In this document: positions 1-64,000 of the stretch, one piece after another
Layout: every line of letters begins with the position of its first letter
How positions within the stretch are numbered: position 1 is the first letter of the stretch
DNA from: Nautilia profundicola AmH
Lineage (GTDB): Bacteria; Campylobacterota; Campylobacteria; Campylobacterales; Nautiliaceae
NCBI RefSeq assembly: GCF_000021725.1
Contig: NC_012115.1
Location: 1,131,408 to 1,195,407, forward strand
Length of the DNA: 64,000 bases
Direction of reading: 5' to 3'
Notes under the pieces: generated by a model
What the model saw: the letters and a program-made list of their open reading frames with translations, nothing else
The model's database searches: none
What the model was told of the DNA's origin: nothing
Position numbers and translations under genes: made by a program

Positions 1-424
1 CAGGTGTTTTTTCAGCCACTTCTTCAATTTCCATACCACCTTCAGTAGATGCCATCATTACAGGCATTTCAAGTGCTCTATCAAGTACCATACCAAGATA
101 TAGTTCGTCTTTGATGTCTGCACCTTCTTCAATATATACTTTTTTTACCACTTTACCTTCAGGACCAGTCTGATGGGTAACAAGTGTCATTCCAAGCATT
201 TCTTCAGCTATTTTTTCTACTTCGTCAAGGCTTTTAGCGAGCTTTACACCACCAGCTTTACCTCTACCACCTGCATGAATCTGAGCTTTTACAACCCATA
301 AATTTCCACCAAGTTCTTCAGCAACTCTTCTCGCTTCAGGACCAGTAAATGCCACTCCACCTCTTGGTGTAGGCACACCGTATTTTCTAAATATCTCTTT
401 TGCTTGATATTCATGTATATTCAT
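1..424 (-). CDS. sucC: Succinyl-CoA ligase (ADP-forming) beta subunit, N-terminal part, cut by window edge
   Basis: The first 141 codons begin [20 protein letters not shown], the usual SucC start, and run into the ATP-grasp region ([16 protein letters not shown] near residues 45-60), which grips the adenine nucleotide. The rest lies outside the window. SucC with SucD interconverts succinate and succinyl-CoA; in a reductive TCA cycle it runs in the ATP-consuming, succinyl-CoA-forming direction. It is the last visible gene of the icd-mdh-fumarase run, 62 bases after the fumarase beta gene, and the start at 424 has a GGAG-like ribosome site (AAAGGAGT) just upstream. Identity is clear from sequence; direction of flux is inferred from the lineage. 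Confidence 0.93.
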
Positions 425-486
425 CTATACTCCTTTCTATTGATTAGTAATATAACGTAAACAGATAGCCATCTATCTATTAGCCG

Positions 487-1041
487 TTATTTTTGTTCCC
501 ACTCTTTTCTTCCCTGCTCGTATAAGTCATTACCATAACAATCGTTAACTACTACAACAGGAAGGTCTTCAACTTCTAACTTTCTGATCGCTTCAGGTCC
601 AAGTTCCGGATATGCGATAACTTCAGCAGACTTGATTCTTTGTGCAAGAAGCGCTCCGGCACCTCCGGTCGCCCCGAAATATACTGCTTTATATTTTTTA
701 CAAGCTTCTTTTACCGCTTCGTTTCTTTTACCTTTACCGATCATTCCCTTTTGCCCGTGTTTAATAAGAATAGGAGAATAACTATCCATTCTATAGCTTG
801 TTGTAGGTCCTGCACTTCCGATAGGATCACCAGGTTTTGGAGGAGTTGGTCCTACGAAGTAAATTACACTACCTTTTAAATCAAACGGTAACTCTTCACC
901 TTTTTCTATTAAATCAACAAGTCTTTTGTGAGCTGCATCTCTTGCAGTATAAATCACACCTGTAAGATATACGATATCTCCGGCTTTAAGTTGTTCTACG
1001 TCTGCATCACTTAGAGGAGTTTTTAATCTATATTCAGCCAT
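487..1041 (-). CDS. Class I fumarate hydratase, beta (C-terminal) subunit
   Basis: At 184 residues this matches the C-terminal subunit of two-part, Fe-S dependent class I fumarases/tartrate dehydratases. Typical blocks are GPTTSYRMDSYSPILIKHG (about residues 78-96), KGMIGKGKR and GATGGAGALLAQRI. It partners with the alpha subunit encoded just upstream (9-base gap) to hydrate fumarate to malate reversibly; in the reductive TCA direction malate is dehydrated to fumarate. The cysteines binding the [4Fe-4S] cluster lie in the alpha subunit. A tartrate dehydratase is the only serious alternative, but the mdh, icd and sucC neighbours argue for fumarase. Confidence 0.92.
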   Translation of the reverse strand: MAEYRLKTPLSDADVEQLKAGDIVYLTGVIYTARDAAHKRLVDLIEKGEELPFDLKGSVIYFVGPTPPKPGDPIGSAGPTTSYRMDSYSPILIKHGQKGMIGKGKRNEAVKEACKKYKAVYFGATGGAGALLAQRIKSAEVIAYPELGPEAIRKLEVEDLPVVVVNDCYGNDLYEQGRKEWEQK

Positions 1042-1050
1042 TTTTTCTCC

Positions 1051-1911
1051 TTAAATAGTTATATGTGAATGTCTTGAACTATGACATTGTATATTTACCG
1101 CAACTGGCAGTGATGCTATATGACACATTCTGTTTTCATATGTTTCTATATGAACAGCGAGAACAGTTTGTGTTCCTCCCATACCCATAGCACCGATTCC
1201 TAATTTGTTTAATTCTTCTTTCAGTTCTGCTTCAAACTCTGCCATTTCCGGATCAGGATTTTCAGTACCGATACTTCTAAAGAGTGCATGTTTACTCATA
1301 ACTGCAGCCATGTCAAAGCTACCACCAATTCCAACACCAACTACTAACGGCGGACAAGGATTCGGACCTGCATCACTTACAACTTTTTTAACAAACTCTT
1401 TAATTCCAGGTTTACCCTGAGCAGGAGCAAGAACCGTTGCACGCGATACGTTTTCACTTCCTCCACCTTTTGCAGCATATTCAATTTCTATTTTATCACC
1501 TGGAACCAAATCGAAATAAATTACCGGCGGTAAGTTATATCCAGCTTTATCTTTTAGGTTTGCTCTTGTAAAACAGTCACATGTAGAAGCTCTTAAATAT
1601 CCTTCTTCATAACCTTTTCTTGTCCCTTCATAAATAGCATCTTTAAGTGTACCGCCTTCAACCTTTACATCTTCACCGACTTTTACGAAATAAATTGCAA
1701 GACCGGTATCCTGACATAATGGTTTCCACTCTTTTTCAGCAATTTCAGCATTTTCTAATAGCTGTTTTAACACAGCTTTACTAACTTCACTTTTTTCCTC
1801 TTCATATGCTTTTTTAAGTGCTTCAAGCATATCGGGAGCCAAGTGAGTTGTTGAGTAGATAATCATATCTCTAATAGATTTTACGATATCGTCATATTTA
1901 ACTACTCTCAT
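1051..1911 (-). CDS. Class I fumarate hydratase, alpha (N-terminal, Fe-S) subunit
   Basis: This 286-residue protein is the N-terminal catalytic subunit of a split class I fumarase. Cysteines expected to hold the [4Fe-4S] cluster are visible in CQDTG (about residue 66), STCDCFTRANL (about 109-111) and NPCPPLVVGVG (about 186). The glycine-rich GGGSENVSRA and GIGGSFDMAA segments are also family hallmarks. Its start overlaps the mdh stop by four bases (ATGA), so the two are probably translationally coupled, and the beta subunit follows 9 bases later. The split architecture is common in archaea and Campylobacterota, unlike the fused E. coli FumA/FumB. The cluster makes it oxygen-sensitive, fitting an anaerobe or microaerophile. 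Confidence 0.93.
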   Translation of the reverse strand: MRVVKYDDIVKSIRDMIIYSTTHLAPDMLEALKKAYEEEKSEVSKAVLKQLLENAEIAEKEWKPLCQDTGLAIYFVKVGEDVKVEGGTLKDAIYEGTRKGYEEGYLRASTCDCFTRANLKDKAGYNLPPVIYFDLVPGDKIEIEYAAKGGGSENVSRATVLAPAQGKPGIKEFVKKVVSDAGPNPCPPLVVGVGIGGSFDMAAVMSKHALFRSIGTENPDPEMAEFEAELKEELNKLGIGAMGMGGTQTVLAVHIETYENRMCHIASLPVAVNIQCHSSRHSHITI

Positions 1912-2858
1912 TTTTCTTCCTTTAAAAAATCTTTGTTTAATATATCCACCATCTCTTTTACAGCGCCAACGCTTTTTCTGAACAGTTCTTTTTCACACGG
2001 ATCAAGTGTTACTTCGATAACTTTTTCGGCACCGTCTTTACCTATCATTACAGGTACACCATTTACGATGTCTTTATATCCGTATTCTCCGTCAAGATAC
2101 GCTGCACAAGGGAATATTTGTTTAGAGTCTTTAAGAATTGCTTCAACCATTATCGCAGTTGATTTTCCGGGTGCGAAATATGCGCTTCCCGTTTTAAGAT
2201 ATCCTACAATCTCAGCACCGGCTTTTTTTGTTCTTTCAACAACTTCATCAATCTCTTTTTGACTTAAAAGATCACTTAAAGGAACACCGGCTACTGTCGA
2301 ATACTTTGGAAGAGGCACCATAAAATCACCGTGTCCGCCTATTACACTCGCCCTGATCTGTCCGGCACCGTATCCAAGTTTTTCATATATGAAATAAGCC
2401 ATTCTTGCACTGTCAAGAATACCAGCCATTCCGATTACTCTGTTTTTAGGAAAGCCTGATACTTTTAACGCGGTATAAGTCATGGCGTCAAGAGGGTTTG
2501 ATACAACGATCAAAATCGCATCGGGAGCTACTTCTTTTACCTGAGTTACAACATCTTTCATAATTTCAGCATTTTTGAAAAGTAGATCTTCTCTTGTCAT
2601 TCCGGGTTTTCTCGGAAATCCTGCAGTAATAACTACAACTTTACTCCCTCTGACATCTTCATAACTTTCAGCTGCTCTTACAATGGAATGGCTTCTCACA
2701 GCACTTGCCGCATGAGACATATCAAGTGCTTTACCTTTAGCTCTATCAGTATCTCTGTCAACTAAAATAATTTCATGAGCAAGCCCTTGCATTGCAAGAG
2801 AATAAGCAACAATACTTCCGACATTTCCTGCACCTACAATTGATACTTTATTAGACAT
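1908..2858 (-). CDS. mdh: Malate dehydrogenase (NAD-dependent, LDH-like class)
   Basis: The 316-residue protein has the Rossmann motif GAGNVGS (residues 9-15) with an acidic residue at the end of beta-2 (LVDRD), which favours NAD. The substrate loop AGFPRKPGMTRED carries the arginines that select oxaloacetate over pyruvate, marking malate rather than lactate dehydrogenase. The active-site aspartate and histidine lie in LDSAR and GGHGDFMVPL. It interconverts oxaloacetate and malate in the cytoplasm. It sits between icd (36-base gap) and the fumarase alpha gene (4-base overlap), so these steps of the (reductive) TCA cycle appear to be co-transcribed. Confidence 0.96.
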   Translation of the reverse strand: MSNKVSIVGAGNVGSIVAYSLAMQGLAHEIILVDRDTDRAKGKALDMSHAASAVRSHSIVRAAESYEDVRGSKVVVITAGFPRKPGMTREDLLFKNAEIMKDVVTQVKEVAPDAILIVVSNPLDAMTYTALKVSGFPKNRVIGMAGILDSARMAYFIYEKLGYGAGQIRASVIGGHGDFMVPLPKYSTVAGVPLSDLLSQKEIDEVVERTKKAGAEIVGYLKTGSAYFAPGKSTAIMVEAILKDSKQIFPCAAYLDGEYGYKDIVNGVPVMIGKDGAEKVIEVTLDPCEKELFRKSVGAVKEMVDILNKDFLKEEK

Positions 2859-2894
2859 TTTTAACCTTTAAAAGGAAAATAATCCCAAAAGGGA

Positions 2895-5114
2895 TTATCT
2901 TAAAGCATCTATGATTTTATTGAATGTTTCGCTTGGTCTCATATATTTAGCTACTTTTTCTTCATTCGGATGGAAGTATCCTTCGATGTCAGCCGGTTTA
3001 CCTTCAGCTGCAGCGATTTCAGCTAAGATTTTTTCTTCGTTTGCGTTAAGTTCTTTAGCAATCGGTTTGAATTTAGCTTCAAGTTCGCTGTCACCACAGT
3101 TTGCAAGTTCTTCAGCCCAGTATTTAGCTAAATAGAAGTGGCTTCCTCTGTTGTCAAGCTGACCAACTTTTCTTTTTGGTGTTTTGTCGTTTTCAAGGTA
3201 TTTACCTACGGCTCTGTTTAATGCGTCCGCGATAATTTCAGATTTTTCGTTTGCACCCTGTTTTCTTGCTAACTTAAGTGATTCAACAGTTGCTAAGAAT
3301 TCACCTAATGAATCCCATCTTAAGTGACCTTCTTTAATAAACTGCTCAACGTGTTTAGGAGCAGACCCACCAGCACCTGTTTCATATAATCCACCACCAG
3401 CAAGTAATGGAACGATTGATAATGTTCTTGCACTTGTACCAACTTCGATAATCGGGAATAAGTCAGTTAAGTAATCTCTTAATACGTTACCAGTTACAGA
3501 AATAGTACCTTCACCGTTTCTGAATCTTCTTAATGTAAATCTCATCGCTTTTTCAGGAGCCATAATATGATACTCAACACCTTCAAGATCATATTCAGGC
3601 ATATATTTTAGAACTTTTCTGATTAGTTGAGCGTCGTGTGCTCTGTTGCTGTCAAGCCAGAATACAATTGGAAGACCACTGTCTTTCGCTCTTTCAACTG
3701 CAAGTCTGATCCAGTCTTTAATTGCAATATCTTTTGCGCTGTATGCTCTGAATACGTCACCTTTTCCAACTTCGAAAGTGAATAGAGTTTTTCCTTCACC
3801 GTCAAGTACAAGGAATTTACCGTCAGTCGGTGCGAAGAATGTTTTGTCGTGGCTTCCGTATTCTTCAGCTTTTTTAGCCATAAGACCTACGTTTTGAACA
3901 GTACCGATTTTAGTAGGGTCGAACTGTCCGTTTTTAACGATGTCAGCTACGATTTCTTTGTACATTCTTGCGTAAGTTCTGTCAGGTACAGTAATTACTA
4001 AATCTTCTACTTCACCGTCTGGTCCCCAACCTTTAAGACCGTTTTTGATTGTCGCAGGAATAGATGCGTCAATAATAACGTCGTTTGGTCTGTGTAGGTT
4101 TGTAATACCGTTGTCGCTATCAACCATGTATTGTCTTGGCTGTTCTTTATAGATTTCATCGATTGTGTCAAGAATCGCTTTTTTCTTCTCTTCAGGTAAT
4201 TTGTCAAGTTTTGAATATAAATCTGCTAAACCGTTTCTTGGGTTGAATCCGATTTCTTCAAGTTCTTTACCGAATTTGTCGAAAAGTTTTTTGTAATATA
4301 CTCTGATCGCATAGTCAAAGAAAGTAGGATCAGATACTTTCATCATTGTTCCCTTAACGTGTAAAGAGAACAGAATGTCTTTTTCTTTTGCTTCGTTGAT
4401 TACTTTTTCAAAGAATTTGCTTAGCTCATCAACGTTTAGAGTCGCTGCTGAGAATACTTCTCCAGCTTCTACTGGAACTTCTTTAAGTTCTTTTTTGTTT
4501 CCAGCGTTGTCTTCGAATACAATTTTTACAGTCTGGTCTTTATCGCTTGTAAAGCTCTGCTCAGTTTCATAGAAGTCTCTTTTTTCCATGTGAGCAACGT
4601 AAGATTTGCTATCCGGACTTACAGGTTTCATGCTGTGCGGATGCATTTTTGCGTAATTTTTAACAGGCTCTGCAAGTCTTCTGTCAGAGTTACCTTCTCT
4701 AAGTACCGGGTTAACGTTTGAACCAACGCATTTTAGGTATTTAAGTTTGATTTTTTCTTCTTCAGCATTTTGAGGCTCTTCAGGGAAATCCGGTAGAGGG
4801 TATCCTTGAGACTGAAGTTCTTTGATTGTTGCAACAAGCTGCGGTACTGAAGCTGAAATATTTGGAAGTTTAATTACGTTTGCTTCAGGTTTTTTTACTA
4901 ATTCACCAAGATATGCAAGTTCATCGAACTGTCTAAGGTTTTCAGGTAGCATGTCAGAAAATTCCGCAATTACCCTTCCTGCAAGAGAAATATCTCTTAG
5001 CTCCCAATTAATATTTGCATCTTTTGTGAATGCTTCCATAATCGGAAGTAAGCTGAATGTAGCCAAGTATGGTGCTTCGTCAATCTTTGTCCATACGATT
5101 GTAGGATTTGCCAT
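2895..5114 (-). CDS. icd: Isocitrate dehydrogenase, monomeric NADP type
   Basis: At 739 residues this has the length and sequence of monomeric (about 80 kDa) isocitrate dehydrogenase rather than the roughly 400-residue dimeric type. It begins MANPTIVWTKIDEAPYLATF and contains family blocks such as LREGNSDRR, PHSMKPVSPDSKSYVAHMEKR and VIIDASIPATIKNGLKGWG. It interconverts isocitrate and 2-oxoglutarate with NADP(H); in an autotroph with a reductive TCA cycle it carboxylates 2-oxoglutarate. It is the first gene of the icd-mdh-fumarase-sucC run. A ribosome site AAAGGAGA lies just before the ATG. The upstream 113 bases hold a promoter-like region with an inverted repeat (separate entry). Confidence 0.96.
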   Translation of the reverse strand: MANPTIVWTKIDEAPYLATFSLLPIMEAFTKDANINWELRDISLAGRVIAEFSDMLPENLRQFDELAYLGELVKKPEANVIKLPNISASVPQLVATIKELQSQGYPLPDFPEEPQNAEEEKIKLKYLKCVGSNVNPVLREGNSDRRLAEPVKNYAKMHPHSMKPVSPDSKSYVAHMEKRDFYETEQSFTSDKDQTVKIVFEDNAGNKKELKEVPVEAGEVFSAATLNVDELSKFFEKVINEAKEKDILFSLHVKGTMMKVSDPTFFDYAIRVYYKKLFDKFGKELEEIGFNPRNGLADLYSKLDKLPEEKKKAILDTIDEIYKEQPRQYMVDSDNGITNLHRPNDVIIDASIPATIKNGLKGWGPDGEVEDLVITVPDRTYARMYKEIVADIVKNGQFDPTKIGTVQNVGLMAKKAEEYGSHDKTFFAPTDGKFLVLDGEGKTLFTFEVGKGDVFRAYSAKDIAIKDWIRLAVERAKDSGLPIVFWLDSNRAHDAQLIRKVLKYMPEYDLEGVEYHIMAPEKAMRFTLRRFRNGEGTISVTGNVLRDYLTDLFPIIEVGTSARTLSIVPLLAGGGLYETGAGGSAPKHVEQFIKEGHLRWDSLGEFLATVESLKLARKQGANEKSEIIADALNRAVGKYLENDKTPKRKVGQLDNRGSHFYLAKYWAEELANCGDSELEAKFKPIAKELNANEEKILAEIAAAEGKPADIEGYFHPNEEKVAKYMRPSETFNKIIDALR

Positions 5115-5227
5115 AAAATCTCCTTTTGTTTTTTTTATTGTTTAAATTTTATCACCTTTTATACGAAAAGTAACAATTATCATTTTCAAATATAAATAAG
5201 TGTTACGAAAAGAAACGAAAAAAGAAA
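5115..5227 (-). promoter_or_regulatory. Promoter region of the icd operon with an inverted repeat
   Basis: Read on the minus strand, the gap between mltG and icd holds -10-like boxes (TATAAA and TAAAAT) and, just upstream of them, two inverted 11-base arms: GTAACAATTAT at 5170-5180 and ATAAGTGTTAC at 5196-5206 on the plus strand, matching at 10 of 11 positions. Each arm is also joined to a direct copy of ACGAAAAG or CGAAAAG. The placement suggests an operator controlling the TCA operon. The binding protein is unknown; a partial resemblance to a Fur box (AATGATAATTGTTAC) was noted but is weak. Confidence 0.45.
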
Positions 5228-6148
5228 TTATTTTTTACATCTTTTAATATTTCTCATATGCTGTTTGTATGTAGTTGCAAAAAGGTGATTCTTGCCGCAT
5301 TTTACAAAATATAGATAATTTGATTTTTCCGGAAATATTGCGGCAATAATGGCATCACGACTCGGTATGCAAACCGGTTCTTCCGGCAAACCGTAATATC
5401 TGTATGTATTGTATCTGCTCATATCGTTTTTTATTCTGTTCGGAGTTATTTTTTCATGTGAATATTTTCCGTAGTTTAAACTGCCGTCCATTTGTAGTTT
5501 CATATGCTTTTTCATCCTATTATATATTACAGCACTTACTTTTTTCATTTCTGCAACATTAGCAGCTTCTTTTTGAATTATACTCGCTATTATTAAATAT
5601 TTTTTATATTTATCATACTCAAACTTACCAAAAATTTTTTTACTTATTTCCTTATGGTAATTCATAGACTTTAGGCTTAAAAATTTACAAACCCTTTCTT
5701 TTTTCATACCTATAGGCAAGAAATATGTATCCGGTTTTAAAAACCCTTCTTCGAAACCACAGTTGATATTAGGAATTTTTAATTTTTTTTCTAATATCTT
5801 ATAAACAAAATATGTGGTTTCACCCGGAATAATTGTAACTTTAACCAATGCCGCTTTTGATGTGGTTAATTTATATAAAAAATCTAATTTAGTCAGTTTT
5901 TCTTTTTTTAAATCTATCCATCCTGCTTGAGGAGAACCGATAATATATAAAAAAATTTTATCGATAAATCCAACGTTATAACCTCTTTTTTGAAGTGAAT
6001 TTATTGTATAATTAACACTACCGGTAGGTATATATATAACTCTGTGAGAATAAACGTTTCTTGTTAAATAAAAAAGGACAAATATAGTGCAAACAAGTAA
6101 AAACTCTATAAAAGCTATAATTTTTACGATAATACTTTTTTTATTCAT
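5228..6148 (-). CDS. mltG: MltG-family endolytic murein transglycosylase (YceG-like)
   Basis: This 306-residue protein has one N-terminal membrane anchor (about residues 7-27, AFIEFLLVCTIFVLFYL) and then a periplasmic YceG/MltG domain. The catalytic block IIASIIQKEAANVAEM (about residues 188-203) keeps the glutamate of the family's EKET-type motif, and the conserved NRMKKHMKLQMDGSLNY stretch follows. MltG cleaves nascent peptidoglycan glycan strands and sets their length. It is slightly shorter than E. coli MltG. Its first 62 bases overlap, on the opposite strand, the start of the AsmA-like gene; the ribosome site (GGGAAAT) is weak but the membrane anchor begins directly after the start, which supports it. 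Confidence 0.85.
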   Translation of the reverse strand: MNKKSIIVKIIAFIEFLLVCTIFVLFYLTRNVYSHRVIYIPTGSVNYTINSLQKRGYNVGFIDKIFLYIIGSPQAGWIDLKKEKLTKLDFLYKLTTSKAALVKVTIIPGETTYFVYKILEKKLKIPNINCGFEEGFLKPDTYFLPIGMKKERVCKFLSLKSMNYHKEISKKIFGKFEYDKYKKYLIIASIIQKEAANVAEMKKVSAVIYNRMKKHMKLQMDGSLNYGKYSHEKITPNRIKNDMSRYNTYRYYGLPEEPVCIPSRDAIIAAIFPEKSNYLYFVKCGKNHLFATTYKQHMRNIKRCKK

Positions 6149-8966
6149 TATTTTTATTTCCCTTTTTAAAGGTATTTATTTATATGATATAAACTTTAAC
6201 AATATTCATATTAAAAAAATATTTTTTAAAATAGATCACAAGATTGTTCTTAAAATATATGATACCAAAATATCCAATAATAAAAACTATACAAAACAAG
6301 TTCTAAACATCCATAAAACAATTTTAACAGCAGTAAAAATTTTAAACATCTTTCAAAACATTACAATAGAATCACTTAATTTTGGGAAATTCCATATAAA
6401 TAAGATTATTCTAAAAGATAATAAATTATTTTTCGATTCAGACTTTTTAAAATTTAAATCGGTTTTAAATCCAAAAACAACATATTCATATGTAAATTTT
6501 GAATACATTGAACTTCCAAAACAAAAAATTGATTTTTACAATGTATTATTGAGTATCTATTTTAAACCTTCCCATATATCAATAAAAGGTCAAGGTGAAT
6601 TAAATAAAGAAAATATTAGTTTTAATATAAATTTATTAAAAAACAATATCTTAACTTTCAAAATTAACGCTCCTAAACTCAAATATAACAATGAGCTTTT
6701 TGATATTGATTTAAAAGGATTAAATCTTAGTTCGGCAATAAATCTGAATTATGATATTTATAATGTAAATGGAAAAACTAAACAATTAAATTTTAAATAC
6801 AAAAAAATAAGTATAAATGCCGATAATGCAAATTTCTTATTAAACAATAAAAAAATTACATTAAATTCTAACAACTTAATTATCAATAACATAAAAAACA
6901 TTAATAAAGTGATGATTAACAACCTAAACGGTTCGTATAATATAAAAAATAATTTTTTAATATTAAACTCTCCTGAAATACAAACCCAATATAAAAATTT
7001 CAAATTTCACTCTTATAAAAACAGTTTGATTTTTCAAAACTTACATAATCTAAATTTTAATTCAAGGTTAATCAAAATAGATGACAACAAAAACAAACTC
7101 TTTTTAAAAAGAAATTTAATAAATATTTTAGGAGATTATACTTATATATCTATAAATAACGGAGAATTTGTATCTGATCAGATAAAACTGACCTCAACAC
7201 CGATTATAGGAGACCTTACTCAATTTATTGTTAAAAAAATCTATGGCAGCATTTACGGATTCAATACTTCAGTAGAAAACATAAAAACTAATATAAAAGA
7301 CAAAACAGTATTCATTAAAAACGCTTACTATAATAATGTAAAAGCTTATGACATCACATATAAAAACAATGTTTTAACTTTACATTCAAACGATTTATTT
7401 AATAAAAACATAAAAGATGTTTTATACAAATTTCTAAATACAGATATTCCGGTAACACAAATAGCCGGTCAAAACAATATACTTTCCAAAATTATGTTCT
7501 CTGACAATATTAACTCATTTACTAAAATCGTAACTACTTCGTCTTTATTAAAATTATTTGATTTTGATTTATATGTTCCGCAGGCAGAAATAAACATAAC
7601 CAACCAAAATTTAAATTTCACAACTAAAAAAGCAAATCTTTATTTAACAAAAGAAATGCCTTTAACATTCACGGGAAGCGGTTTTATAAATTTTCTAAAT
7701 CAAACATTATCAATGAACGGAAAAATTGATTTTAAAATTAATAATATAATAAAATTAAAAGATTATAATGAAACTGCCGAAGTAAATTTTACATCAAAAA
7801 AATTAAAAACTAAAAACTCTAATATTTTTATCGATTTTGACAAAAAACAGCTCATAATCAATCCTATAAGTAAAATATTAAAATATACGAGTTTTAAACC
7901 ATTTGTAAAAAACGGGATACTATTAATAACATTCGGAAAAACCACTGATGTTACAGCTTATATTTTACTTAAGTTACCTATTCTTTTTAAACATTCCAAC
8001 GCACCTATAAAAAAAGTGGATAATAATTTAAATAAACTTTTTTTGAACATAATAATTGGTGATAATATTAAAATATATAATGAAAATATTAATATCGAAA
8101 TTAATAAAAGCAATATAAATGCCTCACTGCATTCTTTAGATATTAATCTTTATCCTCTGGAAAAATTATTAGAAGACAACTCGTCAGTTTCGAATGATTT
8201 CAATTACACTATTAACCTTTACACAAACAATGCCAATTTAATATACAAAACACACAAGTTTTTATCCCAAACTGCTACTTTAACATACAAAAAAGATAAT
8301 TTTAATTTTCATTCTATTTATAAAGATTCTTCTTTAAATGGATATACAAAACAAGGATATTTGCTGCTCGAAGGTAAAAATTTTTCAAATGAAGAATTTA
8401 AAGCCTTTTTACCTAAATTTGATTTCTTCAGTCTAATTAATCTCGATTTTGTTATGGTTAAATCACCGGATGATTTTTATTCAGGCAAGATTTATATCAA
8501 CAGAGCTATTGTTAGAGAATTAAAATCATTAAATAACGTAATCGCTTTTATCAACACTATACCTTCCTTATTGTCATTTTCATCTCCTGGGTTTTCATCA
8601 AAAGGATATAAAATAAAAAACGGTTATATCAACTATCTTTTATATAAAAAAATATTATACATCAAACAAGCAAAAATATTAGGGGATAATTTAGATTTTT
8701 ATGCAAAAGGATATATTGATTTTAATAAAAACTACATGTTTTTAAAAATAACTGCTAATATGAAAATGAAACTTAAAAAAATACCTATAATAGGTAAAGG
8801 TTTGAGTTATTTATTATTCGGAAAAGACGGGAGTATAGACATAAAAATGGTTGTTAAAGGGAATTTGGACAATCCTAAAGTAAAAGAAGATATAGGTAAA
8901 GATATATTAATGTCTCCTTTTAAACTTTTCAAAAGGGCTATAACTTTACCGTTTAATCTATTTTAA
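6087..8966 (+). CDS. Large AsmA/YhdP-like envelope protein
   Basis: This 959-residue protein has an N-terminal membrane anchor (about residues 9-29) followed by a long, asparagine- and lysine-rich periplasmic part predicted to be mostly beta strand. The C-terminus (DIKMVVKGNLDNPKVKED, then a PFKLFKRAITLPFNLF tail) looks like the end of AsmA_2/YhdP/TamB-type proteins, which bridge inner and outer membranes and are implicated in phospholipid transport. The GTG start at 6087 has a good ribosome site (AAAAAGGAC) and is needed to include the anchor, but it lies inside the divergent mltG gene. The stop overlaps the convergent hspR stop by four bases. Function is inferred from family resemblance only. 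Confidence 0.72.
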   Translation: MQTSKNSIKAIIFTIILFLFIIFISLFKGIYLYDINFNNIHIKKIFFKIDHKIVLKIYDTKISNNKNYTKQVLNIHKTILTAVKILNIFQNITIESLNFGKFHINKIILKDNKLFFDSDFLKFKSVLNPKTTYSYVNFEYIELPKQKIDFYNVLLSIYFKPSHISIKGQGELNKENISFNINLLKNNILTFKINAPKLKYNNELFDIDLKGLNLSSAINLNYDIYNVNGKTKQLNFKYKKISINADNANFLLNNKKITLNSNNLIINNIKNINKVMINNLNGSYNIKNNFLILNSPEIQTQYKNFKFHSYKNSLIFQNLHNLNFNSRLIKIDDNKNKLFLKRNLINILGDYTYISINNGEFVSDQIKLTSTPIIGDLTQFIVKKIYGSIYGFNTSVENIKTNIKDKTVFIKNAYYNNVKAYDITYKNNVLTLHSNDLFNKNIKDVLYKFLNTDIPVTQIAGQNNILSKIMFSDNINSFTKIVTTSSLLKLFDFDLYVPQAEINITNQNLNFTTKKANLYLTKEMPLTFTGSGFINFLNQTLSMNGKIDFKINNIIKLKDYNETAEVNFTSKKLKTKNSNIFIDFDKKQLIINPISKILKYTSFKPFVKNGILLITFGKTTDVTAYILLKLPILFKHSNAPIKKVDNNLNKLFLNIIIGDNIKIYNENINIEINKSNINASLHSLDINLYPLEKLLEDNSSVSNDFNYTINLYTNNANLIYKTHKFLSQTATLTYKKDNFNFHSIYKDSSLNGYTKQGYLLLEGKNFSNEEFKAFLPKFDFFSLINLDFVMVKSPDDFYSGKIYINRAIVRELKSLNNVIAFINTIPSLLSFSSPGFSSKGYKIKNGYINYLLYKKILYIKQAKILGDNLDFYAKGYIDFNKNYMFLKITANMKMKLKKIPIIGKGLSYLLFGKDGSIDIKMVVKGNLDNPKVKEDIGKDILMSPFKLFKRAITLPFNLF

Positions 8967-9334
8967 TCTTCTTTTGTAGGTACTAAAATTAATTGATAAT
9001 TTTCTTTTTTAATCACAACACTTCTGTTTCTTGGAATTTGACCCTGTTGTTTTTTAAGATTTTCTATTTCTCTTTGAAGTTCTTCGATTTCTTCTTTAAG
9101 CTGTAATATTATTTCAACCCCCGCGAGATTCACACCTAAATCTCTAACTAATGAAAGTATTAGTTTTAATCTGTCTATATCTCTTTGAGAATATAGTCTC
9201 ATTTTACCTTCGGTTCTACTTGGTTTAATGAGACCTTCCCTTTCATATTGTCTTAATGTTTGAGGATGTATATTTAATATTTTACTCACCACGCTTATTA
9301 AGTATACCGGTTCGTCATAACTATACATGCTCAC
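8963..9334 (-). CDS. hspR: HspR-type MerR-family heat-shock repressor
   Basis: The 123-residue protein has a MerR-type winged helix at residues 6-75 (YLISVVSKILNIHPQTLRQY, EREGLIKPSRTEGKMRLYS) and a coiled-coil tail rich in E/K/Q (about 80-105). This is the size and pattern of HspR, which binds HAIR sites and represses chaperone genes with DnaK or GroEL as co-repressor. It lies 14 bases after cbpA with an AAGGAGG ribosome site, the same cbpA-hspR pairing seen in Helicobacter and Campylobacter. A HAIR-like operator lies upstream of cbpA, so it probably represses its own operon. Its stop overlaps the convergent AsmA-like gene. Confidence 0.92.
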   Translation of the reverse strand: MSMYSYDEPVYLISVVSKILNIHPQTLRQYEREGLIKPSRTEGKMRLYSQRDIDRLKLILSLVRDLGVNLAGVEIILQLKEEIEELQREIENLKKQQGQIPRNRSVVIKKENYQLILVPTKED

Positions 9335-9348
9335 CTCCTTTATAATGA

Positions 9349-10206
9349 TTATTCAGGCAACTTTTCTTTCATTAATTTCACCAATTCTTCATCCAATTCC
9401 TCTATTTTTGGAAGTTTAGGTCTTAATTCCAAATATAAATTACCGTCTTTAACACCATAACCTTTAACTCTCAATTTTTGGCAACATTTTGAGTTTTGAG
9501 GAACTTTGACATTAATGTGTCCTTTAAATGTATCTACACCTATTTTACCACCGAACATCATTGTTTTTAAAGGTACTTCTATTTTTTTATATAAATCATT
9601 ACCCACTCTTTCCCATTCAGGATGAGGAGTGACTTCAACTTCTAAAATTAAATCGCCCCTGTGTCCTTGAAGGGTTTTACCTTTCCCTCTTACTCTTAAT
9701 TTTTGCCCGGTTTTAATTCCTTCAGGAATTTTTACCTTTATACTTTCACCGTTTAGGTTAATAGTATATACACCACCTTTCATTGCAAGATCAAAAGGTA
9801 TTTGGATTTTTGCATGTATATCCAAATCTGGCGCAAAACCTCCACCAAAACCGCCAAATCCGTCAAAACCGAAACCTCCAAAACCTCCGCTTGAACGTCT
9901 TGAAAAACCTCCGCCGAATATTTGAGAAAGTATATCTTCTAAATCGACATCTTTATGCTGCCTGTAAAAATCCTGGAAGTTTTGACCGTTAAACATAGCA
10001 TCACCCATTTGATCATACTGTTTACGTTTTTCCTCATCTCCCAGAATTTCATATGCAGTATTTATCTCTTTGAATTTTTCTTCGCACTCAGGCTTTTTGC
10101 ATATGTCAGGATGATATTTTCTCGCTAATTTTCTATAAGCTTTTTTTATTTCATCTTGTGTAGCATTTTCGCTTACACCTAAAACTTCGTATAAACTTTT
10201 ACTCAT
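9349..10206 (-). CDS. cbpA: DnaJ-family co-chaperone, CbpA type
   Basis: The 285-residue protein has an N-terminal J-domain (residues 2-70, with HPD in YHPDICKK), a Gly/Phe-rich linker ([18 protein letters not shown], about 103-122) and the two beta-sandwich substrate-binding domains, but no DnaJ zinc finger; that is the CbpA arrangement. It stimulates DnaK's ATPase and hands over misfolded proteins. A small cysteine-bearing insertion (CKKPEC) follows HPD, as in several Campylobacterota homologues. It is the first gene of the cbpA-hspR operon, preceded by a promoter overlapped by an HspR-like site, so heat induction by loss of HspR repression is expected. Confidence 0.92.
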
Positions 10207-10250
10207 CTCCCCTCCTTTGAATTATACAATATATGGAATTTTATTGCAAT

Positions 10251-10284
10251 ATTATACAATAAAATTGAGTCAAAGTCAATCAAC
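10251..10284 (-). promoter_or_regulatory. cbpA-hspR promoter overlapped by an HspR (HAIR-like) operator
   Basis: On the minus strand TTGACT (10279-10274) and TATAAT (10256-10251) are separated by exactly 17 bases, a near-consensus vegetative promoter. On the plus strand positions 10264-10284 read ATTGAGT, seven bases, AATCAAC. Against the published HAIR consensus CTTGAGT-N7-ACTCAAG this matches 6 of 7 and 5 of 7, with exact spacing. The operator covers the -35 box, so bound HspR would block RNA polymerase. Confidence 0.7.
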
Positions 10285-10366
10285 TTTTGTAACATTATTA
10301 CATATTATTAAAAACATTAAATAAGACAGCTCAAAATACCAAAACAAATCAACTAAATTCCAAATA

Positions 10367-10381
10367 TAGCGTCTGTCACTT
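10367..10381. repeat. 15-bp imperfect palindrome, copy 1 (TAGCGTCTGTCACTT)
   Basis: One of four intergenic copies of a TAGYGTCTGTCACTA-like element. The ends are near-complementary around a TCTGT centre. It lies between the manB-like gene and cbpA. Such GTGTCTGTC motifs recur in many bacterial genomes and are often tied to REP-type transposases, but no transposase is seen here. Confidence 0.55.
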
Positions 10382-10403
10382 TTTATTAATATAAAAAGAA
10401 AAA

Positions 10404-11765
10404 TTAAAGGAACTTATTTAAAGCTTCCATTAATCTCTCTTCAATAGCTTTTAAATCTTTTTCGTTAACAGCCTCAAATCTTGTTACAAGTACGGGTGTT
10501 GTATTGCTCGCTCTTACAAGCCCCCATCCGTTTTCAAATATCACCCTTACACCGTCCACGTCTACAATTTCTTTAATTTGTAATGCACCTTTATTTTCAT
10601 TCAGGTAACTTTTTAACTCATCGATTATTTTGAATTTTTTATCTTCTGTCGTTTTTACTTTTATTTCGTCGGTATTGTAAACTTTCGGAAGTGATTCAAA
10701 CTCTTTGACAAAATCAAATTTATCTTTAATGAGTTCCATAATCCTAAATGCAACATAAATCGCATCATCTATCCCAAAGTATCTGTCATTAAAGAATATA
10801 TGTCCGCTAACCTCCGCAGCTAAATCACAGTTCTGCTGTTTAAGAAGTGTTTTTAGGTTACTGTGTCCCGTTTTATACATTATTGCACGGCCAATTTTAT
10901 TAATTTCGTCATACATTACCTGAGTGGCTTTTACTTCACTTATAACACATGGGTTATCCATGTTTTTTGCAAAAAAGTACGCAAGAATATCGCCTTTATA
11001 GTTATATTTCTGATCCAAAAACGCAATCCTGTCCGCATCTCCGTCAAACGCAAATGCGTATTTTCTTGTTTTAAGCGCATTATATACGTCTTTTAGATTT
11101 TCTTCTTCAGTAGGGTCAGGATGATGGTTCGGAAACGTTCCGTCAGGCTTTTCAAAAATAATTTCGTAATTTTTAATACCGATTTTTTCAAGTATATCTC
11201 TAAGCACTACACCGGCAACACCGTTTCCGCAGTCAAACACTGCATTTAAATCCATACCTTTCAAGTGTGAAAACTGGTTTGAAATATAATCGACATAATC
11301 CGATTTCAGATCGTATTTAATTACATCCGTATTATCTTCTATAGTAATATCATTGTTTAATATTTCATCCCCTAAAGAGTATATATCTTTGCCATAAAAA
11401 GGAAGTTTGTCAATTGTTATTTTAAATCCGTTGTATTCGGGAGGATTGTGAGAACCTGTGATCTGAATACTTCCGGATATGTTTATCTTACCTTTATTTT
11501 CGATACATAGCGGTCTGAAATTTGCAAAATAATTTGCACCCGTAGGTAACATTCCTCCGCTGATTACTGTTTTACCGGCACTGTTGAGTCCGCTCACAAG
11601 CCAGTCGTGTAAAACAGGCGAATGTGTTCTCGCATCGTAACTTACAAAAACATATTCACCGTCAATCTTTGTTCCTAAAAAATAACCTATTTTTTTTACA
11701 ATGTCTTCATTTAGATCTTTTTCAAATATTCCTCTTATATCATATTCCCTGAAAATATGTTTCAT
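10404..11765 (-). CDS. Phosphomannomutase/phosphoglucomutase (alpha-D-phosphohexomutase)
   Basis: From the chosen start the protein has about 453 residues. It shows the four-domain phosphohexomutase pattern: phosphoserine loop TGSHNPPEYNG, metal loop DGDADR, sugar-binding loop EVSGHIFF and a C-terminal phosphate-binding segment ending RASNTTPVLVTRFE. It interconverts hexose 1- and 6-phosphates, supplying mannose-1-P or glucose-1-P for surface glycans. The open frame extends ten codons further upstream, but the ATG at 11765 begins MKHIFREYDIRG, the usual N-terminus, and is preceded by AAGGAAGAG. Substrate preference (manB or pgm) cannot be decided from sequence. Confidence 0.92.
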   Translation of the reverse strand: MKHIFREYDIRGIFEKDLNEDIVKKIGYFLGTKIDGEYVFVSYDARTHSPVLHDWLVSGLNSAGKTVISGGMLPTGANYFANFRPLCIENKGKINISGSIQITGSHNPPEYNGFKITIDKLPFYGKDIYSLGDEILNNDITIEDNTDVIKYDLKSDYVDYISNQFSHLKGMDLNAVFDCGNGVAGVVLRDILEKIGIKNYEIIFEKPDGTFPNHHPDPTEEENLKDVYNALKTRKYAFAFDGDADRIAFLDQKYNYKGDILAYFFAKNMDNPCVISEVKATQVMYDEINKIGRAIMYKTGHSNLKTLLKQQNCDLAAEVSGHIFFNDRYFGIDDAIYVAFRIMELIKDKFDFVKEFESLPKVYNTDEIKVKTTEDKKFKIIDELKSYLNENKGALQIKEIVDVDGVRVIFENGWGLVRASNTTPVLVTRFEAVNEKDLKAIEERLMEALNKFL

Positions 11766-11803
11766 TCTCTTCCTTTTTATCTGTTTTAAGCACAAGAGCT
11801 TAA

Positions 11804-11866
11804 TTTCTCCACCTTTTTTCTCTATCTTTTTCTAATTTATCTCTTATTACCCTTCACAAATTATCT
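11804..11866. repeat. Degenerate heptanucleotide array between manB-like and Nudix genes
   Basis: Read in sevens on the plus strand the spacer runs TTTCTCC ACCTTTT, TTCTCTA TCTTTTT, CTAATTT ATCTCTT, ATTACCC TTCACAA. The pair ATTACCC TTCACAA closely matches ATTACTC TTCACTA at 43651-43664. The array reaches into the stop region of the Nudix gene. Units are diverged, so the boundaries are approximate. Confidence 0.4.
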
Positions 11867-12436
11867 ACTTTCCAACTTACCCACTTTATTATGTATCCAC
11901 CATAGCATAGCGAATTTCGCACCCGGTGTTAATACGATATTTTCATCAAAAATAGTTTTGTATACTTTATCTGAAGGTATTTCGACTATTTCTATATCTT
12001 CATCGTCAATTCCACCACCTTCATGCACTTTCATACTGCTGTCTACTTCAACATAAAATATCTCCTGATTAGCCGCACTGCTTCCTACACTTGCCCATGT
12101 TGATGTAATTTTTTTAATGTCTTTTACGTCAACGTCATATCCGCATTCTTCCAAAACCTCTTCTTTGGCTATTTCAATATTGCACTTATCTTTATCACAA
12201 AGTCCAGCACAAAGTTCCAACGTATAACCGTCACCGTTTTTTAAATATACAGGAAGTCTGAACTGCCTAACCATAATTAATGAATTCAAATCTTTATCAT
12301 AAATTAAAATAGAAACACTGTTGTGTGAGCTGCAAACTTCCCATCTTCTTTTTTTGCCAAAATAATCAAAAAAAACTTCTTTTAACTCTAAAAACTTTCC
12401 TTTGCCAAGGATATTGATTTTCGTTATTTTAATCAA
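11861..12436 (-). CDS. Nudix hydrolase, nucleoside-diphosphosugar type
   Basis: This 191-residue protein has a modified Nudix box: AGLCDKDKCNIEIAKEEVLE followed by ECGY, about residues 81-104. The REUXEEXGU core reads EEVLEECGY, i.e. the arginine is replaced, as in the UDP-glucose pyrophosphatase (NUDT14-like) branch, which has KEAWEECGY. A nucleoside-diphosphosugar is therefore a more likely substrate than a mutagenic dNTP, and the neighbouring phosphohexomutase supports a sugar-nucleotide link. The start overlaps the end of the upstream gene by four bases (ATGA). Exact substrate is unknown. Confidence 0.82.
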   Translation of the reverse strand: MIKITKINILGKGKFLELKEVFFDYFGKKRRWEVCSSHNSVSILIYDKDLNSLIMVRQFRLPVYLKNGDGYTLELCAGLCDKDKCNIEIAKEEVLEECGYDVDVKDIKKITSTWASVGSSAANQEIFYVEVDSSMKVHEGGGIDDEDIEIVEIPSDKVYKTIFDENIVLTPGAKFAMLWWIHNKVGKLESR

Positions 12437-13308
12437 AACAGGCTCCCCTCTTCTTCTTTGTTCAAATCAATATCAAAATCTACAAGCATGGCAAAATTAA
12501 AGCCTTCCTTTAAAACTGCTTGATTCTCTTCATTTACAATAAGCGTTTTAGCATGCTTGGTGTTAGCTATTAAATAATTTAGTTCTTTAAAAAAAAATCT
12601 GTCGTTTTTAATTCCTAAAATCAACACTTTCTCACTTTCTCCGTATTCCACTTCCCTTAATTTATAATCAACAAATACCGGTTTAAATCTTTCAAGTTCA
12701 AATTCAAGTGTGAATTTTAAAGAATTGTCTTCAAAAAATTTCAAAGCCCTTGAAAATTCATCTTTATATACATAAGGTAAATTTAATTCTACATTTTGAA
12801 ATCTTGATTTAAACAAAGACAACTGCTCAAGATCCGTTTTTTTAGATAAGAGCACTTCAATATTGGAAAAAAGCTCACTGAATTTTTTATCAGATGTAAT
12901 TAAAAATTTATTGTTAATATTTAAAGCTCTGAGTAAATCTTCATAAGATTTTAATACTATCACATTGTCATTGACATTCATTTTTTCAATAATATGTTCT
13001 GTTAATTCATCACAGAAAAATATTTTGGTTTTTAAGTTTTCATATTTAAATACATCTATAACAGCCTGCTTAATTGAGTCAACTTTTATCCAAGCAATTT
13101 CATTATCGATTATATTTTCATATTTTTCAGAAACAATAGCATAAGCACCGTTTTTTACTGCGTATTCAATATCATTGCTGTCTTTTACAAAAAAACAACT
13201 TCCTCTGTTTGCTTTTTCAAATTCATTAGTAAATGAAGTAACTTCACTGATATAAGGAGAGTTCAATAGCTCTCCGCCAATCAGGTTTACCAGGGTTTCT
13301 ATTTTCAA
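12433..13308 (-). CDS. Orphan Mur-ligase N-terminal-domain-like protein, function unknown
   Basis: I do not recognise a named family for this 291-residue protein. Its first 75 residues (MKIETLVNLIGGELL, VTSFTNEFEKANRGSCFFV, EYAVKNGAYAIVSEK) look like the UDP-binding N-terminal domain of MurE/MurF (compare the family pattern LIGGE, VTSIAFDSRKVKPGSLFFA, AIKNGAVAVVSE). The rest contains no ATP-binding GKT motif or Mur ligase core, so it cannot be a complete ligase. It is co-transcribed with the Nudix gene (4-base overlap) and follows metG after about 60 bases of heptad-like spacer. It may bind a UDP-sugar or be a decayed ligase; the intact, neighbour-like codon use argues against recent decay. 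Confidence 0.6.
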   Translation of the reverse strand: MKIETLVNLIGGELLNSPYISEVTSFTNEFEKANRGSCFFVKDSNDIEYAVKNGAYAIVSEKYENIIDNEIAWIKVDSIKQAVIDVFKYENLKTKIFFCDELTEHIIEKMNVNDNVIVLKSYEDLLRALNINNKFLITSDKKFSELFSNIEVLLSKKTDLEQLSLFKSRFQNVELNLPYVYKDEFSRALKFFEDNSLKFTLEFELERFKPVFVDYKLREVEYGESEKVLILGIKNDRFFFKELNYLIANTKHAKTLIVNEENQAVLKEGFNFAMLVDFDIDLNKEEEGSLF

Positions 13309-13334
13309 AACAATCCCTCACCGTTTAAATTAAT

Positions 13335-13369
13335 ATTCACCTTCAATCTTCTACCTTTAATCTTTCCCC
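13335..13369. repeat. Heptanucleotide array after metG (five units)
   Basis: Five consecutive sevens on the plus strand: ATTCACC, TTCAATC, TTCTACC, TTTAATC, TTTCCCC. On the strand of the adjacent genes the units read as GGTGAAT/GATTGAA-like, related to the GTGAAAA/ATGAAAA units elsewhere. The array starts directly after the metG stop codon. Confidence 0.55.
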
Positions 13370-15276
13370 TACTTAATAGGAGTCCCAGGTTTTTTAGGTT
13401 TTTCAGGTCTTATAAGACTAAAGCCGCTCTCATCTTTAGCACCAAGAAGCATTCCTTCACTCATCATGCCCATAAGTTTTGCAGGTTTAAGATTTGCAAC
13501 CACACAGACATATGTATCTATAAGTTCTTCAGGTTTATAATATTCTTTAATTCCCGCAATAATCTGTCTGTTTTTCCCTTCACCCAAATCAACTTCAAGT
13601 CTTAAAAGTTTTTTGGATTTTTTAACTTCTTCTGCCACTACGACTTTTCCGATTTTAAGTTCGGTTTTGAAAAATTCGTCAATAGTGATTAAATTTTGAG
13701 GTTTTTCCTCTTTAATTTCAGGTTTTTTCATAAGAGGAGCTTCTATTTTAGGGAAAAGCGGCGGAATTTTTTCAATTACGAAATCATCAAGAAGTTTTCC
13801 ATCCATTATATTTTTAAAACTCTCCTGATTTATTTCAAAACCTAAAGATTTGGCAATTTTAGCGGTTGTTTTAGGCATTACCGCATGCAGATTCACCGCT
13901 ACCATTGCAAGAAGATTTGAAATAAGTCCTAAAAGAGCCTGCGCTTTTTCCTCTTCTCCGTTTTTCATAAGTTCCCACGGTTTATACGTATCAATTGCCT
14001 TATTTCCGATTGCAAGCACTTTCCATAGTTCTTCAAGAAATTTATGAATCTGCATTTTCCAAAGATATGTTTCTTCTAAATTTTTAACAATCTCTCTGGC
14101 TTCATTTAGTTCGTTTGCATAATATTTTTCTACGTTTTTGCTTGTAATTTTACCGTCGAAATATTTATAAGCCATACCTATAATTCTGTTTAAAAGGTTA
14201 CCGAGATCATTCCCTAAATCGTTATTAATTCTATCAATCAAAGCTTTTTCACTGAAATCCCCGTCCGCTCCGAAAGGCACTTCTCTTAACATAAAATATC
14301 TGAAATTTTCAAGCCCGTATGCGTCAGCCACATCTTTAGGATTAATTACGTTACCTTTAGATTTACTCATTTTTTCACCGTCTCTTGTCCACCATCCGTG
14401 AGCTGCAATAACTTTTGGAAGTTCATATCCTATACTCATTAAAAACGCAGGCCAGTAAACCGCATGGAATTTAAGAATGTCTTTTCCTACTATATGAAGT
14501 TTCGCAGGCCAATATTTTTTTACAAGTTCGTCGTTTTCACTTCCGTATCCAAGAGCCGTTAAATAGTTAAACAATGCATCAAGCCATACATACACAACAT
14601 GTTTAGGATCATTAATTTCAGGAGGAAGCTTTACTCCCCACTCAAAAGATGTTCTTGTAATTGAAAGATCTTTTAATCCTTCTTCCACAAATCTTATAAC
14701 TTCATTCGCTTTTGCTTCAGGTAAAATAGGTTTTTTGTTTTTAAGCCAGTCAAGAAGCTGATCTTGATATTTTGAGAGTCTGAAAAAATAACTTTCTTCT
14801 TTAATTATTCTTGTAGGTTTCCCGCAGTCAGGGCAGAGCTCATCATTTACAAGCTGGCTTGGAGCCACGAAGCTTTCACAGCTTACGCAGTAATGCCCTT
14901 CATAATAATCTTTATAAATATCACCTTTTTTATACATATCCAAAAACGCTTTTTGAACGCCTTTTTTATGTGCTTCGTCAGTAGTCCTTATAAATTTATC
15001 GTAACTTATTTCAAACTCATCCCATAAAGCTTTGAACTTTCCGCTGATTTCATCGGCGTATTCTTTTGGAGATTTGCCTCTTTTTTTAGCGGCTTCTTCG
15101 ATTTTTTGCCCGTGTTCGTCTGTACCTGTTAGAAAAAACGTATCAATTCCTTTAAGTCTGCTGTATCTTGCCACCATATCCGCAATAATAGTTGTATACG
15201 CATGCCCTATATGAGGGATATCATTTACATAATATATAGGTGTGGTTAAATAATATGTTTTACACTTGTCACTCAT
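13369..15276 (-). CDS. metG: Methionyl-tRNA synthetase
   Basis: This 635-residue enzyme charges tRNA-Met. The class I signatures are present: HIGH-type PHIGHAY near residues 19-25 and KMSKS in [11 protein letters not shown] near residue 300. A zinc knuckle with four cysteines ([10 protein letters not shown] and CPDCGKP) lies near residues 127-150. The C-terminus carries the EMAPII-like tRNA-binding/dimerisation domain ([19 protein letters not shown], about 530-635). The length fits the dimeric bacterial form. It overlaps the upstream fbp stop by four bases and so is probably translated from the same message. Confidence 0.97.
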
Positions 15277-16124
15277 TTCTCTGCCCCTTCGTATGTTTTT
15301 AAAACTTTTTTAATTTCATAATTGCTTCCGAAAAAGCATGGTGTTGTATCATGGTATCCGTCGATATCTAAATCTAATAAATCGTTTTTACCGTCAACAG
15401 CAAGTCCCCCTGCTTTATTATACACATATGCGAAAGGAAATACTTCAAAAAGTTTTCTAAGCTTACCTTTTGGCTTATCTTCGGTTCCCGGATATGCAAA
15501 AAGCCCTCCGCCTTTTAATAAAATCTGATGTAAATCAGGTACCATTCCACCGCTGTATCTTAACCTGTAACCGTCTTTAAAGAAATTATCAATCATCTCT
15601 TTATGATAAGGATACCAGTATTTTTGAGTTCCGCCCGGTCCTAATATTTTTCCTTTTTCCTCAAGTCTTAATTCTTTTACAAATTCAAACTCGTTAGTTT
15701 CTTCATTCAACCTGAAAAGCTCTACAGTATCTCTTGCCACGACCATTTCCACTCTCGGTCCGTATACGATGTATACAGCAGCCACAATATTTTCACCGCT
15801 GTATCCGCCTTTATAAATACCAAAAATACTTCCCACACTTAAATCCACATCAATAAGACTGCTACCGTCAAGAGGATCATATGCCACGAAATATTTGCCG
15901 TTGGGATTAGCAGGCATTGCGTCTTCTTTTTCTTCACTAATTATTTCAATTACACTTGATGTTTTTAAAAGATGTCTTTCTACAATTTCATCACTTATTA
16001 CATCAAGTTTAACCTGAATATCACCGCTTGAATTCAGTGATTCTACTTTTCCTGTATCTTTAGTTTTTATAGCGTCTTTGATTTCAACGGCTATTTTCTG
16101 GATGGAATTAATAATTTCGGTCAT
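15273..16124 (-). CDS. fbp: Fructose-1,6-bisphosphatase, class I
   Basis: This 283-residue enzyme removes the 1-phosphate of fructose-1,6-bisphosphate, the committed step of gluconeogenesis, which an autotroph needs to build hexoses from pyruvate. Family motifs are visible: metal ligands in EEKEDA and [20 protein letters not shown] (about residues 85-104), and [13 protein letters not shown] (about 190-202). It is somewhat shorter than the roughly 330-residue enzyme of E. coli, as is common in Campylobacterota. It overlaps metG by four bases and lies 9 bases after mobB. Confidence 0.95.
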
Positions 16125-16133
16125 TTTTACTCC

Positions 16134-16619
16134 TTAAATGTCTTCGGCATTGTTTAAAACCCACTCGATTATCTGATCAATATTGTTTAAATCAAGAATT
16201 TCAATATTTGAAGGAATTTTACTTTTATCAACACTGTCATCTACAGCAACAGCTTTTATATATCTAAAATAGCTCTCATCAACATCACCTCTAAAAACCG
16301 CAAGTCTCGGAAGAGGCAGATATTTTAACCCTTCTACAAGTAAAATATCAAAATCGTTTATCATGTTAACAATTTCATCAAGAGATTTTTGCCTGTGTGA
16401 AAAGTAAGTCGTTCTGTTTGGAGAAGTAACCACAACTTCAGCACCCGTCTGATAAAATTTATAACTGTCTTTACCTTCGGTATCAAATTTCGCCTTATCA
16501 GAAGGATCATTTTTTATTATCGCAATTTTATATGAGCTTATTAATCTTTTAGCTACTTTTTCTATTAATGTTGTTTTTCCGGAATTACTCGGACCGGTAA
16601 AAGCTACGGCTTTTCTCAA
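16134..16619 (-). CDS. mobB: Molybdopterin-guanine dinucleotide biosynthesis adaptor MobB
   Basis: The 161-residue P-loop protein has Walker A GPSNSGKTTL (residues 9-18) and the MobB features KNDPSDKAKFDTEGKDS and DFDILLVEGLKYLPLPRL. MobB binds GTP and assists MobA in attaching GMP to molybdopterin, giving the bis-MGD cofactor of formate dehydrogenase, periplasmic nitrate reductase and related enzymes. It is first in a run with fbp and metG. The link to fdhD and moeA at 60-63 kb is functional, not positional. Confidence 0.92.
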   Translation of the reverse strand: MRKAVAFTGPSNSGKTTLIEKVAKRLISSYKIAIIKNDPSDKAKFDTEGKDSYKFYQTGAEVVVTSPNRTTYFSHRQKSLDEIVNMINDFDILLVEGLKYLPLPRLAVFRGDVDESYFRYIKAVAVDDSVDKSKIPSNIEILDLNNIDQIIEWVLNNAEDI

Positions 16620-16658
16620 ACTAATCCTTTTTTTTGCATAATTTTATCAAAATTTTTA

Positions 16659-16664
16659 TATAAT
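16659..16664 (+). promoter_or_regulatory. -10 box (TATAAT) of the MgtC/DUF4010 gene
   Basis: A perfect TATAAT lies 17 bases upstream of the ATG at 16681, in the short divergent gap to mobB. No clear -35 hexamer is seen; T-rich runs lie upstream, as is usual for sigma-70 promoters in this group. Confidence 0.5.
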
Positions 16665-16680
16665 ATATTAAAGGATTGCT

Positions 16681-17934
16681 ATGCAAGTCGAAATTTTAAA
16701 AGCTTTTTTTATTACGGTTGTATTGGGATTCATCATCGGGCTTGAAAGAAGCGTGTCTTTTACACAGGAAAACGAAGAAGGGTTTGCAGGCAGTAGAACT
16801 TTTACATTAATAGCATTATACGGTTTTATATCAGCTTATATAAATAATTTTGTTAATTATTTTTTATTATTTAGTTTCTCAATTTTCGGTTTGCTTGTTA
16901 TTATCGCATACTTTTTAAAGGTATATCACTATTCCAAACAAGGTACAACAACCCATATAGCCGCATTAATCACATATCTAATCGGAGTAATGGTTTATTT
17001 TAATCAAACTCACTATGCAATATTTATTACGGTATTAACGGTTGTAGTTTTGAATTTAAAAACAAAACTAAAAAAAATAGAAGACAATTTAACTCAAAAA
17101 GAGCTTAACGCGGGAGTCTTACTTTTAATTATGACTTTTATCATGCTTCCAATACTGCCGAATAAAGCAATAGGGCCTTTTGAACTATTTAATCCGTATA
17201 AAACGTGGTTAATGGCAATAATAATTGCATCTTTGTCTTTTATAGGATATCTCGGCATAAAATTTTTCGGTGAAAAAAAAGGAATTTTATTTACCGCAGC
17301 GGCGGGAGGCTTTATAAGTTCTACTGCTGTAACCGCTTCTCTTTCAGCGATGTTTAAAGAAACTAAAACATCCGTATTCACTTATGCCTCCGCAATAGCC
17401 ATAGCGAATACTTTAATGTTTGCAAGAGTATTAATTGAAGTGTATATTACAAACATTGAAATTGTAAAATATATAGGTATTGTTTACTTATTCGCTTTTA
17501 TTTATGGTGTTTGGTTTTCATATTATTTTTACAAGAAATCAAAAGAAAACATTCAAACGACTCTTTCTAAACTTGAAAAAAACCCACTGGAATTAAGTGA
17601 AGCCATTAAATTCGCAATTATTTTTGCAATTATTTACGCACTTGTAGAATATACTAACAAACATTTTGGTAATTTGGGTTTATATATAGTTTCATTTATA
17701 TCCGGTTTTACGGATGTGGATGCTATTACACTTTCGTTGGGAGAACTTAGTAAAACAACACTTTCATTAAAAAATGCGGCCATCGGAATAGTTACCGCTT
17801 CTATAAGCAATACCCTTACAAAGTTTTTTATTGTTATGTTTTTTTCAAAAGAGTTAGCAAAAAAAACATTAATATTTTTTATTCCGGAAATATTGATTTT
17901 ATCACTCTCTTTTTTATTTATATTGTGGTTGTAG
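16681..17934 (+). CDS. MgtC/SapB-family membrane protein with DUF4010 domain
   Basis: The 417-residue protein is almost entirely hydrophobic, with about ten or more predicted membrane helices. The N-terminal part contains the MgtC-type motif GFIIGLERS (residues 17-25) near the first helix; the second half (from about residue 170) looks like DUF4010, including GGFISSTAVTASLS and SGFTDVDAITLSLGELS. Proteins of this type are often annotated as Mg2+-related or as unknown transporters; the substrate is not established. It is divergent from mobB and appears monocistronic, with leuD starting 62 bases downstream. Confidence 0.8.
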   Translation: MQVEILKAFFITVVLGFIIGLERSVSFTQENEEGFAGSRTFTLIALYGFISAYINNFVNYFLLFSFSIFGLLVIIAYFLKVYHYSKQGTTTHIAALITYLIGVMVYFNQTHYAIFITVLTVVVLNLKTKLKKIEDNLTQKELNAGVLLLIMTFIMLPILPNKAIGPFELFNPYKTWLMAIIIASLSFIGYLGIKFFGEKKGILFTAAAGGFISSTAVTASLSAMFKETKTSVFTYASAIAIANTLMFARVLIEVYITNIEIVKYIGIVYLFAFIYGVWFSYYFYKKSKENIQTTLSKLEKNPLELSEAIKFAIIFAIIYALVEYTNKHFGNLGLYIVSFISGFTDVDAITLSLGELSKTTLSLKNAAIGIVTASISNTLTKFFIVMFFSKELAKKTLIFFIPEILILSLSFLFILWL

Positions 17935-17996
17935 TATATGTTGAATTTCTTTTTTATTAGCATTTTTGATAAAATTCAGCAAAAAAAAGGAAATTT

Positions 17997-18497
17997 ATGA
18001 ATGTAATTACAGGAAGAGTTTGGAAATTCGGCGACAACATTGACACAGATTTGATCATTCCTGCAAGATATCTTAATACTTCCGACCCGCATGAACTTGC
18101 CAAACACGTAATGGAAGACGCAGATCCTGAATTTCCAAGTAAAGTAAGACCTGGTGATATTATTGTAGCAGGCTACAACTTCGGAAGCGGTTCAAGCCGT
18201 GAACACGCTCCTATAGCGCTTAAAGCGGCAGGAGTAGCTGCTGTAATCGCTAAAAGTTTTGCGAGAATTTTTTACAGAAACAGCTTTAATATGGGACTGC
18301 CTATTTTTGAACTTCTTGAAAGTGACGAAATTAATGAAGGTGACTTAATTAAAATAGACCTTGACAACGGTATTATTCATAATGTTGATACAGGAAAAGA
18401 TTATAAATTTACGCCTATTCCGGAATTTATGCAAGAACTAATTGCCGCCGGCGGACTGATAAATTTTGCTAAAGAAATGTTAAAGGAAAACAAATGA
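17997..18497 (+). CDS. leuD: 3-isopropylmalate dehydratase small subunit
   Basis: This 166-residue protein matches the short (archaeal-type) LeuD/homoaconitase small subunit: [15 protein letters not shown] (residues 12-26), the substrate loop [14 protein letters not shown] (about 61-74) and [12 protein letters not shown]. With the large Fe-S subunit LeuC it isomerises 2-isopropylmalate to 3-isopropylmalate in leucine synthesis. Its stop overlaps leuB by four bases. LeuC, normally adjacent, is not in this window. A -10-like GATAAAAT and an AAAGGAAAT ribosome site precede the start. Confidence 0.94.
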
Positions 18498-19558
18498 GAA
18501 ATTATAAAATAGGCATTATAAAAGGTGACGGTATCGGACCCGAAATTGTTGAAGAAGCTATTAAAGTCCTTGATGCCGTTGCAAGTAAAGAAGGATTCAA
18601 TCTTGAATACAACGAATATCTTTTAGGTGGAGCTGCCGTAGACGTATTTGATAATCCGTGTCCAGATGAAACGATAAAAGGTTCTCTAAACTCAGACGCC
18701 GTGCTTTTCGGTGCAATCGGCGGACCTAAATGGGAGAGTTTGCCTAAAGAAAAAAGACCTGAATCGGGACTTTTAAAACTTAGAAAATCTTTAGGACTTT
18801 TTGCGAATATCAGACCTGCTATCATATTTGACGAACTTGTAAACGCTTCAAGCCTGAAGCCTGAAGTAATCAAAGGTGTAGATTTAACAGTAGTAAGAGA
18901 GCTTACAGGCGGAATATACTTTGGTGAGCCGAGATACAAAGACGACAATAAAGCATATAACACAATGATTTATACAAGGGATGAAATTGCGAGAATTGCA
19001 AAAATCGCTTTTGAAGAAGCTATGAAAAGAAAGAAAAAAGTGACGTCTGTCGATAAGGCAAATGTACTTGAAGTTAGTGAACTTTGGAGGGAAGTTGTAG
19101 AAGAAGTGGCTAAAAACTACCCGGAAGTGGAACTTGAACATATGTATGTAGATAATGCGGCAATGCAGCTTGTAAGAGACCCTAAACAGTTTGACGTTAT
19201 CCTTACAGGAAACATTTTCGGTGACATATTAAGCGATGAAGCAAGTATGATCGTAGGAAGTATCGGTCTTCTTCCGAGTGCAAGTATAGGTGGGAAAGTC
19301 GGACTTTTCGAACCTATCCACGGAAGCGCTCCTGATATAGCGGGACAGGGAATTGCAAACCCTATCGCAACAATTCTTAGTGCTGCAATGATGCTTGATT
19401 TCTTAAACGAAACAAGCGCTGCCGAAAGAATCAGAAATGCAATAAAAGAAGTATTAAAAGAAGGTTATAGAACAAAAGATATAGCCGCATTCGACGCAAA
19501 AGAGGTTGTTACAACAAGTGAAATGGGAAGTTTAATAGCAGACCATGCCGCTAACTAA
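18494..19558 (+). CDS. leuB: 3-isopropylmalate dehydrogenase
   Basis: The 354-residue enzyme oxidises and decarboxylates 3-isopropylmalate to 4-methyl-2-oxopentanoate, using NAD. It shows [13 protein letters not shown] near the start, [13 protein letters not shown] (about 132-144), the metal-binding [20 protein letters not shown] and the NAD-binding [18 protein letters not shown]. Its length is typical of LeuB. It forms an operon with leuD (4-base overlap) and overlaps the small downstream gene at 19545 by 14 bases. Confidence 0.97.
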
Positions 19559-19787
19559 AACAAAAACTTATGCAAGAATACTCGAAACTCAAGGCTTCAA
19601 ACAAGAAGCTCTTGAGATTTACGAAGAGTTGTTGAAAGAAACTGAAGATCCGGAAATAGTGGAAGCTATTGAAAGACTGAAAAAAAGAAAATTTTTTGAA
19701 GGCGTAAATGTTTTAAAGTTAAAAGAATTTAATGACATTAACCAGCTTAACAGGTATGATTTTGAAAAATGGCTAAGTGAAATTTAA
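19545..19787 (+). CDS. Small TPR-like conserved protein
   Basis: This 80-residue protein starts within the last 14 bases of leuB. The segment [24 protein letters not shown] (residues 9-32) is a single tetratricopeptide-like helix pair; the remainder is charged and helical and ends in a tryptophan-bearing FEKWLSEI. No catalytic motif is visible. Its place before the 82-residue protein, the CCA-enzyme-like gene and purU matches the small gene (Cj0787 region) that precedes ciaD-cca-purU in Campylobacter jejuni. Function unknown; a scaffold or interaction role is possible. Confidence 0.7.
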
Positions 19788-19795
19788 GGATTGCT

Positions 19796-20044
19796 ATGGA
19801 TTTAAAAGACACTATATTAGAAACCCTGCAGGAAATCGAAGAAAGTGCAATCAGTGAAGAAGAACTCTCGCCTGCTACAAAATGTGATAAAGAATTTTTA
19901 AAACATATTAAAGAAAGACTTCTTGTACTGTTTGAAGGTTTACAATCTCCAAACACAGAGAATTTGGATGTAAAACTTGACGTCACTCTTAACTTTTTAG
20001 AATATTTACTTGTAAAAATAGATGAAAAACTCTCACAAAAGTGA
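19796..20044 (+). CDS. Small conserved protein in the position of Campylobacter CiaD
   Basis: The 82-residue, acidic, helical protein starts after AAGGATTGCT and reads MDLKDTILETLQEIEESAIS at its N-terminus. It has no signal peptide or membrane segment. In C. jejuni the gene directly upstream of cca-purU is ciaD (Cj0788), an effector needed for host invasion; the same position and a similar C-terminal helical pattern suggest this is the ancestral form of that family. In a free-living vent autotroph it cannot be an invasion effector, so a housekeeping role is likely. The relation rests on synteny and needs a profile search. Confidence 0.65.
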   Translation: MDLKDTILETLQEIEESAISEEELSPATKCDKEFLKHIKERLLVLFEGLQSPNTENLDVKLDVTLNFLEYLLVKIDEKLSQK

Positions 20045-21116
20045 AAAGTTAAAAGTGAAAAATGAAAAAAATGATGATTTAGAATTTTTAAAAAACTTTT
20101 TCTCCCCTTTTACTTCACGTGTATATCTTGTAGGTGGATGTGTACGTGATGAAATTCTTGGTATAAAATCAAAAGAATTCGATATAGAAGTTTACGACAT
20201 CACTCCTGAAAAGTTTGATATTCTTATGCAAAAGCTTGGAGCCAAAGGTGTTGGCAAAAGCTTTTTCGTATATAAATGGAAAAACTTCGATATTTCACTT
20301 CCACGCACCGAAACCAAAATAGCAAAAGGACACAAGGGATTTGAAGTAAGTCTTACTCAAGACGAGAAAACTGCTTCAAAAAGACGAGACTTTACAATGA
20401 ATGCTCTCATGAAAAATATTTATACCGGTAAAATACTTGATTTTTGGGGTGGAATTAACGATATTAACAATAAAATTATAAAACACATAGATGATATATC
20501 TTTTGCGGAAGATCCTTTAAGAGTATTAAGAGCAATGCAGTTTGCGAGCAGGCTTAAATTTAAAATAGAGAGAAAAACTATTGAACTTTGTAAAACATTA
20601 GATTTAAATGAACTCTCACGTGAGCGGATTTTTATGGAATTTGAAAAAATGTTCAAAAGCAGGTTTTTATATTATGGTTTTTATTATTTTATCGTACTTG
20701 ATATTGCAAAAAAAATTTTAAATATAGAATTTACAAAAAAAGAATTTTTTAAACTTGCCAAAATTTACAGACAAAACCCCCTTGAGAGTTATTTTTTATA
20801 TCATCTCAGATACACAAAGAACATACCGGTGGATGTTCTCGCAAAAGCATTAAACATTACAAACATATTAAAAAGAGATATTAAAATTAAAAAAATGCCA
20901 AAAATTATTACAAATAGATTTCTTTACGGTCTTTCTTTAAAATACCCTTTAAAAAAATTCAGTATTTTGAATTTTAATTGCTGCGAAAAATGGATAAAAA
21001 AGGAAAACCTTTGGGATAAAAAATATAAGCCAAAACACATTGATCCTAAAAACCCCAGAATCTCCATACTCACAGAAATAAGAAAATATGATAAAATCAT
21101 AATTAAAAAGGGATAG
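20022..21116 (+). CDS. cca: tRNA nucleotidyltransferase / poly(A) polymerase family (CCA-adding type)
   Basis: The 364-residue protein has the class II nucleotidyltransferase head: YLVGGCVRDEILG (about residues 35-47), the catalytic DIEVYD acid pair, RRDFTMNALM and the nucleotide-recognition block EDPLRVLRAMQFASRL. It should add or repair the CCA end of tRNAs. The C-terminal half is poorly conserved and lacks an HD domain. The start is uncertain: the ATG at 20022 overlaps the previous gene by 23 bases, and the first residues (KSEKLKVKNEK) are encoded by a heptanucleotide repeat, so a start at the GTG at 20055 or later is possible. Followed at once by purU, as in Campylobacter. Confidence 0.88.
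   Translation: MKNSHKSEKLKVKNEKNDDLEFLKNFFSPFTSRVYLVGGCVRDEILGIKSKEFDIEVYDITPEKFDILMQKLGAKGVGKSFFVYKWKNFDISLPRTETKIAKGHKGFEVSLTQDEKTASKRRDFTMNALMKNIYTGKILDFWGGINDINNKIIKHIDDISFAEDPLRVLRAMQFASRLKFKIERKTIELCKTLDLNELSRERIFMEFEKMFKSRFLYYGFYYFIVLDIAKKILNIEFTKKEFFKLAKIYRQNPLESYFLYHLRYTKNIPVDVLAKALNITNILKRDIKIKKMPKIITNRFLYGLSLKYPLKKFSILNFNCCEKWIKKENLWDKKYKPKHIDPKNPRISILTEIRKYDKIIIKKG
20041..20068. repeat. Heptanucleotide array inside the cca start (four units)
   Basis: Four units in tandem: GTGAAAA, GTTAAAA, GTGAAAA, ATGAAAA. In the cca frame they encode EKLKVKNEK-type residues. The same unit recurs at 21949 and, inverted, at 57351. Confidence 0.65.
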
Positions 21117-21117
21117 T

Positions 21118-21945
21118 ATGAAATATACTCTTTTGATTCAATGCGATGATAAAAAAGGGCTTGTTTATAAGATTTCAAAAGTACTTTTTGAAAATGATTT
21201 TAATATTGAAACCCAACAGGAATTTGTTGACAAAGAAAATAATAAATTTTTCTTTCGTGCGGTAATTGCCGGTGAAGTAGATAAAGAAAAACTAAAAAAC
21301 GAAATTTTAAAAGAAGTTCCTTGCGCAGATGTTGAAATTTTCAAAAAAAGAAAAAAAAGACTCTTTTTACTTGCAACAAAAGAAGCTCATGCGTTAGGAG
21401 ATATACTAATTAAGCAATATTCTGGCGATCTTGATGTAGAAATAATCGGTGTAATAGCGAATAGAAACAATTTAAAAGACTTGGTAGAAAAATTCAACAT
21501 ACCGTTTTACTATATTCCTGCTGAAGGAAAAAGCAGAGTTGAGCATGAAAATGAAATGCTTGAAATTATCAAACCCACAAACCCGGATTTTATAATACTC
21601 GCTAAATTTATGAGAATTTTAACTCCTAATTTTGTAGAAGAATTTCCAAACAAAATTATAAATATTCACCATTCGTTCCTCCCTGCGTTTATTGGAGCAA
21701 ACCCTTACAAACAGGCATATGACAGAGGAGTGAAAATTATAGGAGCAACGGCTCATTTTGTAAACAACAACCTTGATGACGGACCTATAATCGAACAGGA
21801 CGTTACAAGAGTGAATCATGAAATGAGCTGGGAAGAAATGAGAGTACAAGGTCGTGACATTGAAAAAATCGTACTAAGCAGAGCCATTAAAAAAGCTATT
21901 GAAGACAGAATTTTTGTATATGCAAATAAAACAATAATCCTTTAA
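21118..21945 (+). CDS. purU: Formyltetrahydrofolate deformylase
   Basis: The 275-residue protein has an N-terminal ACT domain (residues 2-75, LLIQCDDKKGLVYKISKVLF) and a formyltransferase-type C-terminal domain. Catalytic residues appear in NIHHSFLPAF (about 185-194, histidine) and NNNLDDGPIIEQDV (aspartate). PurU hydrolyses 10-formyl-THF to formate and THF, balancing one-carbon pools and supplying formate for purine synthesis; formate is also relevant to the formate dehydrogenase maturation genes near 60 kb. It starts one base after the cca stop. The ACT domain probably senses methionine or glycine. Confidence 0.95.
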   Translation: MKYTLLIQCDDKKGLVYKISKVLFENDFNIETQQEFVDKENNKFFFRAVIAGEVDKEKLKNEILKEVPCADVEIFKKRKKRLFLLATKEAHALGDILIKQYSGDLDVEIIGVIANRNNLKDLVEKFNIPFYYIPAEGKSRVEHENEMLEIIKPTNPDFIILAKFMRILTPNFVEEFPNKIINIHHSFLPAFIGANPYKQAYDRGVKIIGATAHFVNNNLDDGPIIEQDVTRVNHEMSWEEMRVQGRDIEKIVLSRAIKKAIEDRIFVYANKTIIL

Positions 21946-21948
21946 AAA

Positions 21949-21976
21949 GTAAAAAATGAAAAATGAAAAATTAGAT
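21949..21976. repeat. Heptanucleotide array after purU (three to four units)
   Basis: Units GTAAAAA, ATGAAAA, ATGAAAA, ATTAGAT lie just after the purU stop and supply the start codon and first residues (MKNEKLD) of the small ORF at 21956. Confidence 0.6.
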
Positions 21977-22093
21977 AAAGAAGAGATTAAATATCAGATT
22001 ATCAAAGACAGACTAAGAAACATATTTCTTAAAAAGCCTAAATCCGTGGCTAAAATATTCGAACATTTAATTAAAAGGTCTAAGGGTGTTTAA
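21956..22093 (+). CDS. Putative 45-residue small protein between purU and trmL
   Basis: An ATG at 21956 opens 45 codons (MKNEKLDKEEIKYQIIKDRL, then RNIFLKKPKSVAKIFEHLIK and RSKGV) ending at 22093, eight bases into trmL. The peptide is basic and strongly helical. It fills the whole purU-trmL gap and the overlap with trmL would give translational coupling. Against it, the N-terminus comes from a heptad repeat and no strong ribosome site is visible. No family recognised. Confidence 0.45.
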   Translation: MKNEKLDKEEIKYQIIKDRLRNIFLKKPKSVAKIFEHLIKRSKGV

Positions 22094-22544
22094 TATTGTA
22101 CTTTTCAATCCTCAAATTCCACCTAATACAGGTAATATAGGCAGACTTTGCGTAAATGCGGGAGCCAAACTTCATATAGTAAAGCCGATAGGTTTTGATA
22201 TTAGTGAAAAAGCTGTAAAAAGAGCAGGACTCGATTATTGGGACAAACTTGACCTTACCGTCTGGGAAAGTACTGATGAATTTTTAAAACATGTAGATAC
22301 TTCAAGATGTTTTTTTGCCACCACCAAAACAGATAAGCCGTATTTTGAAGTAGAATATAAACCTGGAGATTATATTATATTCGGAAGCGAAACCAAAGGT
22401 ATCGATGAAAACATTTTAAGACAAAATTTTGACAACTGTATCACAATCCCGATGACAAAAGAAGGTAGAAGCCTTAATTTGGCCGTAAGTACTGGTATAA
22501 TACTATATGAAGCTATAAGACAAAATTTTAAAGGCTCCCTATGA
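22086..22544 (+). CDS. trmL: tRNA (cytidine(34)-2'-O)-methyltransferase, SPOUT family
   Basis: The 152-residue protein is a minimal SPOUT methyltransferase: N-terminal FNPQIPPNTGNIGRLC, then GSETKGIDENIL (about 100-111) and the knot region IPMTKEGRSLNLAVSTGIILYE. TrmL methylates the 2'-OH of the wobble nucleotide in tRNA-Leu species using S-adenosylmethionine. The start is a GTG at 22086 preceded by AAGG. It overlaps the following gene by four bases. Confidence 0.93.
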   Translation: MFNIVLFNPQIPPNTGNIGRLCVNAGAKLHIVKPIGFDISEKAVKRAGLDYWDKLDLTVWESTDEFLKHVDTSRCFFATTKTDKPYFEVEYKPGDYIIFGSETKGIDENILRQNFDNCITIPMTKEGRSLNLAVSTGIILYEAIRQNFKGSL

Positions 22545-23026
22545 ACAAAAGAAAGAATGAAGCTTTAAATCAATATTTACTTGATGAAAAAGAATTCAAA
22601 ATATTCATTTCTTTAAAAAAGAGACTTGAAGAATATTTGGAAGTATTAAATTATTTATATGAAATAAAAAAAATTAAATACACAATGATAATTATTAAAT
22701 CTTCTGAAAAAAGTATAAAAGAAACATTAAACTACATAAGGAAAACAGATATTTTTTTAAAAATCCCATATACCCAAAATCATTATATAATAATTTTACA
22801 AAACACCGAATGTAAATCCGCCGTTCAATTCGGTAGCAGACTTACAAGTCTTATAAACAGAACGTTTATGTTGAATAAAAAAAACATAACCCATAAAGTC
22901 TCTTTAATTTCTTTTGAAAAAATACCGCCTAAATCAATAGATGTCTGTTATGAAATAATACATATATTAAAAAAATTCAAAGAAAAAAGCAGTGATGACT
23001 ACTGGGTAGAAATTAAAAGGTTTTAA
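22541..23026 (+). CDS. Degenerate GGDEF-like protein, function unknown
   Basis: The 161-residue protein is not securely recognised. From about residue 45 its pattern (YTMIIIKS, LNYIRKTDIFLKIPYTQNHY followed by IIILQNTE, AVQFGSRLTSLINRTF, KVSLISFE) resembles the fold of a GGDEF domain, in which RxxDIxxRxGGDEFxxLLP is typical; here the GGDEF loop is replaced by YTQNHY, so no diguanylate cyclase activity is expected. It could bind c-di-GMP or act as a protein-interaction module. It is in the trmL-ygbA-like run with a 4-base overlap upstream and no gap downstream. Confidence 0.6.
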   Translation: MNKRKNEALNQYLLDEKEFKIFISLKKRLEEYLEVLNYLYEIKKIKYTMIIIKSSEKSIKETLNYIRKTDIFLKIPYTQNHYIIILQNTECKSAVQFGSRLTSLINRTFMLNKKNITHKVSLISFEKIPPKSIDVCYEIIHILKKFKEKSSDDYWVEIKRF

Positions 23027-23380
23027 ATGACTACAGAAAAATTCAAAAGTGAAGTTGAAACATTAAATAAGTTCTTTCAAATTTATTGCAATGAAAAACA
23101 CAACGGCCAGTATATTAAGGATTATAACATTTCATATAAAGAGCTGAATTTAAACTTTTCTGCTAAATTATGTGACGAATGCCACAATTTATTAACATAT
23201 GCAATACATAGACTTCAAGAATGTCCACACGACCCTAAGCCAAGATGCAGAAAATGCGAAAATCCCTGTTATGAAAAAGACAAATATAAACAAATGGCTA
23301 AAATGATGAGATTTGCGGGAATGAAATTGGGCCTTACAAAGGCGGCACAGAGAATAAAAAAAATATTTAAAAAGAATTAA
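23027..23380 (+). CDS. YgbA-type nitrous-oxide-stimulated-promoter family protein
   Basis: The 117-residue protein carries the YgbA_NO family pattern: LCDECHNLLTYAIHRLQECP (about residues 42-61), PRCRKCENPCYEKDKYKQM and MMRFAGMKLGL. At least six conserved cysteines suggest metal or Fe-S binding. In E. coli ygbA belongs to nitric-oxide-responsive regulons (NsrR/NorR) and supports growth after nitrosative stress; here it may protect against NO or hydroxylamine produced by nitrate ammonification, for which the HAO-type cytochrome at 48.8 kb is a candidate enzyme. Its end overlaps the convergent holA gene by 14 bases. Confidence 0.82.
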   Translation: MTTEKFKSEVETLNKFFQIYCNEKHNGQYIKDYNISYKELNLNFSAKLCDECHNLLTYAIHRLQECPHDPKPRCRKCENPCYEKDKYKQMAKMMRFAGMKLGLTKAAQRIKKIFKKN

Positions 23381-24284
23381 ACAGTTTTAAGTAACTTATA
23401 GTCTCCCAAAACAATGATTCTTTATTTTTATCGCTGTTTCTCATTTCAAGTTCTTTATTTAAAAGAAATTTTAATAATTCATAATAATCTTTCTCTTTAA
23501 ATTTTATTGCAAGTTCAACTCTTTGTTTGTTTATATGTATAGGAAGCTTATATCCTAAAAGCCCCTCTAATGTTGAAGCTCCTGTTTTTTTTATATATAA
23601 ATTATACATATATAAATCCCTCACAAACCTTATAAGTGCGGGGATTATTCTTTTAAAATCATTGGTTTCCAAAAAAAACTCCAATTCTCCATTGAAATCT
23701 TTTCCGTTTAAAATTAAATTAAAAAGTTCTTCAAAACTTTCTTCTTTATATTCAAATACAAGATTTTTAATATCATCTAAAGATATTTTATTTGAATAGT
23801 TTGAAAGTTTCTCAATTTCTTTTTCAATAAAAACACTCTCTGTAGTAGTGGCTAAATGCATTTTCGCTTCTTGGGATATTTCTATTTTATACTTATTGGC
23901 AAGAGAATTTATAATTTCCAATATATCTCTTAAATTCGGTTCAAAAAATCTAACAAAATTTTTCCCGAACATTTCTGGTTTCTTATTCCCGTAATAAAAG
24001 AAAAAAAGATAACTGTCCTTCGTATGTTTAATCAGCTTATCAATATTCGTGGGTATTTTATTGTGCTTAATTATCAAGACATTTTTCCCACCAAATAAAG
24101 ATGACTCGCTTAAATGCGTCTTGGCTGTTTCAAAATCATACTCGTCAAAATAGAGTTTTAATACGTTCTCGTCTTTAAATTTTTCAAAAATTTTATTTTC
24201 ATACTGTTGTAAATAGAAATTATTTCCGAAAAATACACAATAATTCGGAATTTTTGATAATTTATCAAAATCTTTTTTATACAT
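23367..24284 (-). CDS. holA: DNA polymerase III delta subunit
   Basis: The 305-residue protein resembles HolA, the clamp-loader delta subunit that opens the beta clamp. Visible features are LYFDEYDFETAKTHLSESSL with FGGKNVLII at about residues 43-72, a tethered helicase-like N-domain and the C-terminal collar domain (residues 210-305, LIRFVRDLYMYNLYIKKTGA). Campylobacterota delta subunits are highly diverged, so the call relies on this overall pattern. It is transcribed alone on the minus strand between the convergent YgbA-like gene and the divergent FadL gene. Confidence 0.85.
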   Translation of the reverse strand: MYKKDFDKLSKIPNYCVFFGNNFYLQQYENKIFEKFKDENVLKLYFDEYDFETAKTHLSESSLFGGKNVLIIKHNKIPTNIDKLIKHTKDSYLFFFYYGNKKPEMFGKNFVRFFEPNLRDILEIINSLANKYKIEISQEAKMHLATTTESVFIEKEIEKLSNYSNKISLDDIKNLVFEYKEESFEELFNLILNGKDFNGELEFFLETNDFKRIIPALIRFVRDLYMYNLYIKKTGASTLEGLLGYKLPIHINKQRVELAIKFKEKDYYELLKFLLNKELEMRNSDKNKESLFWETISYLKLFNSF

Positions 24285-24307
24285 TTTTACCTTTTTTTGT
24301 ACAATTA

Positions 24308-24313
24308 TACAAT
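24308..24313 (+). promoter_or_regulatory. -10 box (TACAAT) of the FadL porin gene
   Basis: TACAAT lies 18 bases before the chosen ATG at 24332, in the short divergent gap to holA. A second overlapping TACAAT lies at 24299-24305. No clear -35 hexamer. Confidence 0.4.
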
Positions 24314-24331
24314 AAACTTAAAGGAGAGAAA

Positions 24332-25540
24332 ATGAAAAAAGTTATTGCTTTATCAGTTATAACAGCCACGATGTTACTTGCAAACGGTTATAAAATTCCT
24401 GAGCAGTCTTTAAACGGCATGGCTTTAAGTGCAGCTAACGTTGCTAACGCAAACGGTGCAGACACGGCATATTACAACCCTGCCAATATGGTGTTTAATG
24501 AAGATAAAAACTCATTCGAATTATTAATGACTTACATTCACTTGTATTCTGTGAAATTCGAAAGCTCAACAGGTGATGTTTACAATTCGAGAAAAGAAGA
24601 TTTTTTAGTTCCACAGTTTCATTTTGCTTCACGTGATTTTGATGGTTGGAGATGGGGTATATCTGTAACAACTCCTGCTGGTCTTTCTAAAAGATGGGAT
24701 GACGTAACTCCTGAAGCTACTGCAAAAGAATTCACACTTAAAACTGTTGAGATTAATCCATCAATAGCATATAAAATGAATAATAACGTAGGTTTTGCTT
24801 TCGGTGTTAGAGCTGTTAAAAGTGAAGGTATTGCAAACGGTATGAGTGCAGGACTGTATTCAGAATATTTAAACGGTACATCATGGGATTACGGATGGAA
24901 TGCTGCATTATCAGTACAAAATGATGAAAGAGATACAAAATTCGCTATTACATACCGTTCTAAAATTGATTTAACTCTTAAAGGTGACGCAAGCGGTTAT
25001 TACAACAAAGTTTTATTAGGTGATTCAGGTCTTGTATCTTTCAATACCCCTGGAAAAGTAACACTGCCTATTCCTGCGGCATTAAATGTTGCGTTAGCAA
25101 AAACATTTGACAAAACAACGGTTGAGGTTGTATTTGAAAGAACTTTCTGGTCAAGATATAAAGAATTAAACTTTGATTTTGACGACCCTACAGTAGAATT
25201 ACTTTTTGGTACTCCAAAAGCGAAAAACTGGAAAGATGCCAACACATACAGAATCGGTTTAACACATCAATGCACTGAAAAACTTACTGCAATGGTTGGT
25301 TATGCTTATGATAACACACCTATTCCGGATAGCACTGTTGAATACAGCCTTCCTGACAGTGATAAACATATTTTTTCAGGTGGGATAAAATATAAATTAG
25401 ATGACAGAATGAGTATAGGTTTCTCTGCTCTTTATACTAAACAGAAAAAAAGAGACGTAAATAATGCTTATGTGGGAACAGGTACATTTAAAGACGGAGG
25501 AGCTTTATTAATGGCATTCGGAATGGATTACAGCTTTTAA
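24332..25540 (+). CDS. OmpP1/FadL-family outer membrane transport protein
   Basis: From the chosen start the protein has 402 residues: a signal peptide (MKKVIALSVITATMLLANG), then the FadL-type N-terminal plug YKIPEQSLNGMALSAANVAN followed by ADTAYYNPANM, and a beta-barrel ending in an aromatic residue (GMDYSF). FadL porins carry long-chain fatty acids or other hydrophobic molecules across the outer membrane. The open frame extends 26 codons upstream, but those codons overlap the holA start region, and the ATG at 24332 has a strong AAAGGAGAG site and a proper signal peptide. Several FadL homologues occur in vent Campylobacterota; the substrate is unknown. Confidence 0.92.
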   Translation: MKKVIALSVITATMLLANGYKIPEQSLNGMALSAANVANANGADTAYYNPANMVFNEDKNSFELLMTYIHLYSVKFESSTGDVYNSRKEDFLVPQFHFASRDFDGWRWGISVTTPAGLSKRWDDVTPEATAKEFTLKTVEINPSIAYKMNNNVGFAFGVRAVKSEGIANGMSAGLYSEYLNGTSWDYGWNAALSVQNDERDTKFAITYRSKIDLTLKGDASGYYNKVLLGDSGLVSFNTPGKVTLPIPAALNVALAKTFDKTTVEVVFERTFWSRYKELNFDFDDPTVELLFGTPKAKNWKDANTYRIGLTHQCTEKLTAMVGYAYDNTPIPDSTVEYSLPDSDKHIFSGGIKYKLDDRMSIGFSALYTKQKKRDVNNAYVGTGTFKDGGALLMAFGMDYSF

Positions 25541-25571
25541 TCCTTCCTTTTCTTTTCAATTGCTCTCATTA

Positions 25572-25586
25572 TAGTGTCAGACGCTA
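25572..25586. repeat. 15-bp imperfect palindrome, copy 2 (TAGTGTCAGACGCTA)
   Basis: Inverted orientation relative to the other copies (reverse complement TAGCGTCTGACACTA). It lies in the 70-base convergent gap between fadL and rnr, just past the rnr terminator hairpin. Confidence 0.5.
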
Positions 25587-25589
25587 AAA

Positions 25590-25620
25590 TATAAAAGAAG
25601 AGTAAAAAGCTTACTCTTCT
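25590..25620 (-). terminator. Intrinsic terminator of rnr, containing its stop codon
   Basis: A perfect 10-bp inverted repeat (25596-25605 with 25611-25620, AGAAGAGTAA / TTACTCTTCT) has a 5-base loop. On the minus strand it is followed by TTTATATTTT. The rnr stop TAA (25613-25611) is part of the stem. Confidence 0.7.
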
Positions 25621-27569
25621 AATTCAAGCTGTTTAACTTTACCTTTGATTTTAGCCGTTGCAATGTTTGAACTTACTATTTCTATATCAACTTTTTCGAA
25701 TAGATTATATTTTTTCTTATCTTTTAAAAACACTCTTGCTCCGAGTAAAAGATCTTCAGTGATTTTAGCAATCGGCGGTATTTCCGTATCTTCAATAATA
25801 CCTTTATAAATTTCATTCAAATGCTCTTTTGCGTATCTGGCATATTTTCTATCATAAAAGTCCCATTCTACTTTCATTGCCTCACGTTCAAGTTCACTTA
25901 TTTTAACGACAAGAGCTTCAATGTTTCTTAATATAAATTCCATCTGTTTTTTATCATTTCGTATTATTGATTTTAAAAGTCTGTGAAGAGTTAAATCGGA
26001 ATATCTTCTAATAGGTGACGTAAAATGTGTATATTTTTCAAATCCTAATGCATAATGACCGATATTCTTAGCATCATATCTTGCTTGTTGCTGAGAGCGG
26101 ATTATAAGTTTGTCAACTTCTTTTTCTATTCCCATCATTTTTGCTTGTTTTTGTATATCTCTTACAACTTTTACAAAATCTTTTTCTTCCACATCAATAT
26201 TAATTCCCAATGCTGTCAAACTCTCATAAAGTTCGTCTATACTGTTTGATGACGGCTTTTCATGAACCCTGAAAATCCCAAAGTCAATCATTTTTGCTGC
26301 AGCTTTATTAGCTAAAAGCATACAATCTTCTATAAGTTTATGAGAAGGTGTTTCTTTTTCAAGTTCAATTTTTTCTATTAAGCCTTGTTCATTTAATGTC
26401 ATTTTTATTTCATCACTACTAAAATCAAGACCGGTTTTTAAACGTTTTGTTCTGATTTTTTTTACTTTTTCCCATAAAGGCATAAGCCACTCAAGTATTT
26501 CATTATCTGTTTCGTCTGTGTTTTCAAATCTGCCGTCTAAAAACTCATCTACCCTATCATAAGAATATTTTCTTTTCGACTTTATTATTGCTTCAAAAAG
26601 CTCTTCTTTTACAACTTCGTTTTTGTTATTTAACTTAATCTTAAAAACAAATGCAAGTCTGTCTTCCTGTTCTTTAAGCGAACAAATATTTTCACTTAAC
26701 TGTCTTGGAAGCATAGGTATGGATTTATGTGGAAAATAGATACTAAATCCTCTCTCTTTTGCTTCTTTATCTATATTTCCGTTAAGATAAACATATTCAC
26801 TTACATCTGCAATTGCAACATAAAGTTCGTTTTTTTCTTTATCAAAATATATTGCGTCATCATGGTCTTTTGCTGTAGGAGGATCAATAGTACAAAAAGA
26901 CAAGTCCGTTAAATCTACACGGTTTGGATAAAACTCTTTTTCAACATAATCCCCGTAAGCTTCAGCTTCTGCTATGGCTTTTTTACTAAATTCTTCTTTT
27001 TTGTTATATAAAGCTAAAGATATTTTTTCGTCAACCCAAGGATCATCTAAAACGCCCAAAACATCAATAATTTTATTAGTGTAATTATCGACTTTGAATA
27101 CTGCGCCTTCAGGAAGTTTTTTTAATGTCTTTTTCTTTTCTGCCACATATGTTTGAAGATCAGTTTTAATATTTCTCAAGACGGGGATTTTTTTATTATT
27201 TTTATATTCAAATGTCAAATATACTACACTTACACTAAATGCTTTTTCAAGTATATAAACAACTTTTGCTTTAGGTCTGCCTTTTTTATTAAAAAGTTTT
27301 TCGGCAATTACCAAATCCCCTCTTCCGGCACCGTTTAAATGCTCGGCTTCAATAAGGTAATCTTTCTCTTTTACTCCCAATGGAGTTAAAAAACCGAATC
27401 CTTTTTTTGTTACGTCTACTTTTCCTATTCTGTATTTAGGTTTTAATTTAATTATTTTTGAATCAGTTACTATTCTTAATGCTATTAAATCATTAACTAT
27501 GTCTCTTTTGTCTCTCGGTATATCTTTAGACGGTATACCTTGTACTAATTTATATGCAAATTCTTTCAA
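25611..27569 (-). CDS. rnr: Ribonuclease R (RNB-family 3'-5' exoribonuclease)
   Basis: The 652-residue protein carries the RNB catalytic core: FCTIDPPTAKDHDDAIYFD (about 220-238) with the metal-binding aspartates, KSIPMLPRQLSENICSL, and HFTSPIRRYSDLTLHRLL (about 526-543). A cold-shock/S1-like region precedes it; the C-terminal S1 domain is short and diverged. It is shorter than E. coli RNase R (813 residues) because it lacks the N-terminal helix-turn-helix and basic tail, as in other Campylobacterota. It degrades structured RNA in the cytoplasm. It is the last gene of the long minus-strand run and ends in an intrinsic terminator. Confidence 0.93.
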   Translation of the reverse strand: MKEFAYKLVQGIPSKDIPRDKRDIVNDLIALRIVTDSKIIKLKPKYRIGKVDVTKKGFGFLTPLGVKEKDYLIEAEHLNGAGRGDLVIAEKLFNKKGRPKAKVVYILEKAFSVSVVYLTFEYKNNKKIPVLRNIKTDLQTYVAEKKKTLKKLPEGAVFKVDNYTNKIIDVLGVLDDPWVDEKISLALYNKKEEFSKKAIAEAEAYGDYVEKEFYPNRVDLTDLSFCTIDPPTAKDHDDAIYFDKEKNELYVAIADVSEYVYLNGNIDKEAKERGFSIYFPHKSIPMLPRQLSENICSLKEQEDRLAFVFKIKLNNKNEVVKEELFEAIIKSKRKYSYDRVDEFLDGRFENTDETDNEILEWLMPLWEKVKKIRTKRLKTGLDFSSDEIKMTLNEQGLIEKIELEKETPSHKLIEDCMLLANKAAAKMIDFGIFRVHEKPSSNSIDELYESLTALGINIDVEEKDFVKVVRDIQKQAKMMGIEKEVDKLIIRSQQQARYDAKNIGHYALGFEKYTHFTSPIRRYSDLTLHRLLKSIIRNDKKQMEFILRNIEALVVKISELEREAMKVEWDFYDRKYARYAKEHLNEIYKGIIEDTEIPPIAKITEDLLLGARVFLKDKKKYNLFEKVDIEIVSSNIATAKIKGKVKQLELEE

Positions 27570-27571
27570 TA

Positions 27572-28363
27572 TTATCCTTTTATCAAATCAACAGCTAATT
27601 GTAATGCTTCCGTATCTAAACCGTAATTTTCTGCTAATTCAAACGCTTTTTTTACACTTTCGTCATTAAATGGCTTGATCATATCAATCAACGTTTTTAA
27701 TACTAACAATGCAGCACTCTCGACTTTATAATCACCCTGAGGATTATCAATATGGCTCATTGATTCTATCAAATCATCGCTAAAATTCCAATGTTTGAAT
27801 ATTTCAGTCGTTACTTCTACAGTAGTCGCCCCAATATATTCTTTTTCTAACGCATCCCTATTTTCACCGCTTAACAGTCTGTTTTTGAAACTTTCACTTT
27901 TCCCGTCGTTATTTAAAATTAAAGATATTACTACCGCACCCAAATCTATTAAAAATGAATTTGTAGCTAAAATATCTAATTTATTTCTGTCCTTTTTAAA
28001 CCAGTTAACTGCTACAGCATTTCTTTGAGAAGCTACATCGTGAAATTTAGTCTCATTTATACCGTACGCACTTAAATCAAATTTAAGCGAATTTCTGATT
28101 GCGAATGAAATAGCAAACCCTTTAACAGTAGACATTCCAAACAATGATACAGCCTGATCAACATTTTTGATTTGTCTGGTAAATCCGTATAAAGGAGAGT
28201 TCGCAGCTTTTAATAAATTTGCTGTCAACATTGGGTCTTCTTTAACGATTTTAATCAAATCGGCAATTGAAGAGTTCGGGTCATTTGTAATTCTTTGTAT
28301 TTCCAATACACTTTTTGGTAGAGGTGGCAGTGATTTGATTTGATTTAAAATTTTCTCATTCAT
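27572..28363 (-). CDS. HDOD-domain protein
   Basis: The 263-residue protein is one HDOD domain: LPPLPKSVLEIQRITNDPN (about residues 12-30), DPMLTANLLKAANSPLYGF (about 44-62) and VDQAVSLFGMSTVKGFAISF. HDOD proteins look like HD phosphohydrolases but lack catalytic residues and usually act as signalling or adaptor modules in motility, pilus and cyclic-nucleotide circuits. It lies between the last msh-like gene (8-base overlap) and rnr (2-base gap), suggesting a regulatory link to the pilus/secretion machine. No partner domain is attached. Confidence 0.88.
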   Translation of the reverse strand: MNEKILNQIKSLPPLPKSVLEIQRITNDPNSSIADLIKIVKEDPMLTANLLKAANSPLYGFTRQIKNVDQAVSLFGMSTVKGFAISFAIRNSLKFDLSAYGINETKFHDVASQRNAVAVNWFKKDRNKLDILATNSFLIDLGAVVISLILNNDGKSESFKNRLLSGENRDALEKEYIGATTVEVTTEIFKHWNFSDDLIESMSHIDNPQGDYKVESAALLVLKTLIDMIKPFNDESVKKAFELAENYGLDTEALQLAVDLIKG

Positions 28364-29162
28364 CTATACTCCTTAGTAATTTATATATTTCGTCATTTTC
28401 ACCATAATCGTTCAAATAGATTTTTAAAACTTCTTTTGCTTTTATTTTATCATTTTTCTTAAGCAATATTAATGCAAACATTTTCCAACTTTCATATTTG
28501 GAAGGATCAATATTGTTTGCCTTTAATGCCCACAATTTTGCATTTTTATAATCATTTTTATCAAAGTAATATTTTGAAATGACCATTGCGGTGTCATATT
28601 TCGGTTCTTTATTAAAAGAAGCCACCAATTCATTAATATTAATTTTTTCTTCTTTTATAATCGGAATCACCTTAATATTGTCGGTTTTATTTTCTGTTTT
28701 TTTATTTACAGATGATGTTTTTTTTATTTGTACCGGTTTTTGTGGTGTCGTTTGTTTGTTTTCTTGTTTTAACGTATCATCTTCTTTAATCTTAGGCACT
28801 ACAAAAGACAAATTAGGTGTCTGATTATTCGTTTTTACTTTCGTTTTATTCTGATCTAATTCTTTTTTAACGGTATGGGTAACTGTACTTTTATTATACT
28901 CTTTTATTTCATTTTTTGTTTCTTTTTTAGATATTTTTTTTACATTTTTTTCTATAGATTTGTTGCTATCAATATTATTTGCAGTTATTTTTTTAAAATC
29001 GACATTTATTTTAGGAGTGTTATCTTTTTTATTTTTATTATTAAGAATTTTATAGCTATACACGCCTAAAATAATTAATATTAAAACTGTAACACTTAAA
29101 AAAATATATTTTTTTATTTTGTTTTTATAATATAATTTCTCAAGTTCATCATATCTATGCAT
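28356..29162 (-). CDS. MshN-like membrane-anchored TPR protein
   Basis: The 268-residue protein has a short cytoplasmic N-terminus, one membrane helix (about residues 19-37, IFLSVTVLILIILGVYSY), a long low-complexity K/N/T/E-rich linker (about 40-170) and a C-terminal tetratricopeptide region (about 185-268, ISKYYFDKNDYKNAKLWALK). That is the layout of MshN in MSHA pilus loci and of related type II secretion helpers. It follows the ExeA/MshM-like ATPase with an 8-base overlap, the same order as mshM-mshN in Vibrio. The sequence outside the TPR part is not conserved enough to be certain. Confidence 0.6.
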   Translation of the reverse strand: MHRYDELEKLYYKNKIKKYIFLSVTVLILIILGVYSYKILNNKNKKDNTPKINVDFKKITANNIDSNKSIEKNVKKISKKETKNEIKEYNKSTVTHTVKKELDQNKTKVKTNNQTPNLSFVVPKIKEDDTLKQENKQTTPQKPVQIKKTSSVNKKTENKTDNIKVIPIIKEEKININELVASFNKEPKYDTAMVISKYYFDKNDYKNAKLWALKANNIDPSKYESWKMFALILLKKNDKIKAKEVLKIYLNDYGENDEIYKLLRSIDE

Positions 29163-29892
29163 GGAATTCCTTAAAATCCATATAGGCCATTTCGATATAT
29201 TTATTGGAAAGCTTGTCTATATTCACTTTATCAGGATTTTTATTATAAAAATATTCAAGAATATCAAACAATTTAAACATCAGTTGATTTGTTGCTCTTA
29301 AAGAACCTTTTGTGTATTTATAAATAAGATTATAATTTTTTCGTTTAAGCATTTCTGCAACATCAATTAAATTAGCTTTTAACAGTTTAGTTTTTATAAA
29401 ATTTTCAAGCTCTTCACGATTTGCTTTATTTACCTTAAGTATATAATTGATTCTTGTTTGAAAATGTTTTTTTTGCATAAGTTTTTTTATATCGGTATCA
29501 TGGGTTGCAAATACGATTGTTATATTACCCTTATCAGCATATATACGCAGATTTTCAAATGTGTCTTCTGATAATAATTGAGCTTCGTCAATTAAAAAAA
29601 TTTGATAATCGTTTAAACTTAACTGTTTTAAAATGGAAAGAATTGTATTAATTTCTAAGTAAGGGTTCGCTATGTAAAAAACATTGTTTTTTTCTTTTAA
29701 ATGATTATAAACCGATTTTAAAATCATGCTTTTTCCGCTTCCAGCTTCACCTGTGACAAAAATCATTTTTTCTTTTTGATCCAATGCGTTTAATAAATCT
29801 TTTTTTGTTTTTTCTACAGCTGAAAGCGGAACATATAACTTCAAATCAACAACGTCTCTAAAGACCTCTTTGGCCTTACTGAAGTTTGCCAA
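29155..29892 (-). CDS. ExeA/MshM-type AAA ATPase
   Basis: The 245-residue protein has Walker A TGEAGSGKSMIL (about residues 47-58), Walker B IFLIDEAQLL (about 98-107) and a sensor segment IVFATHDTD, with no DNA-transposition partner nearby. It fits the ExeA/MshM/CtsP class of P-loop proteins that help place or operate the secretin in type II secretion, MSHA pili and Campylobacter transformation systems. It lacks the C-terminal peptidoglycan-binding domain of ExeA. Its start overlaps the secretin gene by 17 bases. Confidence 0.8.
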   Translation of the reverse strand: MANFSKAKEVFRDVVDLKLYVPLSAVEKTKKDLLNALDQKEKMIFVTGEAGSGKSMILKSVYNHLKEKNNVFYIANPYLEINTILSILKQLSLNDYQIFLIDEAQLLSEDTFENLRIYADKGNITIVFATHDTDIKKLMQKKHFQTRINYILKVNKANREELENFIKTKLLKANLIDVAEMLKRKNYNLIYKYTKGSLRATNQLMFKLFDILEYFYNKNPDKVNIDKLSNKYIEMAYMDFKEFHA

Positions 29893-31213
29893 AGCCTAAA
29901 TCCCTTAATGTTTTTTTCTTTTTAAGATTAATTATGTGTGGTGTTATAACAAACACTAACTCTTTTCTTGATGTAACTTCTTCTCTTGAAGAGAATAGAT
30001 ATTTAATTAAAGGGATTTCTTTTAATACAGGCACACCGTTAACCTGTAATGTTTTATCATTTGTAATTAATCCACCCAATACTAATGTTTGATTGTCTTT
30101 TAATTTAACTACGCTTAGCATTGTATTATCTTTTGTATCAGGCGGCATATCTCTTGTTGTATTGCTTAATTGAGTTAAATCTTTAAATGCGCTAATTCTC
30201 GGAGCAATACTTAAAATAATATCACCGTTATCACTAATTTGAGGAGTAATATCTAAAACCACACCTACAAATTTAGAATCGATTGTATATTCAGTGTTTG
30301 GATTTCCGTTTTGATCTGTTGTAACTTTTGAAGCATATTTATAATAAATAGTATCACCTACACTTATAATGGCTTTTTGATTATTTAAAGTCACCACTTT
30401 CGGATTAGACAATGAATTTACATTACCGTTTTGTGCTAAGAAGTTTAATAAACCGACTACACTAAATGTTGCATCGCTGAATACTGACTGAGCACCACCG
30501 ATATATGTACCTCTTAAAGGCACGTCAGTTCTATTTAATTGAATAGATAATTGTGACCAGTCGATACCGGTTTTGTGTGATTTTGAAAGCTCTACTGTAT
30601 AAATTTTTACATCAATCAAAACTTCTTTAGTTAATCTATTAAGCATTGTATTAATATATTTATCAATTGCATCTATTTGTTTTTTTGTTCCTGTAACTGT
30701 AATTAAACCTACAGTTTTATCAATAATCGGAGGTTTAAATTCATCTGAAGTATTTTTTAATATTGTTTCAATATTATCTTGCACTTTATCCCAGAAATCA
30801 AAAGTATACTCATTTTTTACTTTACTGTCTGTCGCGTCAAGATTACTTTCACCCACTCTATTACTTGAAATAAAATCAAGTTTATATGTTTTCGTTTTAT
30901 AATAACTTATTTCTAAAGTATCTCCGTTTAAAGTATAAAACAGTCCTCTTTTTGAAAGAATCAAATCAAGAACTTGGTTTAGTGTATAGTTTTTAACTCT
31001 TAAAAACGGCATTTTGTTTTTAACAGCGTCTTTTGATTCTTTATCATCAAATACAATATTGATATTACACTTTTGTGTAACCAAAAGATCTAAAAACTCT
31101 TGAATCGATAATCTATCAGCGGTGTTTATACTGTTTGAATATGTAAACAGTTTGTTTTCGCAATTTGCAAATAACGATAATGCAATAAATAGAATTAATA
31201 CTAACTTTTTCAT
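29876..31213 (-). CDS. Secretin of a MSHA-type pilus / type II secretion / transformation system
   Basis: The 445-residue protein has a signal peptide (MKKLVLILFIALSLFA), an STN-like N-domain (about residues 25-105), one N1-type domain (about 165-215) and the C-terminal secretin pore domain (LSNPKVVTLNNQKAIISVGD near 285, VVLDITPQISDNGDI near 340, ELVFVITPHII near 425). It is a short, MshL/CtsD-like secretin and should form the outer-membrane gate. A cysteine follows the signal peptide (LFANC) but does not fit a lipobox. It sits between the MshK-like and MshM-like genes with small overlaps on both sides. Confidence 0.9.
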   Translation of the reverse strand: MKKLVLILFIALSLFANCENKLFTYSNSINTADRLSIQEFLDLLVTQKCNINIVFDDKESKDAVKNKMPFLRVKNYTLNQVLDLILSKRGLFYTLNGDTLEISYYKTKTYKLDFISSNRVGESNLDATDSKVKNEYTFDFWDKVQDNIETILKNTSDEFKPPIIDKTVGLITVTGTKKQIDAIDKYINTMLNRLTKEVLIDVKIYTVELSKSHKTGIDWSQLSIQLNRTDVPLRGTYIGGAQSVFSDATFSVVGLLNFLAQNGNVNSLSNPKVVTLNNQKAIISVGDTIYYKYASKVTTDQNGNPNTEYTIDSKFVGVVLDITPQISDNGDIILSIAPRISAFKDLTQLSNTTRDMPPDTKDNTMLSVVKLKDNQTLVLGGLITNDKTLQVNGVPVLKEIPLIKYLFSSREEVTSRKELVFVITPHIINLKKKKTLRDLGFGKLQ

Positions 31214-31650
31214 TGTTTATCCCTTAACATAGGTATTTTTTTGTTTATTGTTTTATAAAGTGTTTTATCACTACATTTAAATACAGCATCTGTATCAGTT
31301 AACTTTGATAATTTACAATCATATATTTTGTCGTTTAAACTTATCCATTTTTTAGTTACAGAAACCAACTGTTCACCTAAATATTCTTCAACCTTTATAT
31401 ACGCTTTATTTTCAAAAATAGATAACAGTGTAATTTTAACACGTTTTTTAATCTGAACATTTTTAGCATTTGGTGTTCCAGGGAAAAATTTTGGCGGTTC
31501 ATAAAACGGACTTTTTACTTTACTTAAATTTTTTATGTTGAATTCATAATTTATTACTTTATTTGTATACTCCAAATAAATGTCTTTTTGTGTTGTTGCT
31601 TCACCAAACATTAGTGTTAACAGTCCGATTAATATTACTAACTTTTTCAT
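31210..31650 (-). CDS. MshK/PilP-like small periplasmic protein
   Basis: The 146-residue protein has a signal peptide (MKKLVILIGLLTLMFG), a proline-rich middle (SPFYEPPKFFPGTP, about residues 47-60) and a C-terminal beta-rich domain (residues 70-135) containing two cysteines (YDCKLSKL, VFKCSDKT) that could form a disulphide. By position between PilO-like and secretin genes it matches MshK/PilP/GspC-type connectors that link the inner-membrane platform to the secretin. Sequence similarity to a named family is weak. It overlaps both neighbours by four bases. Confidence 0.6.
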   Translation of the reverse strand: MKKLVILIGLLTLMFGEATTQKDIYLEYTNKVINYEFNIKNLSKVKSPFYEPPKFFPGTPNAKNVQIKKRVKITLLSIFENKAYIKVEEYLGEQLVSVTKKWISLNDKIYDCKLSKLTDTDAVFKCSDKTLYKTINKKIPMLRDKQ

Positions 31651-32258
31651 TTTTCATACCCATACAAAGTAAATTTTACTTCAAAATTTTTATCTTTATT
31701 TATTGAAATATTTTCAATTCTAAGAAGGTCTCTTAAATCCTCATATTGATAAATAAAATATAATAAGTTTTTATATTCACCGTTAACTTTTAAATTTATT
31801 TCCATTTTTTTATTAATCAAACCTTTATCATCATTAAATACTTGATTTGTGAAACCTAAAACTTTTAAACCTTCTTTTTTTGCGTTAAATACTAAATTTT
31901 TAACAAATTCTCCCCATTTATATTGGTTAAATTCAACAAAATCTAATAAATTTGCCAATTCATCATAAAAATCTTTTTGTTTTTTTAACGCTATTTTTTC
32001 CAAAGTTAAATTTTTAATTCTTTTTCTTAATGAAATTATTTGTGCATTTAATACATTTCTTTTTGTTTTTAAGTTTTGTAATTGTGTTTTTGTGCTGTTA
32101 TAGATATTTAACTGCGTATCTCTGTATTTTTGTGCTTGTGGTAATAAAAAATAAAACACAACAAAGCCGATTAATAGTAAAATCATTGCATAAACCATTA
32201 CCGTGTCTTTTGCGGATTTTGCGTAAAAATATTCGTCAATTTGAGTTATAAGTTTCAT
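31647..32258 (-). CDS. MshJ/PilO-like inner-membrane protein
   Basis: The 203-residue protein has one N-terminal membrane helix (about residues 22-39, VYAMILLLIGFVVFYFLL), a coiled coil (about 45-100, rich in K/L/Q/N) and a C-terminal ferredoxin-like domain (about 110-203), the PilO/MshJ/GspM layout. PilO-type proteins pair with PilN in the inner-membrane alignment complex of pili and type II secretion. It is fused to the operon by 4-base overlaps with the PilM-PilN fusion upstream and the MshK-like gene downstream. Confidence 0.72.
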   Translation of the reverse strand: MKLITQIDEYFYAKSAKDTVMVYAMILLLIGFVVFYFLLPQAQKYRDTQLNIYNSTKTQLQNLKTKRNVLNAQIISLRKRIKNLTLEKIALKKQKDFYDELANLLDFVEFNQYKWGEFVKNLVFNAKKEGLKVLGFTNQVFNDDKGLINKKMEINLKVNGEYKNLLYFIYQYEDLRDLLRIENISINKDKNFEVKFTLYGYEK

Positions 32259-33823
32259 TCTTTTATCCTAATAATGGCGTTGTATTTGTTATCTTTAAAT
32301 GTGACACCCTCTGTTTCAACATGGAAACCTTTCTTAACTAAATCGTCAATAAAATTAGGGATTTGAGTGTCTTTAAACGAGAATACGTTCAGTTGGAAAA
32401 CTCCGTCTTCGTAATTGAGCTGATTTAAATACACTTTGTCTTTGTTCATAATTAGTGTTATGTCTACAAGTTCACTTGATTTAGGAATATAAGAATATTT
32501 AAATTCATATACGCTTTTAATGAAGTTTTTAGTAAAGGCAATGTCTTTAGAATATTTTTCGCGTTCTTTTAAGATGCTTTTTTCTTGATTTTTAAGCACT
32601 CGTATTTGATTACTTAATTTTGCATTTTGAATCGTTAATTTTTTAACTTCTGATTGAAGCTTTTTATTTTCCGTTTCGTATGACATACCATTTAAATATA
32701 AATACACAGGATATGCACCCATACCAACTATTGCGGCTGTAAGAATTAAAAACAGCCTACCGCTCGGTCTATAAAAGAATGTAGGTTTTCTTAATTTTAG
32801 AGAGAAGTTATATTCTTGATTTTGGTTCTTGTACGCATTGTGCGCTTCTAACATTCCTAAAAATAGGAACGGATTAACGGCAAGTCTATCTAAATTGTAT
32901 TCTTCATAAAATTCGAATCCAAAAGTATCAATACCAACGATTTTTTGAATATAGTCCTGCAAACCTTCAATATTTCCGTACTCTGAAGTAACATATATTC
33001 TGTCAATATCACTTACGTTATATTTTAACCCTACTTTTTCTATTTGAGAGTTTACAATATTTATTAATGATAAAAATTCATCTTGCATAATATCCAGTAC
33101 TGCTTTTTCAACATTTGAATATTTTAAATTATTGACACCTTTTTTAGTTAACAATTTCTCAAACACACTAATATCAAAATTTTTGATTTTTAGTTTACCG
33201 AGTGCTTCATATACTTTATCAAGACCACCTGAAATAGTTACAATACTTAGTAATTCACCTTCATTATAAAATGTTAAAAACACTTTATCATATAAAAACA
33301 CAACAAATAAATCATTTGCTTTTTGAATAATTTTTTCATCATAAAGAGCTTTATACGCGAATGCTGGAAAAGAAATATAATCGATATAACCTGTTTCTTC
33401 AATAATTTCTTTATAACCATTCTCAATAAATCCGGCAGGAACGATTATAACCTCAACAGTTACAATCTTTTCATCTTTCATCGAATCAATAATTTTATAT
33501 CTTATGATATATTTTTCAGTTTCGTCAACTCCGGCTTCTTCATAAACTTTAGTTTCTATAAAATGATCTAAGTCTACTTTTTCTATTACGTTTTTTTCAA
33601 TTTCAAAACTATAAAATATTGCATGTTCAATAGGAATATATGTTGAAAGAAGTGCTTTAGATTTTAAAGAACCTCTGTAGATTCTGATAAGTTTTTTCTT
33701 AGTATATAAGATAAACCTGTCGTGGCCTTTTACACCGATAACTTCATCAATATTATAATCATACTTTTTTAAAAACCCCGGTTTGAAATTTACATTTAGT
33801 TTTTTTAATTCTGGCTTTTTCAT
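32255..33823 (-). CDS. MshI-like PilM-PilN fusion protein
   Basis: The 522-residue protein joins two parts. Residues 1-345 resemble the actin-like PilM/GspL cytoplasmic domain (RFILYTKKKLIRIYRGSL, VFLYDKVFLTFYNEGELLSI, DRIYVTSEYGNIEGLQDYI). A membrane helix follows at about 355-375 (LFLILTAAIVGMGAYPVYLYL), then a coiled coil and a PilN-like periplasmic domain. In MSHA loci this role is taken by MshI; separate PilM and PilN are the norm in type IV pili. It is the first of six genes in mshI-to-mshN order and overlaps the era stop by four bases. Confidence 0.72.
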   Translation of the reverse strand: MKKPELKKLNVNFKPGFLKKYDYNIDEVIGVKGHDRFILYTKKKLIRIYRGSLKSKALLSTYIPIEHAIFYSFEIEKNVIEKVDLDHFIETKVYEEAGVDETEKYIIRYKIIDSMKDEKIVTVEVIIVPAGFIENGYKEIIEETGYIDYISFPAFAYKALYDEKIIQKANDLFVVFLYDKVFLTFYNEGELLSIVTISGGLDKVYEALGKLKIKNFDISVFEKLLTKKGVNNLKYSNVEKAVLDIMQDEFLSLINIVNSQIEKVGLKYNVSDIDRIYVTSEYGNIEGLQDYIQKIVGIDTFGFEFYEEYNLDRLAVNPFLFLGMLEAHNAYKNQNQEYNFSLKLRKPTFFYRPSGRLFLILTAAIVGMGAYPVYLYLNGMSYETENKKLQSEVKKLTIQNAKLSNQIRVLKNQEKSILKEREKYSKDIAFTKNFIKSVYEFKYSYIPKSSELVDITLIMNKDKVYLNQLNYEDGVFQLNVFSFKDTQIPNFIDDLVKKGFHVETEGVTFKDNKYNAIIRIKE

Positions 33824-34701
33824 AATTCTACCTCATATCCAAGTTCTTCAAGCATTTTTTTGTTTTTACTCCATCCTGGCACGACTTTTACATATAGTTC
33901 CAAATATATCTTCTTTCCGCTGAATTGCTCTAAAAGCTTTCTCGCGTATATACCGATTTCTTTTATCTTTTTACCACGTTTTCCGATAATCATTCCCTTT
34001 TGAGAATGTCTCTCTACAATAATTGTAGCATATATTTTATCCAAATTGTCAAATTCTTCTAACTTTTCTATTAAAATATCAGTTTCGTAAGGTAATTCGT
34101 CGCCTAATTTTTCAAACAATGCTTCTCTTATCAATTCTTTATATATATCTCTTATATGTTCTGTAGAAATAATTTCAGGATCATAATAATAAGGATGTTC
34201 AGGCAAGTATTTGACAATTGCATTTAGTAATTCGTCTTTACCTTTTCCTTCCACGGCACTAATAGGTATTACATCTAATGCTTTACCTAACTTTTTATAT
34301 TCTTCTATTTTTTTTCTGACTTCTTCTTCGGACACAAGATCGGTTTTAGTCAATACGACTATATGTGGAATATTTTTAGTATTAAGTTCCAAAAACCATT
34401 CATATCCACTTAAATCATCTCTCACATCCGCCAAAAACAATACAAGATCACTATCACTTAATGCTTTAAGAGCTTCTTTTAACATAAATTTATTTAAAAG
34501 TTTTTCTTTTTCGTGAAGTCCCGGAGTATCCAAAAGAATTATTTGATCATCACCGTGCATTACAATAGCGTTTACTCTTTTCCTGCTTGCATTGGCTTTA
34601 GGAGAAACTAATGCTATTTTTTCTCCCAACAACCAATTTAATAATGTCGACTTCCCTGCATTAGGTTTGCCAAGTATACCAACAAATCCGCTTTTAGGCA
34701 T
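33820..34701 (-). CDS. era: GTPase Era
   Basis: The 293-residue protein has G1 GKPNAGKST (residues 11-19), G3 DTPGL, G4 TKTD and the C-terminal KH RNA-binding domain with IGKRGKKIKEIG (about 235-246). Era binds the 3' end of 16S rRNA and helps mature the 30S subunit. Its place after hslV-hslU is conserved in Campylobacter (rplI-hslV-hslU-era). It is 11 bases after hslU and overlaps the pilus-type gene that follows, so housekeeping and pilus genes share a message here. Confidence 0.97.
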   Translation of the reverse strand: MPKSGFVGILGKPNAGKSTLLNWLLGEKIALVSPKANASRKRVNAIVMHGDDQIILLDTPGLHEKEKLLNKFMLKEALKALSDSDLVLFLADVRDDLSGYEWFLELNTKNIPHIVVLTKTDLVSEEEVRKKIEEYKKLGKALDVIPISAVEGKGKDELLNAIVKYLPEHPYYYDPEIISTEHIRDIYKELIREALFEKLGDELPYETDILIEKLEEFDNLDKIYATIIVERHSQKGMIIGKRGKKIKEIGIYARKLLEQFSGKKIYLELYVKVVPGWSKNKKMLEELGYEVEL

Positions 34702-34712
34702 ATTAACCTTTC

Positions 34713-36026
34713 TTATAATATGTATTTAGTAATTTCTTCGCTTTCTACTATATCGTCAAGTTTACTTTTAACATAAGCTTCATCTATTACAAAATCTTTT
34801 CCTGCATACTCATCCGCTTCAAAATTAATATCTTCTAAAACTTTCTCTATTACAGTATGTAAACGTCTTGCTCCGATGTCTTCTGTTTTTTCATTAGCTA
34901 AAAATGCATATCTCGCAATTTCTCTTAAAGCCTCTTCAGTAAAAATCAAATTAACTTGTTCTACTTCTAATAATTTCTGATACTGTTTAATTAAAGAGTG
35001 TTTAGGTCTTGTTAAGATTTGATATAAAGCTTCTTCATCAAGGCTTTGCAGCTCAACCCTCAAAGGAAACCTTCCCTGAAGTTCAGGAATTAAATCACTT
35101 GGCTTACTTACATGAAAGGCACCTGCCGCAATAAATAAAATATGATCCGTATTGACATATCCGTATTTTGTATTTACAGTTGATCCTTCCACAATCGGAA
35201 GAAGGTCTCTTTGTACACCTTCTTTTGATGGATCCTGTCTTTGATTTCCAGTTGCGGCGATTTTATCTATTTCATCAATAAAAATAATTCCGTTTTCAGC
35301 TCTTTTAAGAGCTTCTTTTTTCAAATCTTCTTTACTGATAACCTTTTCTGCGGCTTCTTTTCTTAAAAGCTCTTTAGCTTCTTTTACTGTTACTTCTTTT
35401 TTTTCTTTGTTCTTATTAAAAATACCTATTATTTTTACAATGCTTTCTTGAGCTTTTATCATTTCAGGAGGAAGATTGTCATCTCCTTCAGGAAGTTCTT
35501 CGATTTCGATTGTTATTTTTAAATGGTCTACTTCACCTTTTTTAACACGCTCTTTCATTTTTTCAAAAGAATGCTGATATTCTATCTGTTTTTGTTCAGG
35601 AGCGTTTTTCGGAAGAGGAGGCAGAAGTTTTTTTGTAATTTCTTCTATTACATTTTCTTCTATCTGTTCTTTGGAATTTTCTTCCATTTCGGCTCTGACT
35701 AAATTCATAGAGTTATTAACAAGATCTCTAATCATAGATTCAACGTCACGCCCAACAAACCCTACTTCAGTATATTTACTTGCTTCTACTTTTACAAAAG
35801 GTAGTTTCATCATTTTGGCCATACGTCTCGCTATTTCAGTTTTCCCGACTCCGGTCGGCCCTATCATTAAAATATTTTTAGGCATAATGTCATCTTGCCA
35901 TTCTTTTGGAAGTTGCATTCTTCTGTGTCTGTTTCTAAGTGCAATAGCTATTGTTTTTTTGGCATCTTTCTGACCAACAATATATTCATCCAAATACGCA
36001 ACTATCTGCTTAGGAGTCATACTCAT
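34713..36026 (-). CDS. hslU: ATP-dependent protease ATPase subunit HslU (ClpY)
   Basis: The 437-residue AAA+ unfoldase starts MSMTPKQIVAYLDEYIVGQ, with Walker A GPTGVGKTEIARR (about residues 52-64), Walker B IIFIDEIDKIA (about 247-257) and sensor 2 GARRLHTVIE near the C-terminus, which ends KYIL, the tail that docks into HslV. The charged I-domain lies between. It unfolds substrates and feeds them to the HslV peptidase encoded one base upstream. Confidence 0.97.
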   Translation of the reverse strand: MSMTPKQIVAYLDEYIVGQKDAKKTIAIALRNRHRRMQLPKEWQDDIMPKNILMIGPTGVGKTEIARRMAKMMKLPFVKVEASKYTEVGFVGRDVESMIRDLVNNSMNLVRAEMEENSKEQIEENVIEEITKKLLPPLPKNAPEQKQIEYQHSFEKMKERVKKGEVDHLKITIEIEELPEGDDNLPPEMIKAQESIVKIIGIFNKNKEKKEVTVKEAKELLRKEAAEKVISKEDLKKEALKRAENGIIFIDEIDKIAATGNQRQDPSKEGVQRDLLPIVEGSTVNTKYGYVNTDHILFIAAGAFHVSKPSDLIPELQGRFPLRVELQSLDEEALYQILTRPKHSLIKQYQKLLEVEQVNLIFTEEALREIARYAFLANEKTEDIGARRLHTVIEKVLEDINFEADEYAGKDFVIDEAYVKSKLDDIVESEEITKYIL

Positions 36027-36027
36027 T

Positions 36028-36576
36028 CTATTCCTTTTCCAATTTTAAAATTTTAATATTATGATTTGTATATATGCATAAATCTGCAGCAATGTGAAGT
36101 GACTCTTTTACAAGTTCTTCTGGAGATAAATTAGAATGTTTCACAAGAGCCCTTGCAGCAGAAATCGCATAATTCCCACCACTCCCTATTGCCGCAAGTT
36201 CTCCGTCCTCCGGTTCAACCACGTCTCCGTTACCACTTAATATAAATATGTGTTTTTGATTAAGTACAATCATCATGGCTTCAAGACGTCTAAGATATTT
36301 ATCCTGTCTCCAAGCTTTACCAAAATCAATTACGGATTTGACCAAATCTCCTTTTCTATTTTCAAGATTTTTTTCGAACATATCAAAAAGTATAAACGCA
36401 TCAGCAGTACTTCCTGCAAAACCGGCTAATACTTTACCGTTATATAATGTTCTAATCTTGGTTGCGTTACCTTTTAATACAGTATGTCCAAATGTTACTT
36501 GTCCGTCACCGCCAATAACTGCAACACCGTCTTTTTTATATCCAAGTATGGTAGTGGCTTCCATATTAATCTGCAT
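36028..36576 (-). CDS. hslV: ATP-dependent protease peptidase subunit HslV (ClpQ)
   Basis: The 182-residue protein is the proteasome-like threonine protease. The expected catalytic threonine is the first T of [20 protein letters not shown], exposed after removal of the short leader [21 protein letters not shown] is also typical. The start ATG shares one base with the rplI stop (TAATG) and has a GAAGGTG ribosome site; an internal ATG (MEATT) is an alternative start, which would not alter the mature enzyme. HslU follows after one base. Confidence 0.96.
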
Positions 36577-37016
36577 TATTCACCTTCAACAACAATTTTT
36601 AATTTGGCATGTATTCCGTGACCTAATTTAACGTCTACAGTATACTCTCCTACTGTTTTAATCTGTTTCATATCAATATGTTTTTTATCAATTTCTATAC
36701 CATGTTCTTTTAAATGCTCTGCAACTTCTTTATTGGTAATAGCTCCGTATAGCTGCCCGTTTGCTCCGAGTTTGTGCTTGATGTGTAGTGTTACGCTTTC
36801 AATTTTTTCTTTTAGTTCATTAAGTTCGGCAAGCTCTTTTTTTAGCTCTTCTTCTTTTCTTTTTTGTTCTTCTTGCCATTCTTTTATTACGTCATCTGTC
36901 GCTAATTTTGCAAAACCTTTAGGAATAAGAAAATTTCTTGCATATCCGTCTTTTGCATTTTTTATCTCACCAGCTTTTCCTAAACCTTTTACATCTTTTA
37001 TTAATAAAACCTTCAT
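36576..37016 (-). CDS. rplI: Ribosomal protein L9
   Basis: From the chosen ATG the protein has 146 residues and begins [20 protein letters not shown], the standard L9 N-terminal domain with [15 protein letters not shown]; a long charged connecting helix (about 40-75) and the C-terminal domain follow. It binds 23S rRNA at the base of the L1 stalk. The open frame runs eight codons further upstream, but the start at 37016 has an AAGGGAT ribosome site and the conserved N-terminus. It heads the long minus-strand run and is divergent from the PAS gene at 37103. Confidence 0.96.
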
Positions 37017-37102
37017 AAAAATCCCTTTTTTTATTTGCATTTTACTAAATTTTAGTTAAAATAGCAAAATATCACTTTCTTAACACAGACAAAAGGTGGA
37101 TA

Positions 37103-37528
37103 ATGAGACCTAATCCAATCGATGAAGAAGTAACCTTCGAAGATGCAGGTGTTGCTAACAGATCAATTATAAGCAAAACAGATTTAAAAGGTATTATTAC
37201 ATTTGTGAATAAACCTTTTTGTACACTATCAGGATACTCCAAAGAAGAACTTATAGGAAAACCTCACAATATAATAAGACATCCGGACATGCCAAAATCT
37301 ATTTTTAAACAAATGTGGAACACAATAGAAAAAGGTGAAACGTTCAGAGGATTTATAAAAAATTTAAGAAAGGACGGTAAATACTACTGGGTAGAAGCAT
37401 TTATTGAACCAATTTATGATGAAAACGGTGTAAAAATCGGTTACAGTTCCATAAGAAAACCAGTTTCCGATTCTGACAAAGAAAAATACGAAAAACTTTA
37501 CAAAGAATTGAAAGAAAAGGAAGAATGA
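37103..37528 (+). CDS. Single PAS-domain sensor protein (CetB/Aer-like)
   Basis: The 141-residue protein is one PAS domain of the Aer/CetB type: TDLKGIITFVNKPFCTLSGY (about residues 25-44), GKPHNIIRHPDMPK and the WVEAFIEPIYDENG segment, with a helical C-terminal tail. Such domains bind FAD or another cofactor and read redox state. In Campylobacter, CetB works with a membrane-bound chemoreceptor (CetA); no CetA gene is visible here, and instead the gene starts an operon with an HPt protein and a hybrid kinase, overlapping the next start by four bases. It may feed that phosphorelay. Confidence 0.85.
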   Translation: MRPNPIDEEVTFEDAGVANRSIISKTDLKGIITFVNKPFCTLSGYSKEELIGKPHNIIRHPDMPKSIFKQMWNTIEKGETFRGFIKNLRKDGKYYWVEAFIEPIYDENGVKIGYSSIRKPVSDSDKEKYEKLYKELKEKEE

Positions 37529-38736
37529 TGCTAATTATTGTAAAAGATAATCAAATTACAGGTATTGAAAAAAAACTTCTAAACACTCTGAACATAGACT
37601 TATCTTCGGTGTCGGAATTTATAAACACTTTAAATTTACAGCTTTCCTCAATAAACAATACACCAATTACAATTAACGATAAAAATTTTAATGTAAATGA
37701 AATAGAATTGTTATCTACCGAAAACATAAAAATATTTGATTTAACTTTAAGTGAAGAAACGGCTCATCCTTCAGAAGAGTCCCTTCAGCCTCATGATTTT
37801 GGTGAAGCTCCTCTTATTAAAGAACATGAAGAAGCTATAAGTAAAGAACCTGAATTTGCCCCTAAAGAAGAAGTGAGTTTAGCCGAACCGGAAATTAATT
37901 TAATAAGTGAAGAAAAAAGTGAAGACTTTTTAGTAATACCTCAGAGTGAAGAAGAAGAACCGACACTTGATATTGGCATTATTCAAGAAGAAGAACCACA
38001 AATTGAAGAAGTCGAAAAAGAAGAAAAAGAACCGGAAGAAAAATTAATTGCAGTTGAAGAAGAACATATTGAGTTTGAAGAACCTACAGAATCGGAACTC
38101 AATGAAATAGAACTTCCTGAAGCCGGGGTTATAGAAATATCATTTGAGGATGATTTAGAAGAAATAAGAAAAATTTTAAGTATGAATAAAGAAGAGTTCA
38201 ACAAGGCGACTATTGAAGAGCTTAAAAAAGCTTCGGAAGAATTAGGAATTGATTATAAAGAATTGGTAGAATGGCATGATCAACTAATCGATCAATTTAA
38301 AGACGAAAAATCAGCAATTTATAAATACATAAATAAAAAAGACTATAACAAACTGCATGAAAGTTATCATAAACTAAAAGGTGCGGCATTAAATCTAAGA
38401 CTATCAAAAATAGCTCTTGTACTTAAAAAATTAGATGAATTATCAAAAAGTAAAGAAGATATTGAAAAAATTAAAAAAATAACAGACGATTTCTACAAAT
38501 TAATAGAAAACGAAGCTATCAATTTAGCTGAAGAAACAAAAAAAGAAGAAGAAAAAGAACAGACTGCAGCTAAACCTGATAAATATATTGAAGACATTAT
38601 TTTAAAAACTATCCAAACTTATCTAAGTACACAAAACGAAGCACAGTTCCAAAAAGATAAAAAATATATTGAAAAACTATTAAATACAAAAATCAATTCA
38701 ATTGAAGACTTACAACAAATTATAAAAGGAATGTAA
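37525..38736 (+). CDS. HPt-domain phosphotransfer protein with long acidic linker
   Basis: The 403-residue protein has an N-terminal region of unknown fold (1-75), an extremely glutamate-rich stretch (about 75-205) and a histidine phosphotransfer domain around residues 245-345 with the motif YHKLKGAALNLRL; the phosphorylatable histidine is H282. The C-terminal 70 residues are helical. HPt proteins relay phosphate between receiver domains, here presumably between the hybrid kinase at 39.1 kb and the response regulator at 42.2 kb. The acidic linker is unusually long and may act as a flexible tether. Confidence 0.8.
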   Translation: MMLIIVKDNQITGIEKKLLNTLNIDLSSVSEFINTLNLQLSSINNTPITINDKNFNVNEIELLSTENIKIFDLTLSEETAHPSEESLQPHDFGEAPLIKEHEEAISKEPEFAPKEEVSLAEPEINLISEEKSEDFLVIPQSEEEEPTLDIGIIQEEEPQIEEVEKEEKEPEEKLIAVEEEHIEFEEPTESELNEIELPEAGVIEISFEDDLEEIRKILSMNKEEFNKATIEELKKASEELGIDYKELVEWHDQLIDQFKDEKSAIYKYINKKDYNKLHESYHKLKGAALNLRLSKIALVLKKLDELSKSKEDIEKIKKITDDFYKLIENEAINLAEETKKEEEKEQTAAKPDKYIEDIILKTIQTYLSTQNEAQFQKDKKYIEKLLNTKINSIEDLQQIIKGM

Positions 38737-39116
38737 TGAAAAAACTATTTTTCATTTTCTTTATTATAACAGCGGTATTTGCTCAAAATTTATATTTTGA
38801 CGCATATAAAAATATTCAAAAAGCAAAAAGAATAATCAAAACAGATCCACAAAAAGCGGATAGGTATTTCATCGAGGCTTACAGTTACTTAAAACAACTT
38901 GTAAACACTTCGATAGACAATAACAAACCCTCGGCTAATGCGTTTAATTTACTTGGAAATATGTATTTAAAGGGTTGGGGTGTTGAAAAAAATGAAAGAA
39001 AAGCAATTGAACTTTTATGCGGTGCAGCACAGTTGGGTAATAAAAAAGCCAAAAGAACACTTGCTAAACTGAACGTAAAATGCGATAAAATTAATTTTAA
39101 GGAGCTTAAACAATGA
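38736..39116 (+). CDS. Small exported Sel1-repeat-like protein
   Basis: The 126-residue protein has a signal peptide ([17 protein letters not shown]) and ends in a single Sel1-like helical repeat ([20 protein letters not shown], then [20 protein letters not shown], about residues 68-107). Sel1 proteins are usually interaction modules. Its start shares one base with the HPt gene stop and its stop overlaps the kinase start by four bases, so it should be made together with them, possibly as a periplasmic partner of the kinase's sensor domain. Confidence 0.72.
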
Positions 39117-42100
39117 AAATGTCGTTAACCAAACTATTGGCAATAGCCATATGGATTCCATCTTTAGTTCTAATCACATTTAGTGGATATTTTTTATACA
39201 ACAGTTATCAAAAATACGTAACCACTCAAAAAAGTTTAAAATATCTTGAACTTGCAAAAAGAATTGAAAGTATGCTTGTTTATCTTGGACAAGAGAGGGG
39301 TACAAGCTCGATTTACTCGGTATCAAAAGGAGAGTTTCCAAACTCAAAACAGTTACTTATGAGTAAAAGAGTTTTGATGAACAATGCCATTAGATACTTT
39401 AAAACATTTATTAAAGAAAACCCTGAATTTTATAATGAAACAAAAAATATTATTTCTTTAATCAATAAGCTTCCTGAAGTAAGAAGAAACATTGATACAT
39501 TCAAAGATAACTACATAAAAAATGAATTCTTTACTTATTATACAAAGCTTTCAACGGAGTTAATGAATACCGAAGCTAAAATCCTTAAAAGATTCCCGGT
39601 AGAATTAAAACCGTTTTATATTTTGAAATTCCAGTTTGAAAGGATGGTTGACTACACTGGTATTATTAGGGGGTTCGGTTCATATTATATTACTGCGGAT
39701 GAACCAATTAGTGAAAACGAATATAAAAACATTCTTTTAAAATATTATCATGACTCAAACATCTTATTAACGGAAGTTTTAAAACACAAAGTTGCAAGCA
39801 GTGTATATAAAAGTGACGCTTTCAAGAAAACAGAAAAACAGATAAAAGAAATTATTTATTATTTACAACAAGCAAACCAAGAGTATTATATTACAGGTGA
39901 ATTCAACGGTTATCCGATAGACGCATTGGATTACTTTAATATCTTTACAAAAAGAATCGCATTTTTCAAAAGAACAGTTGACCACCTTGACTCTGACATT
40001 ACTAAAAAACTAAATGAAATCGTTGCTCAGGCAATTAAAACAAGAAATATCAACATAGTTATCTTTATTATCGGTATTTTGATGTTAATCATCGGTTTCT
40101 ATTTACATAGAGCAATTCTTAGACATATTAAATCACTTTCAAACCTTCTTACATCTCTTACGCCTATTACAGGTAAAGAAGTTCAAATCGACATTACAAC
40201 GCCTCAAGGTATGGACGAAGCACTTAAAATCGTGGATGAAGCAATTAAAGTTACACAAGAATCCGTCAGAAAGGCTGAAGAGGCTACAAAAGCAAAATCA
40301 TTATTCCTTGCAAACATGTCACATGAGATCAGAACTCCTCTTAACGGTATTTTAGGATTCTTGGAGTTATTAAACACAACTGATTTAACAGAAGAACAGT
40401 TAGATTACGTAAATACTATCGCACAAAGTGCAAAAAACCTTTTACAAATCGTTAATAACATCTTAGACGTTTCCAAAATCGAAAGTAACAAAGTTTCACT
40501 TGAGCTTATCGACTTTAAAGCTGTTGATGAATTCGAAAACACAATTGAACTTTTCGGTACGCCTGCTGCACAAAAAAATATCGAACTTACAACGCAAATA
40601 TCACCAAACATTCCTTCAATCATTAAAGGTGATATTTTAAAAATCAAAGAAATACTTACAAACCTTTTAAGTAACGCTATTAAGTTTACACCGAACAACG
40701 GTCATATTCATGTAAAAATACAACTTGAAAAAATTATAGACAATAAAGCTAAAATATATTTTGAGGTAAGAGACAGCGGTATAGGAATGAGTGAAGAACA
40801 AAAAGAAAAAATATTTGAAGCCTTTTCTCAGGCTGATGAATCAGTTACAAGAAAATACGGTGGTACAGGTCTTGGACTTACAATCGTTAAATCGTATATT
40901 GAAATGATGGGTGGGAAAATATATCTTGAGAGTGAATTAAATAAAGGAACTAAATTCTATTTTAACTTAATGTTTGATATTGTCGATCCTAAACCTAAAT
41001 ACGCTAAAGACATATTTGCAAATAAAGAAATCGCTGTTTTAAATACAATTACTGAAACATTAAGAAAAGAAACCACTTTAGAATATTTGAACTATTTTGG
41101 AACTGAAAAAGTAGGCTTTAATACAGCTGAAGAATTAACAACATTAAAAAGCAGAGAAAAATTCGATGGTGTAATGATTTTCTATGAAGAAAGCGATAAA
41201 AAAATAATTGAAGAGATCAGTAAAATTAATATTCCTAAGATATTTGTTGCTTCATATTCTAAAAAAGAAGAAATAAACAAATTGGATTATGATGCTGTAA
41301 TATTCGATCCTAATATTCCTTCTAAAGTATTTAAAGCATTAGAATCTCTAAACGAATACAAAGTTGAAACAACTGCTAAAGCAGAAGAAAAACCTCAACA
41401 TAAAGACATTTATTCACTTAAAGCTTTAATTGCGGAAGACAATCCGATTAATCAGAAACTACTTCAAACAACACTTAAATCACTTGGTATAGAAAGTGAT
41501 TTGGCAAACAACGGTCTTGAAGCATTTAATAAATACACAATAAACCCGGATAAATACGATGTAATATTTATGGACGTTCAAATGCCAGTTATGGACGGTT
41601 TGGAGGCCACACAGGAAATTTTAGAATTTGAGCAAGAAGAAGAAATACCTCACACTCCTATCATTGCCGTAACCGCAAACGTTTTAAAAGGAGACAGAGA
41701 AAGATTTTTAGGCTCAGGTATGGATGAGTACATTTCAAAACCAATCGAAAAAGACGCCTTGTTAAAAATTCTTGAAAGAGTTGCTCACGGTGATTTCAGC
41801 AAACATTATGAAACACATGCCGAAGAACACACCCACAAAGAAAGTTCTCCTCAAACAGTTACTGAAAACAATGTAAAACCGGAAATGGAAGAGGCAAAAG
41901 AACAATCTATTATTTTAGCAACGACAAGCCCGTTCTTATCAAGCTACATTAGTCATATAATAAATGATATAATTATTGTTGAAAATTTAGAAGAGTTGAC
42001 AAAAGCACTAAGCAAACACAGACATTCTATTATTATGATTGATGAAAACTTTAGTGAAAGAGACGACGTAAGATTCTTAATCAAATCACTTAAAAAATTA

Positions 42101-42205
42101 GAACCTAAAAAAATTATCGTATTAGGTGATGAAGTAATAGAAGAAGCAGATGTCACAATTACTGACTTAAAACCTGAAACAATACAAAACGTAATTAAAG
42201 GATAA
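39113..42205 (+). CDS. Hybrid histidine kinase with NIT-like (nitrate/nitrite) sensor domain
   Basis: The 1030-residue membrane kinase has a helix at about 10-30, a large periplasmic region (35-305) whose start [19 protein letters not shown] and later [20 protein letters not shown] resemble the nitrate/nitrite-sensing NIT domain, a second helix (about 311-330), HisKA with [10 protein letters not shown] (phosphorylated H404), HATPase ([37 protein letters not shown]), a degenerate receiver-like stretch (about 630-750), an intact receiver ([15 protein letters not shown]821) and a further degenerate receiver-like C-terminus (about 925-1030). It is the core of the 37.1-42.6 kb phosphorelay. Ligand is inferred from the NIT-like pattern only. 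Confidence 0.88.
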
Positions 42206-42210
42206 AAAAA

Positions 42211-42579
42211 ATGTCGAATAAAAAAGTACTTGTTGTAGATGATGATCCGATCAATAGAAAATTAATAGTGAAAATCCTTTCTAAAAAAGGATTTGAAGCT
42301 ATTGAAGCAGGCAACGGGGTAGAAGCGTTTACCGCTTTGGAAAATAATGATGTTGATTTAATTTTATTGGACATTGTTATGCCTGTTATGGACGGTATTG
42401 AATTTTTAAAAGAAATAAAAACAAAACCGGCTTATATTAATTTACCTATTGTAATTTTAACAACGGATGATAGTAAAAAAATGGAAGCCAAAGATCTCGG
42501 CGCAGATGATGTAATTATTAAGCCGGTTTCAGCAATTGAACTTTTAGAAACAATAGAAAGATTATTTAATAAACCTTAA
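42211..42579 (+). CDS. CheY-like single-domain response regulator
   Basis: The 122-residue protein is a bare receiver domain: VVDDDPINRK near the start (acid pair), LILLDIVMPVMDG with phospho-acceptor D54, ILTTDD and the conserved lysine in VIIKPVS. It has no output domain, so it should act by protein binding (for example on the flagellar motor, an enzyme or another kinase) or as a phosphate sink. It closes the PAS-HPt-Sel1-kinase operon, 5 bases after the kinase. Its end overlaps the convergent mqnE by 14 bases. Confidence 0.93.
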   Translation: MSNKKVLVVDDDPINRKLIVKILSKKGFEAIEAGNGVEAFTALENNDVDLILLDIVMPVMDGIEFLKEIKTKPAYINLPIVILTTDDSKKMEAKDLGADDVIIKPVSAIELLETIERLFNKP

Positions 42580-43630
42580 TCTCATTATATAAACTATCCC
42601 TTTCTACAGGGATAAACCCGCTATCTTTTATCAATTCCACTAAATCATTTAAATTCAAACCGTTTGAAGATGCCGCACCAGCAGCTGAGTTTATTGATTC
42701 TTTTTCAATAGTTCCATCAATATCATTCGCACCGTATTCTTGAGCAACAAGAGAAAGATTTAATGTGGTGGTCACCCAATATGCTTTTATATTCGGAATA
42801 TTTTGTAACAAAATTCTACTTATGGCGATTGTTTTTAAAATCTCCGTTCCGGTCAGAAACTTAGAAACATTCAAATAGTTATTTTTTCTTTGATATACAA
42901 GAGGGATAAAAGCATTAAACCCGCCTGTTTTATCCTGAAGTTTTTTTATTCTCATTATATGATCAATTCTGTGTATTCTGTCTTCTATATGACCAAAAAG
43001 CATTGTAACATTAGATTTTTTACCCATTGTATGCCAAATTTCATGAATTTTTAGCCAGTCATCACTACTTACTTTCCCTTTGCATATTTTGTTTCTTATT
43101 TGTTCATCAAAAATTTCAGCGCCACCCCCGGGCATCGAGTCAACACCTGAATTCGCCATATCTTCCAAAACTTCTTTATGAGATTTTCCGCTAAGCTCAC
43201 TGAAAAAATTAACTTCTGCAGCTGTAAACGCTTTTACATGAATATCAGGAAGTTCTTGTTTTATAGATTTTACAATATTCATATAATACTCATACCCTAC
43301 TTCAGGATTGTGAGCCGACACCACATGTACTTCTTTAGCTCCTTTTTCATAAGCATTTTTTGCTATCTGAACACATTCTTCCACACTCAACGTATATGGA
43401 TTCGGGTTTTTCCTATGTGCTGAAAAAGCGCAAAATTTACATACGTCTTTACATATATTACTCGGATTAATATGTCTGTTAATATTAAAATATGTTTTTT
43501 TTCCGAATTTATCCAATCTTATTTTTTGCGCAGCTTTTCCTAAAACAGATAAATCCAAATCATATAATTTATTTGCTTCATCTAAAGTAAACTCTATATT
43601 GTTTTCCAATTTTTGTATTAATTTATCCAT
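42566..43630 (-). CDS. mqnE: Aminofutalosine synthase (radical SAM, menaquinone synthesis)
   Basis: The 354-residue radical SAM enzyme has the cluster motif ICKDVCKFCAF (C-x3-C-x2-C, about residues 56-66) preceded by NRHINPSN. The blocks MPGGGAEIFDEQIRNKICKG and NVTMLFGHIEDRIHRIDHI are those of MqnE rather than MqnC. MqnE joins chorismate-derived 3-enolpyruvylbenzoate (the MqnA product) with SAM to give aminofutalosine, the second step of the futalosine route to menaquinone used by Campylobacterota. It is transcribed alone, divergent from glnD. Confidence 0.9.
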   Translation of the reverse strand: MDKLIQKLENNIEFTLDEANKLYDLDLSVLGKAAQKIRLDKFGKKTYFNINRHINPSNICKDVCKFCAFSAHRKNPNPYTLSVEECVQIAKNAYEKGAKEVHVVSAHNPEVGYEYYMNIVKSIKQELPDIHVKAFTAAEVNFFSELSGKSHKEVLEDMANSGVDSMPGGGAEIFDEQIRNKICKGKVSSDDWLKIHEIWHTMGKKSNVTMLFGHIEDRIHRIDHIMRIKKLQDKTGGFNAFIPLVYQRKNNYLNVSKFLTGTEILKTIAISRILLQNIPNIKAYWVTTTLNLSLVAQEYGANDIDGTIEKESINSAAGAASSNGLNLNDLVELIKDSGFIPVERDSLYNEIKVY

Positions 43631-43636
43631 TTTTTC

Positions 43637-43671
43637 CCTTCATTATGTCCATTACTCTTCACTACTTTTTT
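43637..43671. repeat. Heptanucleotide array between mqnE and glnD (five units)
   Basis: Plus-strand sevens: CCTTCAT, TATGTCC, ATTACTC, TTCACTA, CTTTTTT. The ATTACTC TTCACTA pair matches ATTACCC TTCACAA at 11846-11859. Units are diverged. Confidence 0.45.
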
Positions 43672-43697
43672 GTTAAAATATCATAAAAGGAGAGAAA

Positions 43698-46145
43698 ATG
43701 CAACTACAACAAATCATTTACAGCTCCGAAAACGATTTGGAAATAGCAAAAGCTATTAAAAAAGAAATAAAAGAATATCTTAACAGCATAAAAGTAGAAG
43801 GCGGTAAAGATTTTTTTGTGAAACACACAAAAAAAATGGATGAATTCGTTACGCTGATTTATAAATATATTTTAAAAAAAACGTTTCAAGAATTTCAACC
43901 TCCGTTTAATAATATACCAATTTCTATAATTGCTCTTGGCTCATATGGAAGAGAACAGCTTTCTATATATTCTGATATTGATATTATGATTGTATACAAA
44001 AATATAAAAGGATACAATTTAAAAGAAATAATAGAAAATTACATTACTATGTTATGGGACCTTGGTCTTAAAATAGGACACAGGGTACACGAATTAAATG
44101 ATTTGTTTCCCGCAAGTAACGAAGATATTACAATTAAAACTGCAATGCTTGAGAGCAGATTTATTTTCGGAAGCAAATTCCTATGGTATGAAATACAAAA
44201 TGAATTAAATAAAATCAGAAACCACAATAAAAAAGAATATATTCTCGCGAAATATAACGAAATGCTTGAACGTCATAAAAAGTATCCTATTTCAATGGAA
44301 CCGAACATAAAAGACGGATTTGGCGGAATAAGAGATTCTAACACGTTACTTTGGATAAATAAAGTTATATTCAATTATCCGAATAACGCATATTTAATTC
44401 CAAAATACGCAAGCGAAGAAGATTTCAGAGAATATCGAAGCTCTCTTGAATTTTTATTTAAGGTAAGAGTATATTTACATCTTGCTGCAAAGAAAAAAAT
44501 CGATAAAGTATTACTCGCTTATCAAAGAGAAATCGCTCTTAATATGGGTTATGTTGATTCTCCGAGAATTACCGCAGAAAGAAAATTCATTAAAGACCTG
44601 TTAAAAGCTTTATGGAGCGTAAATACGTTTACCTCAATTGTGATTAAAAAAATAATTAAACCGTACCTATACAAACATTCATATACTCAAATGAAAAATA
44701 AACGTGTGAAAAAAGATTACTACATATGTGAACAGACAATATACACCAGATTTTCTAATAAAGAAAATTTTAAAGATCTAATTAAATCTTTAATCGAAAT
44801 AGAATTTAAAAAACATGATGTTTCAGTGGTTTCCAATCTTAAAGAAAAAAAATATTTAATCACAAAAAAATTAAAAAAAGAACTTTTTTATAAAAACGGA
44901 TTATATCCTCTTCTTTTCGCACTATATAAATCCAAAAAAATTGAAAGTATAATTCCGGCATTTGAAAAAATAAAATATCTTGCACAATTTGACGGATATC
45001 ACCAGTATCCGGTTGATATTCACTCTTTATACACGGTAAAAGAAATCGAAAGTCTGGAAGAATTTAAAAATTTAAACGAAAACGATAAAGCAATTTTAAG
45101 GTTTACGGCTCTATTTCATGATTTGGGAAAAGGAAGAATAGAAGACCACTCGATCGTCGGAGCAAAAATTGCCAAAGAGTATGCTGAAGAGTTTGGTATA
45201 CCGGACTCTGAAACCATTTCAAAACTTATAAGACACCATACATTAATGTCTAATATCGCTCAAAGGGAAGATATACATAATGATAAAGTTATACTCTCGT
45301 TTGCCGAAATTGTTCAAAATCAAAGATTTTTAAAACTTCTCTACTTATTGACAATTGCTGATATCAAAGCGGTGGGTGTCGGTATATTTACTCCGTTTAA
45401 AGCATCTCTTTTAAAAACTTTATATTTCAATACGTTAAATGCACTTGAAAACAAAGAACTTATAAGTGAAATAGCATTAAGAAAAAGAAAAGAAAAACTT
45501 CTTTCATCAAAAGAAGAATTTAAAGCACTACCAAAAACTTTCCAGAAAAAAGTTTTAGCTTCACCGTCTAATCAGCTCTTTTTGCAAAACTCTATTAATG
45601 AAATTTTAAATATATTAGAATGGATAAAAGATACGGAAAAATATAAATATAAGTTCGAAAACGAAAAACATTTAGTAGTACACATCGTAAAAGACGATTC
45701 TCTTAATTTTTCATTAGGCTGGTTTTTAGACAAATTAGCCAAATTAAAATTAAATCACTTATCAATATACAAAATAGGTAATTTAAAATATTTTAAAATT
45801 GAATTTAATCAAAGTGTTGAAGAATTTGACCTGCCTTTAATTGCTCAATATATAGAAAAAGCTTTTAAAGAAGTTTTACAGACAAAACACAAAGTAACTT
45901 TCAAACCGGAAGAATTTGAAATAGATTGTAATCATTCTCAGAATTATGCGTCAATGAAATTAAAAACCAAAGATAAAAAAGGAATAGTTTCTACAATTAT
46001 GCAAGTTTTGGACGATTTCAATATTAGAGTTGAAGATGTTAAAATTTCTACTCAAAAAAATATTGCCAGAGATTTGTTTATTATTTCTAAAGAAAATGGT
46101 TTTTGCAATAAAATTGACGATATTTTAAAAAGGCTTTGTGAATGA
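43698..46145 (+). CDS. glnD: [Protein-PII] uridylyltransferase/uridylyl-removing enzyme
   Basis: The 815-residue protein has the nucleotidyltransferase motif GSYGREQLSIYSDIDIMI (about residues 77-94), an HD domain (FHDLGKGRIEDHSIVGAKIA, about 473-492; also RHHTLMS) and C-terminal ACT regions (MKLKTKDKKGIVSTIMQVLD). GlnD senses glutamine and uridylylates or deuridylylates PII to control nitrogen assimilation. It is a little shorter than the E. coli enzyme (890 residues). A clear AAAGGAGAG site precedes the ATG. It overlaps the diguanylate cyclase gene by four bases; no PII gene is in the window. Confidence 0.95.
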   Translation: MQLQQIIYSSENDLEIAKAIKKEIKEYLNSIKVEGGKDFFVKHTKKMDEFVTLIYKYILKKTFQEFQPPFNNIPISIIALGSYGREQLSIYSDIDIMIVYKNIKGYNLKEIIENYITMLWDLGLKIGHRVHELNDLFPASNEDITIKTAMLESRFIFGSKFLWYEIQNELNKIRNHNKKEYILAKYNEMLERHKKYPISMEPNIKDGFGGIRDSNTLLWINKVIFNYPNNAYLIPKYASEEDFREYRSSLEFLFKVRVYLHLAAKKKIDKVLLAYQREIALNMGYVDSPRITAERKFIKDLLKALWSVNTFTSIVIKKIIKPYLYKHSYTQMKNKRVKKDYYICEQTIYTRFSNKENFKDLIKSLIEIEFKKHDVSVVSNLKEKKYLITKKLKKELFYKNGLYPLLFALYKSKKIESIIPAFEKIKYLAQFDGYHQYPVDIHSLYTVKEIESLEEFKNLNENDKAILRFTALFHDLGKGRIEDHSIVGAKIAKEYAEEFGIPDSETISKLIRHHTLMSNIAQREDIHNDKVILSFAEIVQNQRFLKLLYLLTIADIKAVGVGIFTPFKASLLKTLYFNTLNALENKELISEIALRKRKEKLLSSKEEFKALPKTFQKKVLASPSNQLFLQNSINEILNILEWIKDTEKYKYKFENEKHLVVHIVKDDSLNFSLGWFLDKLAKLKLNHLSIYKIGNLKYFKIEFNQSVEEFDLPLIAQYIEKAFKEVLQTKHKVTFKPEEFEIDCNHSQNYASMKLKTKDKKGIVSTIMQVLDDFNIRVEDVKISTQKNIARDLFIISKENGFCNKIDDILKRLCE

Positions 46146-47791
46146 AAAAAAAGATTCTGTTAATAATCGCCCTGATAATGATTATATCTACAATATTAAG
46201 AACAATGATAGTTGGATATTCATTTTTAAATTTTTCAAATGCTACAATTGAAAACGAAGCCAATTTATTAAAAGAATTACTTCAAGAAGTGATAGATAAA
46301 GACAGATTTATCAAAATAATTCAAAAATCACAACATATTAAAGAAATAGAATTTATAAATAAAAAATCATCAAAAACAACCATTTTATCAGATTACAATC
46401 ACAAAACTTTTACAACTCTTTTACCATTTTCGGATAATCAAACATTAAAAATAGTTTTTGAAGCTGATAATTACTTTAAAAAATTACAAAACACATATCT
46501 GCAGCTTATATTTATCGCTATTGTATCGTTAATAATTATTATTTTAATTGTTAATTACTTTTTAACCCCTTATTTGGAAATTTTAGAGAAAATAAAAACG
46601 TCTACAAATAATATATTAAACGGAAATTTCAACCAACACATCGATACGAAATTAAAAGGTGAAGCAAAAGAATTCGTGGATTCATTCAATATATTTTTAC
46701 AAAAGCTTAAAGAAAGCTTCGGTGTTATTGAAGAAAAATACACATCTCTAATTGAAAAAGAGCGTTCAGACGATCCGTTAAATGATGCAAAAGAAACTAT
46801 AGAACAACTTGCAAATATTTTCAAATTTAAAAACATGATTGAAGAAGACAATACAACTGATGAAATTTTTAACAGACTTGTCGATGTACTGCTCAATTTC
46901 AAAATTAATAATTTTTCTTTAATAGGTATAGACAATTCTGAAAACACTACGTTCGAAATATATAAACAAGGAGATATTTGTTGTGACATATTAGATAATT
47001 TTAAAGCGTGTAGAGCTTATAGACTTAAAAAAACTATAAACTCTCAAGAATTCCCGAAAGTTTGTCCGATGCATTATTGCGACAATGAATATATCTGTAT
47101 ACCTTTTAGTGCAAGCGGTAATTTTACCGGTATATTAAAAATAAATATTAATTCTGAGGCTGAAAAAAAACATATAAATAAAAACCTTCCGTATATAAAA
47201 GCATATTTAAATGAAGTTTCCGCCATTATTGAAGCTAAATACACATTAGAGTTATTACACAATCAGTCTATTAAAGATCCTTTGACAAATTTATTCAACA
47301 GAAGACATCTTGAAAACATATTACCAATGCTGATAGCAGCCGCACAAAGAAGAAATGAAAAACTTGCTTTTTTAATGATTGATATGGATTATTTTAAAAC
47401 TGTAAACGATACTTATGGTCATAAAGCAGGTGATACAGTATTAAAAACACTTGCAAATATACTTATTAATAATGTAAGAAAAAGTGATATAGTAATTAGA
47501 TATGGCGGAGAAGAATTTTTAATAATTTTACAAAATATTAAATCATATGAAGATGCGATTAATATTGCCGAAAAAATAAGAACAAGTATAGAAAATACAA
47601 AAATTCAACTGGACAACACAGTAATACAAAAAACCATAAGCATAGGTATAAGTCTGTTTCCGGAACATTGTAAACAGGGTTGGGAATGCATAAAATATGC
47701 CGATATCGCCTTATATAAAGCAAAAGAAAACGGTAGAAACCAAGTTGTGTTATTTCATGAAGATTTTAAAAAAGATTATGAAGAATATTAA
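46142..47791 (+). CDS. Membrane diguanylate cyclase with cysteine-rich GAF-like domain
   Basis: The 549-residue protein has membrane helices at about 4-25 and 119-140, a short extracytoplasmic domain between them, a HAMP-like linker, a central domain (about 225-360) and a C-terminal GGDEF domain (about 375-545) with RYGGEEFLIIL, which should make c-di-GMP. The central domain holds a distinctive cysteine set: CC at 280-281, then ACRAY, KVCPMHYC and YICIPF, six cysteines in about 40 residues, suggesting a metal, Fe-S or redox centre. An RxxD inhibitory site is not obvious. It is coupled to glnD by a 4-base overlap, hinting at a nitrogen or redox signal. Confidence 0.9.
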   Translation: MKKKILLIIALIMIISTILRTMIVGYSFLNFSNATIENEANLLKELLQEVIDKDRFIKIIQKSQHIKEIEFINKKSSKTTILSDYNHKTFTTLLPFSDNQTLKIVFEADNYFKKLQNTYLQLIFIAIVSLIIIILIVNYFLTPYLEILEKIKTSTNNILNGNFNQHIDTKLKGEAKEFVDSFNIFLQKLKESFGVIEEKYTSLIEKERSDDPLNDAKETIEQLANIFKFKNMIEEDNTTDEIFNRLVDVLLNFKINNFSLIGIDNSENTTFEIYKQGDICCDILDNFKACRAYRLKKTINSQEFPKVCPMHYCDNEYICIPFSASGNFTGILKININSEAEKKHINKNLPYIKAYLNEVSAIIEAKYTLELLHNQSIKDPLTNLFNRRHLENILPMLIAAAQRRNEKLAFLMIDMDYFKTVNDTYGHKAGDTVLKTLANILINNVRKSDIVIRYGGEEFLIILQNIKSYEDAINIAEKIRTSIENTKIQLDNTVIQKTISIGISLFPEHCKQGWECIKYADIALYKAKENGRNQVVLFHEDFKKDYEEY

Positions 47792-48555
47792 TTTTTATTT
47801 TTTTTCTTCTTACATTTGTTTTTTGTAGGAGCCGCAAACTCTATTAAATCTTCAGTAGTAATTATATTATCCGGCAGATTTTCCAAACACATGAGGAAAA
47901 TTCTCGCTGTAGTTTTTGCATCACCTAAAGCTCTGTGATGAGTTTCTTCCGGAAGTTTTAATTCTTCCATTAAATATTTAAGCCCATATCTCTCTGCTTC
48001 AAGAGTTTTTTGTGAAAGAGTTAAAGTACACAAAAACCTATTTAAAATCTCACCCAAATTTTCTTTTTCGAATTGATGTGCTAAAAAATTATAATCAAAA
48101 TCAGCGGCATGAGCCACAAAAACACTCTCTCCTAAAAATAATCTGAACTTTCTCAATATCTCTTTTTGAGAAGCTTCGTTTTTCAGCATTTCCTGATTTA
48201 TACCTGTTACTCTTTCTACATATTTCGGAACATCTTTAGCATAAATCAAAAATTCAAAAGTATCTACAATTTTTAAATTTTTTATTTTTACAGCACCTAT
48301 TTCTATAACCTGTCCGATATTAGGTTTTGAATTGTTTACTTCTATATCCACCACACAATACTCAAACTCATCATAAGGTGTAATAGCGGTTTTTAAGATA
48401 ACAATGTCATCCTGCACAGTTAATGGGAGACCTTGAAACTTTAAAAAATCTACAGCATTTTCAAAACTAAAATCTGGATATAATTCACTAATATATTTTA
48501 AAAACTCTTCTTTTGTTAATCCGGTTTTCAATTTTTCAATAAACTTTTTCTTCAT
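47788..48555 (-). CDS. DnaQ-family 3'-5' exonuclease (DNA polymerase III epsilon-like)
   Basis: The 255-residue protein has the three exonuclease motifs: CVVDIEVNNSKPNIGQVIEIG (the usual DxE, D-I-E, about residues 88-108), HAADFDYNFL (about 167-176) and HRALGDAKTTARIF (about 228-241, DEDDh type). An N-terminal 85-residue extension (LTKEEFLKYISELYPDFSFE) precedes the nuclease fold, as in other Campylobacterota epsilon-like proteins. It could be the replicative proofreading subunit or a free repair exonuclease. The lysine-rich tail ends KNKCKKKKNKN. Convergent with the diguanylate cyclase gene (4-base overlap). Confidence 0.88.
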   Translation of the reverse strand: MKKKFIEKLKTGLTKEEFLKYISELYPDFSFENAVDFLKFQGLPLTVQDDIVILKTAITPYDEFEYCVVDIEVNNSKPNIGQVIEIGAVKIKNLKIVDTFEFLIYAKDVPKYVERVTGINQEMLKNEASQKEILRKFRLFLGESVFVAHAADFDYNFLAHQFEKENLGEILNRFLCTLTLSQKTLEAERYGLKYLMEELKLPEETHHRALGDAKTTARIFLMCLENLPDNIITTEDLIEFAAPTKNKCKKKKNKN

Positions 48556-48740
48556 ATCGGACTTTTTGTTGAAATTATATCATATTAATGGTTTTAGAAA
48601 ACAACCAAATGATCATGTTTTTAAGTAAAGATTTTAATTAAAAGTAACGACACTACTATAATTATATAAATACTATTTTCTTTTTTTTTACATTTAATGA
48701 AATATAAAACTATTGGCACTTTTGAGACACTTTTTTTTCA

Positions 48741-48746
48741 TACAAT
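48741..48746 (+). promoter_or_regulatory. -10-like box (TACAAT) of the HAO-type cytochrome gene
   Basis: TACAAT lies 32 bases before the ATG at 48779, after a T-rich stretch. The 220-base gap to the exonuclease gene also holds the near-palindromes GGTTTTAGAAAACAACC (about 48594) and TTTTAATTAAAA (about 48632), which may be binding sites. No FNR/NssR-type TTAAC-N4-GTTAA site was seen. Confidence 0.4.
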
Positions 48747-48778
48747 ACTAAAGAGAAAAAAAATCTCAAGGAGCTAAA

Positions 48779-50311
48779 ATGAAAAAAGCACTTACGGCTG
48801 GGTTAAGCGTAGCGGCGATTGCAAGCTTTGCATTTGCAGCAAACAGCTTAGATTCAAACCCAAATTACAAAAAACTTAAAAATTTCAAACCTCAAGGTGT
48901 AACAAACGATCAATGTTTAATGTGTCACAAAGCTCAAGATCCTGGTATCGTAGCTGACTGGCAACATTCAAAACACGCAAAAGTTGGTGTAGGATGTGTG
49001 GAATGTCACGTTGTTCCTAAAAATTATCCGACTGCTTTCAAAGCACACCCAATGCAAGGAAGCAATTGGACAGTTCAAATTGCAGTATCTTCTGTAACTT
49101 GTGCTAAATGTCACGCAAAAGAAGTTACTGAATATATGAACTCTGGACACGCAAGAGGTGCGGCTCAGTGGCTTGCAACTCCTAAAAACAAACACGGTTA
49201 CCTAATGACTAAACTTTCTTATCATTATGAAAGTTTAAAAGGTGCTAACCAGTCATATATGGTAAACGGTAAAAAAATGGAAAAAGGTATCAGAACTGAT
49301 GGTCCTGTATTCCAAGCAAATGAAAAATCTCCAAGAGTAGCAGACTTAAACGTTGCTAACATCTGTATCCAGTGTCACGGTACTACTATCAAACTTGATA
49401 AAAACGGTAGACCAGATGCAACTACTTGGCCAAACGACGGTATTGCAGCACTATATCCAGATGGTGGGGTATCAAACTGTCTATCTTGTCACAGCAGACA
49501 TAAATTCTCTGCAGCTGAAGCAAGACAACCAGGTGCATGTACAAACTGTCACTTAGGACCTGACCATCCAATGAAAGAAGTATTCGAATCTTCAGTTCAC
49601 GGACACATTTTCGAAACTAATGAAGAAGATTACAAATTCGATACTGGTGAACAAATCCCAGGTAAAACTGTTAGAGCTGGTACATGTTTCACTTGTCACC
49701 AAGCAGCTATCGGTGGATTAAAATCTACTCACAACGTTTCACTTAGACTTAAATGGAACCTATGGGCACCAGGAAGCTTCTTAAGAACTGGTGGATATGA
49801 AACTGCTGGTTGGGCATTCTGGAAAGGTGGAGGAAAAATCAATCCTGACACTGTAATCAGAGGTAACGCTAAAGCTGGTAACCCTCAAGGTCCAGAAGCA
49901 GCAAGAGCTGAAATGAAAAAAGTTTGTATGGTATGTCACGAAGCTACATTTACAAACAACTATTTCCAAAGAATTGATGCGGCTGTAACTGTTTACAACC
50001 AATACAAATCTTTTGCAACTAAAATGTTAAAAGATCTTAAAGCTAAAGGTCTAATGAAATCTGACGTATGGAGCGATCCATTCTTCAAACTATACTACTA
50101 CCTATGGCATCATGAAGGTAGAAGATTTAGACACGGTGCAGCTATGGGATCACCTGACTATGCTCACTGGCATGGTGTATTCCAAGTAATGCAAGATATC
50201 AGAGAAATGAAAGATATCTATGATTACAGAATGAAAATGCTTAAAAAATACGGAGACCCTAAAAAAGCATTGGCAAACGAAGTTCCAATGCCAGTTGTTA
50301 CTCACGAGTAA
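48779..50311 (+). CDS. Octaheme cytochrome c, hydroxylamine oxidoreductase family (epsilon-HAO)
   Basis: The 510-residue protein has a signal peptide (MKKALTAGLSVAAIASFAFA) and exactly eight CXXCH heme sites, at residues 46, 73, 108, 196, 234, 254, 303 and 383, matching the HAO family. In Campylobacterota such proteins are thought to work reductively (nitrite to hydroxylamine or ammonium), and a reverse hydroxylamine-ubiquinone module has been proposed for Nautilia nitrate ammonification. The C-terminal region WHHEGRRFRHGAAMGSPDY is family-typical; whether the cross-linking tyrosine of true hydroxylamine oxidases is present needs an alignment. It stands alone with a strong AAGGAGC ribosome site and its own terminator; no NapC-type partner is adjacent. 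Confidence 0.93.
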   Translation: MKKALTAGLSVAAIASFAFAANSLDSNPNYKKLKNFKPQGVTNDQCLMCHKAQDPGIVADWQHSKHAKVGVGCVECHVVPKNYPTAFKAHPMQGSNWTVQIAVSSVTCAKCHAKEVTEYMNSGHARGAAQWLATPKNKHGYLMTKLSYHYESLKGANQSYMVNGKKMEKGIRTDGPVFQANEKSPRVADLNVANICIQCHGTTIKLDKNGRPDATTWPNDGIAALYPDGGVSNCLSCHSRHKFSAAEARQPGACTNCHLGPDHPMKEVFESSVHGHIFETNEEDYKFDTGEQIPGKTVRAGTCFTCHQAAIGGLKSTHNVSLRLKWNLWAPGSFLRTGGYETAGWAFWKGGGKINPDTVIRGNAKAGNPQGPEAARAEMKKVCMVCHEATFTNNYFQRIDAAVTVYNQYKSFATKMLKDLKAKGLMKSDVWSDPFFKLYYYLWHHEGRRFRHGAAMGSPDYAHWHGVFQVMQDIREMKDIYDYRMKMLKKYGDPKKALANEVPMPVVTHE

Positions 50312-50319
50312 TATCTCCT

Positions 50320-50339
50320 CTCCCTTTCGGGAGTTTTTT
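50320..50339 (+). terminator. Intrinsic terminator of the HAO-type gene
   Basis: CTCCC (50320-50324), loop TTTC, GGGAG (50329-50333), then six T. It lies 9 bases after the stop codon. Confidence 0.8.
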
Positions 50340-50351
50340 ATTTACACATTA

Positions 50352-50366
50352 TAGTGTCTGTCACCA
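50352..50366. repeat. 15-bp imperfect palindrome, copy 3 (TAGTGTCTGTCACCA)
   Basis: It lies 12 bases after the HAO-gene terminator and is in the same orientation as copy 4. Confidence 0.55.
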
Positions 50367-50602
50367 AAAGCAGCTTCCTTGTTACATTAAAACATAAGAA
50401 TAAAAAACTTTTAATATTCAAAGTTTTATTATCTTTAAATAACATATTGCTCATTTTGTTTACGCTTGATTTCGCACCAAAATATATAACTCTTAATTTG
50501 TCCTTACACAAAATAACTCCTGCCGCTATTAATAAAACATAACTATTTGTACAATATAATCTTTTTTTCGTGAATAGTTAAATAAAAAACATAAATCAGA
50601 CT

Positions 50603-50617
50603 TAGTGTCTGTCACTA
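50603..50617. repeat. 15-bp imperfect palindrome, copy 4 (TAGTGTCTGTCACTA)
   Basis: The most regular copy: TAGTG and CACTA are perfectly complementary around TCTGT. It is just beyond the cytochrome c gene's terminator hairpin. Confidence 0.6.
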
Positions 50618-50628
50618 ATCTAAATCAA

Positions 50629-50645
50629 CTCCCAAAAATTGGGAG
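50629..50645. terminator. Hairpin after the small cytochrome c gene, possible terminator
   Basis: CTCCCAA (50629-50635), three-base loop, TTGGGAG (50639-50645): a perfect 7-bp stem, 19 bases past the stop of the minus-strand cytochrome gene. The minus-strand tail (TTGATTTAG) is only moderately T-rich. Confidence 0.55.
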
Positions 50646-50664
50646 CTTTAATTAATCTGCTAAA

Positions 50665-50904
50665 TTATTTTTTTCCGAATTCTTTAGCTGCCGCTTCAAT
50701 ATCAGCATCACTCATATTTTTAACGGCATTAACCATCATAGGATTACCTTTTCCAGCTTTGAATTCTTTTGTTTTTTTAACAATTTCTGCTGGAGTCATT
50801 GTGTCTAATTTTACAGCCATTCCGCCATTATGACACATTGCACAGTTAAAATTACCTGCAAATGCAAATCCAGCTACTGCCGCTACTGCTAAAAGTTTTT
50901 TCAT
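50665..50904 (-). CDS. Small monoheme cytochrome c (class I, c553-like)
   Basis: The 79-residue precursor has a signal peptide (MKKLLAVAAVAGFAFAG) and one heme site CAMCH (about residues 21-25), followed by GGMAVKLDTMTPAEIVKKTK and a methionine (NPMMVN) that can serve as the sixth heme ligand. Such small periplasmic cytochromes shuttle electrons to terminal oxidases or reductases; being next to (and convergent with) the octaheme HAO-type gene, it is a candidate partner, as small cytochromes accompany hao genes in other organisms. It has its own promoter with a palindromic operator-like site. Confidence 0.9.
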   Translation of the reverse strand: MKKLLAVAAVAGFAFAGNFNCAMCHNGGMAVKLDTMTPAEIVKKTKEFKAGKGNPMMVNAVKNMSDADIEAAAKEFGKK

Positions 50905-50932
50905 ATTCGCTCCTTATCTTTTTTAACACGGT

Positions 50933-50959
50933 ATTATACTTTAAATGTAAATATTTACA
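50933..50959 (-). promoter_or_regulatory. Promoter of the cytochrome c gene with a 14-bp palindrome
   Basis: On the minus strand TATAAT occupies 50938-50933. Immediately upstream, 50946-50959 reads TGTAAATATTTACA, a perfect palindrome. Its TGTAA-N4-TTACA layout has the 5-4-5 geometry of CRP/FNR-family sites. It would sit between the -10 and -35 positions. The regulator is unknown. Confidence 0.5.
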
Positions 50960-51030
50960 AAAATTTGACATTTTTTATAAGATTTTTTTATATCAGAATT
51001 CATTATTACTGATATAAAATCACTTTTTAT

Positions 51031-51723
51031 TTATATTACTGCTTTATAAAGTATATAAACACCTACACTTATTAATAAAAAACCTGAAATTTTTTCAATG
51101 ATTCCCATGTAATTTTTCATTTTGTCTATTAGTTTCATACTCCAAACTGTAAACAGCGCCATTAAAATAAACGGTGTGGCAAGTCCTAAAGTATAAAGCA
51201 CCATCATTGAAAGAGCTTTTGCAGGTTCCGTTGCTGCCATACCTATTATTGTTCCAAATATCGGACCAATACACGGCGTCCACCCGAACGCAAATGAAAA
51301 CCCGAGCAAAAACGCACCCGCGTTTTGAAGATTTAATCTTTTCTCATACTGTAAAAAGTTAAATTTTATAAATCCTGCAACATTAATACCGAATAATATA
51401 ATCACTAAAGCCAAAACAACATTCACCCATTTATACGCAAAAATATTACCTATTAGGTTTGCACTTGCGGCACCTATTAAAATAAACACAGAAGCAAATC
51501 CAGCAATAAAAAGAGCTGAATTTATAAATATTTTTATTCTTTCTTTTCCTGTCAGTTCTTTTTCTTTAAGTTCTTTTGCACTAATTCCTGTAATGTAGAA
51601 AAAATATATCGGTACAAGCGGTAGCACGCATGGTGAGAGAAAAGATAAAAGCCCTGCAATATAGCTCACAATAAAAGGCATTTTATCAAAATAATCAAAC
51701 AGTTGAAACGTTAAATTTTCCAT
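51031..51723 (-). CDS. ccdA: CcdA/DsbD-type membrane thiol-disulfide transporter
   Basis: The 230-residue protein has six predicted membrane helices and the two conserved intramembrane cysteines of CcdA: LSPCVLPLVPIYF (about residue 32) and FGWTPCIGPIFG (about residue 156). CcdA carries reducing power from cytoplasmic thioredoxin to the periplasm, needed to keep apocytochrome c heme sites reduced. Immediately downstream-coupled to a periplasmic thioredoxin (2-base gap), it probably forms a two-part DsbD, consistent with the nearby cytochromes and the heme-synthesis gene. Confidence 0.9.
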   Translation of the reverse strand: MENLTFQLFDYFDKMPFIVSYIAGLLSFLSPCVLPLVPIYFFYITGISAKELKEKELTGKERIKIFINSALFIAGFASVFILIGAASANLIGNIFAYKWVNVVLALVIILFGINVAGFIKFNFLQYEKRLNLQNAGAFLLGFSFAFGWTPCIGPIFGTIIGMAATEPAKALSMMVLYTLGLATPFILMALFTVWSMKLIDKMKNYMGIIEKISGFLLISVGVYILYKAVI

Positions 51724-51725
51724 TT

Positions 51726-52118
51726 TTATCCCTTAATTATTTTTTTTAATTCTTCTAAGAAATGCGTGTAACTCGTAGCTCCATACACTCCCGTTATAAA
51801 TTTTCCGTCGTTTGTATAAAAAAGTATTGCGGGAGTAAAATTAAAATAATGTTTTCTGAATTTTTCAGGTATATCATCCGCATCGGCATAATACTCTACC
51901 AAAACAAACTTAGAATTTAATATTTTTACAACATCTCCCCCGCTCATTACCGTATCTTTCATAAATTCACACGGAGGACAGTCGTGCTTGCTTATATCAA
52001 CCATTACGTATTTATTCTCTTTTTTAGCAACTTCAAACGCTTTTTTATAGTCTGAATACCAGTTCAAGTTTGAGGCGAATAAATAAACTCCTAAGAGTAA
52101 GAAAAACAACTTTTTCAT
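51726..52118 (-). CDS. Periplasmic thioredoxin-like protein (CPPC motif)
   Basis: The 130-residue protein has a signal peptide ([16 protein letters not shown]) and a thioredoxin fold with the active site HDCPPCEFMKDTV (about residues 49-61); the cis-proline region is FNFTPAILFY. It resembles the C-terminal domain of DsbD and SoxW-type reductases. It is 2 bases upstream of ccdA in the direction of transcription, so the pair likely passes electrons from the cytoplasm to periplasmic thiols. Its start shares one base with the end of the protoporphyrinogen oxidase gene. Confidence 0.88.
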   Translation of the reverse strand: MKKLFFLLLGVYLFASNLNWYSDYKKAFEVAKKENKYVMVDISKHDCPPCEFMKDTVMSGGDVVKILNSKFVLVEYYADADDIPEKFRKHYFNFTPAILFYTNDGKFITGVYGATSYTHFLEELKKIIKG

Positions 52119-53347
52119 TATTTTTCCTTTTTAATTTGCTCTGCAAGTTCGAAAGAGTTTTTTATACAGTCGTTAAAACTAACACCATTATAAGCATTGC
52201 CTGTTAAATAAACATTAACATTTTTAGCCTCATCCATAATTTTTTTAACCAAATCCTGATGACCTAACGAATAATTCGGAATAGCTTTTTTATGCATTTT
52301 TATCCATTTTATTTTCGGATTTGCGTTTTTAATAACCTCATAAATATCTTTCTCGGCGATTTCTATTATCTCATCTTCACTCATATCCTTAATATCAGGA
52401 TATCTCGCTCCTCCTACCATTACACGTATTCCGTTTCTGTTCGGGAAAATATACTTATCCATTAAAATCCCCAAAGTTTTATTCTCAACCGTCAAAATCC
52501 CGAAACATACAGGCGATATACTGTCATAATCAAATCCTACAATCGCAACCGGATTATAAGGAATTTCATTTAAGAGCAAACTTAGTTTTTCATATTTTTT
52601 GAGAATTTGGGCTGCATCATATGCAGGCGTAGCGATTACAACCTTATCATAATCTTTAAGCTCGTCAATATCTTTTATCTCTTTTTGTATAAACTGGGCC
52701 TTTGTTTTTTCTTTTAACTTCTCAATCATTTCGCTCATACCGTATTCAAACGAGTGAAGTTCCCCTGTCGGCTGCCCTCCTCTTTTTAATTTAATCATAC
52801 CTTTAAAAAGCGATCCGTATTCACACTCTATTTTTTTAAGCTTTGGAAACGCCGCATTCATTGAAGTAATTTCAGGCGTAGAAGCGTAAATTCCCGCAAG
52901 CATCGGAGTCATCATACGTCTTTTAAATTCAGTCCCGAGTCTTCTTGTGGCAAACTCTGCAACCGTTTCTTCCCTGTCACACACCGGTTTTCTGAAAAAC
53001 TCCATTGCAACGTCGAACTTGCCTTTCCAAGAGAGGATATCGCTTGTTATAAAGTCCAAAGGTTTCAGAGGGATTTTAATAAGTTTGTTATCGTATATAT
53101 ATCTGATTTTTGAATTATCATTGGCTTTTATCGGCTTTATTCCGATTTCTTCACAAAGTTCCATGGTTTTAGGAGAGTTGCTTAAAAATCCGTTTACCCC
53201 TTCTTCCATTAAATATTCACCGACTTTAGCCGTATACGCCTTACCGCCCCATTTTTCTTTTTCAAAAACGGTTACTTCAAAATCGTTTTGTAAATAATAA
53301 GCAAGACTAAGCCCGCTTATACCTCCGCCGACAATAGCAAGTTTCAT
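52118..53347 (-). CDS. Protoporphyrinogen oxidase, FAD-dependent (HemY/HemG-I type)
   Basis: The 409-residue flavoprotein begins with the dinucleotide-binding motif [15 protein letters not shown] (residues 4-18) followed by [13 protein letters not shown]. The middle (GYINSGLSN-like [20 protein letters not shown] and LLAGIYAS-like [14 protein letters not shown]) and C-terminal [17 protein letters not shown] fit protoporphyrinogen oxidase, which makes protoporphyrin IX in heme synthesis. Its grouping with ccdA, thioredoxin and lgt fits supply of heme to c-type cytochromes. A generic amine-oxidase-family flavoprotein is the alternative, but the C-terminal signature favours this call. Confidence 0.86.
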
Positions 53348-54147
53348 AATCGTCTCCTTTTAATATATAAAAATATTCCGAAAATTATCATAAAAAAGCT
53401 CAAAATTTCACCCATTGTAAAATGCATAAATATAAATCCGAGCTGCGGATCCGGTTCTCTCCAAAGCTCACATAAACTTCTAAAGATTCCGTAAAGTATA
53501 ACATATAAAGCAATTAATTCTCCGTCATTTCTGCGACATTTTTTATAATAAAAATACAAAATCACAAAAATAACCATGCCTTCAAAAAAAGCTTCATAAA
53601 GCTGACTCGGATGCCTTAAAACACCATTTACGTAAATTCCCCAAGGTACATCTGTAACCCTACCGAAAAGTTCTTGGTTTAAAAAGTTGCCTATTCTTCC
53701 AAAGATATACCCCACTGGGACGGCTAATGCCACAATATCTAATATTTTCCACATATTTACCTTTTTTATTTTCCAGTATAAAAGCGTAGCAATTGTAAAA
53801 CCGATAACCGCTCCGTGGTAACTCATACCCCTGATTCCGATAAATTCACCATCCCTGAAAGGATTAAACATCTCCCAAGGATGACTAAGATAATAACCGT
53901 TATTAGGAACATAAAAAATAAAATACCCTATTCTCGCACCAAGAATAATACCTATTTCAACCCATATAAAATATTCATCTATAATTTTTCTATCAATTCC
54001 CTCTCGCTTTGCAAATTTAATAGCAACCCAGTATCCCGTAACTAATGCCAAAACATACATTATTCCGTACCAGTGAATTTTAAATATACCTAAATCGAAA
54101 GCGACGGGGTTAAAATGGGAGTAAATATGCTGCCAGTATTCGAGCAC
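53344..54147 (-). CDS. lgt: Prolipoprotein diacylglyceryl transferase
   Basis: The 267-residue membrane enzyme has about seven helices and the Lgt signature [17 protein letters not shown] (about residues 150-166), plus [12 protein letters not shown] (about 178-189) and [11 protein letters not shown] with the essential histidine. It transfers diacylglycerol from phosphatidylglycerol to the lipobox cysteine of prolipoproteins. It overlaps the protoporphyrinogen oxidase gene by four bases and appears to head the lgt-PPO-thioredoxin-ccdA run. Confidence 0.95.
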
Positions 54148-54384
54148 TTTGTACCTTTTTTCCGAAAATTATATCACATTCTTGAAGTTTTCAGGGTTGT
54201 AATTTGGTTATGGTTGTAAAGTACATCGAATTATTAAGGTTATTGAAGTATATTGGTGTAATGGTATATTAGTAATTAGTATATTTGTTTATTTGTAAAT
54301 CAGGTCTGGCACTGTTTCAATTCTCAATTCACTATTGACATTATTAAAATAGTATGATAAATTGCAATTCAAAAAGGAACTGCT

Positions 54385-55659
54385 TTGTTTAAGTTTTCCG
54401 ACACTTCCGATATGTGCATCAAATGTGGTAAATGTATCCCCGGATGTACAATCCACAGAATAAATCCTGATGAAACTACCTCGCCAAGGGGTTTTTTAGA
54501 TCTTTTAAAAGGCGTAGAAGAAGGTGAAATAGAACTTGACAAAAACGCCAAAGACATATTTGAAAGCTGTTTTTTATGTAATCAGTGTGTTGAAGTATGT
54601 CCGAACTCGCTTCCTACCGATTTTATGATTGAAAATGTAAGAAAAGAGATAGCGGACAAATACGGTATTGCGTTTTTCAAAAGAGTGTTTTTCTTTTTAC
54701 TCAAAAACAGATGGGCATACGACATCGTAAGTAAACTCGGATATATGTTCCAAACATGCGGATTTAAAATTGAAGCCGATAAAAACGCTATGAGAAGCCG
54801 CTTTAACATACCTATGCTTAAAAAGGGAAGACTCCTGCCTTCCATGAAACAAAAATCGTTTCTTAAAAAATACCCTGAAAAAATACCGGCACAAAATCCA
54901 AAAAAAAGAGTGGCTATTTTTATCGGATGTATGGCAAACTATAACTATACGGAAGTCGGTGACGCACTTGTCAGTATTTTAAAATTCCTTGATATCGATA
55001 TATTTATTCCAAAAAAACAGCTCTGTTGCGGAGCGCCTGCGTATTTTACCGGGGATTTTAAAACAACGGAAGAGCTTATCAGATACAACATAGAATATTT
55101 CGAAAGTTTTATAGACCAAGTCGACGCAATAATTGTACCTGAAGCAACATGTACCGCAATGCTGAAAAAAGACTACGAAGAATATATCCACGCACATATG
55201 GATAAAAACTGGGCCGAAAGACACCGAAAAATAAAATCCAAAATCTTTGGGACAACCGAATGGCTCTATAAACACACAGACCTGAAAGCCAAACTTGAAA
55301 ATAAAAAAAGACAGCCGGAAGTCATAACATACCACAACTCATGCCACTTCGGAAGAGTGTTTAATATAAAAAAAGAACCGAGAAGCCTGCTTACTCAGGT
55401 ATATCAGATAAATGAAATGAGCGATCCTGATATGTGCTGCGGATTCGGGGGAATCACAATCCAGACTGAAAAATTCGACCTGGCCGTAAAAGCTGGACAG
55501 AAAAAAGCCGAAATAATTAAAGCCGTGGATGCAGACATCGTAAGTGCGGAGTGCAGCGCATGCAGAATGCAGATAACCGAACAGCTTGACAAAGCGGGAG
55601 ATAATAAAATATTCAAACACCCGCTTGAGCTTATCGCAAAAGCGATAAATGAAGAATAA
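54385..55659 (+). CDS. Iron-sulfur oxidoreductase with two CCG domains (GlpC/GlcF/HdrD-like)
   Basis: The 424-residue protein has two [4Fe-4S] ferredoxin sites near the N-terminus (CIKCGKCIPGCT at about 11-22; CFLCNQCVEVCP at about 63-74) and two cysteine-rich CCG domains (CCGAPAYF near 214; MCCGFGG near 350 and AECSACR near 390). This layout is shared by GlpC, GlcF, LutA and HdrD-type subunits, which accept electrons from a flavin partner and pass them to quinone or heterodisulphide. No flavoprotein is adjacent, so the substrate is unknown. The start is a TTG at 54385 with a good AAAAAGGAAC ribosome site; TATGAT upstream is a plausible -10. Confidence 0.85.
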   Translation: MFKFSDTSDMCIKCGKCIPGCTIHRINPDETTSPRGFLDLLKGVEEGEIELDKNAKDIFESCFLCNQCVEVCPNSLPTDFMIENVRKEIADKYGIAFFKRVFFFLLKNRWAYDIVSKLGYMFQTCGFKIEADKNAMRSRFNIPMLKKGRLLPSMKQKSFLKKYPEKIPAQNPKKRVAIFIGCMANYNYTEVGDALVSILKFLDIDIFIPKKQLCCGAPAYFTGDFKTTEELIRYNIEYFESFIDQVDAIIVPEATCTAMLKKDYEEYIHAHMDKNWAERHRKIKSKIFGTTEWLYKHTDLKAKLENKKRQPEVITYHNSCHFGRVFNIKKEPRSLLTQVYQINEMSDPDMCCGFGGITIQTEKFDLAVKAGQKKAEIIKAVDADIVSAECSACRMQITEQLDKAGDNKIFKHPLELIAKAINEE

Positions 55660-55706
55660 TTAAATTTCCTGGAAAAATATTTCTTTGAGAAAACATCTGC
55701 AGCGTA

Positions 55707-55740
55707 ACGGTCGAAATTTCTGTGAAATTTCGGGAACCGT
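55707..55740. other. Strong hairpin in the gap between the Fe-S gene and selD
   Basis: CGAAATTTC (55712-55720), loop TGT, GAAATTTCG (55724-55732) make a perfect 9-bp stem; outer arms ACGGT (55707) and ACCGT (55736) extend it with a 3-base bulge. It is richer in GC than its surroundings and lies in the convergent gap, without a T-run on either strand. It could be a bidirectional transcript end, an RNA-stabilising hairpin or a REP-like element. Confidence 0.5.
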
Positions 55741-55808
55741 AGCGAAGCCGTTTGAAAAAAGTTATATTTTTTCAGTATTCGCTGAAAAAAAACGCTTTCA
55801 ATTTTCCA

Positions 55809-56852
55809 TTAAATTACTTTAATAAATTTCTCTTCTTTTTCTTTCACGTTTCCTATAATTTTTGCAAAAACGCCTTCATTTCCGGCTCTTTTTAGATATT
55901 CTTCCGCTTTTTCCTGAGGAAGTGATATTAGTAGTCCTCCGCTTGTCTGAGCGTCAAACAAAATCATCTGCTCTTCAAAACTAAGATTTCTAACAAACTC
56001 CACATATTTTTCAACAAATATCTGATTGTTGTAGCTTCCGGCAGGTATAATACCCATACTCGCCTGGTTGATCGCTTCACTTATAAACGGTACTTTGTCA
56101 AACTCTACCTCAATTGTGAATTTCTTGCCGCTCATTTCATAAAGATGCCCGAGCAGTCCGAAGCCCGTAACGTCCGTCATTGCGCTTACACCGATTTCCC
56201 TTGCGATTATACTTGCCTTGTAATTAAGGGTTCTTAAAATTTCGGCAACTTCACTCGCTACTTCGTCACTCACCAGATCAGCTTTTATAGCGGTTGTAAG
56301 TATCCCCATTCCCAGAGGCTTTGTAAGGATTATTACATCATCTTTTTTTAAAGTATTGTTTCTAATCATCTGCTTAGGGTTCACAACCCCTGTAACACTG
56401 AGTCCGTATAGCATTTCAGGCGTTTCAATCGTATGGCCTCCGGCAAGAACGCCTCCGCACTCTTTAATTTTATCCTCACCGCCTTTTAAAATCTCTTTTA
56501 ATACTTCCCTGTCGTGGTGACACGAATCAAATCCCACAAGGTTAAGTGCCGTTTTAACGTCACCGCCCATGGCAAATACATCGCTTAGCGAATTTGCAGC
56601 GGCAATCTGCCCGTAAACGAAAGGGTCGTCAACCACAGGCGTTATGAAATCAACGGTCTGAACAAGTGCAATATCATCCGTTATTTTATATATGCTGGCA
56701 TCTTCATTGCCTTCAAATCCTACAAGCAGGTTTTCATTGCTGCATCCTAAAACGCAGGTTGTGTCGTTTAGCTCCTCCGGAGCCAGTTTACCCGCTCAGC
56801 CCGCTGCTCTTACGTATTTCGTTAGTTTGGCTTCATTATTTAATTTTAGCAT
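55809..56852 (-). CDS. selD: Selenide, water dikinase SelD, a selenoprotein (in-frame UGA = Sec at residue 19)
   Basis: SelD makes selenophosphate from selenide and ATP. Ordinary calling stops at a GTG at 56636, giving 275 residues. The same frame continues upstream through one TGA (56798-56796) to an ATG at 56852 with a strong AAAGGAAGG site. Reading UGA as selenocysteine gives 347 residues, the length of E. coli SelD, with the missing catalytic loop RAAGUAGKLAP: U19 replaces catalytic Cys17 and the lysine at +3 is kept. The ATP/metal segment KITDDIALVQTVDFITPVVD also lies in the restored part, followed by FVYGQIAAANSLSDVFAMGG. A SECIS-like hairpin follows the UGA. It closes the yedF-to-selD run, 30 bases after the DsrE-like gene. 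Confidence 0.95.
56765..56798 (-). promoter_or_regulatory. SelD selenocysteine codon and SECIS-like stem-loop
   Basis: On the minus strand the UGA (56798-56796) is followed after 12 bases by a stem GCTCC / GGAGC (56783-56779 with 56775-56771) with a small G-rich loop. Bacterial SECIS hairpins lie just after the UGA within the reading frame and carry a G in a short apical loop, which fits. The fold is judged by eye. Confidence 0.7.
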
Positions 56853-56882
56853 TGCCTTCCTTTACCAGCGTTTCAAATTTTA

Positions 56883-57239
56883 TTAAAAAGTAAGCACCTG
56901 GTCACACTCTTCAACCCAGTCTGCCAAATCATTCATTGTTGCTTTAATTTCAGGTGCAAAGTAAGGTTCGTTTTTATAAATACCGCATCTTGCCTGACAT
57001 GTTCCGCAGACTTTCAGTTTCACTCCGTCTTGATACATTTCTTTAAGCATTGCCACAAGATCGTTGTCGTAATTATCCGGTTTTTTATTGCAGTCTCTTG
57101 CCAAATCCACAGAATCGTTCATAAGGAAAATTCTCACATCATGCCCGCGTCCGTGCATGTTTTTAGCCAGTCTCAGTCCGTTCCAAGCCACATCGCTTCC
57201 GTCATAAGGTTCTCTATTGAATATAAATAATACTTTCAT
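56883..57239 (-). CDS. DsrE/DsrF-like (sulfur/selenium relay) protein
   Basis: From the chosen ATG the protein has 118 residues and begins MKVLFIFNREPYDGSDVAWN, a DsrE-like alpha/beta fold. The cysteines in KVCGTCQARCGIY (about residues 77-89) lie where DsrE/TusD-type proteins carry their persulfide cysteine, so it may hold sulfur or selenium as persulfide or selenosulfide. A GTG two codons upstream falls inside the ribosome site AAAGGAGTG and is less likely. It lies between the MerP-like gene and selD, which suggests it hands selenium to SelD; this is inference from position. Confidence 0.82.
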   Translation of the reverse strand: MKVLFIFNREPYDGSDVAWNGLRLAKNMHGRGHDVRIFLMNDSVDLARDCNKKPDNYDNDLVAMLKEMYQDGVKLKVCGTCQARCGIYKNEPYFAPEIKATMNDLADWVEECDQVLTF

Positions 57240-57329
57240 TTTCACTCCTTTAAATTTAGTTATTTGTTATTTATTAGTTTTTTTATTGATTTGATATTTA
57301 GTCACGATTGTAAATATACCAACCATAAA

Positions 57330-57378
57330 CTAATTCTTCATTCTCAACTATTCACTTTTCATTTTTCACTTCTAAAAC
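57330..57378. repeat. Heptanucleotide array at the end of the MerP-like gene (about seven units)
   Basis: Plus-strand sevens: CTAATTC, TTCATTC, TCAACTA, TTCACTT, TTCATTT, TTCACTT, CTAAAAC. On the coding (minus) strand these are GTGAAAA/ATGAAAA-type units; they encode the last residues (EVKNEK) and stop of the MerP-like gene and continue beyond it. This is the clearest array in the window. Confidence 0.65.
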
Positions 57379-57633
57379 TTTCCCCTTGTATCCCACCACT
57401 TCAATGGCGTGTAAAAGCTTTGACGTATCCGTTTTGGCGTCATCATACACAACTGTCGCTTTTTTAGTGCTTAAAAGCACTTTTGCCTTTACTACACCGG
57501 GTGTGGTTTTAAGACTTCTTTTAATGGCGCTCGTGCACAAAGGACACGTCATGCCTTCAACTTCTATTATTACCGTTTTTTCAGCTGCAAAAAGCGCTGA
57601 AACAAAAATAAGCCCGATAAAAAATTTCTTCAT
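57352..57633 (-). CDS. MerP-like periplasmic heavy-metal-associated protein
   Basis: The 93-residue precursor has a signal peptide (MKKFFIGLIFVSALFA) and one HMA domain with the ligand motif GMTCPLC (C30 and C33; MerP has GMTCAAC). In mercury operons MerP binds Hg(II) in the periplasm and passes it to the membrane protein MerT. Here it follows a TusA-MerT fusion after one base, keeping the merT-merP order, but no merA or merR is present. In this selenium/formate-dehydrogenase setting it may bind a selenium species or a metal. The C-terminal residues EVKNEK are encoded by a heptad repeat and so may be a late addition. Confidence 0.85.
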   Translation of the reverse strand: MKKFFIGLIFVSALFAAEKTVIIEVEGMTCPLCTSAIKRSLKTTPGVVKAKVLLSTKKATVVYDDAKTDTSKLLHAIEVVGYKGKVLEVKNEK

Positions 57634-57634
57634 A

Positions 57635-58231
57635 TTATTCTCCCAAGAGTACGTACTGAGCCCAGTACGGATAGCTTAGCATTATAGCAACAAAAACAGT
57701 CCCTATACTCAGATATTTCACATAATTTTTGCAAATACTACCCTCACACACAGGTCTTTTGCGAAGTCTGAAAAACCAGTTCCACCAAAGATAAGCGATA
57801 ATCACAACCGCCGCCACCGTAAAATAATCCCTGTACGGTGCAAATACATGTAAAAATGAAAGGCTCCCCACACTCACACCGAACATTAAAAAAAGTAAAG
57901 GTCCAAGACAGCACATACTCGCAAGTACAGCCGTTGCAACAGCTCCCGCTATCAGCGCCCAGAATGATTTGCTCTCTTTATTGCCTCCATTTGGAGGCAG
58001 GTCAAGTTTGCATTCATAACCTTTCACGATTCTGATAACGGTGTTTTTGCCGTCTTTTTTCGTATCTGTAAAAAGCCCCTGGTTTTGGGCGAATCTTTTA
58101 ACGTTTTGAACGGAAGAAAAAGAATTTACCTCAACTTCGAGTATCCCCTCTTCCATCTCTTCAAGCGCGTCTTTGGTCCTGAGTACAGGTTCGGGACACG
58201 CCAAATCTTTACAGTCAATTCGTTTTACCAT
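57635..58231 (-). CDS. TusA-MerT fusion protein
   Basis: This 198-residue protein joins two families. Residues 1-77 are a TusA/SirA domain with the sulfur-accepting cysteine in ACPEPVLRT (C12) and the ending KGYEC. After a short linker, residues 88-198 match MerT: a first helix WALIAGAVATAVLASMCCLG with the paired cysteines C107-C108, a second helix region, a loop with VCEGSIC (C162, C167; MerT has a similar cysteine pair) and a third helix. MerT passes metal from periplasmic MerP through its cysteine pairs to the cytoplasm; the fused TusA could take the cargo directly. The MerP-like gene follows by one base. The TusA part is close to that of the YedF gene two genes upstream. The cargo, selenium or metal, is unproven. 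Confidence 0.87.
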   Translation of the reverse strand: MVKRIDCKDLACPEPVLRTKDALEEMEEGILEVEVNSFSSVQNVKRFAQNQGLFTDTKKDGKNTVIRIVKGYECKLDLPPNGGNKESKSFWALIAGAVATAVLASMCCLGPLLFLMFGVSVGSLSFLHVFAPYRDYFTVAAVVIIAYLWWNWFFRLRKRPVCEGSICKNYVKYLSIGTVFVAIMLSYPYWAQYVLLGE

Positions 58232-59343
58232 TAAAACAGTTCCTGAGACGTAATCTTATACGCAAAACTTTTAGGTACGTAATAATTAAGCACCTCATCC
58301 TCAACTTCTGCATACGGATATCCGAACATGTTAAGAGGATACTGGGTCGGTTTAGGATAAAGCACGAAATCCCTCGCATGGTTAAACCCTACCCAGTTCA
58401 TCTCCCATGAATGCAGGTATCTTTTGATAAGCTCCTGCACTTTCGGATCGTCGTATTTTCTGCCTTCTACAAGTTCAAGTTTTGTAATATCCGCCGGATC
58501 AGTCGGAATCCACCCAGCTCCCGGAATGTAATATTCAGCCCTGCAGTGCTGCCATGTGGTAATATCGGCAAAGCCGTTTTTGTCGCTTTTTCCAAGCGCT
58601 TTAGAAAAATGGCTCTTACCGAGCCTTATTCCGAATACTTCCCTGGCAGGCACTCCTGCAGCTCTTGTAAGCGCTGTAAAGAGTGAGCTTAAATCGGTAC
58701 ATTTTCCTCCGTAGTATCCGTTTTTGTAGATATCTTCTATATCTTTTTGTGTTACCATTTTATTAACATCACCTTTACCGCATCCCACAACTTTATTATC
58801 CCTGAACGTATGTTTCGTACACCAGTAATAAATAGCCTTTACTTTTTCAAATCTGTCGGTTTTACCCTGTGTGATTCTATCAGCCAGAGCTTTAATGATT
58901 CCGGTTGTCGGAATATGTTCGGTCGGTTTTAAAAACTTTTTAACATCTTCCGGTATCGGCAGGTTTTGTTTGCTTGTGGCTTCTATTTTTTCAATAGGTA
59001 CGCTTCTTGGTTTAGTTTCGATTATCATTTCAAGGTATACAAGTTTTTTATTAGGTGATTTATTCCACTCGGCATAAAACGTGTTTGCGTTGTATTCGTT
59101 CATTGAATTGATATCGTAATCGTTATAATTCCCAGCAAATTTCAAAAACTTAACCCTCTGATAATCAGCGTTAAAAGGCAGCGGATTCCAAAGCCTTGCA
59201 GGATATTCCTTTTCGTAATATCTGATATCAAAAGCGTAATTCACCTTAAATCTTCTAACCTCATCATTTGCACTGACAACACTCGGCATCGCAGCCGCTG
59301 TACCTAAAGCAACACCTGTTTTTAAAAAGTCTCTTCTTTTCAT
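58231..59343 (-). CDS. Tat-exported transglutaminase-like protein
   Basis: The 370-residue precursor has a twin-arginine signal (MKRRDFLKTGVALGTAAAMP, SRRxFLK type). The mature part has a beta-rich N-terminal domain (about 30-125) and a transglutaminase-like core with the triad C215 (GGKCTDLSSLFTALTRAAGV), H266 (WQHCRAEYYI) and D282 (IPTDPAD). Bacterial homologues are usually cysteine proteases or amidases, with unknown targets. Export by Tat implies that it folds, perhaps with a cofactor, in the cytoplasm. It lies between yedF (8-base gap) and the TusA-MerT gene (1-base overlap) and so is part of the same run; it may process a periplasmic peptide or thiol conjugate. Confidence 0.85.
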   Translation of the reverse strand: MKRRDFLKTGVALGTAAAMPSVVSANDEVRRFKVNYAFDIRYYEKEYPARLWNPLPFNADYQRVKFLKFAGNYNDYDINSMNEYNANTFYAEWNKSPNKKLVYLEMIIETKPRSVPIEKIEATSKQNLPIPEDVKKFLKPTEHIPTTGIIKALADRITQGKTDRFEKVKAIYYWCTKHTFRDNKVVGCGKGDVNKMVTQKDIEDIYKNGYYGGKCTDLSSLFTALTRAAGVPAREVFGIRLGKSHFSKALGKSDKNGFADITTWQHCRAEYYIPGAGWIPTDPADITKLELVEGRKYDDPKVQELIKRYLHSWEMNWVGFNHARDFVLYPKPTQYPLNMFGYPYAEVEDEVLNYYVPKSFAYKITSQELF

Positions 59344-59351
59344 TTTGTCCC

Positions 59352-59948
59352 TTATAAACTTATAACTTCAGTATGTAAAAGCATATCCATCGTATCGTAT
59401 GCGTTTCCGATTTCCCCTACTTTTAAATCTTCGGCAGGTATATTGTAGTGATTCATGCATAACCCGCACGAATAGATCTTTACACCTCTTTTTTCAAATT
59501 CTTTAAGTATTTCTATTACTTCGGCATTTTCTTCTTTTGTGGTTAAAAACACGCCTTCGTTTACGAAAATAATATTTTTAGGAAGTTTTTTAAATTCAAG
59601 CGTCGTTTTTAAAAACCCTTTCATAAGGATACTTCCAAGCTCTCCGTTTCCGACTTTGTCAGTTTTGATAAACAGGGATTTGTTTAAAAACTTCTCCTCC
59701 TCTTCTTCATCCGCAACAATAGCGCACTCATACCCCTTAACGATTGTTATTAACGTATCTCCGTTTTCAAGCTCTTCGACTTTCGGTTCAAACCCGTTAT
59801 TCATTGCGTATCTTTTTACGTTTTGAACGGATGAAACAGAATTTACAAGCACTTCCAAAATCCCCTCATCCATCTCCTCAAGCGCTTTTTTTGTCTCAAG
59901 CACAGGCTGAGGACAAGCCATATTACGACAGTCTATTTTTTTATTCAT
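59352..59948 (-). CDS. YedF-type selenium/sulfur-relay protein (TusA + DsrE-like)
   Basis: The 198-residue protein has an N-terminal TusA domain (residues 1-75, sulfur cysteine C12 in ACPQPVLETK, ending KGYEC) and a C-terminal DsrE-like domain (about 88-198) with CGLC at 151-154. This is the layout of the selenium-metabolism protein YedF, which occurs with selD in many selenium users. The related C. jejuni FdhU (Cj1505) is needed for formate dehydrogenase activity and lies in a comparable locus. It is the first gene of the run to selD, with an AAAGGATC ribosome site, and follows a structured leader at about 60.12-60.19 kb. Confidence 0.9.
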   Translation of the reverse strand: MNKKIDCRNMACPQPVLETKKALEEMDEGILEVLVNSVSSVQNVKRYAMNNGFEPKVEELENGDTLITIVKGYECAIVADEEEEEKFLNKSLFIKTDKVGNGELGSILMKGFLKTTLEFKKLPKNIIFVNEGVFLTTKEENAEVIEILKEFEKRGVKIYSCGLCMNHYNIPAEDLKVGEIGNAYDTMDMLLHTEVISL

Positions 59949-60121
59949 TTTAGATCCTTTTTAGTGTATAGTGTGTAATTGTAATTAGTGGTTGATAATA
60001 CACGATACAATATATTAAACAGCATTGAAACAGTGTTGAACTTATGAATGATTACCCACTACTTATTTAAATTTTAAAATTAACAACAAATTTTATTGTT
60101 TTGATTTTGCTTGAAGTACAT

Positions 60122-60171
60122 CATGAAGCTATTAGTAGACGCTGCTTCATGTGTTTGTCCGGTCCCCGGAC
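60122..60171 (-). ncRNA. Structured 5' leader or small RNA upstream of yedF (candidate)
   Basis: Two adjacent perfect hairpins, unusually GC-rich for this DNA: GTCCGG-TCC-CCGGAC (60157-60171, 6 bp) and CATGAAGC...GCTTCATG (60122-60129 with 60144-60151, 8 bp, 14-base loop). On the minus strand they begin about 10 bases after the expected transcription start behind a perfect TATAAT. A weak AT hairpin (60085-60100) follows. This could be a riboswitch-like leader or a small RNA of about 100 bases; it fits no RNA family I can name, and it is not a tRNA. The rest of the gap (59949-60121) is AT-rich with heptad-like repeats. Confidence 0.5.
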
Positions 60172-60187
60172 CTTACAGCATGAATGA

Positions 60188-60193
60188 ATTATA
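60188..60193 (-). promoter_or_regulatory. -10 box (TATAAT) of the yedF-selD run
   Basis: Perfect TATAAT on the minus strand (60193-60188, preceded by GAGC), with T-rich upstream sequence but no clear -35. The start would be near 60181, giving a leader of about 230 bases before yedF. Confidence 0.55.
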
Positions 60194-60284
60194 GCTCACT
60201 TTTCTTAAAGAATTCTTAAAGTTTCATAAATATAAAAAAAACTTTTAACTTTTTTGATACTATATAAAAAAACAAAGGGTTGAT

Positions 60285-61082
60285 ATGGAACCTGTTTCAA
60301 AATTAAAAATCAAAAAAGTAAAAAACGGCAAAAAGTTCGATTTTGAAGATACGTTAATCAGGGAAATAAAAACGGATATCCACATAAACGGTAAAAAAGT
60401 GGTATCCATGATGGCAACCCCTGTGGATCTTGAAGCGCTTGGAGTAGGATATCTGATAAGCGAAGGTATTGTAAATTCTATAGACGATATCGAAAAAATT
60501 GAGCTTAAAAATGAAGGCCTCATAATAGACGTAACGGCAAAAGCCGACACCAAAAAAATAGAAAAACTAAACGAAGAAGCGATAATTGTCAGCGGCTGCG
60601 GTAAAAGCGTAACTTCAAACATAAATATCGAGCCTGAAAAAATCGAAGCCGAAAAAATAACTTCCACAAAAACAATCACCCCCGAAGAAATTTCAAAACA
60701 AATGAATGAATTTTACAAATCATGCCCTCTATATGAAAAAACGGGATGTGTTCACACTGCAAGGATTTATTTCAATGAGAACACATATTTTGACGCGGAA
60801 GACATCGCCCAGCATTCAACAGTGGATAAAGCTGTAGGAAAAGCCATAATGGCCGGTTTAAACCCCGCTGAAGGTATCATGATGGTAAGTGGTAGGCTTA
60901 GCAGTGAAATGATAGTAAAGGCTGTTATGCATAAGATCCCTATTTTGATATCAAGAACGGCCACAACATGCCTCGGCGCAAAAATAGCGGATACGTTCGG
61001 CCTCACCCTGATCGGTTTTGCGAGAGGCGATAAAATGAACATATACACCCACGACTGGAGAATTGAAGAAGTGAAAAATTAA
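60285..61082 (+). CDS. fdhD: Formate dehydrogenase accessory sulfurtransferase FdhD
   Basis: The 265-residue protein has FdhD blocks: ATPVDLEALGVGYLISEGIV (about residues 44-63), IIVSGCGKS (C105), SCPLYEKTGCVHTARIY and the C-terminal ATTCLGAKIADTFGLTLIGF. FdhD takes sulfur from IscS and inserts it into the bis-MGD metal centre of formate dehydrogenase, without which the enzyme is inactive. E. coli FdhD uses a CxxC pair in the loop; here the loop shows one cysteine (GCGKS). A TACTATATAA -10-like stretch and a GGGTTG site precede the ATG. It is the first gene of fdhD-modE-moeA, divergent from the selenium run. Confidence 0.94.
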   Translation: MEPVSKLKIKKVKNGKKFDFEDTLIREIKTDIHINGKKVVSMMATPVDLEALGVGYLISEGIVNSIDDIEKIELKNEGLIIDVTAKADTKKIEKLNEEAIIVSGCGKSVTSNINIEPEKIEAEKITSTKTITPEEISKQMNEFYKSCPLYEKTGCVHTARIYFNENTYFDAEDIAQHSTVDKAVGKAIMAGLNPAEGIMMVSGRLSSEMIVKAVMHKIPILISRTATTCLGAKIADTFGLTLIGFARGDKMNIYTHDWRIEEVKN

Positions 61083-61091
61083 GGAGATATA

Positions 61092-61817
61092 ATGAATACC
61101 ATAAAAGATCTAATCGAAAAATATAAAAACGACGAGAATAAACTCACATGTGCAAAAGCTTACGTAGTAGCCAAAAAAGCGGGGGTTGAGCCAATTACGG
61201 TAGGCAAAACGGCTGATGAGATGGGTGTAAGAATCACCGACTGCGGACTCGGACAGTTCGGAAAACTTGATTTTACCGATAATTATGAAAAAGAGATAAT
61301 CGACGAACTGCAAAAACTTGCGGATGAAAAAAAGAGGGTTTACTGCAAAGACGCAAGAAAGCTCGCCGAAAAATACAACCTCAAAAAAGTAAGAAGTGCC
61401 ATTAAAGATAACGGATTTGAGGTTATTTACTGCGAACTCGGAGTGTTTAAAGAAAAAAAACGCCCACGTGCATACATTAAAACAAAAATCTGGATTGAAA
61501 ACAATAAAGGCGAACTGCTTTTCGGAAAAGGCAAAACGGAAATACTCGAACTTATACAAAAAGAAGGTTCAATCGCAAAAGCGGCTGAAAAAATGGGCTT
61601 AAACTACAAAAAAGCGTGGAATCATATTAAAATACTGCAAAAGAATCTTGAAGACGAGCTTGTAATAGCTCAAAAAGGCGTAAAAGGCGGCACTACCCTC
61701 ACTCCGAAGGCAAAAGAATACATAGAAGTATACAAACAGCTTGAGAGTGAGATTCAGGAATTTGCCGATAAACGTTTTAAAGAGCTGTATCTAAAAAAAC
61801 TGAAAGGGAAAAAATGA
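61092..61817 (+). CDS. ModE-type winged-helix regulator with extra N-terminal region
   Basis: The 241-residue protein ends in a ModE-like DNA-binding domain (about residues 150-235: ILELIQKEGSIAKAAEKMGL, NYKKAWNHIKILQK, GGTTLTPKAKEYIE). The first 120 residues hold two similar repeats (VEPITVGKTADEMGVRITDC followed by GLGQFGK, and VRSAIKDNGFEVIYCELGVF), not the TOBE molybdate-binding domains of classical ModE. C. jejuni also has a ModE-like gene (Cj1507c) in its formate dehydrogenase locus. It probably senses molybdate/tungstate or cofactor state and controls fdh and Mo genes. It is 9 bases after fdhD and overlaps moeA by four bases. Confidence 0.83.
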   Translation: MNTIKDLIEKYKNDENKLTCAKAYVVAKKAGVEPITVGKTADEMGVRITDCGLGQFGKLDFTDNYEKEIIDELQKLADEKKRVYCKDARKLAEKYNLKKVRSAIKDNGFEVIYCELGVFKEKKRPRAYIKTKIWIENNKGELLFGKGKTEILELIQKEGSIAKAAEKMGLNYKKAWNHIKILQKNLEDELVIAQKGVKGGTTLTPKAKEYIEVYKQLESEIQEFADKRFKELYLKKLKGKK

Positions 61818-63046
61818 CAGTTTTAGACAACATATCATATTCCGAGGCGCTTGAACTATGCCTAAAAAACGCAAAACCTAAAAAAACACACCAAAACATA
61901 TATATAAACGAAGCGTTAAATAGGGTTTTGGCAGAAGATATTATTGCAAAAAGAAATTCTCCGGTATTCACCAACTCCGCAATGGACGGGTTCGCTTTTA
62001 AACACTCATCCGATAAAAAACTGAAAGTAATAAAAACCATTTACGCCGGTGACAAATATGAAGATTTTGAAATAAAAGAGGGGGAATGCGTCCGTATTAT
62101 GACGGGTGCCAGGGTTCCAAACGGCCTTGATACTGTTATTCCAATCGAAAAGTGTGAAGAAGTAACCGATGAATATATAATGATTCCTGAGATTAAAAAA
62201 GGAGCCAATGTAAGAATTAAGGGTGAAGAGATTGCAAAAGGAGATGTGTTAATTAAAAAAGGCGAAAGAATAACCCCTGAAATCATTGCAATGCTTGTAA
62301 GCCAGGGAATCGTAAACGTTCCTGTATATACAAAGCTGAAAATCGCGGTGCTTTCAACCGGAAACGAACTTAAAGAGCCATGGGAGAGTGCCGACGAAGA
62401 GGAAATATACAACGTCAACTCATATGCTATCGAAGCGCTGTTAAAAAAATTCGGCTTTAGTGCTGATATTATAGGTTTAATACCAGATTCACTTGAAAAA
62501 ACCGTAGAATATATAAAAACTCTCAAAAACGAATACGACGTAATAATAACAAGCGGAGGTATAAGTTTCGGGGATGCGGACTTTTTGTTTGAAGCGTTTA
62601 AACAAAACGGACTTAAGGAGTTTTTCCACGGAATCATGGTAAAACCGGGACGCCCGACAATGGCCGGGATTATGGGTGAGACATTCGTATTCGCAATGCC
62701 CGGAAATCCTCTTAGCTCATACATAAACACATTCGCACTTGCCATACCTACGCTTAAAAAATTAAGTGGCGCGGATAAATACTACTTCCAAAGCATTACG
62801 GCCGTAAATAAAAGTGACTTTAAAGTAAACGCAAAAAAAGACCATACAATATTAGGATATTACGAAAACGGAGAATGGGAGGTATATAACGGTTACAAAT
62901 ACGGCTCAGGAATGCTTACTCCTTTAATTAAAAGCAACTCTTTAATGCTTTTAAACAAAGGAAAAGATCTAATAAAAAAAGGTGAAATTTTAAAAATAAT
63001 TCCATTTGATGCTGGTTTTGGTAAAAACAAATTTACTTTTAATTAA
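61814..63046 (+). CDS. moeA: Molybdopterin molybdenumtransferase MoeA
   Basis: The 410-residue protein has the MoeA hallmarks TNSAMDGFAFK (about residues 54-64), MTGARVPNGLDTVIPIE (about 96-112), the MPT-binding SGGISFGDADF (about 253-263) and AMPGNPLSSY, plus the C-terminal domain IV. It inserts molybdate (or tungstate) into adenylylated molybdopterin to make Moco. With fdhD and the ModE-like regulator it serves formate dehydrogenase and other Mo/W enzymes; mobB at 16.1 kb acts later in the same pathway. Confidence 0.94.
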   Translation: MTVLDNISYSEALELCLKNAKPKKTHQNIYINEALNRVLAEDIIAKRNSPVFTNSAMDGFAFKHSSDKKLKVIKTIYAGDKYEDFEIKEGECVRIMTGARVPNGLDTVIPIEKCEEVTDEYIMIPEIKKGANVRIKGEEIAKGDVLIKKGERITPEIIAMLVSQGIVNVPVYTKLKIAVLSTGNELKEPWESADEEEIYNVNSYAIEALLKKFGFSADIIGLIPDSLEKTVEYIKTLKNEYDVIITSGGISFGDADFLFEAFKQNGLKEFFHGIMVKPGRPTMAGIMGETFVFAMPGNPLSSYINTFALAIPTLKKLSGADKYYFQSITAVNKSDFKVNAKKDHTILGYYENGEWEVYNGYKYGSGMLTPLIKSNSLMLLNKGKDLIKKGEILKIIPFDAGFGKNKFTFN

Positions 63047-63054
63047 ATTTGGAG

Positions 63055-63060
63055 TATAAT
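63055..63060 (+). promoter_or_regulatory. -10 box (TATAAT) of the terminal sensor gene
   Basis: Perfect TATAAT, 35 bases before the ATG at 63096 and 8 bases after the moeA stop. No clear -35. Confidence 0.5.
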
Positions 63061-63095
63061 ATATTAAATATATATTAAAAAAAAGGTTAAGTTTT

Positions 63096-64000
63096 ATGAA
63101 AAAACTTCTAATTTTGTTGTGTGCATTGGTTTTATTTGCAAACGATGTAAATTTAACAAAAGAAGAAAAAAATTATATAAACTCTCATACTTTTAAATGT
63201 ATTATTTCTACATCATGGGCTCCTTTTAATACTATGATCAATGGAAAATTAGAAGGTATTTCGGTAGATTTTTGGAAACTCGTAAAAAAGAAACTTCATT
63301 TAAAATCTCATTGTATTATCGCACCATCATGGTCAACTGTATTAGATGCAATTAAACACAAAAGAGCAGATTTAACCATTGGAACGGATATAACATCTGA
63401 AAAGAAAAAATTCGCTATTTTTTCAAAGCCGTATGCAACTTTTCCTATAGCTATCGCAACCAAAAACGATGTGGGTTTTATAGGTTCTATGATATTTTTA
63501 CAAAATAAAAAAATAGCAGTAGGAAAAAACTACACTGCAGCACAATTATTAAAAAAATATTTTCCGAATTATAAAATCATAGAAGTTGAAAACACAAAAA
63601 AAGCGCTTGAATTAGTCAATAAAGGAGAAGCTTACGCAGCAATAGACATTATGCCCGTTTTAGTTTACAATATAAACAAATATGAATTTGCAAATTTGAA
63701 AATAGCGGGTAAAACACCTTGGAAATTTCAAATTAGATTTATGTTATCAAAAGATAACGAATTATTAGTTTCTGCGATAAACAAAGCAATCGACACCATA
63801 ACCGACAAACAAAAAAAAGAGATATATAAAAAATGGATTCATGTCACATATCAGCAAGGATATTCCCTTAAACAGGTTTTACTTATTGTTTTCGTTTCTT
63901 TTATTATTATTGTCGCATTGGTTTACTGGATAAGAATGTTAAAAAAAGAAATAAATAAAAGAAAAGAGATCGAAAAAGAACTTCAAAAATTATCAATTAT
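63096..64000 (+). CDS. Membrane sensor with periplasmic solute-binding domain, C-terminus outside window
   Basis: The visible 301 codons encode a signal peptide (MKKLLILLCALVLFA), a bacterial solute-binding type 3 domain (about residues 25-250: SWAPFNTMINGKLEGISVDF, ADLTIGTDITSEKKKFAIFS) and a membrane helix (about 266-284, VLLIVFVSFIIIVALVYWI), then a cytoplasmic coiled-coil linker (RKEIEKELQKLS). Such proteins end in a histidine kinase, PAS or GGDEF output, which lies beyond the edge. The order signal peptide, binding domain, helix, linker matches EvgS/BvgS-like kinases and Campylobacterota diguanylate cyclases. Ligand unknown; amino-acid-like molecules are common for this fold. A ribosome site AAAAGGTTAAG precedes the ATG. 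Confidence 0.85.
   Translation, partial: MKKLLILLCALVLFANDVNLTKEEKNYINSHTFKCIISTSWAPFNTMINGKLEGISVDFWKLVKKKLHLKSHCIIAPSWSTVLDAIKHKRADLTIGTDITSEKKKFAIFSKPYATFPIAIATKNDVGFIGSMIFLQNKKIAVGKNYTAAQLLKKYFPNYKIIEVENTKKALELVNKGEAYAAIDIMPVLVYNINKYEFANLKIAGKTPWKFQIRFMLSKDNELLVSAINKAIDTITDKQKKEIYKKWIHVTYQQGYSLKQVLLIVFVSFIIIVALVYWIRMLKKEINKRKEIEKELQKLSI

Follow-up and report, generated by a model that had tools for sequence, protein, structure and literature searches.

A 2022 review reported that no high-affinity selenium transport system had been identified (PMC9312934); in later work SelF was proposed in C. jejuni, beside FdhT (PMC11237541), which itself affects the activity of the selenium-dependent formate dehydrogenase (FDH) of that species (PMC11237541). 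For sulfur, there is the YeeE-YeeD system, in which cysteines in the membrane hand thiosulfate to a cysteine of a TusA-family protein (PMC11073785). A MerT selenoprotein has been catalogued (PMC9312934), and beyond such selenoprotein listings we found nothing in the literature on MerT or MerP and selenium. Similarly, the only line we found that ties a transglutaminase-like enzyme to selenium genes is an entry in a STRING table (PMC5322559).

We analyse here a window, that is, the whole stretch of 64,000 nucleotides (positions 1,131,408 to 1,195,407 of contig NC_012115.1), from Nautilia profundicola AmH, a deep-sea-vent-type bacterium. We find that a mercury-importer-like pair and a secreted, Tat-type transglutaminase-like protein (TGase for short), present here and in many selenium-using relatives, are probably part of an undescribed selenium uptake route. 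We regard this role as probable because the pair tracks selenium use, and not mercury resistance.

Results

The gene run and its RNA leader

The preliminary description of the locus had noted one tight run of six minus-strand genes between 55809 and 59948. All six are confirmed, in that order: yedF (59352-59948), for a selenium-linked, sulfurtransferase-like protein with TusA and DsrE domains; the TGase gene (58231-59343); a gene fusing TusA to MerT (57635-58231); merP, for a MerP-like exported HMA protein (57352-57633); dsrE, for a DsrE-like protein (56883-57245); and selD, for selenophosphate synthetase (55809-56852). There are 8 nt between yedF and the TGase gene, the TGase stop and the fusion start overlap by 1 nt, and 1 nt separates the fusion from merP; wider gaps precede dsrE (~106-112 nt) and selD (30 nt). 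Because the order and the fusion recur across several families, the arrangement cannot be attributed to chance.

The unit runs beyond 59948. A conserved RNA leader, predicted to be structured, sits upstream of yedF on the same strand (~60106-60180). Its fold z-score is -3.4, and its model of 24 pairs includes a covarying hairpin, with two-sided changes at 4 pairs among 3 sequences. The model matches 4 Nautiliaceae genomes at E-values from 4e-16 to 2e-29, 3 of these 4 being the genomes from which it was built; near the leader we found neither an Rfam match nor a tRNA. Starting at 60285, and running divergently to 63046 on the plus strand, are fdhD, a modE-like regulator gene and moeA. These are formate dehydrogenase and molybdenum genes neighbouring the run; FdhD matches PF02634 at 242 bits, and the fdhD-modE order is retained at two further loci (L033 and L035).

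The individual proteins

YedF scores 196 bits against TIGR03527 (selenium_YedF; curated cut-off 110) and is thus a member of that family; it also matches PF01206 and PF02635. The TGase matches PF01841 (E 3e-21; 76 bits, cut-off 23) and has a twin-arginine start, MKRRDFLKTG, which scores slightly below the PF10518 cut-off (21.8 versus 22.7 bits). C215, H266 and D282 are conserved across the 8 modules that carry the fusion; in a cross-phylum alignment of 20 diverse relatives H266 and D282 are invariant and C215 nearly so. C188 and C267 are conserved too. The TGase is, accordingly, a member of the PF01841 transglutaminase-like family with a Cys-His-Asp triad, and a predicted cysteine enzyme. The closest solved fold to its AlphaFold2 model (pLDDT 91) is 3isr, a putative cysteine protease. 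No solved structure related to it by sequence was found, and the fold search returned generic transglutaminase-like proteases only.

The fusion protein, a single open frame, matches both PF01206 (60 bits) and PF02411 (48.6 bits, cut-off 32.9) above cut-off. Its cysteines are C12, in a CPxP motif; C107-C108, in the first membrane helix; and C162 and C167, in a K/R-rich loop. These five, together with P13 and P15, are invariant across 8 TusA-MerT fusions. The predicted structure consists of a TusA fold followed by membrane helices; the placement of TusA relative to MerT is of low confidence (pTM 0.41), too uncertain for use as evidence.

The MerP-like protein has an N-terminal hydrophobic leader, a PF00403 match and the motif GMTCPLC, whose cysteines C30 and C33 are conserved in the 8 fusion modules. 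Its best NCBIfam model is NF041115, a 'metal-binding (seleno)protein' family, at 69.7 bits, under the cut-off of 95. The residues singled out beforehand in the fusion, the TGase and MerP are therefore all correct and all conserved. The DsrE-like protein matches PF02635 at 70 bits, and its gene accompanies yedF/selD at four other loci (L048, L073, L086, L093). SelD, read through an in-frame TGA (Sec) at codon 19, scores 354 bits against TIGR00476. Relatives have TGA or Cys at the same position, and a hairpin lies immediately 3' of the TGA, with a fold z-score of only -1.6. Hidden Sec codons in MerT or MerP were sought in loci with odd reading frames, and none was found.

Association with selenium genes

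In a sample of 150 Campylobacterota genomes, which are not phylogenetically independent, the TGase occurs in 44, and all 44 carry selD, versus 114 of 150 overall (Fisher p=5e-7); it is missing from all 36 genomes in which SelD does not pass cut-off. Outside the Campylobacter and Helicobacter families, selD is present in 18/18 genomes with the TGase versus 9/29 (p=1.4e-6). MerT is restricted in the same way: all 41 genomes with a PF02411 gene have selD, and all 41 of these genes adjoin the TGase gene. The fusion genomes (8/8 with selD) are by themselves too few for significance (p=0.20). Within a single Nautiliaceae genus, g2, one genome (G004) has selD, TGase and fusion, and two (G039, G085) have none of these.

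The 50 TGase loci lead to 46 genomes with SelD above cut-off; the remaining four are represented by MAGs or a single-cell genome; in one of them selA/selB adjoin the module, and in another the start of selD is truncated. At 18 of 55 loci selD lies inside the fetched flank, compared to ~0.3 expected, and in several orientations. In some genomes the module adjoins sox thiosulfate-oxidation genes (L036, L062, L072, L094).

Relatives of the TGase also stand in selA-selB-selD-fdh clusters on plasmids of alpha- and betaproteobacteria, namely in Sinorhizobium, Rhizobium, Phyllobacterium, Terrarubrum, Paracoccus and Cupriavidus, so that a sel-gene neighbourhood is seen in more than one phylum (Campylobacterota and, on plasmids, Pseudomonadota). 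In Sinorhizobium meliloti 1021 the TGase gene is on pSymA. Pasteurella and Providencia have a TGase-MerT-HMA module. Aquificota genomes with the TGase have selD, but not adjacent to it. No MerT was detected near the alpha- and betaproteobacterial or Aquificota TGases, and a few TGases lie away from selenium genes (Alloyangia, Salipiger, Paracoccus AK26).

We conclude that TGase, (TusA-)MerT and MerP constitute a conserved module, with a strong link to selenium use. What we observe directly is which genes are present, that their order and cysteines are conserved, and that they co-occur strictly with selD. The preliminary description's selenium link is thereby upheld, and the pattern it had named in advance as speaking against it, fusions mostly lacking selD or accompanied by merA/merR, was not seen.

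It had also proposed a check on co-occurrence with Sec formate dehydrogenase. Here the association with selD stood, and a strict tie to the enzyme did not: one fusion genome (G073, rated 100% complete) has TGase, fusion and MerP adjoining selD, and has selU, without selB above cut-off. The link is therefore to selenium use, and not to formate dehydrogenase alone. The module might nonetheless be a maturation aid solely for periplasmic Sec FDH, as the fdhD/modE neighbours, the FDH-like genes adjoining it at one locus (L034) and the alphaproteobacterial fdh clusters with TGase would suggest; given the fusion genome just described, and the several MerT-only genomes whose SelD is of the non-TGA type found in selB-negative genomes, we disfavour this and consider it quite improbable.

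Is the module simply a set of ordinary mercury resistance genes in an unusual location? Its PF02411 and HMA matches, the MerP-type GMTCxxC and a CC pair in MerT like that of genuine mer operons all point that way. However, MerA is above cut-off in only 1/150 genomes (G060), ~1.46 Mb in coordinates from that genome's module; a true mer operon is laid out differently (MerT-MerP-MerF-MerA); and the association with selD is perfect. The fusion also scores just 51 bits against NF010314, the mercuric MerT equivalog (cut-off 150), and neither merA nor merR adjoins the window's module or those annotated in Pasteurella and Providencia. We reject mercury resistance as hardly credible, as had been anticipated for mercury detoxification.

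A protective role is another matter: the module could guard selenium metabolism by removing or exporting thiophilic metals (Hg, Cu, Ag) or surplus selenium (selenide), which would poison selenols. In systems already characterised, MerT and MerP are binders of soft metals; their closest selenoprotein relatives carry heavy-metal transport or metal-binding names in NCBIfam; and the module is confined to selenium users in the 150-genome sample. The absence of adjoining merA/merR noted above, the tight operon-like layout with YedF, DsrE and SelD, and the direct fusion to TusA argue instead for delivery into synthesis, and we judge a guarding role improbable.

Occurrence of YedE and FdhT

The MerT-like channel had been suggested to replace YedE. 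For the fusions this holds: YedE or FdhT is found in 0/8 fusion genomes versus 78/106 other genomes with selD. At E 0.001 the N. profundicola genome yields nothing for TIGR04112, and at 1e-20 nothing for FdhT; the membrane part of the fusion matches families of MerT and none of the YedE type (YedE/FdhT/YeeE, PF04143, TIGR04112). For the wider module the suggestion fails, with TGase and YedE or FdhT occurring together in 32 of the 44 TGase genomes. Since unfused MerT modules coexist with YedE/FdhT, we limit replacement to the fusions and rule it out as a strict rule for any MerT. A further 24 genomes with selD have neither TGase, YedE nor FdhT.

Discussion

On the reading that we favour, with moderate confidence, the module of TGase, (TusA-)MerT and MerP serves to acquire selenium and feeds selenophosphate synthesis through a relay of MerP, MerT, TusA, YedF and DsrE. 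Selenium as the cargo, the inward direction, the order of the relay and the chemistry of the TGase are what we infer. The exported TGase would free or load selenium in the periplasm, and MerP (GMTCPLC) may hold it in thiol-bound form, in the way that two thiols hold Hg(II) between them. MerT would then pass it along C107-C108 to C162/C167 of the cytoplasmic loop, and the fused TusA (C12, CPxP) might take it as a perselenide, for transfer to YedF and DsrE and finally SelD.

Alternatively, the module may import sulfane sulfur (polysulfide, or derived from thiosulfate) for TusA-dependent sulfur trafficking, selenium being incidental. Relatives of TusA, DsrE and YedF handle sulfur, soxXYZAB-type genes adjoin the module at the four loci given above, and the closest mechanistic precedent, YeeE-YeeD, carries thiosulfate. 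We consider this unlikely, in view of the presence of selD in every TGase genome and the lack of TGase in all those without SelD above cut-off, the TGases inside selABD operons in other phyla, and the unfused MerT proteins that lack TusA.

Selenium acquisition can also be stated in a more general form, which we hold tentatively and would put a little below even: MerT/MerP-type proteins in selenium users would be a dedicated importer that carries selenium, like mercury, between pairs of thiols; the exported transglutaminase-like enzyme would be a selenium gene of general occurrence in several bacterial phyla that had escaped recognition; and the fused TusA would take selenium straight off the channel. 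In any event, the module is a concrete, testable candidate for selenium uptake in many free-living bacteria. If it does act in this way, the mercury-transporter family has a second physiological cargo, and the transglutaminase-like protein joins the list of selenium genes.

Comparison with known systems

The module shares with the MerT/MerP mercury importer the PF02411 and HMA families, the CC pair in the first helix and GMTCxxC; it differs in lacking merA/merR, in the fusion of TusA to MerT, in its transglutaminase-like partner and in its restriction to genomes with selD. Also comparable are the MerT/CopZ-type selenoproteins of NF045683, whose profile matches the fusion at 37 bits, and the UxxU proteins of NF041115, which matches MerP, both below their curated cut-offs; unlike these, MerT and MerP have no Sec here or in the loci checked.

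Like C. jejuni FdhT/FdhU and YedE (TIGR04112), which serve selenium-dependent enzymes, the module combines a TusA-like protein with a membrane protein, and YedE/FdhT are likewise strictly linked to selD in the same 150 genomes. They do not match the MerT families, however, and are absent from the fusion genomes, yet coexist with unfused MerT modules.

Finally, YeeE (TsuA) is a membrane protein with a cysteine relay that works with YeeD (TsuB), a TusA-family protein that takes up the chalcogen on its conserved cysteine; certain species have the two as a fusion (PMC11073785). TusA-MerT would operate alike. The TusA part of our fusion matches 8k1r at E 0.04, and here too a TusA-family CPxP cysteine goes with a membrane protein whose own cysteines are conserved, all of them invariant in the 8 fusions. 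In contrast to YeeE-YeeD, MerT is small and belongs to another membrane family, TusA comes first in the fusion, and the module adds a periplasmic MerP and a transglutaminase-like protein, and is linked to selD rather than to sulfur assimilation.

The selenium gene run and its leader

The window's host genome is a single contig of 1,676,444 bases. The minus-strand run at 55809-59948 contains six real genes in the order given by the preliminary description: yedF, a gene for a Tat-type transglutaminase-like protein (TGase), a TusA-MerT fusion, merP, dsrE and selD. The first four are nearly contiguous, with gaps of about 110 nt before dsrE and about 30 nt before selD. The yedF product exceeds the curated YedF cut-off, and the TusA and MerT halves of the fusion each exceed their own within a single, stop-free open frame. 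Codon 19 of selD is an in-frame TGA; at this codon relatives carry either TGA or Cys. Elsewhere in the window, at 48779-50311 (+), lies a multiheme, hydroxylamine-oxidoreductase-like cytochrome c rich in CxxCH motifs; a CcdA-like protein and a thioredoxin-like one are encoded as a pair downstream of it.

A structured RNA leader of 75 nt (60106-60180, minus strand), about 160 nt upstream of yedF, is a candidate cis-regulatory element at the head of the Nautiliaceae selenium run, here and at loci L033, L035 and L160. The surrounding 131 nt fold well (z -3.4), and the hairpin shows covarying, two-sided changes between relatives. The leader has no Rfam match; our model matches four Nautiliaceae genomes, three of which are its own source sequences and one, G273, an independent match. 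In G273 and L035 the leader stands ahead of a 2-hydroxyacyl-CoA-dehydratase-like gene; in L035 that gene is the first of the same run. Such a dehydratase-like protein and its activase adjoin the run at L035:11660-13740 (-), L141:9168-11251 (-) and L065, and genes resembling the pair appear in a STRING list (PMC5322559).

Conservation of the module

TusA-MerT fusions occur in 8/150 sampled Campylobacterota genomes, from four families (f1, f4, f10, f11), invariably in the order TGase, TusA-MerT, MerP. Scanning species genomes with a TGase alignment yields 55 loci, nearly all in Campylobacterota plus three in Aquificota, the majority of which carry TGase-MerT-MerP, where MerT is a TusA fusion in some and a separate protein in others. 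The TusA CPxP cysteine (C12), the CC pair (C107-C108) and both loop cysteines (C162, C167) are invariant in the alignment of fusions; C107, C108 and C162 remain so once unfused MerTs are included. Lys and Arg are abundant in the C162/C167 loop, which by the positive-inside rule should therefore be cytoplasmic, on the same side as TusA.

Two variants of the locus deserve mention. At L033:9269-12736 (-) and in L086, a 1155-aa fused Fe-S and molybdopterin oxidoreductase (TtrA/TtrB-like), possibly a sulfur or selenium oxyanion reductase, lies between yedF and the TGase. At L139:5410-6408 (-), in genome G061, a TGase relative without the catalytic Cys region and without a MerT neighbour probably represents decay.

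Association with the selenium trait

Among the 150 near-complete genomes, with SelD scored by cut-off, SelD is present in 44/44 with the TGase and in 114/150 overall (p=5e-7; neither this nor the other co-occurrence and neighbourhood counts are corrected for shared ancestry). Outside the Campylobacter and Helicobacter families (family names inferred), SelD is found in 18/18 genomes with the TGase versus 9/29. Accepted selenium genes behave alike across the 150 genomes: all those with YedE (42/42) or FdhT (49/49) have SelD. All 41 MerT-family (PF02411) genes in the sample adjoin a TGase, and selD lies within the fetched flank at 18/55 TGase loci, versus 0.3 expected. A further 50 TGase genomes include 46 with SelD over the cut-off; the other four, MAGs and a single-cell genome, include one with a truncated selD start and one with selA/selB adjoining the module.

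Repeated gains and losses, together with variable gene orientation, argue against simple hitchhiking. In one Nautiliaceae genus (g2), G004 has the fusion, TGase and SelD while G039 and G085 have none of the three. The selenium link proposed for the run is borne out, and we regard the association of module and trait as nearly certain.

It had also been proposed that MerT replaces YedE. This holds for the fusions, as YedE and FdhT are missing from 8/8 fusion genomes and one or the other is present in 78/106 other selD-positive genomes (p=5e-5). We limit the statement to fusions, however, because 32/44 TGase genomes, nearly all with unfused MerT, also have YedE or FdhT.

In G073 the fusion module adjoins selD, and that genome has selU but no selB over the cut-off, so the module is tied neither to Sec nor to formate dehydrogenase in particular. 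Fused modules go with Sec-type SelD at 22/22 classified loci, whereas 12/16 classified unfused modules (L052, L054, L058, L059, L068, L075, L077, L078, L079, L083, L084, L090) go with a higher-scoring, TGA-less SelD (p=7e-7). On this pattern, TusA fusion may track the Sec branch, with relatedness as a confounder and G073, a fusion with Cys SelD, as a counter-example.

The TGase-selenium link extends across phyla. TGase relatives that are 31-39% identical and keep the GCG, GKC and HCR motifs lie beside or near selD, selB, selA or fdh on plasmids from Sinorhizobium meliloti, Rhizobium, Phyllobacterium, Terrarubrum and Paracoccus ferrooxidans. Cupriavidus has selA, selB, TGase and selD in that order, and S. 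mexicanum has TGase followed by selD. No sel genes lie near the TGase copies of Alloyangia, Salipiger and Paracoccus AK26, or near TGase-MerT-HMA in the records from Pasteurella multocida and Providencia. The selABD cluster of Roseomonas contains no annotated TGase. The plasmid status of the Pasteurella module (L143) is doubtful, since the record carries his, leuS, holA and secA genes and looks chromosomal. In alphaproteobacteria, small, apparently exported proteins with a common GSTGW stretch adjoin selD and TGase (L146:5402-5779, L148:6373-6768, L152:8072-8362). A Paracoccus TGase (L153:8177-10831) adjoins a cysteine desulfurase, a TusA-family protein, DsrE and a small membrane protein, all between selB and selA.

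Discussion

Earlier work put forward YedE, YedF, a LysR regulator and DUF3343 as selenium genes; in it a transglutaminase-like enzyme appears only as a STRING table entry (PMC5322559). MerT and HMA selenoproteins are already catalogued (PMC9312934; PMC2398784) and covered by NCBIfam models NF045683 and NF041115. In the literature searched, which included few subscription journals, we found no description of the TusA-MerT fusion or of the module as selenium uptake.

The TGase is confidently predicted to combine a beta domain with a transglutaminase fold, and its nearest PDB structure is 3isr, a putative cysteine protease. When bound to thiols, selenium and Hg(II) would form two-thiolate species of similar chemistry, so that MerP and MerT are plausible selenium carriers. 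We lean towards selenium delivery as the module's function. The specific relay through MerP, MerT and TusA is a more tentative proposal: MerP would act as outer carrier for MerT, itself seemingly placed for a YeeE-like cysteine relay to TusA. In YeeE-YeeD, thiosulfate travels along membrane cysteines to a TusA-family cysteine; this step has been compared to group translocation, and some species have both proteins as one fusion (PMC11073785). YeeE-YeeD is the best analogue of TusA-MerT, although MerT belongs to another membrane family.
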